Part shown: piece after piece, positions 1 through 43,054 of the stretch | Layout of the letters: each line of letters opens with the position of its first letter | How positions within the stretch are numbered: the first letter of the stretch is position 1 | Virus record (IMG/VR): IMGVR_UViG_3300023108_000053 | Span: 1 to 43,054 of that record | Source of the DNA: a virus | Direction: 5' to 3' (one strand) | Length of the DNA stretch: 43,054 nucleotides | Program-made: the position numbers and the translations under genes | The notes under the pieces: generated by a model | The model's database searches: none | The model's input: only the letters and a program-made list of their open reading frames with translations | What the model was told of the DNA's origin: nothing

Positions 1-84
1 GTTTGTGGTTACACCATCAATCAAACCTGTCTCAAAGTAATCTTTGATTGCGTATACATCTGCAGTATCAAGAAAAATTTTCAT
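1..84 (-). CDS. talC: Transaldolase TalC, N-terminal fragment (cut by window edge)
   Basis: The first 28 codons, from ATG at 84, stay open to the window edge. They read as the start of a small transaldolase: MKIFLDTAD, then TGLIDGVTTN, the conserved first strand and the GVTTN loop of the TalC/fructose-6-phosphate aldolase-like family. In cyanophages TalC is known as an auxiliary metabolic enzyme that pushes host carbon into the pentose phosphate pathway for NADPH and ribose. Its own sigma70-type promoter lies 20-50 bases upstream. The Schiff-base lysine lies outside the window. Confidence 0.85.
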   Translation of the reverse strand, partial: MKIFLDTADVYAIKDYFETGLIDGVTTN

Positions 85-104
85 GATAAATTATCTCTTC
101 TCGT

Positions 105-133
105 ATTATATATGCTAACTAATCGATTGTCCA
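105..133 (-). promoter_or_regulatory. Sigma70-type promoter for talC
   Basis: TGGACA at 128-133 (5 of 6 to TTGACA), a 17-base spacer, and TATAAT at 105-110. The predicted start near 98 leaves about 14 bases before the talC ATG. Most of the promoter lies inside the 3' end of the upstream gene. Confidence 0.7.
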
Positions 134-327
134 TGAGGCCAAGGATTACTGAAATCCATTGGTGGTTGTGGTTCAAACGTTGTAGGAAGTTTCACGCCAG
201 TAGGATTATCAATCTCTTCTTGCGTGGGAATGATAAGTCTAATAGGAGTTCCTTCCCTCTCAAACTCCTCATTCATTTTGATATATGTTTCAGGAGTAAT
301 CTTTTCAGTCTTTTGATTGATGGTCAT
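115..327 (-). CDS. Small protein of unknown function
   Basis: About 70 residues if started at the ATG at 327 (MTINQKTEK). An in-frame ATG at 375 would give 86 residues but overlap the upstream gene by 70 bases, so the inner start is preferred; neither has a strong ribosome binding site. The protein is rich in proline and acidic residues, with no membrane segment or motif I recognise. It lies between another small gene and talC, in the usual small-gene patch of cyanophages. Confidence 0.6.
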   Translation of the reverse strand: MTINQKTEKITPETYIKMNEEFEREGTPIRLIIPTQEEIDNPTGVKLPTTFEPQPPMDFSNPWPHGQSIS

Positions 328-460
328 ACTCAATAACAATTCTTTTACATCTACTAGTTCTATCAGAAACCTCATAGTATTTTAAAGTTCCATCAATATC
401 CTTCGCAATCTTTTCGAGTCTCCATCCTAGAGACCACATTGGATGTTTAGATTCAGTCAC
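305..460 (-). CDS. Hidden 51-residue protein with GTG start
   Basis: A GTG at 460 preceded by GGAG with five-base spacing opens a frame of 51 codons ending at TGA 305-307. It begins VTESKHPMWSLGWRLEKI and ends EYDHQSKD. The start lies inside the last codons of the upstream gene (stop at 453-455), the tight overlap typical of this phage. The good ribosome binding site and the sandwich position between two overlapping genes support it. It is basic and soluble-looking. I do not recognise the family. Confidence 0.65.
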   Translation of the reverse strand: MTESKHPMWSLGWRLEKIAKDIDGTLKYYEVSDRTSRCKRIVIEYDHQSKD

Positions 461-770
461 GTTGTCTCCAGTCATCAGGTTTATCTCTTTGGAACCAGTC
501 TACAATTTCGTCGGCACTGCCAAACCCCGTTCTGTGATTGGATGGGTCGGGGTCTCCTAGTCCCATCCTATTCATAAAATCATCCATACCACCCTCTTGC
601 ATGTCGGGGTTTGCTGCTTGGCGTCTTGCCTTTCGCAACCATTCCCTAGCAGTAGTATTTGCCTTGGACAGTTTCTCTGCCCAAATCATGTCCTCTAGAT
701 TTACTTCCTCTTTGTTTGCAATCTTCTTACAGATGGACTCTAGTCTTAGTCTGTACTGAGTAGATAGCAT
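453..770 (-). CDS. Conserved-type cyanophage protein, function unknown
   Basis: 105 residues starting at ATG 770, with GGAAGAA just upstream inside the end of the preceding gene (stop at 773). Predicted largely helical at the N-terminus (LRLESICKKIANKEE), with a charged Asp/Trp-rich C-terminus (DEIVDWFQRDKPDDWRQRD). No catalytic motif or membrane segment seen. It is probably co-transcribed with the 65-residue gene before it and the GTG-start gene after it. Confidence 0.75.
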   Translation of the reverse strand: MLSTQYRLRLESICKKIANKEEVNLEDMIWAEKLSKANTTAREWLRKARRQAANPDMQEGGMDDFMNRMGLGDPDPSNHRTGFGSADEIVDWFQRDKPDDWRQRD

Positions 771-772
771 AC

Positions 773-970
773 TTATTCTTCCGATAGATAGTGCTCTAGT
801 TGGTTGATCCTGGTGAATTCTTCATGCGCTGCTTCTGAACGCATGTGAAGCACATCACGGATGTCGTCCATGATGAATGTTGGATCAATACCATCATCTA
901 GATATTTATCTATAGATTCCTTAAGATAACGATACCTATGCCACTCTGGTGAATAAGGTTTGTAATGCAT
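773..970 (-). CDS. Small helical protein, function unknown
   Basis: 65 residues from ATG 970, the first gene after tRNA-Thr. It is acidic and helical, with DDGIDPTFIMDDIRDVLHMR in the centre. No family recognised. A TCTAAATA box (991-998) lies 21 bases upstream and could be a late promoter. The TTGACA/TATAAT promoter before tRNA-Thr would also read into this gene. Confidence 0.75.
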   Translation of the reverse strand: MHYKPYSPEWHRYRYLKESIDKYLDDGIDPTFIMDDIRDVLHMRSEAAHEEFTRINQLEHYLSEE

Positions 971-990
971 GACAAATGATTAGATGAAAA

Positions 991-998
991 TATTTAGA
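991..998 (-). promoter_or_regulatory. Possible T4-like late promoter (TCTAAATA)
   Basis: The octamer TCTAAATA differs from the T4 late box TATAAATA at two positions. It directly follows the tRNA-Thr 3' end and sits 21 bases before the ATG at 970. The same octamer also occurs inside coding sequence elsewhere in the window (for example 27513-27520), so this rests mainly on position. Confidence 0.35.
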
Positions 999-1070
999 AG
1001 CCAGTTACAGGATTTGAACCAGTGACCTGCTGTTTACAAGACAGCTGCTCTACCACTGAGCTAAACTGGC
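999..1070 (-). tRNA. tRNA-Thr (anticodon TGT)
   Basis: 72 bases fold as a cloverleaf. The acceptor arm is GCCAGTT/AACTGGC, the D arm has TAGCTCAGTGGTAGAGC, the anticodon stem GCTGT/ACAGC encloses loop CTTGTAA, and the T loop is GGTTCAAATCC. The anticodon TGT reads ACA and other Thr codons. The CCA end is not encoded. The gene has its own consensus promoter starting about eight bases upstream. Confidence 0.95.
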
Positions 1071-1084
1071 ATTTCCTGCACCAT

Positions 1085-1113
1085 ATTATAAGATATTATT
1101 TTGATGATGTCAA
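1085..1113 (-). promoter_or_regulatory. Perfect-consensus sigma70 promoter before tRNA-Thr
   Basis: TTGACA (1108-1113), a spacer of exactly 17 bases, and TATAAT (1085-1090). The predicted start near 1078 is eight bases before the tRNA 5' end. The -35 box lies in the last codons of the gene upstream (stop at 1096-1098). It would serve tRNA-Thr and could read on to talC. Confidence 0.85.
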
Positions 1114-1281
1114 CTCTCCACCCTCACGAATCATATATTCCACAGTGATAGCAACGTCTTTCATTGCTGTATCTAACTTTTCACTCTGACCAGACTCCAT
1201 TTTAGAAATAGGACGCCTATCATCCAACAAAGTCCACCTCCACAATTCTAGTTCTTGACAGTACCACAGATTAATTTTCAT
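1096..1281 (-). CDS. Small protein of unknown function
   Basis: 61 residues from ATG 1281, overlapping the end of the preceding gene by 11 bases. It begins MKINLWYCQELELWRWTLLD. The N-terminal half is Trp-rich and strand-like, the C-terminal half is helical (DTAMKDVAITVEYMIREGG). AAGG lies 9-12 bases upstream of the start. The last codons hold the -35 box of the tRNA-Thr promoter. No family recognised. Confidence 0.7.
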   Translation of the reverse strand: MKINLWYCQELELWRWTLLDDRRPISKMESGQSEKLDTAMKDVAITVEYMIREGGELTSSK

Positions 1282-1495
1282 TGGCTGCCTTCTCTTCCTT
1301 TACTTTTTTGAAGTAGAGTTTGTAGTATCTCTGCTTGATTGTATCTAGCGTATTCATATCTTCTTCAAATCCCATGTACTTTAAATGTTGATATGAACCT
1401 TCAAGTTCACTAATCAAAAGAAGTAGGTTCGTTGAGGTAACTGAAAACCCACCGAACCTATAGTTGCGAGAATCTTTTCTCTGTTCTCTAGTCAT
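1271..1495 (-). CDS. Small protein of unknown function
   Basis: 74 residues if started at ATG 1495 (MTREQRKDSRNYRFGGFS). A longer version from 1519 would run into tRNA-Arg, so the inner ATG is chosen; AAAGA sits just upstream. It has a basic N-terminus and long helical C-terminal half ending in a Lys/Glu-rich tail (YFKKVKEEKAANEN). It overlaps the next gene by 11 bases. No family recognised. Confidence 0.65.
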   Translation of the reverse strand: MTREQRKDSRNYRFGGFSVTSTNLLLLISELEGSYQHLKYMGFEEDMNTLDTIKQRYYKLYFKKVKEEKAANEN

Positions 1496-1511
1496 TCTTT
1501 GTAATAGACAA

Positions 1512-1585
1512 CGACTCAAGTAGGATTCGAACCTACGACCGACTGCTTAGAAGGCAGTTGCTCTATCCAGCTGAGCTATTGAGTC
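1512..1585 (-). tRNA. tRNA-Arg (anticodon TCT)
   Basis: 74 bases with a full cloverleaf: acceptor GACTCAA/TTGAGTC with discriminator G, D arm TAGCTCAGCTGGATAGAGC, anticodon stem ACTGC/GCAGT around loop CTTCTAA, and T loop GGTTCGAATCC. The anticodon TCT reads AGA/AGG, codons common in this A/T-rich phage. CCA is not encoded. Confidence 0.95.
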
Positions 1586-1593
1586 ATAAGGGT

Positions 1594-1622
1594 ATTATAC
1601 AATACCCAGATTTAGAAGTCAA
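1594..1622 (-). promoter_or_regulatory. Near-consensus sigma70 promoter before tRNA-Arg
   Basis: TTGACT (1617-1622), a 17-base spacer, and TATAAT (1594-1599). The predicted start near 1587 is two bases before the tRNA 5' end. The -35 box contains the TGA stop (1619-1621) of the lysozyme gene. Confidence 0.8.
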
Positions 1623-2206
1623 CTGAGAACTAACTTCCTAGTGTAATCGTATGCAAAGTATTGACGATTACCCTTGATACCCCACCCTAACCAGTAGTAG
1701 GCACCAACCATATATTGATCGATGGATTGACCACGACCTTGAAATTCTGGCAGCACTTTTTGAAATTGATTTTCGTTAATCATATAACGAGTTTGGCATT
1801 CCAGAGTGCTGGGATTACAACCGTATTTTTTAGCGAAGTTTCCTAACCCCAGATAACGCTTCTCAGTGGTCCACTGAATGAGTCCGTAACCACCGCTATG
1901 GCAACTATGGTAAGGAACTCTAGCACCTCCCTCGCATATGTTGGAATGGAAGTTGCTTTCTTGTTTAATGTTTCCCAGGATTGTCGCAAGGGCATTGCGG
2001 TCTGTAATTTTTGTTTGTTCTTGGAGTTGTTTAAGGACATACTTCTCGTTGTCGTTACAGTTGGGACACTTCCAAGATACGGGGATAACTGGCAACTCCA
2101 CTGGAGGAGGTGGCATCACAGTCTTTTCATTGACCGTCGATGCAAATGCTGCGAGTGCAGCACTAGCACCCCACATCAGTGTCAGATTCGTCAGTGGTTT
2201 CATCAT
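1619..2206 (-). CDS. Lysozyme-like protein with N-terminal signal or membrane segment
   Basis: 195 residues. Residues 1-25 (Lys3, then a hydrophobic Leu/Ala-rich run) look like a signal peptide or signal anchor. A proline-rich linker (31-43) and a CPNC motif (47-50) follow. Residues 53-195 resemble the phage tail-lysozyme family (PF18013 type): ATILGNIKQESNF with likely catalytic Glu83, then GGYGLIQWT at 105-113. It would cleave peptidoglycan, either as an exported endolysin or as a virion-associated lysozyme; the signal segment favours export. The start at 2206 overlaps the GIY-YIG gene by 44 bases (2203 is an alternative). A TTGACA-18-TATAAT promoter lies 44-73 bases upstream. Confidence 0.75.
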   Translation of the reverse strand: MMKPLTNLTLMWGASAALAAFASTVNEKTVMPPPPVELPVIPVSWKCPNCNDNEKYVLKQLQEQTKITDRNALATILGNIKQESNFHSNICEGGARVPYHSCHSGGYGLIQWTTEKRYLGLGNFAKKYGCNPSTLECQTRYMINENQFQKVLPEFQGRGQSIDQYMVGAYYWLGWGIKGNRQYFAYDYTRKLVLS

Positions 2207-2651
2207 ATTTAAAATAGTCTTTACGATAATAACGTCCCAAGATATTGCTATTATAGAAGGCAGGAGTGCCGTCTGTCAAGCTCTCGGTCAGTACGTTATT
2301 TAGAAAGAGTTGTCGTGTCTCTTCGTAATTACATTTTCCAACGCTTGTGTGGAGGGAGAGGATTTCTCGGTCAAACGATAACCTCCCATTCCGTTTAACA
2401 TCCTCAGAAAGCTCTGGACAACTGCCGTAGTATTTTTTCCAGTTACTTTCAGATGTAACTCTCCTCCTCCTTGTCCCAGACCCTTGATTAGTAGCTCTAG
2501 GCTTTCGTTTTTGCCAGAAATATTTTCTTCCGATGTACTTTTTACCGTTGGACTTATTGGTAATACAGTAAACAAACCCAAAGTGGCTCCCAATACCGCT
2601 CCCGTCAAAAGGGGTGCCGTGATATATCCAGGGATTTTCATAGTCACACAT
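2163..2651 (-). CDS. GIY-YIG-family endonuclease-like protein
   Basis: 162 residues. GFVYCITN at 25-32 and KYIGRKYF at 38-45 match the paired strands of the GIY-YIG nuclease core, with Arg42 at the usual catalytic arginine position. NYEETRQLF later in the chain may supply the catalytic Glu. A basic stretch (KRKPRATNQGSGTRRRR, about 48-64) suggests nucleic-acid binding. This family includes T4 Seg homing endonucleases, but no separate DNA-binding domain is visible, so it may be a stand-alone nuclease. The gene follows a double terminator and a late-type box at 2678-2685. Confidence 0.65.
   Translation of the reverse strand: MCDYENPWIYHGTPFDGSGIGSHFGFVYCITNKSNGKKYIGRKYFWQKRKPRATNQGSGTRRRRVTSESNWKKYYGSCPELSEDVKRNGRLSFDREILSLHTSVGKCNYEETRQLFLNNVLTESLTDGTPAFYNSNILGRYYRKDYFKYDETTDESDTDVGC
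2250..2279 (-). promoter_or_regulatory. Consensus sigma70 promoter for the lysozyme gene
   Basis: TTGACA (2274-2279), an 18-base spacer, and TATAAT (2250-2255), inside the GIY-YIG coding region. The predicted start near 2243 gives a leader of about 37 bases to the lysozyme ATG. Confidence 0.6.
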
Positions 2652-2660
2652 CCAAGTATT

Positions 2661-2693
2661 AAAAAAGGTTCAGATAATATTTATCCGAACCTT
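2661..2693 (-). terminator. Intrinsic terminator enclosing a late-promoter box
   Basis: Read on the minus strand, AAGGTTC and GATAA pair with TTATC and GAACCTT, with one A/C mismatch and a three-base loop. A run of six T follows. The long stem plus T tract fits a rho-independent terminator. The octamer GATAAATA is part of the loop and 5' arm. Stem symmetry means only weak activity is expected on the plus strand. Confidence 0.75.
2678..2685 (-). promoter_or_regulatory. Possible late promoter inside the terminator loop (GATAAATA)
   Basis: GATAAATA is one base off the T4 late box. With T4 spacing, RNA would start near 2672, inside the 3' arm of the hairpin, so the terminator could not form. The GIY-YIG start codon is at 2651. 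Similar octamers also occur inside genes, so this needs a mapped 5' end. Confidence 0.45.
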
Positions 2694-2702
2694 AGCAAAG
2701 AT

Positions 2703-2731
2703 ATTCTACATAAAAAAAGAGAGGGTGTCAA
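2703..2731 (-). promoter_or_regulatory. Sigma70 promoter with -35 box in a terminator loop
   Basis: TTGACA (2726-2731), a 17-base spacer that includes the terminator T tract, and TAGAAT (2703-2708, 5 of 6). The -35 box lies in the loop of the hairpin at 2718-2740. The predicted start near 2696 is just before the second terminator, so unaided transcription would give an RNA of only about 35 bases. Confidence 0.6.
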
Positions 2732-2741
2732 GCCCTCTCTC
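2711..2741 (-). terminator. Intrinsic terminator after the 742-residue virion gene
   Basis: On the minus strand AGAGAGGG (2740-2733) pairs with CCCTCTCT (2725-2718) around a seven-base loop, followed by seven T. It starts five bases past the stop codon at 2746. Confidence 0.9.
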
Positions 2742-2745
2742 TATT

Positions 2746-4974
2746 TTACTTTTTCTTATTTTTCGCTTCGATCTCTTTGTTCTGTCTCATAATTTCTTTG
2801 ATGCTACCAGAGATGCCAGTGAATCCATCCTTAGAAGGATCAGTCTGTTTCTTGGAATCATCCTTATATCCACCAGCAGCACGGGCAGCAGCACGATTCT
2901 CATCAAGGATGTTAGTGATTTCCTCATCAGTGAGTTCCATCATCACTTCCTCAGCATCATCTAAGGTGCATACATCATACTCCAGCAGGTAGTCCAGAAC
3001 AATATCAAACTCGGTATCTTCACCAAGTCTGTTAGCAGCAGCACCAGAGACGTTAGAGATGCCTCTAGCGGTCTTTCCGACTGCCTTCTTCAGTCCAGAC
3101 TTGATGGCACTACCAACTCTTCTCAGGAGACCTCTCTTGCGGGTTGCAGTGCCACTGGAAGCAGTAGAACCACCACCAGAGGAAGAACCACCACCAGAGG
3201 AAGAACCACCACCAGAGGATCCACCAGAAGAACTGGAAGAAGAAGCAGGCTTGCTGCTACCACCACGAACATCTTTCAGAAGACCATCCAGTTTACCCTT
3301 GGTTCCGTCATCACTAGAAGAACTAGACGATGCGGGTTTCGATTGAGGTTTGGTCTGAGACATTGCTTGTCTCTTCGCTTTGATGCGTCCTGCTTCATAA
3401 CCACCTTTAGCAGCACCAGCGACCTCACCTGCGGCAGCGGCACCCTTAACGGCAGCTTTCTTGGCAAGAGAAGCACCACCTCTGGCAGCAGCACTGACTG
3501 CCTTACCAGCAGTCTGAGCACCCTTCTTAATGGCAGGAGCAGCTCTCTTTGCCATCTCCTTGGCACGTCCAGCAGCAGCACTACCAGCAGACTTGATAGC
3601 AGAACCTGCTTTCTTCAGAGCACCGACAACCTTGTCCCTTCTAATAGAACGGGCATTTGCCTTAGATTGTGCTACGGCAGAAGCATAACGATCTTCCAGA
3701 AGAACATCATCAAAATACTCAACTGCTTCAGTCAGAATACCTTCCTGCTCCATCTCCTCAAAGATGTCAAAGGCAAAGTGCAGCAGTTCCTCTTCGGTCA
3801 GTTCGTCAAAGATAGCATCGTTCAACAGATGATCAATGTCGAACGCTTCTTTCTTACTGTTACCCCAGTTGTCAGCACCCTTCTTACGGCACTGAACCAG
3901 ACGACCAGAAGCATATGCAGAAGGCCAAACCTTTGCACTTGCTTTTACCTTATGGTAGCAAGCATCTTTCTTACCCTCTTCCTCAACCTGCTCTACGTCT
4001 TCTTTGACAGAGGGTGCCATAACACCCATCTTTTTATCATACTTGACGTTGGTTTTCTTTGCTGGTTTAGCATCTTTGATGCTAGGAGCACCCGTCATGT
4101 CTGCTTCAGAGACAGTTTCTTCTTTGTAGTTGTCTCTTGCTTTCTCATCTGCCATCTTGGAGAAACGCTCTTTCTCTTTCTGACTAGAAATAGCACTTAC
4201 AATTTTGGCAGACTTGGTTTGTGCTTCCTCTTTCTTTTTGCCTTTTGAAGCAAGAGAAGTGCGTGCCAGGTTTCCAGCACGGCGATACATTGCTGTTTCT
4301 TTTTTCTTGTCAATTGCCTTGTAACCTTCTTCAACTTCAGTCTCTTCAGCAGTCGGTTGCTGTTCTGATTTCTTTTTCATTGCGTTGGCAGCAAGTGCCT
4401 TAGCACCCATCTTAGCAGCACCCAGTGCTACTTTGGCAACAACAGGAGCAATCTCATCAACCTGCTCAACTTCTTCAGTCTGAGATACCTTGCCCTTCAG
4501 GGAAGCGTCGATGGCACCACTACCACCCTTTGCTTTCTTCTCGGAACCTCTAGGGTTGTATTCACCAGCAGCACCTTCCTTATCCTTTTCAGGTGCCTTG
4601 CTACCAGGCTTCAGATAGGTGGCATTGTTCTTAGAATACTCAAGCAGTTTGAGAGCAATAGCAGCTGCCTGTCTCTTCTCACCAGACAGAGCATTCTCAC
4701 TCAGTCTTGGATTGACTGCCTTCAGTGCAATCTTAAACTGGGTGGCAAATGTTTCGTCATCAAACATATTGGCAAGTGCCTGTTCAGGCAATGCCTCTAC
4801 AATATTATCTACTTCTCTAGCATTGTTAGAGACATATCCCTCATCAATAAGGAATTTTGAAATATTCAAAAATGCTTCACAGATCTCCTCGTTCATAGCA
4901 GAGAGTCTCTTGGCATAGAATGACTCTCTACGAACTAGTTGATAAAATCTTTGGTTATAATCGTTAGGCGACAT
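2746..4974 (-). CDS. Large internal-virion-type protein with DUF5872 and histone-H1-like segments
   Basis: 742 residues. Residues 1-125 are helical. Residues 160-335 are charged and low-complexity, with repeated acidic patches (EEVEQVDE, ETEVEEG, EDVEQVEEE). Residues 337-371 (CYHKVKASAKVWPSAYASGR, then CRKKGADNWGN) match the DUF5872 signature. Residues 378-412 and 656-692 are two similar acidic helical units. Residues 443-536 are Ala/Lys/Gly-rich like the histone H1 tail. Residues 547-612 are a Ser/Gly linker. It is probably a DNA-binding protein packaged in, or scaffolding, the head. AGGGA lies just before the ATG, and an AATAAATA late-type box lies 29 bases upstream. Confidence 0.7.
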   Translation of the reverse strand: MSPNDYNQRFYQLVRRESFYAKRLSAMNEEICEAFLNISKFLIDEGYVSNNAREVDNIVEALPEQALANMFDDETFATQFKIALKAVNPRLSENALSGEKRQAAAIALKLLEYSKNNATYLKPGSKAPEKDKEGAAGEYNPRGSEKKAKGGSGAIDASLKGKVSQTEEVEQVDEIAPVVAKVALGAAKMGAKALAANAMKKKSEQQPTAEETEVEEGYKAIDKKKETAMYRRAGNLARTSLASKGKKKEEAQTKSAKIVSAISSQKEKERFSKMADEKARDNYKEETVSEADMTGAPSIKDAKPAKKTNVKYDKKMGVMAPSVKEDVEQVEEEGKKDACYHKVKASAKVWPSAYASGRLVQCRKKGADNWGNSKKEAFDIDHLLNDAIFDELTEEELLHFAFDIFEEMEQEGILTEAVEYFDDVLLEDRYASAVAQSKANARSIRRDKVVGALKKAGSAIKSAGSAAAGRAKEMAKRAAPAIKKGAQTAGKAVSAAARGGASLAKKAAVKGAAAAGEVAGAAKGGYEAGRIKAKRQAMSQTKPQSKPASSSSSSDDGTKGKLDGLLKDVRGGSSKPASSSSSSGGSSGGGSSSGGGSSSGGGSTASSGTATRKRGLLRRVGSAIKSGLKKAVGKTARGISNVSGAAANRLGEDTEFDIVLDYLLEYDVCTLDDAEEVMMELTDEEITNILDENRAAARAAGGYKDDSKKQTDPSKDGFTGISGSIKEIMRQNKEIEAKNKKK

Positions 4975-5002
4975 GTCCCTATCAATAAAGTTCTTCTCCC
5001 TT

Positions 5003-5010
5003 TATTTATT
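5003..5010 (-). promoter_or_regulatory. Possible late promoter (AATAAATA)
   Basis: AATAAATA, one base off the T4 late box, overlaps the stop codon of the thermonuclease gene and lies 29 bases before the ATG at 4974. The resulting leader would contain AGGGA. Confidence 0.5.
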
Positions 5011-5467
5011 CATTAAGAGTTCCATGCCTTCTGCGAATCTCACGCAGCTCTTCAAAGTCTTTGTTTTTGGTTCCACCGTCATACTCCCAGGCATAACCAG
5101 CAGCAATCATTTGCTCGTTGATTGAGATGGTGTTGTCTCCAATGTAGAGCCATCCCAAGAGTCTGCCGTATTTACCAGTACCCCCAACAAGCTCAGTCCT
5201 AATAACGAGATCATCATCACCAGCGACTGCACCAGTGAGCTTGTCCTTGATCCAGTTGGTTGCATCGATGCCAAGTGCCTTCTCTTCAAGGTTGCGTGTT
5301 CGTTTCTCTGGCGTATCGACTCCTGCAACCCTGACTCTTTCTTTCTTATAAAGGTCGAAACCCAGGTCAATAGTGACATCAATTGTGTCTCCGTCTACAA
5401 CTCTATTGATCTTAATAACTCTAAAATTATAGCAGGACTTTCTGCTAGGAGGTGTCATAGCTCCCAT
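5006..5467 (-). CDS. Thermonuclease-family (SNase-like) nuclease
   Basis: 153 residues with the staphylococcal nuclease core: VIKINRVVDGDTIDVTIDLG (about 17-36, carrying the calcium-binding Asp residues), RVRVAGVDTPEKR (first Arg and Glu of the active site), then GKYGRLLGWLYIG with the second Arg region, and INEQMIAAGYAWEYDGG. It likely cuts nucleic acid with calcium. No clear signal peptide is visible, so it may act in the cell or inside the virion. The ATG at 5467 is used; another at 5458 has GGGAG too close to it. A perfect TATAAATA late box lies upstream. Confidence 0.85.
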   Translation of the reverse strand: MGAMTPPSRKSCYNFRVIKINRVVDGDTIDVTIDLGFDLYKKERVRVAGVDTPEKRTRNLEEKALGIDATNWIKDKLTGAVAGDDDLVIRTELVGGTGKYGRLLGWLYIGDNTISINEQMIAAGYAWEYDGGTKNKDFEELREIRRRHGTLNE

Positions 5468-5491
5468 AATTTTTTTAACTATCAGTAGTCT

Positions 5492-6964
5492 TTATTTATA
5501 GATGGTGCTTTGCAAATACTCAATTGTCGTAGGTTGTTTCTCTAAAAATTCACAAAGATTCTTGTACCTATTAATCCATCTACTCTTTTTAACATTCATA
5601 TCTTTCTTAATCGCAGGACCATATCTATCAATCAAATCCTTTCTCATCTCTTCTCTGTCATATCCAAGCGGTAATACCTGAGCACCGAAAGCAATGTAGG
5701 GAAGACCTGTGAAGATAGTCTTCCATCCACCCTGTAAGAAGAAGTCACTTACTTCATATTCTTTTTCTTCTGTAACGTACTTCCAATAAGGTGTATTATT
5801 TCTACTAGAGCAATAGTAATGTGCCGCTACAAAACCAGACATGCCAGTGAGAACACCCTTACATACCTGATTCAAGGAATCTCTATCTACAGATCCTATG
5901 ATACCACCTCTCCTAGTTAATACCGCAATCAAATGCTTAATCACTTCATGAGTTGTAAGTAGTCCAGTTGACTCAAGTGGTTCTAGGAATCCATAAGATA
6001 GTCCGATGGCAAGAACATTTTTATGCCATGCCTTTTCATGAATGCCGTGTCGAAAAGTAATGTGTCTACACTCTACCTCTTCCCCAATGTGATCTTTAAA
6101 CTCTCTTTCCGCTTCTGTGGGTGTAAGGAACTTATCAGAATACACATACCCCTTACCCATTCTCGACCACAGGGGAGTTGTCCATACCCAACCACTACTT
6201 AATCCATAACAGTTTGTATAATTTTTAAGTTCTTCCTCTTTGTTTTTATAATCAACTCTTGCTACCACAGCACGATTATTAATTAGATTATCAAACTCAT
6301 TGAACTCTACACCCAAAGATCTTTCTAAAAGTAAAGACTTAAATCCAGTGCAATCAATATAAAGATCTGCTTCAATCACTCCAGATGGAGTAGTCAGACA
6401 TTCAATACCACGAGTATTCAATACTGGTTTTACATCAGCGATAATATGTTCTATTCTACCAACACATATTCTATCCCTCAACCAATTGCCAAACTTGGTT
6501 GCATCTAGATGATAAGCAGTATGTTTTATAATGCGATCAAACAATTTGTTTGATTCTGCAACTGTAGTCATATCATTGTAATATTTTTGAAAGCTTAGTG
6601 GATGACTAAACTCATCATGAAAACATGACAGCGCAAAAATATCATCAAATCCATTCTGTTTATCACCCAGTTCTACTGGACCGAATGGATAATGAACCGT
6701 TTTATCACTATAGAAAAAATTGTCAAATCCTATCGAAGTTTTATAGGTGGCATCACATTCTGCCATCCAGTCTTCATCAGATATTCCAATGAAGTCTAGA
6801 AAAGTACGGAACTGCTCAAGGGTAGATTCCCCAACACCAATAGTAGGGACAGTATCTGACTCTACTAAAGTTACTTTTATGTTGGGAACACGTTGAACTA
6901 AAGCAGCGGCAGTCAACCACCCAGAGGTGCCACCTCCGACGATGCAAATTTTTTCAACTTTCAT
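5492..6964 (-). CDS. Flavin-dependent tryptophan-halogenase-like protein
   Basis: 490 residues, near full length for the family. GGGTSG at 10-15 is the FAD-binding loop. Lys75 in TYKTSIGF aligns with the lysine that carries the HOCl/chloramine intermediate in PrnA. EPLESTGL places Glu331 at the position of PrnA Glu346. The WxWxIP signature is partly kept as GWVWTTPL (258-265), with Thr in place of Ile. Known members chlorinate or brominate tryptophan; similar genes occur in T4-like cyanophages, where the substrate is unknown. No flavin reductase partner is seen nearby. It is the last gene of the primase-nrdA-nrdB group, overlapping the preceding small gene by four bases. Confidence 0.85.
   Translation of the reverse strand: MKVEKICIVGGGTSGWLTAAALVQRVPNIKVTLVESDTVPTIGVGESTLEQFRTFLDFIGISDEDWMAECDATYKTSIGFDNFFYSDKTVHYPFGPVELGDKQNGFDDIFALSCFHDEFSHPLSFQKYYNDMTTVAESNKLFDRIIKHTAYHLDATKFGNWLRDRICVGRIEHIIADVKPVLNTRGIECLTTPSGVIEADLYIDCTGFKSLLLERSLGVEFNEFDNLINNRAVVARVDYKNKEEELKNYTNCYGLSSGWVWTTPLWSRMGKGYVYSDKFLTPTEAEREFKDHIGEEVECRHITFRHGIHEKAWHKNVLAIGLSYGFLEPLESTGLLTTHEVIKHLIAVLTRRGGIIGSVDRDSLNQVCKGVLTGMSGFVAAHYYCSSRNNTPYWKYVTEEKEYEVSDFFLQGGWKTIFTGLPYIAFGAQVLPLGYDREEMRKDLIDRYGPAIKKDMNVKKSRWINRYKNLCEFLEKQPTTIEYLQSTIYK
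5493..5500 (-). promoter_or_regulatory. T4-type late promoter (TATAAATA)
   Basis: A perfect T4 late box 25 bases before the thermonuclease start codon. It coincides with the last codons of the halogenase gene (TAT AAA TAA). Confidence 0.6.
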
Positions 6965-7131
6965 TTTGTAGAATCATACTTATACTTTAGTGCTTGCAAT
7001 CTCCAAGCCTGAGACAGACTACGGGGTCCATGCTTCAGAAGATTTCTTTCATCTTCATGCAGGACCCACCTGTCTAGCATGTCTTGTTTCCAATCAGAGT
7101 TTGAATCCTGAGAAGGTGTCTTTTTTGACAT
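6961..7131 (-). CDS. Small protein between nrdB and the halogenase
   Basis: 56 residues from ATG 7131 (MSKKTPSQDSNSDWKQDML). The start lies inside the end of nrdB and the stop overlaps the halogenase start, so it is translationally coupled on both sides. Charged and probably helical, with WVLHEDERNLLKHGPRSLSQ in the centre. No family recognised. Confidence 0.65.
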   Translation of the reverse strand: MSKKTPSQDSNSDWKQDMLDRWVLHEDERNLLKHGPRSLSQAWRLQALKYKYDSTK

Positions 7132-8224
7132 CCTGTTTGATACCTCCAATCATGTAAGATTCCACTTCTGTTTCTTGGGGTGCTACCTGAAGACCCTTAG
7201 AAGAAATCCAATGCTCAGTCCAAGGAAGTGGGTTGTTCTTAGCAGAGATATCATAAAGTGGTTTAAGACCAATCGCTTTAAGACGACGATTGGCAACCCA
7301 CTCAACATACTGACACAGCAGTTTGTCATTGAGACCAATCATGGAACCCTCTTTGAACAGATACTCTGCCCAACGACGTTCTTGATCTACACAGTTTCTA
7401 AATGCATCATACAACCAGTCTTGTTCTTCTTCCCAGATTTTTTTCATCTCTGGATCATCACCATCTCTCCACTTGTTTAAGATATTTTGTGTGATGACCA
7501 TGTGTTGGTTCTCGTCTCTGGCGATAAGGCTAATGATTTTAGCCGATCCCTCCATAAGCTTAAGCTCTCCAAATGCGAACGAACATGCGAAGGAGACATA
7601 GAATCTAATTCCTTCCAGGATGTTAACGGTTGCGACAGCTCTAAAGAGTTTTCTCTTGAGTTCATACCTTGCTTTGTGTGCGTAATCAACACCTTCCAAA
7701 GCGTGTACCCACTCTTGTGAATTGTCATACTCGTGGGCAAGATTGATAAATTCATCATAGGCAGCGGTGACCGATGCTGCTCTCTCCATGATTTGTGGAT
7801 CTTGTAAGATCGTATCAAATACTTCAGAGGTGTTTGGATAGACGTTCTTAATGATGTATGTGTAAGAACGTGAGTGGATCATCTCCATAAACTCCCACAC
7901 ACCCATACATGCTTCCAATTCTGGAAGGGAGCAGTAGGGGGTGAATGCCATACCAGGACCACGACCCTGAACAGAATCAAGCATAATCTGATACTTCAGA
8001 TTAGAAGTAAAGATGTGCTTCTGCTCAGGACGAAGTGTTTGGTAATCGGAGCGATCCTTTTGAAGGGAGACCTCCTCAGGTCTCCAAAAATAACTTAGTT
8101 GTTGTTGGGTTAACTTTTCAAAAACTGGATATTTGTAGGAGTCGTATCTCTGAACTCCAAGTGGTTTGCCAAAAAACATTGGTTGCTTCTTGGTGTCAAC
8201 TTCTTCAGCATTGAAGACGGTCAT
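7094..8224 (-). CDS. nrdB: Ribonucleotide reductase class I, beta subunit
   Basis: 376 residues from ATG 8224 (MTVFNAEEVDTKKQ). A GTG at 8278 would extend it into nrdA and is less likely. Diiron and radical residues are visible: WEFMEMIHSRSYTYI (Glu and His ligands, with the radical Tyr in RSY) and ARDENQH (second Glu/His pair). The C-terminus DTFSGFKL fits the tail that docks on NrdA. Together with NrdA it makes dNDPs for phage DNA synthesis. Overlaps the following small gene. Confidence 0.95.
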   Translation of the reverse strand: MTVFNAEEVDTKKQPMFFGKPLGVQRYDSYKYPVFEKLTQQQLSYFWRPEEVSLQKDRSDYQTLRPEQKHIFTSNLKYQIMLDSVQGRGPGMAFTPYCSLPELEACMGVWEFMEMIHSRSYTYIIKNVYPNTSEVFDTILQDPQIMERAASVTAAYDEFINLAHEYDNSQEWVHALEGVDYAHKARYELKRKLFRAVATVNILEGIRFYVSFACSFAFGELKLMEGSAKIISLIARDENQHMVITQNILNKWRDGDDPEMKKIWEEEQDWLYDAFRNCVDQERRWAEYLFKEGSMIGLNDKLLCQYVEWVANRRLKAIGLKPLYDISAKNNPLPWTEHWISSKGLQVAPQETEVESYMIGGIKQDVKKDTFSGFKL

Positions 8225-8258
8225 TGCTTGTACTGCTGACCCCTCTTTAATATTCTTT

Positions 8259-10565
8259 TTAAACTGCACAGGACTCACAAGTATCCTCCTCTGTGGTTAA
8301 AATTTCGTTTAGCAGACTATCCAGTTGTTGATTAGTTTCCTTGGTTTCTTCTACCTCATCTGACTTTAGATCGTGGGTGTTTTGATAGTAGGAAGTTTTC
8401 CAACCATACTTATATGTAGTTAGAAAATCATTTGCCATCACACTCACTGGGACTTCATTATCTGGATACTGTTCTGGGTTGTAACTCCAGTTTCCACTGA
8501 TGGCTTGATCGAAGAATTTCTGCATGACTGCAACCACATTGATGTAGCCAGTGTTATTAGGCATGTCCCAAAGAAGAGTGTAACTATTCTTGAGCGTATT
8601 GTATTGAGGTACAATTTGCTTGAGGGGACCTTTCTTCGACTTCTTAATGGACAAGTATCCACGAGGAGGCTCGATTCCATTGGTAGCGTTTGACACAACG
8701 GAACTGCTCTCCGAAGGCATCTGTGCGGACAGAGTGCTGTGTCTGAGCCCATAGAGTTGGATACAATTCCTAAGATACTCCCAATCATAGTTTAACTTGT
8801 TCGGAACGATTTCGTCTACGTCTTTTTTATATGTATCAATAGGAAGAATACCTCTTGAATACTTGGTTCTTTCAAATCCTTCACAGGGTCCCTTCTCTCT
8901 AGCAATCTCACATGAAGACTTGAGAAGACAGAACTGGAAGACCTCTGTCAAATCATGAACTAGTTGCCATGCTTCAGGATCATCATACTTCACACCATGC
9001 TTGGCAAGGTAATGTGCCAAACCAATGTATCCAATGCCCAGAGAACGACGAGCAAGGGTGCTTCTCTTAGCAGCCTCTACAGGATAGTTCTGATAGTCAA
9101 TCAACTCCTCCAGACCCCTCACAGCGAGGTCACAGAGTTCTTCCAAATCTTCTAGCTGTTTCAACTTACCAACGTTGATAGCAGACAGAATGCACAGAGC
9201 AATCTCACCTTTAGAATCATCAATATGATCAACTGGTTCTGTAGGGAGAGTGATCTCCTGGCACAAGTTACTCATGTTCACTTTATCATCAAAGGAACTA
9301 TGAGAGTTGCAGTGGTCGATGTTCATGATGTACAAACGACCAGTCTCTGCACGTTCCTTCAGGATGTCAAGGATGAGTTTCTGTGCTCCGATAGTCTTGC
9401 GAGGAATAGACTCGTCTCGTTCATAACCCACATAGAGATCGTCAAATGAATCAGTACCAAAAGCGTCATAGAGACCTGGTACGTCATGCGGTGAGAAGAG
9501 GCTAATCTCTTCATTCTTAATGAAACGTTCGTAGAAAAGTTTTGAAATCTGGATTGAGTAGTCAAGTTTTCTAACACGGTTATCCTCAGTGCCTTTGTTG
9601 TTCTTCAGAACAATGATGTCTTCTATCTCTTGGTGCCAGATTGGGAAGTGGACAGTCGCTGAGCCACCACGAATTCCATTCTGTGTACAGCAGCGGACAG
9701 TTGACTCAAACTTTTTAAGGAATGGTACAACACCTGTGTGTTGAACTTCTCCCCCTCGGATCTTAGCGTTGATGCCACGGATTCTGCCTGCGTTGATACC
9801 GATGCCCGCCCTTTGTGCAACATATCTGCCGATAGCCATATCAGAACTAAAGATGCTATCGAGGGTGTCATCAACATCAACAAGCACACAGCTAGCAAAT
9901 TGTCGAAGTGGAGTTCGCACTCCTGCCATGATAGGTGTGGGAATGTTGATTTTGTGTCTGGAGATTGCGTCATAGTATCTCTTAACGTAGTCCAGTCTTG
10001 TCTCTACAGGATACTTGGCAAACAAGGTTGCAGAGATCAGCAAATACATGAACTGAGGTGTCTCATACACTGCCCCAGTGCTTCTATCCTGCACTAGGTA
10101 TTTATCTACAACCTGCCTCAAACCAGCATAAGTGAACAGCAAATCACGATCGTGGTCGATGAATGTTTGCATCTTCACAAAATCTTCTTCTGTGTAAGAT
10201 TTCAGAATAGCTTGGTCATAAACACCATTTTCTACACACTTCTTGGTGTGAGCGTAGAGTTCAGGAGTGTCATGCATACGACCATACAGACTCTTCCTCA
10301 ATGCGAACAGAAGCAAACGTGCTGCAACAAATTGATAGTTGGGTGTTTCCAAATCAATCAAGTCACTAGCAGCACGAATCAGGATCTCCTGAATTTCTGC
10401 TGTTGTAATACCGTCATAGAACTGAATACCAGACTTCATCTCAACCTGACTGGCAGAGACACCTGCAAGTCCTTTACATGCCTCGTCAACCATGAGATGC
10501 ATCTTCTCTAGATCCAGAGATTCAATGCGACCATCTCTCTTCTTAACCTTGATCCCGTTGCTCAT
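8259..10565 (-). CDS. nrdA: Ribonucleotide reductase class I, alpha subunit
   Basis: 768 residues. The ATG at 10565 overlaps the primase stop as ATGA; a GTG at 10577 is upstream but not needed. An ATP-cone-like N-terminus (VKKRDGRIESLDLEKM) is followed by FASCVLVDVDD (first redox Cys), NLCQEITLP (the Asn/Cys/Glu radical site), PSESSSVVSNATNG near the substrate loop, and a C-terminal CESC redox pair. It reduces ribonucleotides to supply dNTPs. Length matches the T4-like enzyme. Confidence 0.96.
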   Translation of the reverse strand: MSNGIKVKKRDGRIESLDLEKMHLMVDEACKGLAGVSASQVEMKSGIQFYDGITTAEIQEILIRAASDLIDLETPNYQFVAARLLLFALRKSLYGRMHDTPELYAHTKKCVENGVYDQAILKSYTEEDFVKMQTFIDHDRDLLFTYAGLRQVVDKYLVQDRSTGAVYETPQFMYLLISATLFAKYPVETRLDYVKRYYDAISRHKINIPTPIMAGVRTPLRQFASCVLVDVDDTLDSIFSSDMAIGRYVAQRAGIGINAGRIRGINAKIRGGEVQHTGVVPFLKKFESTVRCCTQNGIRGGSATVHFPIWHQEIEDIIVLKNNKGTEDNRVRKLDYSIQISKLFYERFIKNEEISLFSPHDVPGLYDAFGTDSFDDLYVGYERDESIPRKTIGAQKLILDILKERAETGRLYIMNIDHCNSHSSFDDKVNMSNLCQEITLPTEPVDHIDDSKGEIALCILSAINVGKLKQLEDLEELCDLAVRGLEELIDYQNYPVEAAKRSTLARRSLGIGYIGLAHYLAKHGVKYDDPEAWQLVHDLTEVFQFCLLKSSCEIAREKGPCEGFERTKYSRGILPIDTYKKDVDEIVPNKLNYDWEYLRNCIQLYGLRHSTLSAQMPSESSSVVSNATNGIEPPRGYLSIKKSKKGPLKQIVPQYNTLKNSYTLLWDMPNNTGYINVVAVMQKFFDQAISGNWSYNPEQYPDNEVPVSVMANDFLTTYKYGWKTSYYQNTHDLKSDEVEETKETNQQLDSLLNEILTTEEDTCESCAV

Positions 10566-11530
10566 ACCTTTTTCCACTCAGTAAATTTTAATTTTGCTTC
10601 TAACCCAGAATATGTATTTGATTCTACCAGAGATTGAACATCGTGTCCAGCAAGAACCATATCATTGATGTCTTTTTCTTTTATGTTACTTGGCCAGATG
10701 ACGACCCTTTGCCCTCCTGATATGCATTTGTCAATACGATTAACAATTTCTCGATTACGGGGTTCGTTATCGTAAACAAGAACAACATCGCTTCCTTCAA
10801 GACAACTAACGTCACCGTCACTGCCACACAGAGCCACACTATTGTTGAGGAAAGTGCTGTCAAAGGGTCCTTCGACCACATAGACTGGTAGTTTTTTATT
10901 GATACCGTCAAGTCCATAAATTTTTGGTTCATCCTCATCCAACATGATGGTAATATATTTAATCGAGTTCTTTCTTAGAGATCTTCCTTGAAATCCGATT
11001 AGGTTTTTATTTCGATATAAAGGAATTACAATCCTAGGCTCTTCAAGAACATTGTCTGCAAAAGTTTGTTTATATGAATTAACAAACTCCTTAAACTTCT
11101 CAGCAAAATAAAATTGCTTCGGGTCAATCTTTCGTTTCTCAAGATAGGTTCTACCACTTTCCACTTCAGAGCATAAAGGGAGAACGATACTGGTCTTAAA
11201 CGTAGGTTTCTTAAAATCAAATTTAGGCTCATCTGCAACGAAATTCTTACCTGTGAATCCTTCCTTAAACTTTTCCATGGTGTATTCACCATGAAGCGTT
11301 GAGTCAACCTTCTTCAGAAAGTTATTAAACGACATTGAAGCACCACAATTATGGCACTTGAAATTAGTGTTTGTTTTTACTGCGTAAAGATAACCCCTAG
11401 CTTTGTTCCTATTCTTCTGAGAATCTCCACAGATAGGACACCTAAAATTATAGAGGTTAGGTTTTACTCTCTTAAATTTTTGAAGTCTTGCTGATATAAG
11501 ACCAACGTATTTCGAATCAATTAGATCCAT
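10562..11530 (-). CDS. 61: DNA primase (T4 gp61-like)
   Basis: 322 residues. A zinc ribbon at the N-terminus (CPICGDS about 31-37, then CHNCG about 59-63) precedes a TOPRIM core with VYVVEGPFDS (catalytic Glu) and VLVYDNEPRN, the gp61-type metal-binding segment. It works with the gp41 helicase to prime lagging-strand synthesis. It overlaps the preceding coiled-coil gene by 14 bases and nrdA by four, and has a sigma70-type promoter 24-52 bases upstream. Confidence 0.93.
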   Translation of the reverse strand: MDLIDSKYVGLISARLQKFKRVKPNLYNFRCPICGDSQKNRNKARGYLYAVKTNTNFKCHNCGASMSFNNFLKKVDSTLHGEYTMEKFKEGFTGKNFVADEPKFDFKKPTFKTSIVLPLCSEVESGRTYLEKRKIDPKQFYFAEKFKEFVNSYKQTFADNVLEEPRIVIPLYRNKNLIGFQGRSLRKNSIKYITIMLDEDEPKIYGLDGINKKLPVYVVEGPFDSTFLNNSVALCGSDGDVSCLEGSDVVLVYDNEPRNREIVNRIDKCISGGQRVVIWPSNIKEKDINDMVLAGHDVQSLVESNTYSGLEAKLKFTEWKKV

Positions 11531-11921
11531 TCACCAGAGTATTCCCTGGCACTATCATACTCGTTTGTACTGGTGGTGTCAAGACTTGAGATAAAATCCT
11601 TTGTCCAATGGGGGAGAGCATCACACTAACAACTGCTAATGCTCCTGCGATGCTCCACATCTTTTTTTCTAATACCCTCAACCTATCATCAATAAGACGG
11701 ATATCTCTTTCACATCCTTTCTTGATTATATTAGTTTCTCTCTTTACTTGCTCGGATAATCTATCTAACTTCTCAAATAAAATTTCGTCTACTCTATCTT
11801 GCTTATCTAATTTTTCATTATGTACTGCAAGAAGTTTCCCCATTTGAATGGAGTTTTCTTGGAGACTATCTACAACTTTTTCTAACCTTTCAATTATTGC
11901 TGTGTTAAGATTTTGATCCAT
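11517..11921 (-). CDS. Coiled-coil protein with one membrane segment (XhlA-like layout)
   Basis: 134 residues. Residues 5-90 are a long heptad-rich helix (IIERLEKVVDSLQENSIQMG onward). Residues 91-110 (WSIAGALAVVSVMLSPIGQ) form a membrane segment, with a short tail. The order coiled coil then membrane anchor resembles hemolysin XhlA proteins, which sit beside holins, but the match is of layout only. AAGGATGG lies before the start. The 3' end carries the primase promoter. Confidence 0.65.
   Translation of the reverse strand: MDQNLNTAIIERLEKVVDSLQENSIQMGKLLAVHNEKLDKQDRVDEILFEKLDRLSEQVKRETNIIKKGCERDIRLIDDRLRVLEKKMWSIAGALAVVSVMLSPIGQRILSQVLTPPVQTSMIVPGNTLVNGSN
11554..11582 (-). promoter_or_regulatory. 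Sigma70-type promoter for the primase-nrdAB group
   Basis: TTGACA (11577-11582), a 17-base spacer, and TATGAT (11554-11559, 5 of 6), inside the C-terminal codons of the upstream gene. The predicted start near 11547 leaves a 17-base leader to the primase ATG. This would allow early expression of the nucleotide-synthesis genes even though they follow virion-type genes. Confidence 0.65.
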
Positions 11922-12105
11922 CCTTCGTCATCCACATTTTACGATATCCCTTCCCGTAAATGTATCTTTTCTTTTTCTTTTTTACTGGTGGTTGATCTGG
12001 TGGGAGTCCTGCAATAGCACCTCCGCTGGCATTGTTGGTAGGAGCACCAGCAAATCCAGCATCTTCATGAAAATATTCGATTATCTTTTGCAGTCTCTTA
12101 TCCAT
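11905..12105 (-). CDS. Small basic protein, possible virion component
   Basis: 66 residues from ATG 12105, which overlaps the preceding stop as TAATG. It has a short N-terminal helix, a Gly/Ala/Pro-rich linker (AGAPTNNASGGAIAGLPPDQ) and a lysine-rich run followed by RYIYGKGYRKMWM. The aromatic-basic C-terminus suggests nucleic-acid or capsid contact. Unrecognised family. Confidence 0.6.
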   Translation of the reverse strand: MDKRLQKIIEYFHEDAGFAGAPTNNASGGAIAGLPPDQPPVKKKKKRYIYGKGYRKMWMTKDGSKS

Positions 12106-12476
12106 TAGATTAATTGCAATTGCTCTAAGCAATAATCATCTTGTAAGATATTATCCAAATCAGAACGTGGATGCTCTGGAATTCTATTCAAAAATATTAA
12201 AAAACTTTTTGTTGATGACCAAAGTTCTTCGTCAAGTTTAAAGAATAAAAGAGGAACAGCGGCATCTCCAAATACATTAAAAAGAACAATCAGGTGATTG
12301 AGAATCAAATGTGTCCTCAACTCACCCGTGTTCTTATATCTTTTCAACAACCTCTTGACGTACTTGATACGCTTCAAGTCGTCTTCAAAGTCTTCCTTCG
12401 TGATTGCCTGGGGATTTTCGTAATTTTTAATAGCAAAAAGGAGATAGTTATTATCGTTCAAATCATCAAATCTCAT
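12105..12476 (-). CDS. DUF7207-type cyanophage protein
   Basis: 123 residues, helical. MRFDDLNDNNYLLFAIKNYE, then EDFEDDLKRIKYVKRLLKRY and a hydrophobic central helix (LILNHLIVLFNVFGDAAVPL) fit a small conserved family I know from T4-like cyanophages (DUF7207). Function unknown. It overlaps the next gene by one base and starts four bases after the virion gene's stop. Confidence 0.65.
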   Translation of the reverse strand: MRFDDLNDNNYLLFAIKNYENPQAITKEDFEDDLKRIKYVKRLLKRYKNTGELRTHLILNHLIVLFNVFGDAAVPLLFFKLDEELWSSTKSFLIFLNRIPEHPRSDLDNILQDDYCLEQLQLI

Positions 12477-12480
12477 TTAA

Positions 12481-13470
12481 TCAGACATCAGTAGGATAAT
12501 TAATACCGAATGCACCAGTTTGAATACCAGACATAGCAACCAGAGTTTCTTTCTTGACTCTCAAGTTACCGTGCATATCAATATATGTAGTAACACCGAC
12601 CCATCCTTGATCTGCTCCTTGATAGGCAACAGAGTTTCCAGAAGTGTCTGTGGAAATACCATAGACGATTCTATCGTATCCACCAGCAAGTGCTTGGAAT
12701 TCAATCAGAGCACCATCAGCAATCTCAGCAGTGACACCAGATGCTAAGGAAATAACCTTATCGCTATTGAATGTCAGTTGATCACCTGCACTGATTGCAG
12801 AAGAAATTGTGGAAGCAATACTGATTGTAGTAGCACCGATACTAAGGATCGTTGCCGAAACATCAATACCACCAACTTCAACATCAACACTGTCACTAGC
12901 AACGACACCAGCGGGAGCAACGACAGGAATCAAATCAGTACCAATACCAGCAGCCTGGTCAGCACTTGCAAGTGCAGTTCCAAGTCCAGCAAACTGAATG
13001 ACAGATCCATCATTCAGAACACCTTGTCTAGCATGACCACCAACAGTCAGATTCAGACCAGCAACAGATTGGTCAATTGCAATATTGGCAGTACCAATAG
13101 CAACAGTTCCATTGACGGTTGCTTCTGCAATCGTTCTGTAAGATGGTTGAGTATCGTGCTTTTGACTATATTGATGATCCAGAACACTAGATTTTGGAAG
13201 TTCACTTACACCATACTGTGTAGCACCTGCACCGATAAGAGCAGGATTCAATCCAGCAGTTGAACCAATTGTAAGAACACGATCACTAGTAATACCGATA
13301 ACAACGGCATCACCATAATATGTTCCTACTCCACCACGAACACCGAAACGGATAAGTTGTCCAACTGTAATATCAGTCGAAAAGGTTGTACCAGTTCCCG
13401 TTACGGTATTACCAGAAAGGCTTACGGTTCCAAAAGTCTGGATGTTATCGTCGTTACCCCAGAGAGCCAT
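12481..13470 (-). CDS. Repeat-rich beta structural protein (virion)
   Basis: 329 residues starting MALWGNDDNIQTFGTVSLSG. It is nearly all Gly/Thr/Ser/Val/Ile with repeated short strands (GTVAIGTANIAID, ATILSIGATTISIASTISSA), no Cys and little charge. The C-terminus returns to DMHGNLRVKKETLVAMSGIQ. This is typical of a beta-solenoid or capsid-decoration protein of cyanophage virions. A perfect TATAAATA late box lies 33 bases upstream. Confidence 0.7.
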   Translation of the reverse strand: MALWGNDDNIQTFGTVSLSGNTVTGTGTTFSTDITVGQLIRFGVRGGVGTYYGDAVVIGITSDRVLTIGSTAGLNPALIGAGATQYGVSELPKSSVLDHQYSQKHDTQPSYRTIAEATVNGTVAIGTANIAIDQSVAGLNLTVGGHARQGVLNDGSVIQFAGLGTALASADQAAGIGTDLIPVVAPAGVVASDSVDVEVGGIDVSATILSIGATTISIASTISSAISAGDQLTFNSDKVISLASGVTAEIADGALIEFQALAGGYDRIVYGISTDTSGNSVAYQGADQGWVGVTTYIDMHGNLRVKKETLVAMSGIQTGAFGINYPTDV

Positions 13471-13503
13471 GTCTTAACTCGCAATTACGTTTTACCTAAG
13501 GAT

Positions 13504-13511
13504 TATTTATA
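13504..13511 (-). promoter_or_regulatory. T4-type late promoter (TATAAATA)
   Basis: Perfect T4 late box lying just past the stop of the gene before it, outside coding sequence. RNA would start near 13498, giving a leader of about 27 bases to the structural protein ATG at 13470. Confidence 0.7.
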
Positions 13512-13512
13512 A

Positions 13513-13716
13513 TCAACCAGCTTCACGATTTCTGATTGCAGCAGCAACAGCCTCAAGGAGTTTGTCGTCTGCATCGGTTTTGGTCAGTTTAACTGCCTTA
13601 CCGAGAATATGCAAACAAATTTCGATAAGTTTTTCACCAAGTTCCGCATCATCGGGAATCTTAGCAATGGCAGCGTCAACAATCTTAGATGCTAATGGAA
13701 GTAAAAATGCCAACAT
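13513..13716 (-). CDS. Small protein with hydrophobic N-terminus
   Basis: 67 residues. MLAFLLPLASKIVDAAIAKI is hydrophobic or amphipathic, then two charged helices follow (ELGEKLIEICLHILGKAVKL, KLLEAVAAAIRNREAG). It could attach to membrane or be an amphipathic virion or holin-like protein, but no family motif decides. AATAAATA (13741-13748) lies 25 bases upstream. It is followed by the late-controlled structural gene. Confidence 0.65.
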   Translation of the reverse strand: MLAFLLPLASKIVDAAIAKIPDDAELGEKLIEICLHILGKAVKLTKTDADDKLLEAVAAAIRNREAG

Positions 13717-13739
13717 GATTTTAAGAGCAGATAGCGCTC

Positions 13740-13874
13740 CTATTTATTCATCTCACTATTTGCTAAATCAATTATTGTATACACATAATACGAAACACCT
13801 GCCAAGAGAATGATCAACATGATGATCACACTCCAGACAGGTTCGTCAGTAATTACTTTCTCTGGGAAAGTCAC
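13740..13874 (-). CDS. Hidden 44-residue single-pass membrane protein (GTG start)
   Basis: A GTG at 13872-13874 overlaps the upstream stop codon as GTGA, with AAGAAGAA directly before it. The frame runs 44 codons to TAG 13740-13742. It starts [16 protein letters not shown], then a clear membrane segment ([19 protein letters not shown]), then a short polar tail. The coupled start and clean membrane segment make it convincing despite its size. Function unknown; a lysis or membrane-remodelling role is only a guess. Confidence 0.65.
13741..13748 (-). promoter_or_regulatory. Possible late promoter (AATAAATA)
   Basis: AATAAATA overlaps the stop of the 44-residue membrane protein and lies 25 bases before the ATG at 13716. 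It is followed by AGGAG within the leader. Confidence 0.5.
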
Positions 13875-14737
13875 TTCTTCTTGATTGACTTTCTAATAGC
13901 TTCGATTCTTTTTGCCATAGAGTCAACTTCAGGTACTGGTTCCGACTTTGACTTTGGATAACTACCAAGTCTTTTATCCTTCAGATTATCATATGATTCT
14001 TCGTCAAACTCCTTTTTAGCATATCCCATCTTGGAACCATAGGGACGACGACCAGATGCTTTGTCCTTAGCACGAATTTCTGCCTGAGCACGGGCAGCTG
14101 CTGCACGACCTTCTTTGGTCTTTGGACGACCATACTTATCCCAGGATGCTTCCTTCATTGATCCACGAGTTCTTTCAGCCTTATCATGATCAAAGTTTGG
14201 ATCCTTCATGGGATCATAATCCTTGAATAATTTAACTTTCTTACCCTTATATTTCGATGTTACTCTATCAGCGTATTCTTTAGGTGACTCACCAGGTTCT
14301 CTTGCCTCATCAACCTTTTTCTTCTCTAATTTATCAAGTGCTTTTTGATTTGCCTTGATTGCTTTGTCATATCCACCACCTGGTTTGCCAACACCACCAT
14401 GCTTTCCACCAGGTCTACCGAATGGATCTTTCTCTTCTTTAACTTCAGGGTTGATGACGACCTTATTCTTTACCTTCTTTTCGGTAATTTCTTTCTCGTC
14501 ATCAGTGCTCGCAACCGCAGTCGCTGCTTCCTCCTTTAGTTTTTTTTTTCGCGCAATAGCAGCACCAACTGCCTTGCGACGATTCAGGAGATACTTATCT
14601 GTCTTGTCATGATCACCGTCATTATCGATGTCCTTATCTTCCTTGCCCACAGCATCAAGTTTTTCGGACATGAAAACGTTTGCCATCGCACGAAGAGTGA
14701 TGGTCTCAGAGTTTTCTTGGATAAAGTTATCAGACAT
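13871..14737 (-). CDS. Lysine-rich virion-type protein with a calcium-loop motif
   Basis: 288 residues. Residues 36-44 (DIDNDGDHD) form an EF-hand/dockerin-type calcium loop. The rest is charged and low-complexity: KKKLKEE, a Gly-rich stretch ([19 protein letters not shown]), repeated Lys/Ala helices, and a C-terminus ending SIKKK. It shares acidic/basic composition with the 742-residue protein and may also be a packaged internal protein. The start at 14737 lies inside the end of the nucleotidyltransferase gene. Confidence 0.65.
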
Positions 14738-15944
14738 TTCTACCAGATCCAGTCTTGTATATGTTTTTATTTATGAGGGATTTAACTTTGTCGTTAGGAG
14801 TCAACTTCTCAACGTACTTACGATAAGAATCAGTGCCCACTCCACGTTGGGAAGCGGGAACACCTGCCCTGTCAGTAAATGTTTCTGTGATATCACGAAT
14901 CCAGGACTTAAACATCAGTCCCTCTTTGGTCACTGCGATGATGTGGTTAGCACCTTTACGAATAACACGACCAATCAAACCAGTATTGAGACTCTCAACA
15001 AGAGTTCCTACATTGAATACTTTTTCATTAATATAGTTCTCACGAAGACTCTTCCAATCAAACTTAGGAGCAATCTCCCAAGTCTCTGCCTTAACAGACA
15101 TACTCTTACGAACAGTATTGAAGAGTTGTTGTGCAAGTTTTGGTTTTGTTCCTGGTGGAAGACCAGCAGCAAATCCTTCTGCGTCACCATCAATTGCTAA
15201 CTTTCTAAGTTTAGATGCAGACATACCTTCGACGCCTTCAGCATCGGGGTCCCGCTCTCCTGCAGAGATGACGTTAATCTCATCAAAATTATAGAGTTGC
15301 CCGTTGTACTTATTTGCGAGGGTCTCAAACTCTTTCTGTCTATCAGCACCAACCACGATGTTGACACTGGCAAATCCTTCGACATCTGCTTGCTTCAATG
15401 CATCAAGAATAGTTTTAATGCTAGCATCAAATACAATGTTGTTAGCATGATCAGGGAACAACTGCTTCATGAACTCTACTTTAGTCTGAGAGTCCAGAGG
15501 ATTTTTCTTTGCGTCCTGAGAGTGAGAGGGATAAACGTAATACTGTTCACCATCAGCAGTATCTGCAATGGTGTCTAAAAGTTTTGCGTGTCCAGCAGTT
15601 GGAGGATTGAAACGACCGAAACCAAGAGTGACTACCCCTCTAGTCTTTTCGACCTCCTGCTCAGGTTCGGCTTCTGGTGCAGCTTGTTGCGCTCCCTGAT
15701 CATTGCCAGCAGGGGGTTCGTCGGGGAGTGCTTGTCTTGCTGCTGCTCCTGGTTTATCAGGATCTGTTCCAGCAGAGGGTCTCCTTCCACTGGAGAAAAC
15801 CAATTTGCCATCGACTGTCCTCGCAACTACTTTACCGCTTGGATCTACCCAACCACCATGACCATCACCAGAAAGACCTAACCTCTTGGCTTGTCTGGCA
15901 GCTTGAGTAACACTTTCAGATAGAAATCTAGAAAAACTTTTCAT
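14730..15944 (-). CDS. Nucleotidyltransferase (NMNAT/cytidylyltransferase fold) with N-terminal extension
   Basis: 404 residues. Residues 1-50 ([20 protein letters not shown], then a DGHGGWVD unit) form a small domain I associate with cyanophage head-region proteins, followed by a Pro/Ala/Glu-rich linker. From 103 on there is a nucleotidyltransferase core: [15 protein letters not shown] (TAGH at 116-119, the HxGH-type ATP site) and [10 protein letters not shown] at 241-250, replacing the ISSTxxR-type motif. Residues 290-404 form a separate C-terminal region. The reaction would be transfer of AMP or CMP from NTP; the substrate (NMN or a sugar/lipid phosphate) is not determined. Starts as ATGA overlap with the DUF6267 gene. 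Confidence 0.75.
14768..14775 (-). promoter_or_regulatory. Possible late promoter (CATAAATA)
   Basis: CATAAATA lies 31 bases before the ATG at 14737, within the 3' codons of the nucleotidyltransferase gene. One base off the T4 late consensus. Confidence 0.4.
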
Positions 15945-17122
15945 TTATCCCAGGACTTCACAAGAGTAACATTGGCACGACGGAACTTATCATCTACTAG
16001 TTTGTAAGCACGATCATTGACGACAACATAACCCTCAGGATCACTGTGAACGAATCCACGATCAGTCTTCATGAAAGTGTCAATGGTGCGAACTTTATTG
16101 AGTTGATTTATGATGAGTTTCTTTACAGCACGAATATTGATATAGGATGCTACCGTGAAATAGATAGCGTTCTCATTTGCTGCGATGAACTTGAGTCCAT
16201 CAGTTTTCATCTGTAAATATTTAGCCTTTGCAGCACTGGACTTCTTAGACAGCATCTCCTCGTTCATGCGGGCAGCAAAGAAACGTGCGAAGTCAGCAGC
16301 AACTCCACGAGTATTGACAAGTGCCTTACCTTTACGGACTTCTTTGTTGAAGAACTGTTTGAACATAACAGACATGACGAAACGAGATTCACCAGTCTGA
16401 CCCAGAAGATCAAGGAAAGAAGATGCCTGCTTGAGAGAACCGATGGTACGGTTGATCTGACTCATGAACTTCCTAGCTTCACCAGGGGTAAAGCGAGAAA
16501 TACCAGAAGCATCAGTGAAGTTGGCACTAGCAACAAACACATCCCTGGTGCTGGTAATCTCAGGTGCTTCGTATGCGACTTGAGCAGTCTGGATAGAAGG
16601 ACCAGCATAGGTAGTGTGGAACACAATACCCATCTTTGCAATCAGAACTTGCTTGGCAAGTGGTGAGGAAAGAGGAACAGAGTATGTAACTGTATTAGGA
16701 GTGAAGGTGACAACCTTACCCTTACGGGTCAGTCCCAGTTGCAGGTCATCAGTGTAGAGAAGGTCACCCTGAACAATACCACTGATATTCAGTTGTGGAA
16801 GATATGCAAGACATGTCTTGAGTTTCTCTGCAAGAGCACCCTTGTACCAACCATCGATGTCAGCATCGGAGAAGCAGACCTTGGGATTGGTCTTGTTGAA
16901 TACAGACTTGGTGCCGACAAAGAACTTGCCAGTCTGAGGGTCGGTGCCGCAAACAACAGCGGGAGCACCGTCCCACTTGGTGGTGATGCCAAGATTACTC
17001 TGCTTACCTGACAGGAAACTACCAGCATCCTGAAGGACTTTGACCACATCCATACCACCGTCACTGCCACGGTTCAGGATCTCGTCTTCCAGGTGTTCGA
17101 GGTGGGTGTTTTTCATACCCAT
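15941..17122 (-). CDS. DUF6267-type protein with ligase-like KxDG motif
   Basis: 393 residues from ATG 17122 (MGMKNTHLEHLEDEI); an ATG at 17116 is also possible. Residues 46-58 (GITTKWDGAPAVV) carry K49-W-D51-G, the lysine motif of ATP-dependent DNA/RNA ligases and capping enzymes. GKFFVGTKS (65-73) and VQGDLLYT (117-124) fall where ligase motifs with F/G and (D/E)G(E/D) would be. The C-terminal half is helical and basic. It belongs to the DUF6267-type family of myoviruses. Nucleotidyl transfer is my inference. No strong ribosome binding site is visible, and TATAAT lies immediately before the start. Confidence 0.7.
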   Translation of the reverse strand: MGMKNTHLEHLEDEILNRGSDGGMDVVKVLQDAGSFLSGKQSNLGITTKWDGAPAVVCGTDPQTGKFFVGTKSVFNKTNPKVCFSDADIDGWYKGALAEKLKTCLAYLPQLNISGIVQGDLLYTDDLQLGLTRKGKVVTFTPNTVTYSVPLSSPLAKQVLIAKMGIVFHTTYAGPSIQTAQVAYEAPEITSTRDVFVASANFTDASGISRFTPGEARKFMSQINRTIGSLKQASSFLDLLGQTGESRFVMSVMFKQFFNKEVRKGKALVNTRGVAADFARFFAARMNEEMLSKKSSAAKAKYLQMKTDGLKFIAANENAIYFTVASYINIRAVKKLIINQLNKVRTIDTFMKTDRGFVHSDPEGYVVVNDRAYKLVDDKFRRANVTLVKSWDK

Positions 17123-17168
17123 ATTATACAGCGTATTCTGCTGGAGTAGGGAGGGAGTGGACACTTGT

Positions 17169-18032
17169 TTATCCGACCACCTTAAATGCAGGATCGAGGA
17201 AGTATAACGCATCATCATCACTCAGTTGATCTAGATCAAAATTACTTACTGATGGTTTTCTATCAATAAGAAGAGCAGTGGAAAATCTATACTTCCATGG
17301 TTCAGTTCTACTACCACTTGGCTTTCTTCTTATTCTTAGTTTCAGTGTACCATCAAATTTTTTCACACCAATGGTAGATAGTCCAGCTGGATCAGAAGAC
17401 ATATAATACAAACCATATCCACCAATTTGAATATAGTGTGTACTTTTAGTACCGTAATAACTGAATAGTGTTTGAACCTGTGGGGCATCACTACCTTTCA
17501 AAATAATATCTTTAAAATTTTCTCTGTCATAGTCAAGGTCTCTCTGCGACATATTTTGAGCTGGTCCAGTATGAGAATAAATTTTTGGTCTTCCAGCTGA
17601 ACCCCATTCCCTCTGGACGATTCTAGGAACTCCCATAGCATTGAGGAGTGATCTCATCTGCCTACCCTCTGGACTATCTTGACCAGCAAGATACCAAGTT
17701 CCATCAGGTTTACACTTAAGTCCACTCTGACCAAAGTCAGCAGCAGTATCTAATTTAACTTCTAATTTTATTCTCTTCTTTGCTTTCGCTGGAGTTCCTC
17801 CAGCAGCATTAGATGATGGTGCTACCTCCAACATCAAATCTGGAAGATCATTAGCAGCTCCAGCAGGAACAAAAGATGGTGGAACTAAACCAATCTGTTT
17901 GTATTGGTAATACAGTTTATCTTCATACATGAATCCCCCACCACCAGACTTGAAGTAGTGAGCCATACCTTTGGCTTCGTACATATCATAATAGTCTGGA
18001 TCAGAATTAGGTTCAGAGATTTCTCTAGGCAT
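17169..18032 (-). CDS. Putative PD-(D/E)XK nuclease-like protein
   Basis: 287 residues. NDLPDLMLEV (P64-D65) followed by IKLEVKLDTAADFGQ (E91-V-K93, Q102) fits the PD...ExK active-site pattern of restriction-type nucleases, with the usual spacing of about 25 residues. The second half contains GTKSTHYIQIGGYGLYYM and is beta-rich. The ATG at 18032 directly follows the T tract of a terminator and has no accessible ribosome binding site outside the hairpin, so the start is not certain; ATG 17984 is a fallback. It is the first gene after the early/late boundary. Confidence 0.55.
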   Translation of the reverse strand: MPREISEPNSDPDYYDMYEAKGMAHYFKSGGGGFMYEDKLYYQYKQIGLVPPSFVPAGAANDLPDLMLEVAPSSNAAGGTPAKAKKRIKLEVKLDTAADFGQSGLKCKPDGTWYLAGQDSPEGRQMRSLLNAMGVPRIVQREWGSAGRPKIYSHTGPAQNMSQRDLDYDRENFKDIILKGSDAPQVQTLFSYYGTKSTHYIQIGGYGLYYMSSDPAGLSTIGVKKFDGTLKLRIRRKPSGSRTEPWKYRFSTALLIDRKPSVSNFDLDQLSDDDALYFLDPAFKVVG

Positions 18033-18059
18033 AAAAAAGAGGGACTATTCTTCCCTCTT
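18033..18059 (-). terminator. Intrinsic terminator closing the early operon
   Basis: Minus-strand AAGAGGGA (18059-18052) pairs perfectly with TCCCTCTT (18044-18037) around a seven-base loop. Six T in a row end the element, directly before the ATG at 18032. Confidence 0.9.
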
Positions 18060-18066
18060 ATTTAGA
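18059..18066 (-). promoter_or_regulatory. Possible late promoter overlapping the terminator (TCTAAATA)
   Basis: TCTAAATA overlaps the stop of the upstream gene and the first base of the hairpin. With T4 spacing the RNA would start near 18053, after almost all of the 5' arm, so late transcripts would not form the terminator. Confidence 0.45.
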
Positions 18067-18268
18067 GCAAATTTTCAGTATTGTATATGGGATTTTCATT
18101 TACTACTGCTTGAATCATTTTGGAATGTTCATCTACACACTTACCCCAGAGTTCTCTATATTCTTTTGCTTTTTCTTCATCTTTCAAACCAAACTTATAG
18201 TTATACCATTCTCTCCAAAGCGCAGCACACTTATCACTTTTTCTCTGTAGGTGTGGTTCCCTGTACAT
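18062..18268 (-). CDS. Small Trp/Lys-rich protein, last gene of the early operon
   Basis: 68 residues from ATG 18268 (MYREPHLQRKSDKCAALWRE). It overlaps the preceding gene by 35 bases. Helical and charged (KDEEKAKEYRELWGKCVDEH). A longer frame to 18325 exists but would overlap more. Unrecognised family. Confidence 0.6.
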   Translation of the reverse strand: MYREPHLQRKSDKCAALWREWYNYKFGLKDEEKAKEYRELWGKCVDEHSKMIQAVVNENPIYNTENLL

Positions 18269-18452
18269 TGGAAAGATATTCCTTTTCTGATTGATAGGGA
18301 TGCTTTTGTTTTGTCCAGATTTCATATCCTTCCATAATATCAGGTATTAACCACTGGTCCACACGGTAACAATATTTCCAATTGACTGGTTGAATGCAGT
18401 TCACCACGACGACTTGGAAAAATGCTACCACATGAATCCAGACCGTATACAT
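18234..18452 (-). CDS. Small membrane protein
   Basis: 72 residues. The ATG at 18452 overlaps the preceding stop as TAATG, supporting coupling. MYTVWIHVVAFFQVVVVNCI is a likely membrane segment, followed by a Trp/Tyr-rich and then charged soluble tail. Function unknown. Confidence 0.65.
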   Translation of the reverse strand: MYTVWIHVVAFFQVVVVNCIQPVNWKYCYRVDQWLIPDIMEGYEIWTKQKHPYQSEKEYLSNVQGTTPTEKK

Positions 18453-18682
18453 TACTCTTCGTCGTCTAGAAAGTTTCCAAACAATCCACTGCTACCAGGT
18501 TCACGATTCTCTAGTTTATCTAGGATATCATCAGCGTGTTGCATTGTTGCAATCTGTTTGATCATGTCTGCAATTGCAGTGCAGACCATTGGACGTTCTT
18601 GCCTAGCAGCAAAGGAAAGAGCATTTCTCAGATGAGATTCTGCTTCTTCCAAACTAAATTTTACTGAATCAGACAGTGCCAT
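18452..18682 (-). CDS. Small helical protein, function unknown
   Basis: 76 residues, all helix: FSLEEAESHLRNALSFAARQ, then MIKQIATMQHADDILDKLEN and an acidic end (GLFGNFLDDEE). It overlaps the previous gene by 14 bases and the next by one. The pattern suggests a small oligomerising or partner-binding protein; no family recognised. Confidence 0.7.
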   Translation of the reverse strand: MALSDSVKFSLEEAESHLRNALSFAARQERPMVCTAIADMIKQIATMQHADDILDKLENREPGSSGLFGNFLDDEE

Positions 18683-18851
18683 CAGTTACTTCCTCCAGAT
18701 GTTTTTCGATAGATTCTATCACTTCACGGACAACGACAATCCGATCAGGCACACACTTTGGATCTTGTGTGAATCCTTTCTGTGTTTCCACCAACGCTTC
18801 ATGAACCAAGAAAGCTTGAATGGGTGAAAGTTCTAAGTTGAATGTAGTCAT
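18669..18851 (-). CDS. Small protein, function unknown
   Basis: 60 residues. MTTFNLELSPIQAFLVHEAL followed by an amphipathic helix (RIVVVREVIESIEKHLEEV). The ATG at 18851 overlaps the previous stop by four bases (ATGA type). Unrecognised. Confidence 0.7.
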   Translation of the reverse strand: MTTFNLELSPIQAFLVHEALVETQKGFTQDPKCVPDRIVVVREVIESIEKHLEEVTDGTV

Positions 18852-19054
18852 TTGCTATAAGTGTCGTAATTTAATTTATCATCAATTTTCTTTTGGTCTC
18901 TAGCATCATCGACCAGTTTAACTTTGTAAATGGTTTTACGAGCAAACTTTTGATCGAGTTTTAGTTTACCAAAATACAATGCTGCGATCCAAACGGTGAA
19001 AAGAAACCCGTCGAACCAAGTCATTGTGTTCCATGCTTCTACTGCAGCGTCCAT
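18848..19054 (-). CDS. Small single-pass membrane protein
   Basis: 68 residues. Residues 12-31 (TWFDGFLFTVWIAALYFGKL) are a membrane segment; the rest is basic and helical (FARKTIYKVKLVDDARDQKK), likely cytoplasmic. It overlaps the mazG stop by one base. Function unknown. Confidence 0.7.
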   Translation of the reverse strand: MDAAVEAWNTMTWFDGFLFTVWIAALYFGKLKLDQKFARKTIYKVKLVDDARDQKKIDDKLNYDTYSK

Positions 19055-19458
19055 CAGACATCTCCTTCTTTACGGTTTTCAGAATAGTGAGCATCAAACT
19101 CACCACCAGGATAACGTGCTTTGAGTTTATCAATATTCATCTGCACGATTTCATCAAGAGAGATATCAAGACCCATACATGCCTGCATAACATACCACAT
19201 GATGTCACCCAGTTCACGCTTCAGGTGAAACAGGTTATCTTCGTTGACAGGTTTGCCTTGGAAAATAATCTTCTTAATGATTTCAGTAAACTCACCTGCC
19301 TCAGCACACATGCCTACAGAAGCAGTAAGCAATCGCTCGACAGGAAAGTTGTCTTTTTCGATGAGATCGACAACTCTTGCACCGAAATCGTAACTGTCTT
19401 TACTTTCTTTTGACGTGACGGCATTGACAAACTCTTTGTACTTTTCGTAATCAATCAT
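19054..19458 (-). CDS. mazG: MazG-like nucleoside triphosphate pyrophosphohydrolase
   Basis: 134 residues. The metal-binding pattern is clear: E53-AG-E56 in CAEAGEFTEI and E82-LG-D85 in RELGDIMWYV, the ExxE and ExxD pairs of the all-alpha NTP pyrophosphohydrolases. The family removes pyrophosphate from (d)NTPs; in cyanophages MazG was proposed to alter (p)ppGpp or dNTP pools. It sits in the early operon between a gene of unknown function and small membrane proteins. Confidence 0.92.
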   Translation of the reverse strand: MIDYEKYKEFVNAVTSKESKDSYDFGARVVDLIEKDNFPVERLLTASVGMCAEAGEFTEIIKKIIFQGKPVNEDNLFHLKRELGDIMWYVMQACMGLDISLDEIVQMNIDKLKARYPGGEFDAHYSENRKEGDV

Positions 19459-19798
19459 GATAAGTGGGAATAAATGGTTCTTGTTGGGAATCAGGCAAGT
19501 ATTTTTCTTGCTTTGGTTCTATAAGATCGGGGTGTGGAGCATAGAGTGGTCCTTCATAATCTCCTGCAAATTCAACTCCGTCCCAAGTAACAACTTCGCT
19601 AGTAGGGAGTTCTTTGGGGATTTCAATATCAACTACAGGACCCATCAAATGATTTGTGCTTTTCACATACTCTCTATTTTTAGGATCGTAACTGACCAGC
19701 ATGATGGCATCACTTTCCCACCCACAATCAGCAATCTTCCTGCCATCTTTTTTTGAAATTACTGAGTAATAAACAGCAGGGTTATACTTTTTTAACAT
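19451..19798 (-). CDS. Conserved-type protein after the gp41 helicase
   Basis: 115 residues. MLKKYNPAVYYSVISKKDGR and a middle stretch rich in Asp/Gly/Pro (WDGVEFAGDYEGPLYAPHPD) suggest a small beta fold with a flexible tail. It overlaps the helicase stop by one base and mazG by eight. Unrecognised function. Confidence 0.7.
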   Translation of the reverse strand: MLKKYNPAVYYSVISKKDGRKIADCGWESDAIMLVSYDPKNREYVKSTNHLMGPVVDIEIPKELPTSEVVTWDGVEFAGDYEGPLYAPHPDLIEPKQEKYLPDSQQEPFIPTYHD

Positions 19799-21174
19799 TA
19801 GAAGTTTAGTTTAGCAAACTTATCTTTAAGTGGTGTCTCTTCATTGTATTCGATTTCATCACCCCTGTCAAGGATATCATCTTGTGCTGATTGTTCACAA
19901 TCATACAGACGCATCTTTGCCCTATCAATGCCAACAACAAATCTCTTGAAGACACTAAGGTCATTATAACGGTTTTTCAACTGTTTGACCATGATTTGAT
20001 TTAGTCCTTCCAACTCCTCGGTGCTAATAAGGGCAAACATAAGATCAGCAGTAGCAGGGAGACCAAAGGACTCAGAAGTGTCAGTAAGGTCAACGTCACT
20101 GCTACTATAACCGCTACGAGTGGTCTGGGTGGCAGATATGATAGGGACCTCGGCTTCGCAAGCCAATCCTCTAAGCTCTTCTGCAATAGACTTAATATAG
20201 CTATATGAATTGACAGAACCAAGTTTGCTATAGCGGGAACTAGCACAAATATTGAGATAATCAATAAAAATGATGTCTGGTTTAAATGACCGCTTAAGTT
20301 GAAGTTCATTCAAAAGTGCTCTGAAGTGACCTTCATGAGCAGCAGCAGTAGGGTACTCTTTAATTATAAGAGTTCCCTGAGTCTTCTTGGTAAGGTTGGT
20401 TACCTTGCTTTCAAACATCTGTTTTGGAAGGTCACCAATATCCTGAATATTTACGTTAAGGAGATTAGCGTCAATTCGTTCTGCAATTTTTTCTTCAGCC
20501 ATCTCAAGCGTGATATAAAGCACATTCTTCCCCTGTAGTAAGACGGAAGATGCGACATGGCACATAAAGAGACTCTTACCGACACCAGTGCCAGCCAAAG
20601 CAATGTTAAGAGTTTTATTCGGGAGACCACCCTTTGTAATCTTGTTAAAGAATTCGAGATCAAAGGGAATCTTGTCTTCTTTCTGGTGATAGAAATCATA
20701 TCGTTCCTCATAATCTTCCAAGTAATCATGACCAACGTTGTTGTCAAAACAGACCGCTAAGGCATCCTGAAGAATTGTTGGGATAGCATCCCTACTCTTC
20801 TTCTCGTCACCACCATCCGCAATACGGATAGACTCCATCAATGCCAAATAAATGGCACGATCCTTACACCACTTCTCTGTACTATCAAGCAACCAACTCT
20901 GATTAATCTCTTGTGGAACTAGAAGACTTACAATCTTCAATGCATCAGAGTATTCATCCTGAGTCAAATCAGTTCTATTCTTAATCTCAATAGAAATAAT
21001 TTCCTGAGATGGAAGCTTATCATATTTTGCAATGAACTGTGAGACCTCTTCAAACAAGACTCTCTCAATCCTATTGTCAAAATAATCTGGTTCAATATGA
21101 GGCAGAACCTTTCTCAGGTATTCTTCATTGTAAATCAGATTAGTAAGGATTGTACTTTCGATTCTGTCCTTCAT
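19798..21174 (-). CDS. 41: Replicative DNA helicase (T4 gp41-like, DnaB family)
   Basis: 458 residues. N-terminal helical domain, then the RecA-like motor: GTGVGKS (195-201, Walker A), IIFIDYLNICA (Walker B), SATQTTR (H3/H4 region). It unwinds DNA 5' to 3' at the fork and pairs with the gp61 primase. The start overlaps the end of the 2OG oxygenase gene by four bases. Confidence 0.95.
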   Translation of the reverse strand: MKDRIESTILTNLIYNEEYLRKVLPHIEPDYFDNRIERVLFEEVSQFIAKYDKLPSQEIISIEIKNRTDLTQDEYSDALKIVSLLVPQEINQSWLLDSTEKWCKDRAIYLALMESIRIADGGDEKKSRDAIPTILQDALAVCFDNNVGHDYLEDYEERYDFYHQKEDKIPFDLEFFNKITKGGLPNKTLNIALAGTGVGKSLFMCHVASSVLLQGKNVLYITLEMAEEKIAERIDANLLNVNIQDIGDLPKQMFESKVTNLTKKTQGTLIIKEYPTAAAHEGHFRALLNELQLKRSFKPDIIFIDYLNICASSRYSKLGSVNSYSYIKSIAEELRGLACEAEVPIISATQTTRSGYSSSDVDLTDTSESFGLPATADLMFALISTEELEGLNQIMVKQLKNRYNDLSVFKRFVVGIDRAKMRLYDCEQSAQDDILDRGDEIEYNEETPLKDKFAKLNF

Positions 21175-21734
21175 AGGTAATGAAAATAACCACTAACGAT
21201 ATACTTGTCTCCGCTCACTGGGGGTAAACCAGAATGTGGAAACATCCAAAGAGGAGGAAATACGACCATTCTACCACTCTTTGGTTTGACGTGGTTCATG
21301 TCACCATTATAACCACTAAAGAGAGTTTCACCACCTTCATCAACATCATTCAGATAGATGAAGAAAGCGAGATATCTCTTGGCAGATTTGTAATCAGCAA
21401 CGTCTACATGCTCATCAAATCTTTCCTTGCCACCAGGAACATATTTTTTTATGCGAAACATTTCCCAAGAATGTTTCTTTGGTAGAAACTTGATTCTTAG
21501 ATCTTCTGCATACTTTTGAGTATGTTCTTTACATGCACTAGCAAGTTCTTTTGAGAATGGATGAGAAGCTCCAAGACTTTCTGTAAGATTATATTGAGTA
21601 AAAGTAGGAAGTCCTCCATGATCTACTGGATCATGAAAGACTTTATTTGCCTCAAAGAAACTAACTAGTTTCTTACAAAATTCTGTATCTAGAGCATCAT
21701 CATATACTCTAACGTAATCAGACAGAAGCTCCAT
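21171..21734 (-). CDS. 2OG-Fe(II) oxygenase (prolyl-4-hydroxylase-like)
   Basis: 187 residues from ATG 21734 (MELLSDYVRVYDDAL), which lies in the end of uvsX. Iron ligands are intact: H109-V-D111 and H167 in FPHSGLPPV, with K177 for 2-oxoglutarate. Length and motifs fit the P4H-type dioxygenases common in marine T4-like phages. The target (protein, nucleic acid or small molecule) is unknown. Confidence 0.88.
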   Translation of the reverse strand: MELLSDYVRVYDDALDTEFCKKLVSFFEANKVFHDPVDHGGLPTFTQYNLTESLGASHPFSKELASACKEHTQKYAEDLRIKFLPKKHSWEMFRIKKYVPGGKERFDEHVDVADYKSAKRYLAFFIYLNDVDEGGETLFSGYNGDMNHVKPKSGRMVVFPPLWMFPHSGLPPVSGDKYIVSGYFHYL

Positions 21735-22728
21735 AAGCAAACTCCTTCTGTGCAGTTTCATCAAGTGCCTGCATTACTTCTGCAGTAAAATACTTTTCTG
21801 GTTCGGCAAGGATTTGTTTTGCATAGAGTTTCTTACCATCAATTTCATATCGTCCTGCGACGTTCTTCCAAAGTCCGCCAACCTCACCGAGTTCAAGAAG
21901 ACCGTAATAACGATCAAGACCACGCTCATCGTAATAAAGACGCACTTCCACATCTTGGTTCTCCTTGCTCAGACGTGACTTAGCAGTCTTTGCCTTGATA
22001 ATGTTTCCGACGATATCTGTTCCAACTTTTTCTTTTTTCTTGCTGAGATATATGATGGTAGAGGCAGCATACTTAAGACCACTACCACCACCCATCTCTT
22101 TAGTAGGAACATAAGAACCGATGACATCATAAGTGTGGTTCGTGACAATCATAGGTATGTTAGCCTGTCCCAACTTCAATGTCAACATACGAAAGGCACC
22201 TTTGACCAGTTGTGATTTTGTCATATCACGAACTTGCTTATCGTTCAGAGCATCGGTAATCTCCTTCTCGGTAGACAACATGCCAAGAGAATCCAACACA
22301 AACATACAAGGTTTGCGTTCGTCAGCATCTTTCTTCAGATAGATATCAACCGCTTTGAGTGCCTTGGCACGAAACTCTTCAATGGTAACAACATTGACTA
22401 CGACAACCCTGCTAAGGTCAATGCCTCTGGACTCAAGTAATCCCTTATTAACAGCTGCCTCAGTATCAAAATAGAGACAATAACCATCGGGATTGGAATC
22501 GAGAAAATTCTTAACCACGGCGAGACTGAAGAAAGTCTTTCCAGTAGAAGACTCTCCAGCAATAGCAGTAATCTTATTCCTAGATACACCACCAAATACA
22601 CTACCTGATACGAGTGCATTAAAAATGTACGAACCTGTGTCAACAAATTCTTCATTCTCTTCAATGTCTGCTGCTAGTTTGGTGTATTCATCACCAATCT
22701 CTTTTACAATATCCTTTAGAAAGTCCAT
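21718..22728 (-). CDS. uvsX: UvsX recombinase (RecA family)
   Basis: 336 residues from ATG 22728, which overlaps the preceding stop as TGATG. GESSTGKTFF is Walker A; CMFVLDSLGML is the Walker B strand; IVTNHTYDV and GGGSGLKYAAS are the L1/L2-type loops. It forms filaments on single-stranded DNA for strand exchange and recombination-dependent replication, loaded by UvsY. Confidence 0.96.
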   Translation of the reverse strand: MDFLKDIVKEIGDEYTKLAADIEENEEFVDTGSYIFNALVSGSVFGGVSRNKITAIAGESSTGKTFFSLAVVKNFLDSNPDGYCLYFDTEAAVNKGLLESRGIDLSRVVVVNVVTIEEFRAKALKAVDIYLKKDADERKPCMFVLDSLGMLSTEKEITDALNDKQVRDMTKSQLVKGAFRMLTLKLGQANIPMIVTNHTYDVIGSYVPTKEMGGGSGLKYAASTIIYLSKKKEKVGTDIVGNIIKAKTAKSRLSKENQDVEVRLYYDERGLDRYYGLLELGEVGGLWKNVAGRYEIDGKKLYAKQILAEPEKYFTAEVMQALDETAQKEFAYGASV

Positions 22729-22898
22729 CAAATAACAAACCCAAACTGTTCACGAATAATTTTCTTATAAGGACCACCAGGATTTTCTTCACGAACTTCT
22801 TTGATGATCTTTAGTTTCTGATAAAGAGCAGCGTCACCACCCAGTCGCAATGCACTTACAATAGTTGCGAGTTCCTCATCATTAATAGGCAAATCCAT
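22728..22898 (-). CDS. Hidden 56-residue protein before uvsX
   Basis: ATG at 22898 overlaps the upstream stop as TGATG, and its own TGA (22728-22730) overlaps the uvsX start as TGATG. The 56 residues (MDLPINDEELATIVSALRLG, ending KKIIREQFGFVI) are helical and end in an aromatic tail. Coupling at both ends strongly supports a real gene. Function unknown; the position suggests a replication or recombination accessory. Confidence 0.8.
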   Translation of the reverse strand: MDLPINDEELATIVSALRLGGDAALYQKLKIIKEVREENPGGPYKKIIREQFGFVI

Positions 22899-23095
22899 CA
22901 ATGCCACCTCAATGTCTTTAGGTATTCTAGCACATTCTCACGAACATCCATCAATTCATGGAAACATTTTTGATTGTGAGCGCAGGCTCTGAGAGTAGGA
23001 TCTGGTTCAATAACAGACTCAATGAAAATATCAAGACCTCTGTTCCACTTGTCTTGTTTAGTTTCACCATCTGGGATAGTGTTTTGGTCTTTCAT
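22898..23095 (-). CDS. Small Cys/His-containing protein after DNA polymerase
   Basis: 65 residues: MKDQNTIPDGETKQDKWNRG, a helix, then CAHNQKCFHELMDVRENVLE. The C-x5-C and nearby His residues could bind a metal but are too few to be sure. It overlaps the polymerase stop by four bases. Unrecognised. Confidence 0.7.
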   Translation of the reverse strand: MKDQNTIPDGETKQDKWNRGLDIFIESVIEPDPTLRACAHNQKCFHELMDVRENVLEYLKTLRWH

Positions 23096-25587
23096 GCGAA
23101 GAATAGTTCGAGGTTTACAGTCTTCTCAATGTTCCATCCGATAACATCAAGAATAATTTTTAAAGGATCTAAGAAAGATTTTTCAAATTGCAATTCGTAA
23201 TCTATATACTTGTTCAGATCCAGTTCTTTAGGAAAGTCTTGAATGAATGAAATTACATTCTCATGAATGGGGTTTGGACTTTTCAAGTAGCAGAACTTGA
23301 TCTTCTCACCGTTATCAATCAGGGAGTATTTATTTGTAAGCTTTCTCTCTTTGATAAGGTGATTGAACATTAAAGCACCACGACAATGGATAGGAGTTCC
23401 CTTCACATAAATGCTACTGCTACTCTTATACTTCTGAACATCAGAGACCGATCTAGGAAAAGAAACGTCCTCTGGTGGGAGCGATTTGAATTTAGTTCTA
23501 CACTTATCAATATAATCAATCACATCATCTTCTGTGCCCGTCATCATAAGTTTCAGGGCTTCCTTAATCATAACACGACATGCAGCAGGAGTCGATGACT
23601 TGACTGCCTCAATGCCCATAATCTTTAGTTTTGGTTCAGCATATGCCACACCCTCACTGTTCCATACGTTGAGAATATACCGTTTCTTGGCAGTCCAAAT
23701 ACCACGATCGGCAATATTCTCACGTTTCATGCTCATCTTCTGATCATACGCATTAACATACGTTGCCAGATTTTGATATGATGATTCGATAAAAGGTTCC
23801 AGTTTTTCTTGGCAGATCTTATCAAGTATGGAAACAATTGCTGCTTTGTCGCCAGACTTAGCACCAAAAAATTCATCAACGATAGGTCCAAGATTAAGAT
23901 AGATCGAATCAGTATCTGATGCGATAACATAGTCCTCGTTTTCTGTGGACAAGAGTTTATTTAGGTATTCATTCATACGGTTCTCAATCCAACGAATTGA
24001 GACTTGACCCGAGAGTGTGATTGCTTCTGCGTTTGCTAGTTTGTAATACCTGAAATATTGATTACCAATAGCACCATAAGCAGAGTTAAGAGCAATCTTC
24101 TTCGCCATTTGAATGTTGTTACATCTGGAGATCTCCTTTTTAAGTGCATCAGTAGGAGTCTTCTCGTACTCCTGCTTTGCCTTGAGCATCCTTTTCTTGA
24201 AGATGACACGTTCACCATACATCTTGTCCATTAGTTCTGGCAAGAAACCACGCACGTCCTTACGATACATTGCACCGTTAGCACAGACAGCATAGTCCTT
24301 GTGCATCTCAAAATTTATCTCCTCATTAAGTACACGGTCAACGTTTGCTGTTGGATGCCGCTCCTCCACCAGGGTTTCTGGGGAGATGTTGTACTGCATG
24401 ATAAGATGAGGGTACAGGGAATTAAGGTCAAAACTGACCACCCAATCATAACGCCCAGGAATCGGTTCTTTAACGTAGGCACCAGCATACTTGTCACTCT
24501 TAGATGAATCCTTTTTAGGAGGAATAACGATGTTGTTTTTCTTCAGGTAGTTGTAGATGATGGTGTCCCACATCCGTACCTGGTAGAAAACATCATTATA
24601 GTTCACCTTGGCATCATATGCCATAGTAATTGCAAGTTCGATAAGTTTCATCTTGTCTTCCAGACGGTCAACAAGTTCCACGTCAATGATGTTGTATTCT
24701 ACGAACTTCTGCCAACCATTAGTGTAGAAGTCTTGGAAAGTATCGAACTCAGAGTGATCAAGTTTCTTCTGTCCCAGTTCTACGCTTGCAATATAATCCA
24801 GACGATAAGATTCCTGGTTGGTGTAAGTAAACTTACGATACAACTCAAGGTAATCCAATTGAGTGATACCACCCACGTCATAGGTCTTGTATTGCTTACC
24901 TTTGATATACAGTTCTTTCTGACTCACCAGACCCCAGGGAGAGAACCTACGGCACCTCTTCTCCCCTAGAACACGGTCAATACGTCCCACAAGGTATGGG
25001 ATATCGAACAGTTGAATATTCCACCCAGTGACCACATCAGGCATGTTCTCTTCCCACCACTGACTGAAGTCGGAGAGCATATCATACTCATTGTTGAACT
25101 GCTTGTAGTAGTGGTTACCTTGCTTCAGTTTGAAAGGTCCAACACCCCAAGTGATAATCTCTTTAGTGGTATAGTCCTGCACCGTGATGAGAAGAATCTC
25201 CTGGTCAGCGGACTCGACATCAGGAAACCCGTTCTCTGAACGGGTCTCAATGTCAATCGTCAGAAGACGAATCTTGCTAATATCAAACTTAATCTCTTCT
25301 TCAGGGTATTTCTCTGCAATGTATTGATAGATATATCTCTCGTTACCATAGATCTCAAATCCATCTACACCGTCATACTGCTTGAAAAACTCACGACATT
25401 CCCGAACGGTGCCAGGTTTTACAGACTGTACATACTCACCCTCAAGCGTTTTATAGTTGGTCTTCTTTTTAGAAGGCACAAAAAGAGTCGGTTGAAATTC
25501 CTCACGGACCATGAAGTGTTTGCCATCTTCATAACCCCTGACAAGAAACTTGTCCCCGACCATCTGAACGTTAGTGTAGAACTTCAT
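23092..25587 (-). CDS. 43: DNA polymerase, family B (T4 gp43-like)
   Basis: 831 residues. The 3'-5' exonuclease has TIDIETRSENG (Asp112/Glu114) and a later TGWNIQLFDIPYL; the polymerase has SFDLNSLYPHLIMQYNISPE (motif A), KKIALNSAYGAIGNQYF (motif B) and IASDTDSIYL (motif C, DTDS). The C-terminal end is the likely clamp-binding tail. It is the replicative enzyme with the gp45 clamp. The start overlaps the preceding Sm-like gene by four bases. Confidence 0.97.
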   Translation of the reverse strand: MKFYTNVQMVGDKFLVRGYEDGKHFMVREEFQPTLFVPSKKKTNYKTLEGEYVQSVKPGTVRECREFFKQYDGVDGFEIYGNERYIYQYIAEKYPEEEIKFDISKIRLLTIDIETRSENGFPDVESADQEILLITVQDYTTKEIITWGVGPFKLKQGNHYYKQFNNEYDMLSDFSQWWEENMPDVVTGWNIQLFDIPYLVGRIDRVLGEKRCRRFSPWGLVSQKELYIKGKQYKTYDVGGITQLDYLELYRKFTYTNQESYRLDYIASVELGQKKLDHSEFDTFQDFYTNGWQKFVEYNIIDVELVDRLEDKMKLIELAITMAYDAKVNYNDVFYQVRMWDTIIYNYLKKNNIVIPPKKDSSKSDKYAGAYVKEPIPGRYDWVVSFDLNSLYPHLIMQYNISPETLVEERHPTANVDRVLNEEINFEMHKDYAVCANGAMYRKDVRGFLPELMDKMYGERVIFKKRMLKAKQEYEKTPTDALKKEISRCNNIQMAKKIALNSAYGAIGNQYFRYYKLANAEAITLSGQVSIRWIENRMNEYLNKLLSTENEDYVIASDTDSIYLNLGPIVDEFFGAKSGDKAAIVSILDKICQEKLEPFIESSYQNLATYVNAYDQKMSMKRENIADRGIWTAKKRYILNVWNSEGVAYAEPKLKIMGIEAVKSSTPAACRVMIKEALKLMMTGTEDDVIDYIDKCRTKFKSLPPEDVSFPRSVSDVQKYKSSSSIYVKGTPIHCRGALMFNHLIKERKLTNKYSLIDNGEKIKFCYLKSPNPIHENVISFIQDFPKELDLNKYIDYELQFEKSFLDPLKIILDVIGWNIEKTVNLELFFA

Positions 25588-25832
25588 TCAATCTGTTTTA
25601 AGTATTTGTCAAGTAGTTCACCCTTAGGGTCAACGAAGGTCAGGACATCATCTGACCTAATCATTATATCATTTTGGTTGGTGAAATCCAACCAGTCTGT
25701 AATCTCAAGTGAAGGTCTCTCAACCAAATATGGTTTGATTAAACGACAATCTGGTTCACCAATCTGTCCGATTACTTCTTCAACTGTGGCAATCAGCAGC
25801 GTATTATTCTTCAGTAAAAGACACTTCACCAT
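25584..25832 (-). CDS. Sm-like small protein, second of four related genes
   Basis: 82 residues from ATG 25832 (MVKCLLLKNNTLLIATVEEV). The opening strand-turn-strand pattern (LLLKNNTLLIATVEE) is the same as the LKSGEQVISDVKQ and RIVTGEEIVAEVV openings of the other small Sm-like proteins in this window. It ends FVDPKGELLDKYLKQIE, close to YVDPIKELLDMYEEC in its upstream neighbour, so the two are tandem paralogues. A role in RNA binding follows only from the fold guess. Confidence 0.6.
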   Translation of the reverse strand: MVKCLLLKNNTLLIATVEEVIGQIGEPDCRLIKPYLVERPSLEITDWLDFTNQNDIMIRSDDVLTFVDPKGELLDKYLKQIE

Positions 25833-26145
25833 CTTCTTCTCCTCCATCTGTACATTCCTCATACATGTCTAAAAGTTCTTTGATTGGATCTACATAGGTG
25901 ACAATCCAATCTTTTGAAATTACCATCTTTTTGTCTGCACTCAAAGCGATCCAAGACTCTAAACGCACACCCAACTTATCTGGTGTTTGGACACCATCCT
26001 CTGTCAGGAGGAGATTGCCAACATCAGTATGAACAACCAGAGGATTCTCAAACAAGAACCCATTGACTTTCTCTCCAGAAAAAATTTGTTTTACATCAGA
26101 GATTACTTGCTCACCAGACTTGAGCAAAACAAGTTTTACAGACAT
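25804..26145 (-). CDS. Sm-like small protein, first gene of the replication operon
   Basis: 113 residues: MSVKLVLLKSGEQVISDVKQ, a beta-rich middle including GVRLESWIALSADKK, then YVDPIKELLDMYEEC and an acidic tail. The KLVLLKSGEQVISDV start matches the Sm1-like pattern of a small five-stranded fold. It lies directly behind the consensus promoter at 26167-26195 and overlaps its paralogue by 29 bases. Confidence 0.65.
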   Translation of the reverse strand: MSVKLVLLKSGEQVISDVKQIFSGEKVNGFLFENPLVVHTDVGNLLLTEDGVQTPDKLGVRLESWIALSADKKMVISKDWIVTYVDPIKELLDMYEECTDGGEEDGEVSFTEE

Positions 26146-26166
26146 GAGATACTTTAACCTTTACTT

Positions 26167-26195
26167 ATTATACCAATGAAAAAGGGAGGTGTCAA
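26167..26195 (-). promoter_or_regulatory. Perfect-consensus sigma70 promoter of the gp43-uvsX-gp41 operon
   Basis: TTGACA (26190-26195), a 17-base spacer, and TATAAT (26167-26172) preceded by TGG. The -35 box sits in the 3' arm of the terminator stem at 26179-26218. The predicted start near 26160 gives a 15-base leader to the ATG at 26145. The whole 8-kb operon down to 18.04 kb is likely driven from here. Confidence 0.85.
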
Positions 26196-26218
26196 CTGGA
26201 GTGTGCCAGTTACCTCCC
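26179..26218 (-). terminator. Intrinsic terminator after hsp20, overlapping the next promoter
   Basis: Minus-strand GGGAGGT-AACTGG pairs with CCAGTT-ACCTCCC around CACACT, with a three-base bulge (GAC) in the 3' arm, then five T. The bulge and its flanks form the TTGACA of the downstream promoter. Confidence 0.85.
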
Positions 26219-26246
26219 TGTCTGCGCCGACGATAGTCAGTTGTAT

Positions 26247-26675
26247 TTAGAGATAATCCTTTCGTTGATGATGTTCTGGAATTACTTTTCCGAGTTTGAC
26301 CACCAATAGTCCGTCTTCGAACGTGACCTCTTGGATTTCTGTGTCGTCGGATATAGTCCAGACTCGTTCAAAACTTCTTTGAGCCAGACCCTTGTGGACA
26401 AACGTTCTGTCCTCCCCCTCCACCTTTTGCCCTTTGATAAAAAGTTTTCCATACTCTGTGAAAACATTTACCTCCTCCTTTTTAAATCCTGCTAATGCAA
26501 TTTCTAAAATAGACTCATGATTATTTAACTGAATCAGATTGTATGGAGGGTAATTAGATGAAGTTGTTTGTTCAAAGATTCTTTCAAAGTAATCATCCAG
26601 ACCAATACTGTTCCTTGTAATCCTATCAAGGAGCGCAGGAAGATCGGCAGTGTGATAACGTGCGAGGTTAGTCAT
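26247..26675 (-). CDS. hsp20: Small heat shock protein (Hsp20/alpha-crystallin)
   Basis: 142 residues from ATG 26675, with a strong AAGGAG eight bases upstream. The alpha-crystallin domain spans about 40-130: LIQLNNHESILEIALAGFKK, EYGKLFIKGQKV, then GLAQRSFERVWTISDD and FEDGLLVVKLGKVIPE (the usual V-x-L-x-K type strand). It is an ATP-independent chaperone, conserved in T4-like cyanophages and proposed to help late protein folding. It lies alone between two terminators with a structured leader. Confidence 0.93.
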   Translation of the reverse strand: MTNLARYHTADLPALLDRITRNSIGLDDYFERIFEQTTSSNYPPYNLIQLNNHESILEIALAGFKKEEVNVFTEYGKLFIKGQKVEGEDRTFVHKGLAQRSFERVWTISDDTEIQEVTFEDGLLVVKLGKVIPEHHQRKDYL

Positions 26676-26748
26676 TTGTACTTCTCCTTTTAAAGCGAGA
26701 TTAGATTGTGTGGTCCCAGAAGGCAACCGTTATTAAAGGATAATACAT

Positions 26749-26783
26749 AAACCTTTAATAAGACAAATCTATATTAAAGGTTT
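26749..26783. repeat. 12-base inverted repeat in the hsp20 leader
   Basis: AAACCTTTAATA (26749-26760) and its exact complement (26772-26783) are separated by 11 bases. A third copy of TATTAAAGG lies at 26731-26739. The repeats sit 74-108 bases before the hsp20 ATG. They could form an A/T-rich RNA hairpin or a protein-binding operator. Confidence 0.7.
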
Positions 26784-26796
26784 AGATATCCACTAC

Positions 26797-26803
26797 TATT
26801 TAA
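26797..26803 (-). promoter_or_regulatory. Possible late promoter for hsp20 (TTAAATA)
   Basis: GTTAAATA lies between the terminator and the inverted repeat. If used, the mRNA would have a leader of about 115 bases containing the repeat. Weak match to TATAAATA. Confidence 0.3.
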
Positions 26804-26814
26804 CCATAAAACAT

Positions 26815-26846
26815 AAAAAAGACGGGTGTGGTAACCCGTCTTTTAG
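26815..26846. terminator. Bidirectional intrinsic terminator between regA and hsp20
   Basis: AAAAGACGGG (26817-26826) pairs with CCCGTCTTTT (26835-26844) around an eight-base loop. T tracts occur on either strand, so it can stop transcription both ways. It closes the cobS-to-regA operon. Confidence 0.9.
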
Positions 26847-26896
26847 TAGCGTATATTCCGTATGTAGCGTGTCACGCACGAAGGGTGACATTCTAT

Positions 26897-27337
26897 TTAT
26901 TCGGTTACCTCTACCTTCTTACGACCAATGTTATATTTCGTTTCCAAAATCCACTCACCCTTATCTTTGAACGATAAGACTTTAATCTGATTCAAAGGTG
27001 CAAGATCTGCAATCTTTTCTTGCCCAAGAGAACAGATTTCAACCAGTCCCCAGTCAGCAAGTAACTGAACAATACGATTACGACGTTGAACATCGTTCAC
27101 CGTAAGGTTTGCTCTCTTGCCATCCAAGGCAAACAGTTCTTTAAAGTGGACAATATAATACTTGCCCTGCTTATGAAGGATATGACATGACTGATATAAC
27201 TTCTTTTCCTTGCGAGAAGCAACACCAATACGAGTTAGGGTTTCACGAACCTTAAGAAAATCATCTGGTTCAGATAGGACAACCTCAACCATTTGGCTAG
27301 GATCCCAGTTGACTTCAGGTTCTTGCACGACGCTCAT
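26897..27337 (-). CDS. regA: RegA translational repressor
   Basis: 146 residues. After a 15-residue N-terminal extension, the sequence follows T4 RegA: PDDFLKVRETLTRIGVASRK, LYQSCHILHKQGKYYIVHFK, ADWGLVEI and FKDKGEWILETKYNIG. RegA binds the start regions of early phage mRNAs and blocks their translation. The start overlaps the gp62 stop by four bases, the same clamp-loader/regA order as T4. Confidence 0.96.
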   Translation of the reverse strand: MSVVQEPEVNWDPSQMVEVVLSEPDDFLKVRETLTRIGVASRKEKKLYQSCHILHKQGKYYIVHFKELFALDGKRANLTVNDVQRRNRIVQLLADWGLVEICSLGQEKIADLAPLNQIKVLSFKDKGEWILETKYNIGRKKVEVTE

Positions 27338-27708
27338 TTCATTCCTCCAGTATCAAGTCTAGACTTGATGTATTCAAGTTGATCTTTGTTTAGAATTTTA
27401 AGTGCTTGCTGCGCCTTCTCATTACTATAACCATAATAAGATTTAACAGCATCAAGATCTTTCACTTTCTCCTTGCGAAGCCAGGGAGAGAATCTTTTCT
27501 TTTTACGCAAACTATTTAGAAAAAAATCATATTGAAGTTTAAGATCCAATGAATGATGCTTATTCATCTCATTAGCAAACATCAGAGAATCAATAGATCC
27601 CGACAGACATTTGTTCACGATGAAGGCAGGATACTTCTCTGTCGGATCCTCGTCTAAGATATTCTTTTTGGTCTCGTTGATTGATTTGAGCCAGTCCTTT
27701 AGTTCCAT
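27334..27708 (-). CDS. 62: Clamp-loader small subunit (gp62-like)
   Basis: 124 residues. Assigned partly by position between gp44-side genes and regA, as in T4, and by QYDFFLNSLRKKKRFSPWLR and ALKILNKDQLEYIKSRLDTG, which fit the shorter cyanophage gp62 type. It would complete the gp44/62 complex that loads the gp45 clamp. Shorter than T4 gp62. Confidence 0.85.
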   Translation of the reverse strand: MELKDWLKSINETKKNILDEDPTEKYPAFIVNKCLSGSIDSLMFANEMNKHHSLDLKLQYDFFLNSLRKKKRFSPWLRKEKVKDLDAVKSYYGYSNEKAQQALKILNKDQLEYIKSRLDTGGMK

Positions 27709-27856
27709 TCCAGTGCCTGATTACTCCAGATATAATAAAAGTGTTAGTGACCAAGTAACTAATAAAAATACAGGTACGGATGCCAGCAATAAAATTTGCT
27801 TCTCGATCATTTCGTCCATCCTTCTCACCTAAGGCTTTGCACCAAAGTCTCCACAT
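27590..27856 (-). CDS. Small membrane protein overlapping gp62
   Basis: 88 residues from ATG 27856 (MWRLWCKALGEKDGRND), which overlaps the upstream stop as TGATG. Residues about 21-44 (ANFIAGIRTCIFISYLVTNT onward) are a membrane segment. The last 39 codons run inside gp62 in another frame and look like shadow sequence, so the functional part is probably residues 1-50. Function unknown. Confidence 0.55.
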   Translation of the reverse strand: MWRLWCKALGEKDGRNDREANFIAGIRTCIFISYLVTNTFIISGVIRHWNGTKGLAQINQRDQKEYLRRGSDREVSCLHREQMSVGIY

Positions 27857-27996
27857 CACATCTTTGCATTGATACCAACAACTGTAGCTCCAGGATTTCT
27901 AGCAAGAGCGATTTGTCTTGCGTGTTGATAGTCACGGGCATAAACTTCTTCCTTGAAGACCTGACCAGCGACATAGAGTTTAACTTCGCATTTCAT
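27856..27996 (-). CDS. Hidden 46-residue protein after dam
   Basis: ATG at 27996 overlaps the dam stop as ATGA, and the TGA stop (27856-27858) overlaps the next start as TGATG. The sequence MKCEVKLYVAGQVFKEEVYA, then RDYQHARQIALARNPGATVV, is a compact beta-beta-alpha-beta-like unit of a type I know from many marine cyanophages. Coupling on both sides and codon use support it. Function unknown. Confidence 0.85.
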   Translation of the reverse strand: MKCEVKLYVAGQVFKEEVYARDYQHARQIALARNPGATVVGINAKM

Positions 27997-28847
27997 AAAA
28001 AGTTCTCCAAACTATTGACTGCATTCTTATAGTTAGTCACTAACAATTCTTTCTTCACATTATCTTTAGTTCCCTTGTCACCACGGTGAACCATGGAATA
28101 ACGGAGATCAAACTCACTACACTCGTAATCTTTATACAGTTCCAAGAGTCTGTCGTTCACGTTGTAGGTAATCATGAACTTGTTATTGATCTTGTAAACC
28201 TCTTCAGCAAATCGTTCATGGTCAAAAGACTTGTGCATCTCACGGTTCTTTCCATACAGAAAGTCTTTGATGTCATAAGGAGGATCCAAGAAGATAAAGG
28301 TATCATCATCCTCACCACCAAGAAGATTGGAATAATCAATATTGGTGATCTTCCAATTCCTAATTAGATTGGAAAACTTTCTGAGTTTCTGTGCTCCTAC
28401 AAGAGAGAAGTTCGCTCTGGAAGCAGTTACAGAGAAACTACTATTCTGAGTAAGACCAGAATAAGAGCACTTATTCATGATGAAGAAACTGATCGCTTGG
28501 TCTACACCAGTCTGACTATCAATAGACTCAGAAATCTCTGTGAAGAGTTTCTCATGGGCTTCATCATCATTGATGATCTTAGATTTAATTTCATAGATCC
28601 TCTCTGACAATTCCTCACCATTGTCCCTCAACTGTACCCAGAAGTTGTACAGAGGAACGTACAAGTCATTGATCCATATATCGGCACTGGGATATGCCTG
28701 GGCAACATAGATTGCCATTGATCCACCACCAATGAATGGCTCACGATAATGCTTCAGAGTAGACGGAAGCAGAGGTGCGAGTGTTGGGATTGCCTTCGAC
28801 TTACCGCCAGGATATCGAAGGGGTGTCTTCAATGGATATTTTGCCAT
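27993..28847 (-). CDS. dam: DNA adenine methylase (Dam, D12 class)
   Basis: 284 residues. LRYPGGKSKAI at 10-20 and REPFIGGGSMAIY at 35-47 form the AdoMet site (FxGxG type); DPPY at 188-191 is the catalytic motif; YNVNDRLLELYKDYE and YSMVHRGDKGTK form the target-contact end. It methylates adenine, probably at GATC-like sites, and may protect phage DNA or time replication and packaging. It overlaps the preceding gene by one base. Confidence 0.93.
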   Translation of the reverse strand: MAKYPLKTPLRYPGGKSKAIPTLAPLLPSTLKHYREPFIGGGSMAIYVAQAYPSADIWINDLYVPLYNFWVQLRDNGEELSERIYEIKSKIINDDEAHEKLFTEISESIDSQTGVDQAISFFIMNKCSYSGLTQNSSFSVTASRANFSLVGAQKLRKFSNLIRNWKITNIDYSNLLGGEDDDTFIFLDPPYDIKDFLYGKNREMHKSFDHERFAEEVYKINNKFMITYNVNDRLLELYKDYECSEFDLRYSMVHRGDKGTKDNVKKELLVTNYKNAVNSLENFL

Positions 28848-29479
28848 CAGTTACGGAGGGGAGTTTCTTCAATAACAAATGATCCTCTCATCACAATACA
28901 TTCTTCATCGGAAGTGTAGAATGGGAATGATTGAAGAAGAACACTAGAGGGATATACTAGTATAGTCCCCTCGTCTGCTTTTGTAAAGATAAAATCTCTA
29001 GTAGAAATCTTACCAATAGGATTGGCATAGATCATCTGAGTTTTAGCAGCACATGGATGAAGAGTCTTTTCATTTCTAGGATGTGCAATTTCGTCCTCAA
29101 TATCATATGGAATATTGATATACAAAGCAAAAGCCATGTCACCACCAAGTACTTGTGTCGGTGGCATGAAATCACCTTTCTTTCTATATTCAACCCAAGA
29201 CTCTAGAACTCTCCATCTGCAGTTTGATGGTGGTGGCATGACAAGTTCTTTGAGTGCGTTAAAGGCAATGTTTGCAACAACATCGACCATGAACGAAGAT
29301 GCACCATAACATTCCTCCACGTTGGATGACGTTTGAATATCATACTTCAGAGGACTTGCTTTCAACTCTTTAGCGTATCTTTTGATGAGGTTTACATCAT
29401 CCTCCTCCAATTGATACAAACCAAACGGAACTGGTGCAACAGGAGAACTTGTTAGTCTTTCAGAATCATACTTACTCAT
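28847..29479 (-). CDS. 2OG-oxygenase-like protein without the iron-binding residues
   Basis: 210 residues. The layout follows phage 2OG-Fe(II) oxygenases: WVEYRKKGDFMPPTQVLGGD where active members have a His-x-Asp site, FALYINIPYDIEDE, then ILVYPSSVLLQSFPFYTSDE where a distal His is expected. The usual metal-binding His residues are not visible at these places. It is either a binding protein derived from an oxygenase or a different double-stranded beta-helix family. It overlaps dam by one base. Confidence 0.5.
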   Translation of the reverse strand: MSKYDSERLTSSPVAPVPFGLYQLEEDDVNLIKRYAKELKASPLKYDIQTSSNVEECYGASSFMVDVVANIAFNALKELVMPPPSNCRWRVLESWVEYRKKGDFMPPTQVLGGDMAFALYINIPYDIEDEIAHPRNEKTLHPCAAKTQMIYANPIGKISTRDFIFTKADEGTILVYPSSVLLQSFPFYTSDEECIVMRGSFVIEETPLRN

Positions 29480-29482
29480 GGG

Positions 29483-29770
29483 TCACAAAATCAATTTTTT
29501 TTCTTGAGGGGTAATAATATTACCAAACATCTCTTTATATTTTTGAGATACGCTATCTTGCACCTCTGCCACATAAATGACATGTTTGAGGTTCATGGTG
29601 ATCTCAGGTTCCTCCTTACTGATAACAGTAGCCCATGGAGCAAATCCAATGCTCTGACCAGTAGGAAGAACGACAAGACCATTCTTCACGGTAATGGTGT
29701 CATCGGTTTCAGAGACAACCTCTGCAACGATTTCTTCACCAGTTACAATACGAATTAGTTTTACATTCAT
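29483..29770 (-). CDS. Sm-like small protein, third copy
   Basis: 95 residues: MNVKLIRIVTGEEIVAEVVS and DDTITVKNGLVVLPTGQSIG give five short strands as in LSm/Hfq-type folds, then an Ala/Trp segment and a basic tail. It lies right after gp44 with a four-base overlap. Possible RNA-binding or clamp-loader accessory; not shown. Confidence 0.65.
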   Translation of the reverse strand: MNVKLIRIVTGEEIVAEVVSETDDTITVKNGLVVLPTGQSIGFAPWATVISKEEPEITMNLKHVIYVAEVQDSVSQKYKEMFGNIITPQEKKLIL

Positions 29771-30711
29771 TTGAATTCACACTCCACCATAATTTCAGTT
29801 AATGCTGCTAGGAGATTGATCTCCTGGTCTGCTACGAAAGCAATTTGATACTGATACTTAGCAACAATGAGGACAGCAGCAGCAATGCTAGGACCTTCAA
29901 GGGTGCTATAAAGAGCATCGTAAACACGGCGAAGAAGTACGCTAGGATCATTGTCCAGATTATCAACGACCCACTTACGGACCTCAGGGAAATTCTTTTC
30001 TTTAAGGTTTCTAATAAGATCATTTACAGATACGTCAGAGAACGAAGCAAGGATTGCTGAGTCAATTTTACCACCGACAGCATACCTTTGGCACTCATTT
30101 AGGACACGTCTCCAGTCTGGGAAGTGTTTGTTGATGAGTTGGGCAAGGACTTTCTTATCCGACTCAACACCCTCCGAATCCAAGATTTGCGAGAGACGCT
30201 TGAAGAACTCTGCTGCGATGGCAGGTTTGTGCTTTCCACTGATGGCAAAGTCGATGACGGCACATCTTGAGTGGAGGGGCTCAAGGATTTTGTTTTTGAA
30301 GTTACAGGTGAAAATGAATCGGCAATTGTTATAAAATGCCTCAATGTTTGCCCGTAAGAGGAGCTGTACGTCGTGGGTAGTGTTGTCAGCTTCGTCAATA
30401 ATGATGACTTTGTGCTTAGCATCTGCCGAAAGTGATACGGTCGAAGCAAAGTTCTTTGCTTGATTCCGCACCGTGTCAAGAAATCTTCCTTCATCGGATC
30501 CGTTGATAATAATGTAGTCGCATTCTAGTTGTTCACACAATGCTCTGGCAATAGTAGTCTTGCCAATTCCAGGAGGTCCTGACAAAAGGAGATTAGGAAT
30601 CTCACCTTTATCTAGGAACTCTTGAAACATAGTTTTTGTTTCCTCAGGGAGGATACAATCACTGATGGTTTTGGGTCGATACTTTTCAACCCAGAGAAAT
30701 TCATCACGCAT
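29767..30711 (-). CDS. 44: Clamp-loader large subunit (gp44-like, AAA+)
   Basis: 314 residues from ATG 30711 (MRDEFLWVEKYRPKTISDC). LLLSGPPGIGKTTIA is Walker A (45-52), VIIIDEADN is Walker B, and LHSRCAVIDF carries the SRC arginine-finger motif. It uses ATP to load the gp45 clamp with gp62. The longer frame to 30723 would overlap the upstream gene's end. Confidence 0.96.
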   Translation of the reverse strand: MRDEFLWVEKYRPKTISDCILPEETKTMFQEFLDKGEIPNLLLSGPPGIGKTTIARALCEQLECDYIIINGSDEGRFLDTVRNQAKNFASTVSLSADAKHKVIIIDEADNTTHDVQLLLRANIEAFYNNCRFIFTCNFKNKILEPLHSRCAVIDFAISGKHKPAIAAEFFKRLSQILDSEGVESDKKVLAQLINKHFPDWRRVLNECQRYAVGGKIDSAILASFSDVSVNDLIRNLKEKNFPEVRKWVVDNLDNDPSVLLRRVYDALYSTLEGPSIAAAVLIVAKYQYQIAFVADQEINLLAALTEIMVECEFK

Positions 30712-30713
30712 AA

Positions 30714-31100
30714 TTAAAAACAAAATTCAATGAGTTTTTGACCTACAGCTTGAGGTTTGTCCTCATAGTATAACGCTTCTGCTTCATTATCCCAAGCATC
30801 ATTTGCTATTGTGCCAGGATAATAATTGTTTTTACAGAACTGTGCAGCATGAAGTGCCTCATGATCAACGGTTCTATTAAACTCCAAGATCTGTCTTGGT
30901 TTGTTGGGAAAAACTTCCTTGATAGACTCAGTGCAGACAACAATCATGATTGATTTATTCTCTGCATCCGAAGTTGCAAATCCAGAATAATGCCCTTCGT
31001 CACAAAAACCAACATCTTGATAGACAGGGATATCTGCCTTTCTCAATAGAGCGAGAATAGTTTCTCTCTCTGGTGTGAGATATGGAATGTCGTCAAGCAT
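30714..31100 (-). CDS. Small HExxH putative metallopeptidase
   Basis: 128 residues. VDHEALHAAQF contains HEALH (80-84), the zinc-binding HExxH pattern, and WDNEAEALYYEDKP downstream offers Glu106 or Glu108 as third ligand. The N-terminal half is a small alpha/beta unit. No signal peptide, so it should act inside the cell. A chance HExxH is possible, but the downstream E-x-E-A pattern is typical of zincin-like proteins. It overlaps pebS by eight bases. Confidence 0.6.
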   Translation of the reverse strand: MLDDIPYLTPERETILALLRKADIPVYQDVGFCDEGHYSGFATSDAENKSIMIVVCTESIKEVFPNKPRQILEFNRTVDHEALHAAQFCKNNYYPGTIANDAWDNEAEALYYEDKPQAVGQKLIEFCF

Positions 31101-31722
31101 AACAGAAAAGAAAATCGTTTACCAATTGCTCAGATTTTTCTTTGCCAAACCTATTGCTCAAATAACCACTTACAGGATCCAACTCCTTCATATAGGTGTC
31201 AAAATCTTTGTAAGTTGCATACATGAAGTTCTGGTTGGGTTGCATCAATTCTAGCATCTCCTTGTACGCAAGTAAATATGCCTTGAAATCATCAAGGTAA
31301 TTATTCACTTGATCCATCCTGCACCTTCTCACAAAGATATTCTCTGAGAAATGATTACCTGGTTCAAAGAATCTAAAACTCCCAGTGGCTATTGGTAGAT
31401 CTGGGTGAGAAAAGAGATGATTCTCTACTGGATGTTGAAAGTCAAATACAATGATGACCTTCTTATCAAAGAATCCCATAAGATCCATACCGAAGCACGG
31501 AACATCTCTACCAGTTCTTGGGTAGATGATGTTGTTGTAGATACAGGATTTTTCATCCCAAATCTCAACTTCTCTGGACTTGTTTATGTACTTTTCCTTA
31601 GGTGTCCCATACAACTTAGCAGTCAATCCATCCCACTCAGCCCAAGTAGAGTGATGATAGAGTTCAGGAAAAGTTTCAAAGATGAGTTCCTTGTACCCAT
31701 CCCAAAGATTTTTTACACCCAT
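31093..31722 (-). CDS. pebS: Phycoerythrobilin synthase-type bilin reductase (PebS)
   Basis: 209 residues. The sequence follows phage PebS closely: IIYPRTGRDVPCFGMDLM, KKVIIVFDFQHPVENHLFS, RFFEPGNHFSENIFVRRC and DTYMKELDPVSGYLSNRFG. The two acidic residues needed for proton transfer correspond to Asp80 and Asp182. PebS reduces biliverdin IXalpha to phycoerythrobilin with ferredoxin in two steps. The N-terminus is about 20 residues shorter than the described enzyme. Its role is probably to alter host light-harvesting pigment supply. A PcyX-type enzyme is the main alternative. Confidence 0.88.
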   Translation of the reverse strand: MGVKNLWDGYKELIFETFPELYHHSTWAEWDGLTAKLYGTPKEKYINKSREVEIWDEKSCIYNNIIYPRTGRDVPCFGMDLMGFFDKKVIIVFDFQHPVENHLFSHPDLPIATGSFRFFEPGNHFSENIFVRRCRMDQVNNYLDDFKAYLLAYKEMLELMQPNQNFMYATYKDFDTYMKELDPVSGYLSNRFGKEKSEQLVNDFLFCYA

Positions 31723-32240
31723 GCTGGTTTACGATCAGGTAACCTACGATAATTGTCCTTCACCCAAGGTTTGGAAGAGATGTACATCCTGTAAGCGGTG
31801 AACGTATCAATGCTATCATCAAACTTCCATTCTTCTGGCATGGCACGAGCAAACTCATCTGCCATACAATAGCAAGTGATAGATTTACCAGAGTGTTTGT
31901 GAAACATTTTCTTTGCTTCAAACAGAGTCGGCAGGCAAGAATGCAGTTTACCAAACCTCTGACGATACTCTTCACACAGAGAGAGTCCGTGTGCGATTAA
32001 CCATGCGGTATTATAGTGGTTCTTTGCTGCCCAGACAGTGCAGGGATGATTACGAAACGCACCTTTCTTGGTTGCATAGTATCCACCATCTTTCTTTGGC
32101 AGTGGACCCCAATCATAATACCAGTCGCTGTAGATAATAGAAAGCATCTGACAGCACTCTAGTGGCATCTTCACAATGTGTTTGTCAGGTAAAACCCTGG
32201 CAGACCAGTGAGGACTTTGCTCAGTAACAAAGATGTTCAT
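31713..32240 (-). CDS. Conserved phage protein, possibly a DNA-repair type family
   Basis: 175 residues. MNIFVTEQSPHWSARVLPDK, HIVKMPLECCQMLSIIYSDW, then NHPCTVWAAKNHYNTAWLIA and LCEEYRQRFGKLHSC fit a family found in many phages and bacteria, sometimes named pyrimidine dimer DNA glycosylase, but I cannot confirm that activity. Rich in Trp, His and Cys. It overlaps pebS by ten bases and speD by four. Confidence 0.6.
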   Translation of the reverse strand: MNIFVTEQSPHWSARVLPDKHIVKMPLECCQMLSIIYSDWYYDWGPLPKKDGGYYATKKGAFRNHPCTVWAAKNHYNTAWLIAHGLSLCEEYRQRFGKLHSCLPTLFEAKKMFHKHSGKSITCYCMADEFARAMPEEWKFDDSIDTFTAYRMYISSKPWVKDNYRRLPDRKPAWV

Positions 32241-32596
32241 TCAGGATGACCGTGAGGATCTTCGTCTAAAGGACGTATGAATTGTGATGAAACAATGGAA
32301 CTTGCTTGCATTGAGTCATACATGTATCTTACTGCAGATTCTGGTAGTGTGTGATCTCCACAAGTGAAAACGTCACAAACTGCCATGCACTTCTCTGGCC
32401 AAGTGTGAATACTAATATGAGACTCTGCTAGCAGTGCAACTGCTGTTACGCCATAGGGATCGAACTTATGTGATGAGATGTCCAAGAGTGTGCTCTGTGC
32501 CATTACAGCGGCATTTACAAGGACATTACGAATGTATGATTCATCATCACATAGTGCAAATGGTGTTCCCCTGAGAGTAAAGAGAATGTGTCTCAT
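32237..32596 (-). CDS. speD: S-adenosylmethionine decarboxylase proenzyme
   Basis: 119 residues, short-class SpeD. LLAESHISIHTWPEK contains the cleavage site before Ser59, which becomes the pyruvoyl group; FTCGDH supplies the Cys/Asp region. It makes decarboxylated SAM for spermidine synthesis. speD is a known cyanophage auxiliary gene. The ATG overlaps the previous stop as ATGA. Confidence 0.92.
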   Translation of the reverse strand: MRHILFTLRGTPFALCDDESYIRNVLVNAAVMAQSTLLDISSHKFDPYGVTAVALLAESHISIHTWPEKCMAVCDVFTCGDHTLPESAVRYMYDSMQASSIVSSQFIRPLDEDPHGHPE

Positions 32597-32751
32597 AGTC
32601 GTTTTGCACTACCAATTACCTTTGATTTGGGAACAATTTGTTTAAATTGTTTTTCGGCTTCTATGGAACTCTCTGCAACAATCTCATGATAGAAGTAGTG
32701 AGTTCCATACTCTGGCAGAATATACTTTATCTGCCAACTAGAACTAGCCAT
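32593..32751 (-). CDS. Hidden 52-residue protein between gp45 and speD
   Basis: The ATG at 32751 lies in the last codons of the clamp gene (ATGGCTAG), and the stop overlaps the speD start. The sequence MASSSWQIKYILPEYGTHYF, then SIEAEKQFKQIVPKSKVIGS, has a beta-alpha-beta look. Coupling on both sides supports it. It fills what would otherwise be a 147-base gap. Function unknown. Confidence 0.8.
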   Translation of the reverse strand: MASSSWQIKYILPEYGTHYFYHEIVAESSIEAEKQFKQIVPKSKVIGSAKRL

Positions 32752-33412
32752 TGTAGGTAGAGTCAGGTTCTAAAGCTATGTAGTAGTTCAGACTATAAGA
32801 GTTATTGGTGAACCGTGAAAGAAGTTTGCTTGAGATCACAACATCATAGGAACCAGGAACAATCTTAATGTTCTCAACCTTAAAGTTGAAAGTAAATTCT
32901 TTGTCAGTCTCACCAACAACAATCTCAAACTGGTTGGAATTATCGTTCTTCTTGTCACGAACAACCAGTTTGATTACATCTGCTTCACCAACCACAGCAA
33001 GATCGGGCAGTTGATAGACCTGTGCTGCCTTCAGCAGTTTATCCAGTTGAGTGCTCTCCAGTTGAAATTCAATATCTTCACTGGGCAAACTGATTGCTTT
33101 CTCAGGAGGTGCAACAATCACGCTAGGGTCTGCAAAAGCAAACTTAGCACGAGACTTGCCTTCCTTGATCAGAAGATAAGAATCATTCTTGAAATCAAGT
33201 TCAGGACTCTGGTGAAGTGACAGACCATTCAGGAACTGACTAAGATCGTAGATAGCAAAATCACGATCGAATTCTTCATCAACCTCTGCCTCTGCAAGGA
33301 TGTTCTTCATCACCGAGATGGTGCGAAGTTTAGAACCCTCTTTAACCAGAATAGATTGGTTGATTGAAGAGAAGTTCTTCAGCAGAGTTAGAGTCTTATC
33401 AGAAAGTTTCAT
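32744..33412 (-). CDS. 45: Sliding clamp (T4 gp45-like)
   Basis: 222 residues from ATG 33412 (MKLSDKTLTLLKNFSSINQS), inside the end of the previous gene. LRTISVMKNILAEAEVDEEF, FAIYDLSQFLNGLSL and FEIVVGETDKEFTFNFKVEN fit T4 gp45. It forms a trimeric ring that holds gp43 on DNA and, in T4, also contacts gp33 and gp55 to activate late promoters. Confidence 0.94.
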   Translation of the reverse strand: MKLSDKTLTLLKNFSSINQSILVKEGSKLRTISVMKNILAEAEVDEEFDRDFAIYDLSQFLNGLSLHQSPELDFKNDSYLLIKEGKSRAKFAFADPSVIVAPPEKAISLPSEDIEFQLESTQLDKLLKAAQVYQLPDLAVVGEADVIKLVVRDKKNDNSNQFEIVVGETDKEFTFNFKVENIKIVPGSYDVVISSKLLSRFTNNSYSLNYYIALEPDSTYNG

Positions 33413-33863
33413 AAGGGGTTTCAATTTCATTGTTTTGACCAGAGAAGTGGTAGAGAAGAATTGCGTAGTGGATGATCTTCATGATATCCATTTTAGCAGA
33501 TCCCTTCTTATCATAACGAGATGCATACTTAAGAATGTTACTGCGGCAGAAAGCCTCAGCATCACCCACAGATTCGATAAGATCCAGCGTTTGAATCTTA
33601 GAAGAATAGTGAGCAGAATATGTACGAGTAATATAATCTTCTACTTCCTTAATGGTCATATCTTCGTGATACTTCCATTTAGGATTTGTTTTTTGTGGTT
33701 CCTTATTTGTCATTGCAGACATCATTTCTAAATTAACAGTGTTTACACTATCAAGATAATTTTGGTATTTGTCATCTAATTGCTGAAAATATTCATCTCC
33801 AGCATGGGGTGATTGATCAGCCATATTCAATTCATCATAGAGCAGACTCCAAGCATTCACCAT
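33399..33863 (-). CDS. DUF3310-type protein
   Basis: 154 residues. The C-terminal half fits DUF3310: SAHYSSKIQTLDLIESVGDA, then FCRSNILKYASRYDKKGSAK and a helix. The N-terminus is acidic and flexible. Perfect AGGAGG lies upstream of the ATG, formed by the last codons of the CobS-like gene. Function in phages is unknown. Confidence 0.75.
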   Translation of the reverse strand: MVNAWSLLYDELNMADQSPHAGDEYFQQLDDKYQNYLDSVNTVNLEMMSAMTNKEPQKTNPKWKYHEDMTIKEVEDYITRTYSAHYSSKIQTLDLIESVGDAEAFCRSNILKYASRYDKKGSAKMDIMKIIHYAILLYHFSGQNNEIETPYETF

Positions 33864-33867
33864 TATA

Positions 33868-34953
33868 TCAAACCTCCTGATTCACGTCAACTTCGGAATC
33901 TACGGCATCATACAAACTCAGGAATGCTTGTTTGGTTTCATCATCAAAGCGATTGAGACCAAGATTGATTGCTTTCACTTTATCGTTGAAGATGCTATAT
34001 GCCTTGATGATGTGAATGAGACGACGGGTGCTGATGACTTCATCGATACCACCATCATAGAAGGTCTTACGAATGATGTCTGCCCAATCACACAGACGCT
34101 TGCAGAAGTCAGGAGCAACTACTTTAAGATCACGAGCAACACCTTGCAGAATCTTTGCCTCTACAGCAGTAGGAGGATACTGCTGCTCAAAGGTCAGAGC
34201 AAAACGTTCAAGGAATGCTTCGTTCAGAACATTGGTGCCAATGAAACGACCGTCTTCAGAACCCTTACCCTTAGTATTGGCAGTGGCAATAACGTTGAAT
34301 CCAGCAGCAGGGTGAACCCAACGACCGATCTTCTTGAGGAAGACACCCTTACCTTCTAGAATGGACTGAAGGCAGAGGATTTTATTGGAAGCCAAGTCGA
34401 TCTCGTCAAGGAGAAGGATTGCTCCACGTTCGAGTGCTTCGATGACAGGACCGTTATGCCATGCAGTATTCCCATCAACAAGCCTAAACCCACCGATAAG
34501 GTCATCTTCATCGGTTTCAATAGTAATGTTTACACGAATCAACTCCCGACCCAACTGAGCACAGGCTTGTTCGACCGAGAACGTTTTACCATTACCCGAA
34601 AGACCCGTAATAAACGTGGGATAGAAGGTGTTGGACTGAATAATCTTGCGAATATCGTTAAAGTTACCAAACTTGACGAAGGTATCATCTTTCTGAGGGA
34701 CAAGGTTTTGCTCTACTGCAGGCACAGCAGCGGGTGCTTTGAAAGTTTGTTCCAGTTTTTCTTGGACTGTAAGGTCCCACTTACCACGACCATCTTTGTA
34801 GTCTTCAAGTTTTTTCGTGACGGTAGGATAAGACACACCATTCATCGCACAGTATGCACGAAGATCAGCAGATGTAACATTGTTACCGTACAAACTACGG
34901 AGTTCTACAAGGAGGTTCTCGGTGTTCAAACGGATAGTCATTTCGGAGTTCAT
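33868..34953 (-). CDS. cobS: CobS-like AAA+ ATPase (MoxR class)
   Basis: 361 residues from ATG 34953. Residues 1-70 include NNVTSADLRAYCAMNGVSYP, the usual cyanophage CobS N-terminus. The AAA+ core has ITGLSGNGKTFS (Walker A), GAILLLDEIDLAS (Walker B), NVIATANTKGKG (sensor 1) and LERFALTFEQQYP. It resembles the ATPase of aerobic cobaltochelatase, but also generic MoxR-type chaperones. Its partner would be the VWA protein encoded just before it. The ATG at 34941 would fit the predicted promoter better, with an 18-base leader. Confidence 0.88.
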   Translation of the reverse strand: MNSEMTIRLNTENLLVELRSLYGNNVTSADLRAYCAMNGVSYPTVTKKLEDYKDGRGKWDLTVQEKLEQTFKAPAAVPAVEQNLVPQKDDTFVKFGNFNDIRKIIQSNTFYPTFITGLSGNGKTFSVEQACAQLGRELIRVNITIETDEDDLIGGFRLVDGNTAWHNGPVIEALERGAILLLDEIDLASNKILCLQSILEGKGVFLKKIGRWVHPAAGFNVIATANTKGKGSEDGRFIGTNVLNEAFLERFALTFEQQYPPTAVEAKILQGVARDLKVVAPDFCKRLCDWADIIRKTFYDGGIDEVISTRRLIHIIKAYSIFNDKVKAINLGLNRFDDETKQAFLSLYDAVDSEVDVNQEV

Positions 34954-34965
34954 TTGTATGTATAC

Positions 34966-34971
34966 ATTATA
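34966..34971 (-). promoter_or_regulatory. -10 box TATAAT directly after a terminator, before the CobS-like gene
   Basis: TATAAT lies five bases past the T tract of the hairpin at 34976-34998. No good -35 box is seen at 17 or 18 bases. The start near 34959 would leave almost no leader for the ATG at 34953. Confidence 0.5.
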
Positions 34972-34975
34972 ATCC

Positions 34976-34998
34976 AAAAAAGCGGGTCTTTGACCCGC
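34976..34998 (-). terminator. Intrinsic terminator between the CobT-like and CobS-like genes
   Basis: Minus-strand GCGGGTC pairs with GACCCGC around AAA, then six T. It begins 14 bases past the CobT-like stop at 35012. Confidence 0.92.
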
Positions 34999-35011
34999 AG
35001 TGGACAGTTGC

Positions 35012-37144
35012 TCAAGCGACCATCGCAATGAATTCATTCAGAACTTTCTTGTTCATCTTCTTGGATGCAAGAGACTTCTTGAATGCACTACGGATAGTTG
35101 ATTTCTTAGCACCCTCTTCGACTTCAAACTCGGTACTGTTGGACAGAGCTGTAGAGACCATCAAGAAAAATGCATCGTATCCAGTGTCAGAAAGGGTGGC
35201 AGTCTTTTCCTTTGTCAACTTTGTACAAATAGGATCAATCTTCTTGAAATCATGATTGCAATGCATACGAACCATACGTTTTGCATCACCACTTCCAGCG
35301 ATACGAATGCCGATGAAGTTAACGTTGGGGAAGTTAAGCTTCAGATTCTCAAGCATAGATTGAGTAAACTTCCAGTATTCATATGGGAACAGTGTCATGG
35401 TGCCTGTCTTACGGTCACGGAAGACGGTACGACCATCATCGCAGGTACGCACACCCCAACGACCATCGTCACCATCACCCAACTGGGTAGGGTATTTCCA
35501 CCAGAAAGTACGGTGGAGTGGTTGTGCCTCACCATCAGTGAGAATCACACAATTCACATTTTGCAGACCATGCTGCTTGATAAAGTTAGGGATGATCTCA
35601 TAAAGACAGAGAATACTTTCGTTGAGAGGAGTTCCACTCAGTCCCAAGAAAGGTGCTTGTGGATATGACGTATAGACATACTGACCTTCAAGTTTGAAGC
35701 GTCCTGCACAAATGGAACAGACGTTCCTCCAAATATTCAGGAGTTGCTTTTCAGATTCCTTATTACTCATCTTGCTAGACAACAGATTCATCAATCCGAA
35801 ACGATCTGGCAGAGCAAAAACACCTTCCTCCCTCACAAAGAGTGGTTCATCACCGACAAATTGAGTGGGATTATCCAACGTAAAAGCATACACATCATAA
35901 GGGATATTCACCTTACGGCAGAACCAAATCAGGTTGTACAACTGCTTGATGGTATCTACCAGGCAGTCACTCATAGAACCAGACCAGTCAAGAATGAACA
36001 GAAGTCCATGATTCTTGCCTTCAGGAACAACAGTCACTTTTTTGAAAAGATCGTCATTGTACTTGTAGGTATGTAACTTAGTGCAATCAAGCACACCTGT
36101 CCTTGCAATACTGGAGCGGGAATACTGATTTGCAGACTTCTTCATCTCAAACTCTTTGACCAGATAGTTGACTTCTTTCTGGGCAGACTTCTTAAAACTG
36201 TTGTAATAAGAATCAATGTGATCAAAACATGTATCGGTTCCAATCTGTTCCCACCATTCACCGATACGATCGTGAATATGTTTGTTGGAAGTAATAATAC
36301 GGTGCAGGTTTAACTTAGGACGAGAGACGTAATTGTTCTGCTGTGCATGGGGACTAGAAAGATCTGAGATATTTTCATCAAAAGAATTTTGAGTCTTCAA
36401 CTCTTCTTCAATTTGATCTTCAAATCCACTCTTAGCGTCTGGTTGATCAAAGTCACCAGACATATCATCACTATCCTGTTGATAACTAGGAGTATTCAGG
36501 TCTGCGTCTTCACGAAGTTCTCCTTCTTCAGACTCTTCTCCATCATCGACATCAGTATCTTGAGTGTCTTCTCCGCTTGATGAATTAGCAACTTTCTCTT
36601 GTTGCGTCTCAGGAGACTTCATAAAGAGGAAGATTGCCTTAGCAGCTTCGATTGCTTCCTCAAAAGTTTCTGCTGCAGCAGTTTGATCAACCAGAACCTG
36701 TTCCTCAGGAGTGAATGAAACCTTGAGGAAGGAACCAATTTTGAAATAAAGGTTGACACGATCTGCCAGATTCATTGAGTCAATATCTTCATCAGCAACA
36801 TTGAAGAAATCTTGATCAGAAAGTTCACTGTATCCACGATAGAAGGTCTTGGGAAGACCAGGATATTTACGCTTCATCAACTTCTCAATGCGAGCATCTT
36901 CTGTGATGTTCACAAAACCCATTGGAACACCCTCAACATCCTCATCTGGAGTGAATAGGGCATGTCCAACTTCATGAGACACCAGAAGGTCATACACGGT
37001 CTCAGAAGCACGGTTCCAGACAGGCAAAGTGAGAAGACGACGATGCACGTCAAACGATGCTGTAGAGACCTGCCTGTGCTCAATAATCAGATCTTCAGTA
37101 GCTAAAAGTTTTGCGAGTGTACCTTTGACTTCTTGAACAGACAT
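35012..37144 (-). CDS. CobT-like VWA protein with HExxH motif
   Basis: 710 residues. Near the N-terminus DLLVSHEVGHALFTPDE contains HEVGH (about 57-61), a zincin-type motif. Residues about 195-275 are an acidic linker. The C-terminal half is a von Willebrand A domain: LFILDWSGSMSD has the DxSxS metal-ion (MIDAS) motif, LGLSGTPLNESIL the conserved Thr and VILTDGEAQP the conserved Asp. VWA partners of MoxR-type AAA+ proteins (CobT, ViaA, NorD) show this acidic-linker plus VWA layout, and the AAA+ partner is the next gene. The HExxH end is extra to classic CobT. No clear ribosome binding site at the ATG. Confidence 0.85.
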   Translation of the reverse strand: MSVQEVKGTLAKLLATEDLIIEHRQVSTASFDVHRRLLTLPVWNRASETVYDLLVSHEVGHALFTPDEDVEGVPMGFVNITEDARIEKLMKRKYPGLPKTFYRGYSELSDQDFFNVADEDIDSMNLADRVNLYFKIGSFLKVSFTPEEQVLVDQTAAAETFEEAIEAAKAIFLFMKSPETQQEKVANSSSGEDTQDTDVDDGEESEEGELREDADLNTPSYQQDSDDMSGDFDQPDAKSGFEDQIEEELKTQNSFDENISDLSSPHAQQNNYVSRPKLNLHRIITSNKHIHDRIGEWWEQIGTDTCFDHIDSYYNSFKKSAQKEVNYLVKEFEMKKSANQYSRSSIARTGVLDCTKLHTYKYNDDLFKKVTVVPEGKNHGLLFILDWSGSMSDCLVDTIKQLYNLIWFCRKVNIPYDVYAFTLDNPTQFVGDEPLFVREEGVFALPDRFGLMNLLSSKMSNKESEKQLLNIWRNVCSICAGRFKLEGQYVYTSYPQAPFLGLSGTPLNESILCLYEIIPNFIKQHGLQNVNCVILTDGEAQPLHRTFWWKYPTQLGDGDDGRWGVRTCDDGRTVFRDRKTGTMTLFPYEYWKFTQSMLENLKLNFPNVNFIGIRIAGSGDAKRMVRMHCNHDFKKIDPICTKLTKEKTATLSDTGYDAFFLMVSTALSNSTEFEVEEGAKKSTIRSAFKKSLASKKMNKKVLNEFIAMVA

Positions 37145-37314
37145 CTGAGAACCATTCGTATGTACCCATTATACGAAGAAACCTCCCGTTGCTGGGAGGT
37201 CATGTGACACTTTTTAAAGTGCTTCAAACGTGCCTTTGCTTGACGCAGTGCTTGTGGTTTGAGTTTTCGTTTTTGCTCCTTCTTGGAGTGGTGTTGCCAG
37301 TTTGGTGTGTTCAT
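37102..37314 (-). CDS. Small very basic protein after gp46
   Basis: 70 residues. The ATG at 37314 overlaps the gp46 stop as ATGA. The sequence is strongly basic: SKKEQKRKLKPQALRQAKAR, LKHFKKCHM. The last 20 codons overlap a hairpin, a TATAAT box and the CobT-like start, so they may not be constrained. Possible nucleic-acid binding; not recognised. Confidence 0.55.
   Translation of the reverse strand: MNTPNWQHHSKKEQKRKLKPQALRQAKARLKHFKKCHMTSQQREVSSYNGYIRMVLRCLFKKSKVHSQNF
37168..37173 (-). promoter_or_regulatory. -10 box TATAAT before the CobT-like gene
   Basis: TATAAT follows a hairpin (37181-37200) and is 24 bases before the ATG at 37144. No good -35 box is found. It repeats the hairpin-then-promoter arrangement seen at 26.2 and 35.0 kb. 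Confidence 0.45.
37181..37200 (-). terminator. Short hairpin, possible weak terminator
   Basis: ACCTCCC pairs with GGGAGGT around six bases on the minus strand, followed by TTTCTTCG. The tract is too mixed for a strong terminator, and it lies inside the small basic gene. Confidence 0.4.
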
Positions 37315-39023
37315 GGCATCATTCTACTGAATCCTTTGAACTTTTCAAACTTGATAACGTTTTCAAATTTATCATACATCTCTGTCTTGTGACTGATGAC
37401 AAAGATGTTTGCGTCTTTGATTACAAACCTAATGATCTTAAGGAAGTCATCTGTTCCAAATCCATCAAGCGATGAATCAAAAACTTCGTCCATGATCAGG
37501 AGGTTTGTGTTTGCAGAGTTTTTAAACCTTGCAACTTCTCTCCAGGTAAAAAGAAGGGCTAAATCAATTCTCATTTTCTCACCCTCAGAAAAAGACGAAT
37601 ACGAGAACTTATCGTGAATGGGTGATTTAATTGTCTCGTTAAACTCTTCATCGAGTTTGAAGTTGATGTAAAAATCCATCAACTGAAGATAACGATTAAC
37701 CTGTTGATTGATAAGTGGGAGATATTTTTTGATGATTTTAGTCTTGACACCACCGTCCTTAAGGAGATCGTATGCAAAACTCTGATAGTTAACCTCTTCC
37801 TTTCTATCAGCAAGTTGTTTGAAAATGGATTGAAGCCCTTCTCTTAGTTCTTCTAACTTCTCATGTTCAGAATTTCTGTTTTGTAACTGATCGGTAATAG
37901 TTTGAATTTCCGATTGTAGATCTCTTGACTGTCGTTGCAGTCCAGAAATTCTAGTATTGTTTTGAGAAATGCCATGTGTTAGAGAAGTGACCTCCTTTGT
38001 TAGATTGTTGAAGAGAAGCTCTCGGTTTTCTTCCTCCTTTATCGACTCCTCCAGTTTTTGAAAACCTTCTTGGAGTTCCTTTAACTTAGATTGAGCTTCA
38101 CTGATATTATCTAGGCGAAAAGTCTCTTCAATATCCTGCTTACAGGTAGGGCATACCGAATTTTCTTTAAAGAACTTATAGTTTTCAGTAAGAGTTGATA
38201 CTTTTTGAGACAGAGTGCCTTTAATGTTACCAAGTTTTCTAAGTCTTTTGCCAGCATTTGAAAACTTAGATACCTCATCTTGCTTATCATCAAGACTATG
38301 ATTGAGTTTTCTGTTTTTCAACATCAAATCATCAATACTATTATCAATATCTTTTATTTTCGCATACTTTTGATTGATTGTTTCCATCCCCCTGGCTTCC
38401 AGGTCTTCGATGAAGTGTTCTTGCATTGCAACTTTGTCTTTGCAAGCGTTCTTCTTAATCTCTAGAGACTTGATACCCTCCTTATTCTGTCGGATATCCT
38501 CTTTGATGAGATTATTCATCGCAGAGAACACACGAATATCAAGCAGGTCCTCAATCACTTCACGTCGATGAGATGATTGGAGTTGCATGAACGGAGTAAA
38601 ACCAGCAGAACCCAAGATAACAATCTGAGTGAAAGACTTATAGTTCAGTTTGAGAATGTTCTCCTCAAGAATCTTCTGGTTGGCACGATCATCTGCCTCC
38701 TTGTGAAGCATCTCACCATTGACTTTGATATCAAAGATGTTGGGTTTGATACCACGAGTGACAGTGTAAGATTTACCGCCAACTTTAAAATCAATCTCAA
38801 CCACACAACCTTTCTCATTGGTAGAGTTTACCAACTGTGGTTTGTTGATCTTACGATATGGTTTATTAAACAAAACAAAACAAAGTGCATCCAAGATGGT
38901 GGACTTGCCAGCACCGTTTGTTCCTAAGATAAGGTTGGTGTTTTTTTCAGTAAAGGAAATACTAGTGGGAACGTCTCCTGTGCTTAAGAAATTTTTCCAT
39001 GTAATTTTTTCAAACAGAATCAT
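37311..39023 (-). CDS. 46: Recombination endonuclease subunit (T4 gp46-like, SbcC/Rad50 type)
   Basis: 570 residues. LILGTNGAGKSTILDAL is Walker A; a long coiled coil is broken by CPTCKQD, the zinc-hook motif; FSEGEKMRIDLALLF is the ABC signature and NLLIMDEVFDS the Walker B. With gp47 it resects DNA ends for UvsX-dependent recombination. In T4 it also helps degrade host DNA. It ends as ATGA overlap with the next small gene. Confidence 0.96.
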   Translation of the reverse strand: MILFEKITWKNFLSTGDVPTSISFTEKNTNLILGTNGAGKSTILDALCFVLFNKPYRKINKPQLVNSTNEKGCVVEIDFKVGGKSYTVTRGIKPNIFDIKVNGEMLHKEADDRANQKILEENILKLNYKSFTQIVILGSAGFTPFMQLQSSHRREVIEDLLDIRVFSAMNNLIKEDIRQNKEGIKSLEIKKNACKDKVAMQEHFIEDLEARGMETINQKYAKIKDIDNSIDDLMLKNRKLNHSLDDKQDEVSKFSNAGKRLRKLGNIKGTLSQKVSTLTENYKFFKENSVCPTCKQDIEETFRLDNISEAQSKLKELQEGFQKLEESIKEEENRELLFNNLTKEVTSLTHGISQNNTRISGLQRQSRDLQSEIQTITDQLQNRNSEHEKLEELREGLQSIFKQLADRKEEVNYQSFAYDLLKDGGVKTKIIKKYLPLINQQVNRYLQLMDFYINFKLDEEFNETIKSPIHDKFSYSSFSEGEKMRIDLALLFTWREVARFKNSANTNLLIMDEVFDSSLDGFGTDDFLKIIRFVIKDANIFVISHKTEMYDKFENVIKFEKFKGFSRMMP

Positions 39024-39285
39024 CTTCTTCGTCAGGGGGAATCACAATGTCTTCTGGACCGATGACAGCATATTTGTAATTATAAGCCTGACATGCTTTT
39101 AACGCAAGCTCATCGTCCACTTCTACTACATTTAATTTCTTATGCTTATCTTTATTTTCACGCAGTAACATCAAGTATCTTTCTGCATCATCTTCCTGTT
39201 CAAACAGAAACAAAACGTTGTCACCCATACGGTCAGCAACTGCATACGCTCCTGCGGAATTTTCGGATGCAAGAAGATACATCAT
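39010..39285 (-). CDS. Small acidic protein, DUF3110-like
   Basis: 91 residues: MMYLLASENSAGAYAVADRM, then VLFLFEQEDDAERYLMLLRE, KLNVVEVDDELALKACQAYN. The pattern of a beta-alpha unit with EDDAxRY resembles cyanobacterial DUF3110 proteins; I hold this loosely. It sits between gp47 and gp46 with short overlaps on both sides, so it may be co-regulated with the nuclease. Confidence 0.65.
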   Translation of the reverse strand: MMYLLASENSAGAYAVADRMGDNVLFLFEQEDDAERYLMLLRENKDKHKKLNVVEVDDELALKACQAYNYKYAVIGPEDIVIPPDEEDDSV

Positions 39286-40322
39286 TCTACTTCACATGCT
39301 TCTCTATAAATTGACTCAAAAAGTTTCTTAATAATATTCTTATCTAGTTCAGTTTCAGATTCATCAATATATCGATTCAAAATTGACATCGTATTCTCAG
39401 ACTCCTCTACTTCAAAATCATCATTCTCTTCTAAAGAAAAGTTTTCAATGACTTTCACTTCTTCAGCAACACTAGAAATTTTGTCAACAAACTTCTCAAA
39501 TGCTTTGGTGTCTGATTTTTGCCTCACAATAATCTTGACGATTTTTCCATCATACTCGGTAGCGTCAAGCATCTGATGGGGAGTATCATCATAATATACA
39601 TTGTAAAACAATCTGAATGGATTGTTTACTGGAGTATGCTCCAGAGTTTCTGTATCAAAAATATGAAATCCCCTTGTGTCATTCACATCATTCCAGAACA
39701 TCTCATACGGATTGCCAAGATAGAAAACCTTGCCATCATCAGATCTAGTATGATAGTGACCAGAGAAGACTTTCTTGAACTTTTGAATCAGTCTAGTATC
39801 ATCTCTTGCTTCTTCCTGAACATGACCTCTGTGTGCCCTGAAACCATTTAATTCAAGGTGACCCATAGCGATCTCTGCCGTGCTCTTATCGATGGTGTCA
39901 TAAGTTTCCTGACGATTATCATTATTGATCCAGGGAATAAAGACAATCTTTCTTCCATCGATTACCTCTTCGGTAGCAGAAGAGATAACCACCACATTAA
40001 GATACTCTCGTAAGAGTAAATCCACTGTGTTAATGTCGTTAGTGTCTTTGTAGTAGGCAGTATGATTACCCACAACAGTATACACGTCCACTCCCATATC
40101 ACAGAGACGGTCATAGTAATTCTTTTTAGCCCACTCCAAAGACCAGAGATCAATAGACCTACGGTTGTCAAAAGTGTCTCCCATATCGATGACACATTTG
40201 ATAGATTCTCTTTCAAGAGTAGGAAAAAAGACTTCATTGTAGAACTTCAGAAAGTATTCGTGAAAAAACTTACTGCCCTTTCTGGCACCGAAGTGTTGGT
40301 CAGTGATGATTGCTACTTTCAT
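39282..40322 (-). CDS. 47: Recombination endonuclease subunit (T4 gp47-like, SbcD/Mre11 type)
   Basis: 346 residues. Calcineurin-type phosphoesterase motifs run in order: ITDQHFGAR, DMGDTFDNR, VVGNHTAYY, AMGHLELNG and SGHYHTRS, which hold two manganese ions. The C-terminal part is acidic and helical and would contact gp46. It overlaps the preceding gene by four bases. Confidence 0.96.
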   Translation of the reverse strand: MKVAIITDQHFGARKGSKFFHEYFLKFYNEVFFPTLERESIKCVIDMGDTFDNRRSIDLWSLEWAKKNYYDRLCDMGVDVYTVVGNHTAYYKDTNDINTVDLLLREYLNVVVISSATEEVIDGRKIVFIPWINNDNRQETYDTIDKSTAEIAMGHLELNGFRAHRGHVQEEARDDTRLIQKFKKVFSGHYHTRSDDGKVFYLGNPYEMFWNDVNDTRGFHIFDTETLEHTPVNNPFRLFYNVYYDDTPHQMLDATEYDGKIVKIIVRQKSDTKAFEKFVDKISSVAEEVKVIENFSLEENDDFEVEESENTMSILNRYIDESETELDKNIIKKLFESIYREACEVE

Positions 40323-40528
40323 TCTGCGTGATGTGCTTTCAGATTGGGGTCAGGATTACTTTCTGTTCTAGGTTCCTTCTTCTTAATAACGATAAACTTA
40401 TCAGCAGCGAATGTTCCAGCAATCTTAAATTCAAGTTCGGTGCCGTCTTCCCAGATTTCTTCACCACTCTTCTTTCGCATATCAAGAAGGCACTCAAGTT
40501 CTTTAATGATCTCAGGTGTAATTTTCAT
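40319..40528 (-). CDS. Small protein between gp55 and gp47
   Basis: 69 residues: MKITPEIIKELECLLDMRKK, then GTELEFKIAGTFAADKFIVI and a polar tail ending AHHAE. An alpha-then-beta layout. Overlaps the gp55 stop and the gp47 start by four bases each. Function unknown. Confidence 0.72.
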   Translation of the reverse strand: MKITPEIIKELECLLDMRKKSGEEIWEDGTELEFKIAGTFAADKFIVIKKKEPRTESNPDPNLKAHHAE

Positions 40529-41055
40529 TGACGGTTCAGTTTGTAGTGAATCTTTTCTTTGATACTATTATAGTCTGAAGAGGATCCGTTTGCACCATCC
40601 TCAACAACCATCACCTGATCATATCCAGTCTTTTCGATGATCTTGGTTTTAATTTCTAGTTGCTTCTTTTCTTTTTGAATTCGACGTAAGAAGGCATAGT
40701 GAATGATTTGAGTGAAGTAAGCAAAGGGGTTAGAAGATTTTGCAGGGTCAAAATTATGAATATACTGAACACAATTTTCGATGCCATCAGAGATCATGTC
40801 CTCACGAAACATGTAATTGACAAAGTTTGGTTTATACGACAAGTGTGTAGCAATCTTTAAGAAACACTCACCAAGATAATTGGTAATCGTTGGTTTTCCT
40901 TCCCATTTCTTTGCACGCTCTTCTTTCGGTTGCTCTTTCAGATCTTTTCCAAACTTCTTCTGATAAGAGGTTTCAACCTTCTTTCTGTAAACAACAAGTG
41001 CCTCTAGCAGTTCTTTGTTGTTTACATAATGTTCTGATCTTTCTCGTGTTGGCAT
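40525..41055 (-). CDS. 55: Late-transcription sigma factor (T4 gp55-like)
   Basis: 176 residues. KPNFVNYMFREDMISDGIEN and NPFAYFTQIIHYAFLRRIQK match the sigma region 2-like core of gp55, which directs RNA polymerase to TATAAATA-type late promoters together with the gp45 clamp. Several such boxes are in this window. A TATAAT box lies 34 bases upstream. Starts MPTRERSEHYVNNKELLEAL. Confidence 0.93.
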   Translation of the reverse strand: MPTRERSEHYVNNKELLEALVVYRKKVETSYQKKFGKDLKEQPKEERAKKWEGKPTITNYLGECFLKIATHLSYKPNFVNYMFREDMISDGIENCVQYIHNFDPAKSSNPFAYFTQIIHYAFLRRIQKEKKQLEIKTKIIEKTGYDQVMVVEDGANGSSSDYNSIKEKIHYKLNRQ

Positions 41056-41088
41056 AACATCTTTCGATCTTTAAATTTATTTGTTTAT

Positions 41089-41094
41089 ATTATA
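41089..41094 (-). promoter_or_regulatory. -10 box for gp55
   Basis: TATAAT with TTGTGT 18 bases upstream, a weak -35 (3 of 6). The predicted start near 41082 leaves a leader of about 26 bases rich in A/T. It would allow separate early transcription of the late sigma gene. Confidence 0.5.
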
Positions 41095-41118
41095 ACACAA
41101 ATATACCGCTTGACACAA

Positions 41119-41565
41119 TCACTTTTCTTCAGTAGAATCACCCTTGTGGTGGTTGTCCGAGACATCTAGCTTATATATTTCTTCTAAACTAATTCTAGCT
41201 TCTGCAACAGTTCCTAGATAACCCATTTTTTTATCTGGAGTTACCTGACCATTTTCATCTAGATCATCATCGTCGTCTAGAGTATCATCAAGGAACTTTT
41301 TGTAAAATTTTATAATTTCTTTGTTGGTTATTTCAGTGATAGTAATCACTTTATCCATGTTAATTGTATAAACATCTTCATCTGGTATCTTCATCCAGGG
41401 TTCTACTTTGACACCAGAATGAAGTCCTCTCTTGATAATTTTCATTATCACTGGGTTGCAGAGAATGACAACGCTATTGCCTTCTTTGTCTTTATCCATT
41501 GATGCAATTGAGAAGATTTCTTCTCCTGTCACCAATTTTAATACGCAGTAGAATTCATCTGTCAT
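41119..41565 (-). CDS. Sm-like small protein, fourth copy with acidic tail
   Basis: 148 residues. FYCVLKLVTGEEIFSIASMD and NSVVILCNPVIMKIIKR match the beta pattern of the three smaller relatives; VEPWMKIPDEDVYTINMDKV parallels the LESWIALSADKKM segment of the copy at 25804-26145. The acidic run DDTLDDDDDLDENGQ separates a short C-terminal part. It overlaps uvsW by 11 bases. Confidence 0.65.
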   Translation of the reverse strand: MTDEFYCVLKLVTGEEIFSIASMDKDKEGNSVVILCNPVIMKIIKRGLHSGVKVEPWMKIPDEDVYTINMDKVITITEITNKEIIKFYKKFLDDTLDDDDDLDENGQVTPDKKMGYLGTVAEARISLEEIYKLDVSDNHHKGDSTEEK

Positions 41566-43027
41566 TTTCCTTTAGTCTGATGTTTACAAATTCATAGTTA
41601 AATTCCTCTTCATTGTAAATTTTAATTCTTTCAATGAGATGGTTGAGTGTGTAATTCTTTCTTGACTTATAGCTACAATCATCAGCAATATCATAAAGAG
41701 TAGCAGTAAATTTGTTACTACCCTTACGAAGAACCCTACCAATAGATTGCAGGTTTCTTACTCTTGATTTGCTTGGTGAGGCAAAAATAACGTTGTGAAG
41801 GTTTTTGATGTTGATACCAGTAGAGAAGGTGCCGTATGAAGCAATGATAATAGCGTTTGATTCTGCTTCTGTAATTGAACGTGCCCTTTCTCTCTCCTCT
41901 ACATCAACACCACCATGAATGAAGAAAGTTTTTCTATCTTCTTTTACATTGCTATTTATCATATCGTATAGTATCTGCCCATGAGTTTCTACTCTTGAGA
42001 ACAGCACAAGAGTGTTACCCTTTAGATCACAGGCAAGATTTTTGATGAAGTTGTTTCTCTGAGCGTGAGAGATTAGGTATTGAACCTCATCTTCATAGGT
42101 ATCAAACTTCTGAGGGGTATGCTTTAGGATAAGAATCTTGGCATTGAAGTTAGCAAGATATCCCTTCTTAATCAGTTCCTCTGTTCTAATGATTTTGTAT
42201 GCTGGTCCAAACAGTCCTTCTAAGACCCATTTGTGCGTCTGTGTGCCGTCTAAGGTGCCTGTGAACCCATATCTATACTTCGCATCACACAACTTGGTCA
42301 TGATGCTTATAAGGGACTTAGACTTGAATAGATGAGCTTCGTCACCCATCACCACATCAAACCGTTCAAAGAAGGTTTTAGGTAACTTATAGATAGATTG
42401 CCAAGTGGTGATAACTACAGGAGCGTCAGTATCTTTGTCTTTACCACCATAGATTTTGTGACAATTAGCAGATGCATCCCACCCGTAATCCTCAAAGTCC
42501 TTATACATTTGCTCTACCAGACTTGTCGTGGGAACAACTAGCAGGGTATTTCTGTTGTGAGCTGTATGATATCTCACGAGTGAGTAAATCATCAGAGACT
42601 TACCTGAGGCAGTGGGAGATATCAATAATCTTCTATTGTGTTTTAGAGCATCGTATACTCCCTCTATTTGATACGATCTAGGTTCGTGACTACAGATAGA
42701 CTTCATGTAATCACGGACACCCTCAAGAGAAATCATTCCATTCTCTTCGAAGGGTAGACCGTAGTATTTGTTATCTTCAAATTGATATTCATATCCCATC
42801 TCTTCACAGAACTTGACTACCTTGTGAAGGAGACCAACGTAGATTTCTCCACTAGACTGGTTGAACAATCTAATCTTTCCATCCCAATACTTGCTCCTGT
42901 ATTGTGGCATGAACTTTGCCCCAGGAACTTCAAACGTAAAAGTATCAGACAGTTCCATGTACACATGGGGTTCTGCCTTAATTCGTAGATATACTTCGTT
43001 CTTCTTGGAAATGGAAACAGTGTTCAT
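41555..43027 (-). CDS. uvsW: DNA/RNA helicase UvsW (superfamily 2)
   Basis: 490 residues from ATG 43027 (MNTVSISKKNEVYLRIK), with GAGG upstream and a TGATG overlap with the preceding stop. An N-terminal beta domain (to about 100) is followed by SPTASGKSLMIYS (motif I), MGDEAHLFKSKS (DEAH box), YGFTGTLDGT (motif III) and LQSIGRVLRKG (motif VI). UvsW remodels branched DNA and R-loops and, in T4, shuts off origin replication late. Confidence 0.95.
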   Translation of the reverse strand: MNTVSISKKNEVYLRIKAEPHVYMELSDTFTFEVPGAKFMPQYRSKYWDGKIRLFNQSSGEIYVGLLHKVVKFCEEMGYEYQFEDNKYYGLPFEENGMISLEGVRDYMKSICSHEPRSYQIEGVYDALKHNRRLLISPTASGKSLMIYSLVRYHTAHNRNTLLVVPTTSLVEQMYKDFEDYGWDASANCHKIYGGKDKDTDAPVVITTWQSIYKLPKTFFERFDVVMGDEAHLFKSKSLISIMTKLCDAKYRYGFTGTLDGTQTHKWVLEGLFGPAYKIIRTEELIKKGYLANFNAKILILKHTPQKFDTYEDEVQYLISHAQRNNFIKNLACDLKGNTLVLFSRVETHGQILYDMINSNVKEDRKTFFIHGGVDVEERERARSITEAESNAIIIASYGTFSTGINIKNLHNVIFASPSKSRVRNLQSIGRVLRKGSNKFTATLYDIADDCSYKSRKNYTLNHLIERIKIYNEEEFNYEFVNIRLKENDR

Positions 43028-43054
43028 CAGAAACCTCGTTGGAAGTTCTGCCAC
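43027..43054 (-). CDS. uvsY: C-terminal end of the gene before uvsW, probably uvsY
   Basis: Only eight codons and a stop are present: WQNFQRGF then TGA at 43027-43029, overlapping the uvsW start as TGATG. uvsY lies before uvsW in T4-like cyanophages and tends to end in a short W-x-x-F-x-x-G tail, so the match is suggestive only. Confidence 0.4.

Follow-up and report, generated by a model that had tools for sequence, protein, structure and literature searches.

Promoter-early stem-loop (PeSL) cassettes of T4-type phages consist of a sigma70-like promoter fused to a terminator stem-loop; they mediate recombination, recur in several copies per genome and are not known to have a nested late promoter or a second hairpin. 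In another kind of leader, found at I-TevI, segB and gene e of T4 and at mobE of Aeh1, a hairpin at the ribosome site has a late promoter within its 5' arm (PMC2988022, PMC3014915). T4 applies this early-off/late-on logic to the endonuclease I-TevI and, separately, to the lysozyme gene e (PMC2988022, PMC3014915). In RB49, S-PM2 and Syn9, tandem early and late promoters are a proposed substitute for the middle mode, and cyanomyoviruses lack MotA and Asi, which serve that mode in T4 (PMC2984593).

Here we describe a leader in a stretch of viral DNA of 43,054 nucleotides, hereafter the window, whose closest publicly available relatives are T4-like cyanophages and which is itself a fragment of a T4-like cyanophage. 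The 95 bases between a gene of 742 amino acids and a GIY-YIG gene, read on the minus strand, contain two hairpins, an early promoter and a late box. The initial annotation, made from the sequence alone, had described the hairpins, the promoter and the nested late box, and our analysis located each of them on the minus strand where it had been placed:

2746 to 4974, minus strand: upstream gene, 742 amino acids, ended by hairpin 1
2716 to 2742, minus strand: hairpin 1, terminator of the upstream gene; the loop CTTGACA includes the -35 box and a T-run follows
2703 to 2731, minus strand: early sigma70-type promoter (TTGACA at 2731-2726, spacer of 17, TAGAAT at 2708-2703), 11 of 12 positions matching, conserved in relatives; predicted start near 2696
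2688 to 2699, minus strand: early leader motif TTTGCTAAGGTT / TTTGYTAAGGTT, conserved, frequently with GA after it, and spanning the predicted early start
2665 to 2693, minus strand: hairpin 2, 13-bp stem with ATA loop, kept in L268, L270, L273, L274, L277 and L279
2678 to 2685, minus strand: late promoter box GATAAATA, nested in hairpin 2, where it contributes to the 5' arm and the loop; predicted start at 2672
2661 to 2666, minus strand: T6 run forming the U-tract of hairpin 2; only the window lineage and L023/L261 have it intact, the latter without the late box
2163 to 2651, minus strand: SegE-like GIY-YIG endonuclease gene (PF19835, E 4e-51), ATG at 2651
1619 to 2206, minus strand: lysozyme-like gene (PF18013, E 4e-14), probably second in the unit; it overlaps the GIY-YIG gene at the latter's end

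With moderate confidence, we propose that this leader is a cis-acting early-off/late-on switch of a T4-like cyanophage, in which blocking in the window occurs by termination. Hairpin 1 would stop transcription of the upstream gene and provide the -35 box of the early sigma70 promoter. The early RNA, starting near 2696, would have the complete hairpin 2 at its 5' end, and hairpin 2 with its U6 tract would stop this RNA at about 36 nt; few early polymerases would get through to the SegE-like GIY-YIG gene and the lysozyme-like gene. At a later stage, polymerase carrying the gp55-type sigma factor would initiate at 2672 from the GATAAATA box within hairpin 2, and the late RNA, having the 3' arm only, would form no hairpin and read into both genes. 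The observations behind this proposal are the sequence, its folds and a conserved plan of promoter, late box and hairpin, from which we infer the start sites, the termination, the timing and the effect on the two genes. As a leader class, early-off/late-on is well founded; termination as the putative blocking step is lineage-specific and supported for the window lineage only.

The proposed switch resembles the T4 and Aeh1 leaders in that an inhibitory hairpin of the early RNA contains the late start in its 5' arm and so is absent from the late RNA, and in that the genes are homing endonucleases or lysozyme, as in the window. The two differ in what the hairpin does: theirs hides the ribosome site, whereas that of the window is predicted to act as a terminator and does not enclose the start codon. 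Furthermore, the early RNA of the T4-type leaders, which spans a gene whose protein is made late only, generally comes from further upstream, whereas the early promoter of the window is about 25 bases before the late start. Predicted accessibility indicates sequestration of the ribosome site or start codon in ATAGCTC-type relatives and none in the window. In its proposed working, the window leader is thus comparable to the T4 leader switch; it falls outside the strict type, because its hairpin leaves the ribosome site uncovered. Compared with PeSL cassettes, hairpin 1 and the early promoter form a similar unit, with an 11/12 promoter match and TTGACA in the terminator loop, whereas the nested late promoter and the second hairpin are features of the window that PeSLs are not known to have. 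RB49, S-PM2 and Syn9 likewise have an early and a late promoter before one gene; however, both promoters are proposed there for middle expression, and a hairpin that silences the early RNA is undescribed (PMC2984593). The logic is therefore already known from T4 and Aeh1, and blocking by termination is the new twist here. The literature that we searched, which was incomplete, described neither late promoters placed within terminators nor the present family of cyanophage leaders.

The centroid structure of the leader consists of exactly hairpins 1 and 2, with a minimum free energy of -35.9 against -19.6 ± 3.1 for shuffled sequences (z -5.2; 0 of 200 as low). When the 3' arm of hairpin 2 was randomly re-ordered, a fraction of 5e-6 formed all 13 pairs. 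The GATAAATATTATC core followed by a T-run was present in 70 database stretches, among which the 13-bp stem occurs only in the window lineage. A chance origin of the fold was rejected on these three grounds. Since the T4 late box occupies -13 to -6 (PMC1524935), the late start is predicted at 2672, 3' of the whole 5' arm, and hence the late RNA would be without that arm, which bears out this element of the initial annotation. The early leader is predicted to fold with -17.6 kcal/mol and the late leader with -2.5. The stem of hairpin 2 ends 13 bases before the ATG of the GIY-YIG gene, and the predicted accessibility of the start codon is 0.41 in the early and 0.47 in the late RNA; sequestration of the start codon in the window itself was dismissed on account of these nearly equal values. 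An Rfam scan found only two tRNAs and matched no known RNA family to the leader.

Late transcription of the GIY-YIG gene is the best-supported part of the proposal, because the late box [AC]TAAATA stands upstream of orthologous GIY-YIG genes in the sense direction in 37 of 46 distinct regions and in the antisense direction in none, and because five of the 11 ATAAATA boxes of the window, including GATAAATA, lie 33-41 bases before the start of an open reading frame. All 11 boxes are on the minus strand, and their number in the window alone is no excess over chance. The box is a predicted promoter of the T4 late type, with NATAAATA ahead of late genes and a phage gp55-type sigma factor; a gp55-like late sigma factor gene is present in the window at 40525-41055. 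The fetched loci contained 334 distinct late-box contexts; of these, just the window lineage and its closest relatives place the box within a hairpin of at least 12 bp with at least three G-C pairs, and the addition of an uninterrupted T-run restricts this to the window lineage.

For the early promoter, the pattern TAGARTnnnTTTGYTAAGGTT was found in at least 119 IMG/VR stretches, ahead of several unrelated genes. Of the 78 distinct promoters whose -35 box includes TTGAC, 21 hold it in a terminator loop, compared with 0.4% when the flanks are shuffled, and 17 different hairpins with a TTGAC loop were found among the relatives; the stem therefore varies while the loop is constant. Judged from these sequences, hairpin 1 and the sigma70 promoter are a recurring composite unit, of which the 43-kb fragment holds one, with the window leader, and other cyanophage contigs hold many. 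The share of loci with the early promoter (57 of 58) stems from locus selection, as loci were gathered partly via patterns containing it, and its frequency is therefore not evidence.

The TTTGYTAAGGTT motif lies downstream of the -10 box ahead of many unrelated cyanophage genes (the window and L152-L265), and its conservation there exceeds the need of a promoter alone. A plus-strand sigma70-like promoter at 41110-41138 (TTGACA, 17, TAGAAT) points antisense into the 3' end of the minus-strand gene 41119-41565, which is PHROG 471 and adjoins the gp55-like gene. Promoters with the TTTGYTAAGGTT leader are likewise antisense to genes with a similar C-terminus in at least 13 further contigs (among them L166, L173, L176, L182 and L224), and the promoter at 41110-41138 possibly gives a conserved early antisense RNA. 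In L162, L169, L194 and L216, another terminator-like hairpin and a second TATAAT-like site lie no more than about 75 bases after the early promoter and ahead of a helicase-like gene (LRPHQ), an arrangement that suggests stacked promoter/terminator units.

The alignment across related cyanophages that the initial annotation had proposed revealed a conserved plan of promoter, late box and hairpin with differing hairpins. The early promoter is common to four leader types, A to D. Type A comprises the window lineage and the six relatives listed above for hairpin 2, with a 12-13-bp hairpin and the late box at its tip. Relative to the window, one-sided changes in these six keep the pairs (G-C to G-U, G-U to A-U); the innermost pair is lost in all six and one outer pair in L268. 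In type B (L009/L020), CCAAGT...ACTTGG or CAAAGT...ACTTTG lies between the late box and the ATG, just ahead of the latter, a paired change noted by eye; the minimum-energy fold contains the stem in L009 and not in L020. Type C, found in many contigs and in the cultured phage S-SKS1, has the late box and then ATAGCTCATA...TATGAGCTAT, with the start codon within the 3' arm. Type D (L023/L261) has a terminator hairpin at the same place, with a different and fully paired inner stem and T6, and is without the late box.

In type C, the arms ATAGCTCATA/TATGAGCTAT and their variants pair at eight or more of 10 positions in 37 of 57 distinct stretches. Most leaders with a perfect stem show a predicted start-codon accessibility near 0 in the early RNA and 0.1-0.7 in the late RNA, whereas in type A it hardly changes. 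Among 37 distinct arm pairs, the paired fraction is 0.719 against 0.670 ± 0.015 with shuffled partners (0 of 2000 as high), a comparison in which relatedness is not controlled. This covariation is modest, and strong covariation in the start-codon hairpins was not found in alignment A2, where 55 of 500 shuffles were as high. The type C case is one of conserved complementarity, and covariation is weak.

In the three hairpin designs A to C, the late box is in, or just 5' of, the 5' arm of the early-RNA hairpin, and the late RNA would lose all or about half of this arm because the predicted late start lies within or after it. In most relatives, the early-RNA hairpin covers the start codon, as it does at I-TevI, segB and gene e of T4. 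The simplest reading is that the types share one early-off/late-on leader and differ in a blocking step that has moved: the start region may be hidden (B and C), the hairpin may stand beside the start (most of A), or, as we infer for the window lineage, transcription may terminate. When the leader was compared with public phages by BLAST, the full plan was found only in S-SKS1, with a decayed version in S-SRM01. The window lineage consists of a few contigs sharing one leader; L004 differs from the window at 17 of 489 coding bases and is identical in 94 intergenic bases. Since the leaders are identical, the combination of U-tract and late box was counted as one evolutionary event.

Whether the hairpin blocks by termination depends on the strength of the terminator, which we scored with a formula of the d'Aubenton-Carafa form. 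Hairpin 1 scores 29.7 and hairpin 2 scores 21.9, and hairpin 2, with 13 bp, four G-C pairs and T6, has the form of an intrinsic terminator. With the same formula, the type D hairpin scores 26, and the type A relatives score from -0.7 (L279, borderline) to -13.9, all of the others being negative. The nearest type A relatives are predicted to be non-terminating because their U-tract is broken or absent, although they keep the hairpin and the late box. Late box, hairpin and strong U-tract thus occur together in the window lineage only. As the terminator of type D is without the late box, a late-on switch of the window kind is not possible there. The initial annotation had held that one piece of DNA blocks early and permits late transcription; the geometry fits, orthologues keep the logic with other hairpins, and T4 and Aeh1 offer an established precedent at the level of translation, whereas support for the termination block is limited to the window lineage.

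The U-tract data also feed a different reading, in which the early RNA reads through, the T6 is incidental, and the hairpin, absent from the late RNA, acts near the start region by hindering ribosomes or by protecting the 5' end of the early RNA. Most relatives with a nested late box have no working U-tract, the start codon lies inside the hairpin in the ATAGCTC type, and the T4-family precedents work on translation. In seg43 of Aeromonas phage 25, moreover, the hairpin is just upstream of the ribosome site and leaves it uncovered (PMC2988022), which favours this reading. However, the start codon of the window is similarly accessible early and late, and hairpin 2 is rated a strong terminator by its score; we consider an action on translation or stability unlikely, while giving it real weight. 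Less probable still is a pair of stacked terminators that shields the GIY-YIG gene against the upstream operon; the early promoter between them would be a leftover PeSL, and the late box an ordinary late promoter whose overlap with hairpin 2 is incidental. Hairpin 1 with its promoter is indeed PeSL-like and widely recurring, and L023/L261 have promoter and then terminator with no late box; however, the nesting of box and hairpin persists in type A relatives whose hairpin is no terminator, and two further hairpin designs also put the late box at the 5' arm. The initial annotation had also suggested that the short early RNA could be functional. A reading in which this product of about 36 nt acts as a small RNA, with the late box serving the gene independently, could draw on the strong promoter immediately before a terminator, but it is very improbable and found no support, since Rfam gave no match, the hairpin sequence varies by lineage and most relatives are predicted not to terminate there.

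Returning to termination within an early-off/late-on switch, we tentatively suggest, with rather less confidence than for the switch itself, that a late promoter within an intrinsic terminator makes an element of about 30 bases that could halt early and start late transcription with no dedicated regulator. It would be a transcription-level version of the T4-type switch. Cyanophages may have several interchangeable hairpin designs for silencing the SegE-lysozyme unit until late, and this element would be one of them. For cyanomyoviruses, whose gene timing works without MotA and Asi, a cis element needing a sigma change alone would explain one unit, and this unit includes a probable lysis gene. 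The relatives represent natural variants of one switch before one gene (terminator, start-codon hairpin, hairpin beside the start), and the switch is therefore directly testable; the cultured S-SKS1 bears the start-codon version.

As for the target, the initial annotation had named the GIY-YIG gene; however, the switch probably serves a two-gene unit rather than this gene alone, because the GIY-YIG and lysozyme-like genes are near neighbours in most related contigs examined. The match to Pfam SegE_GIY-YIG (PF19835) is to the free-standing T4 endonuclease type. Differing ends of the upstream gene had raised the suspicion of a mobile promoter-plus-endonuclease cassette at the locus; this was dropped because the order of upstream gene, GIY-YIG gene and lysozyme-like gene is kept in window-type and L023-type relatives. 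A sigma70-like site inside the GIY-YIG gene (2279-2250, minus strand; TTGACA, 18, TATAAT; 12/12 match) lies upstream of the lysozyme-like gene, and TTGAC[AG] and/or TATAAT is retained in most relatives examined. It might allow early transcription of the lysozyme-like gene regardless of the switch, which counts against our preferred explanation; T4 endonuclease genes are known to contain internal promoters (PMC2988022).

PHROGs (PHROG 447) and many cyanophage records call the SegE-like GIY-YIG gene 'NAD synthetase', which looks like a propagated misannotation. The window also contains a tryptophan halogenase-like gene at 5492-6964 on the minus strand (PF04820, 1e-90).
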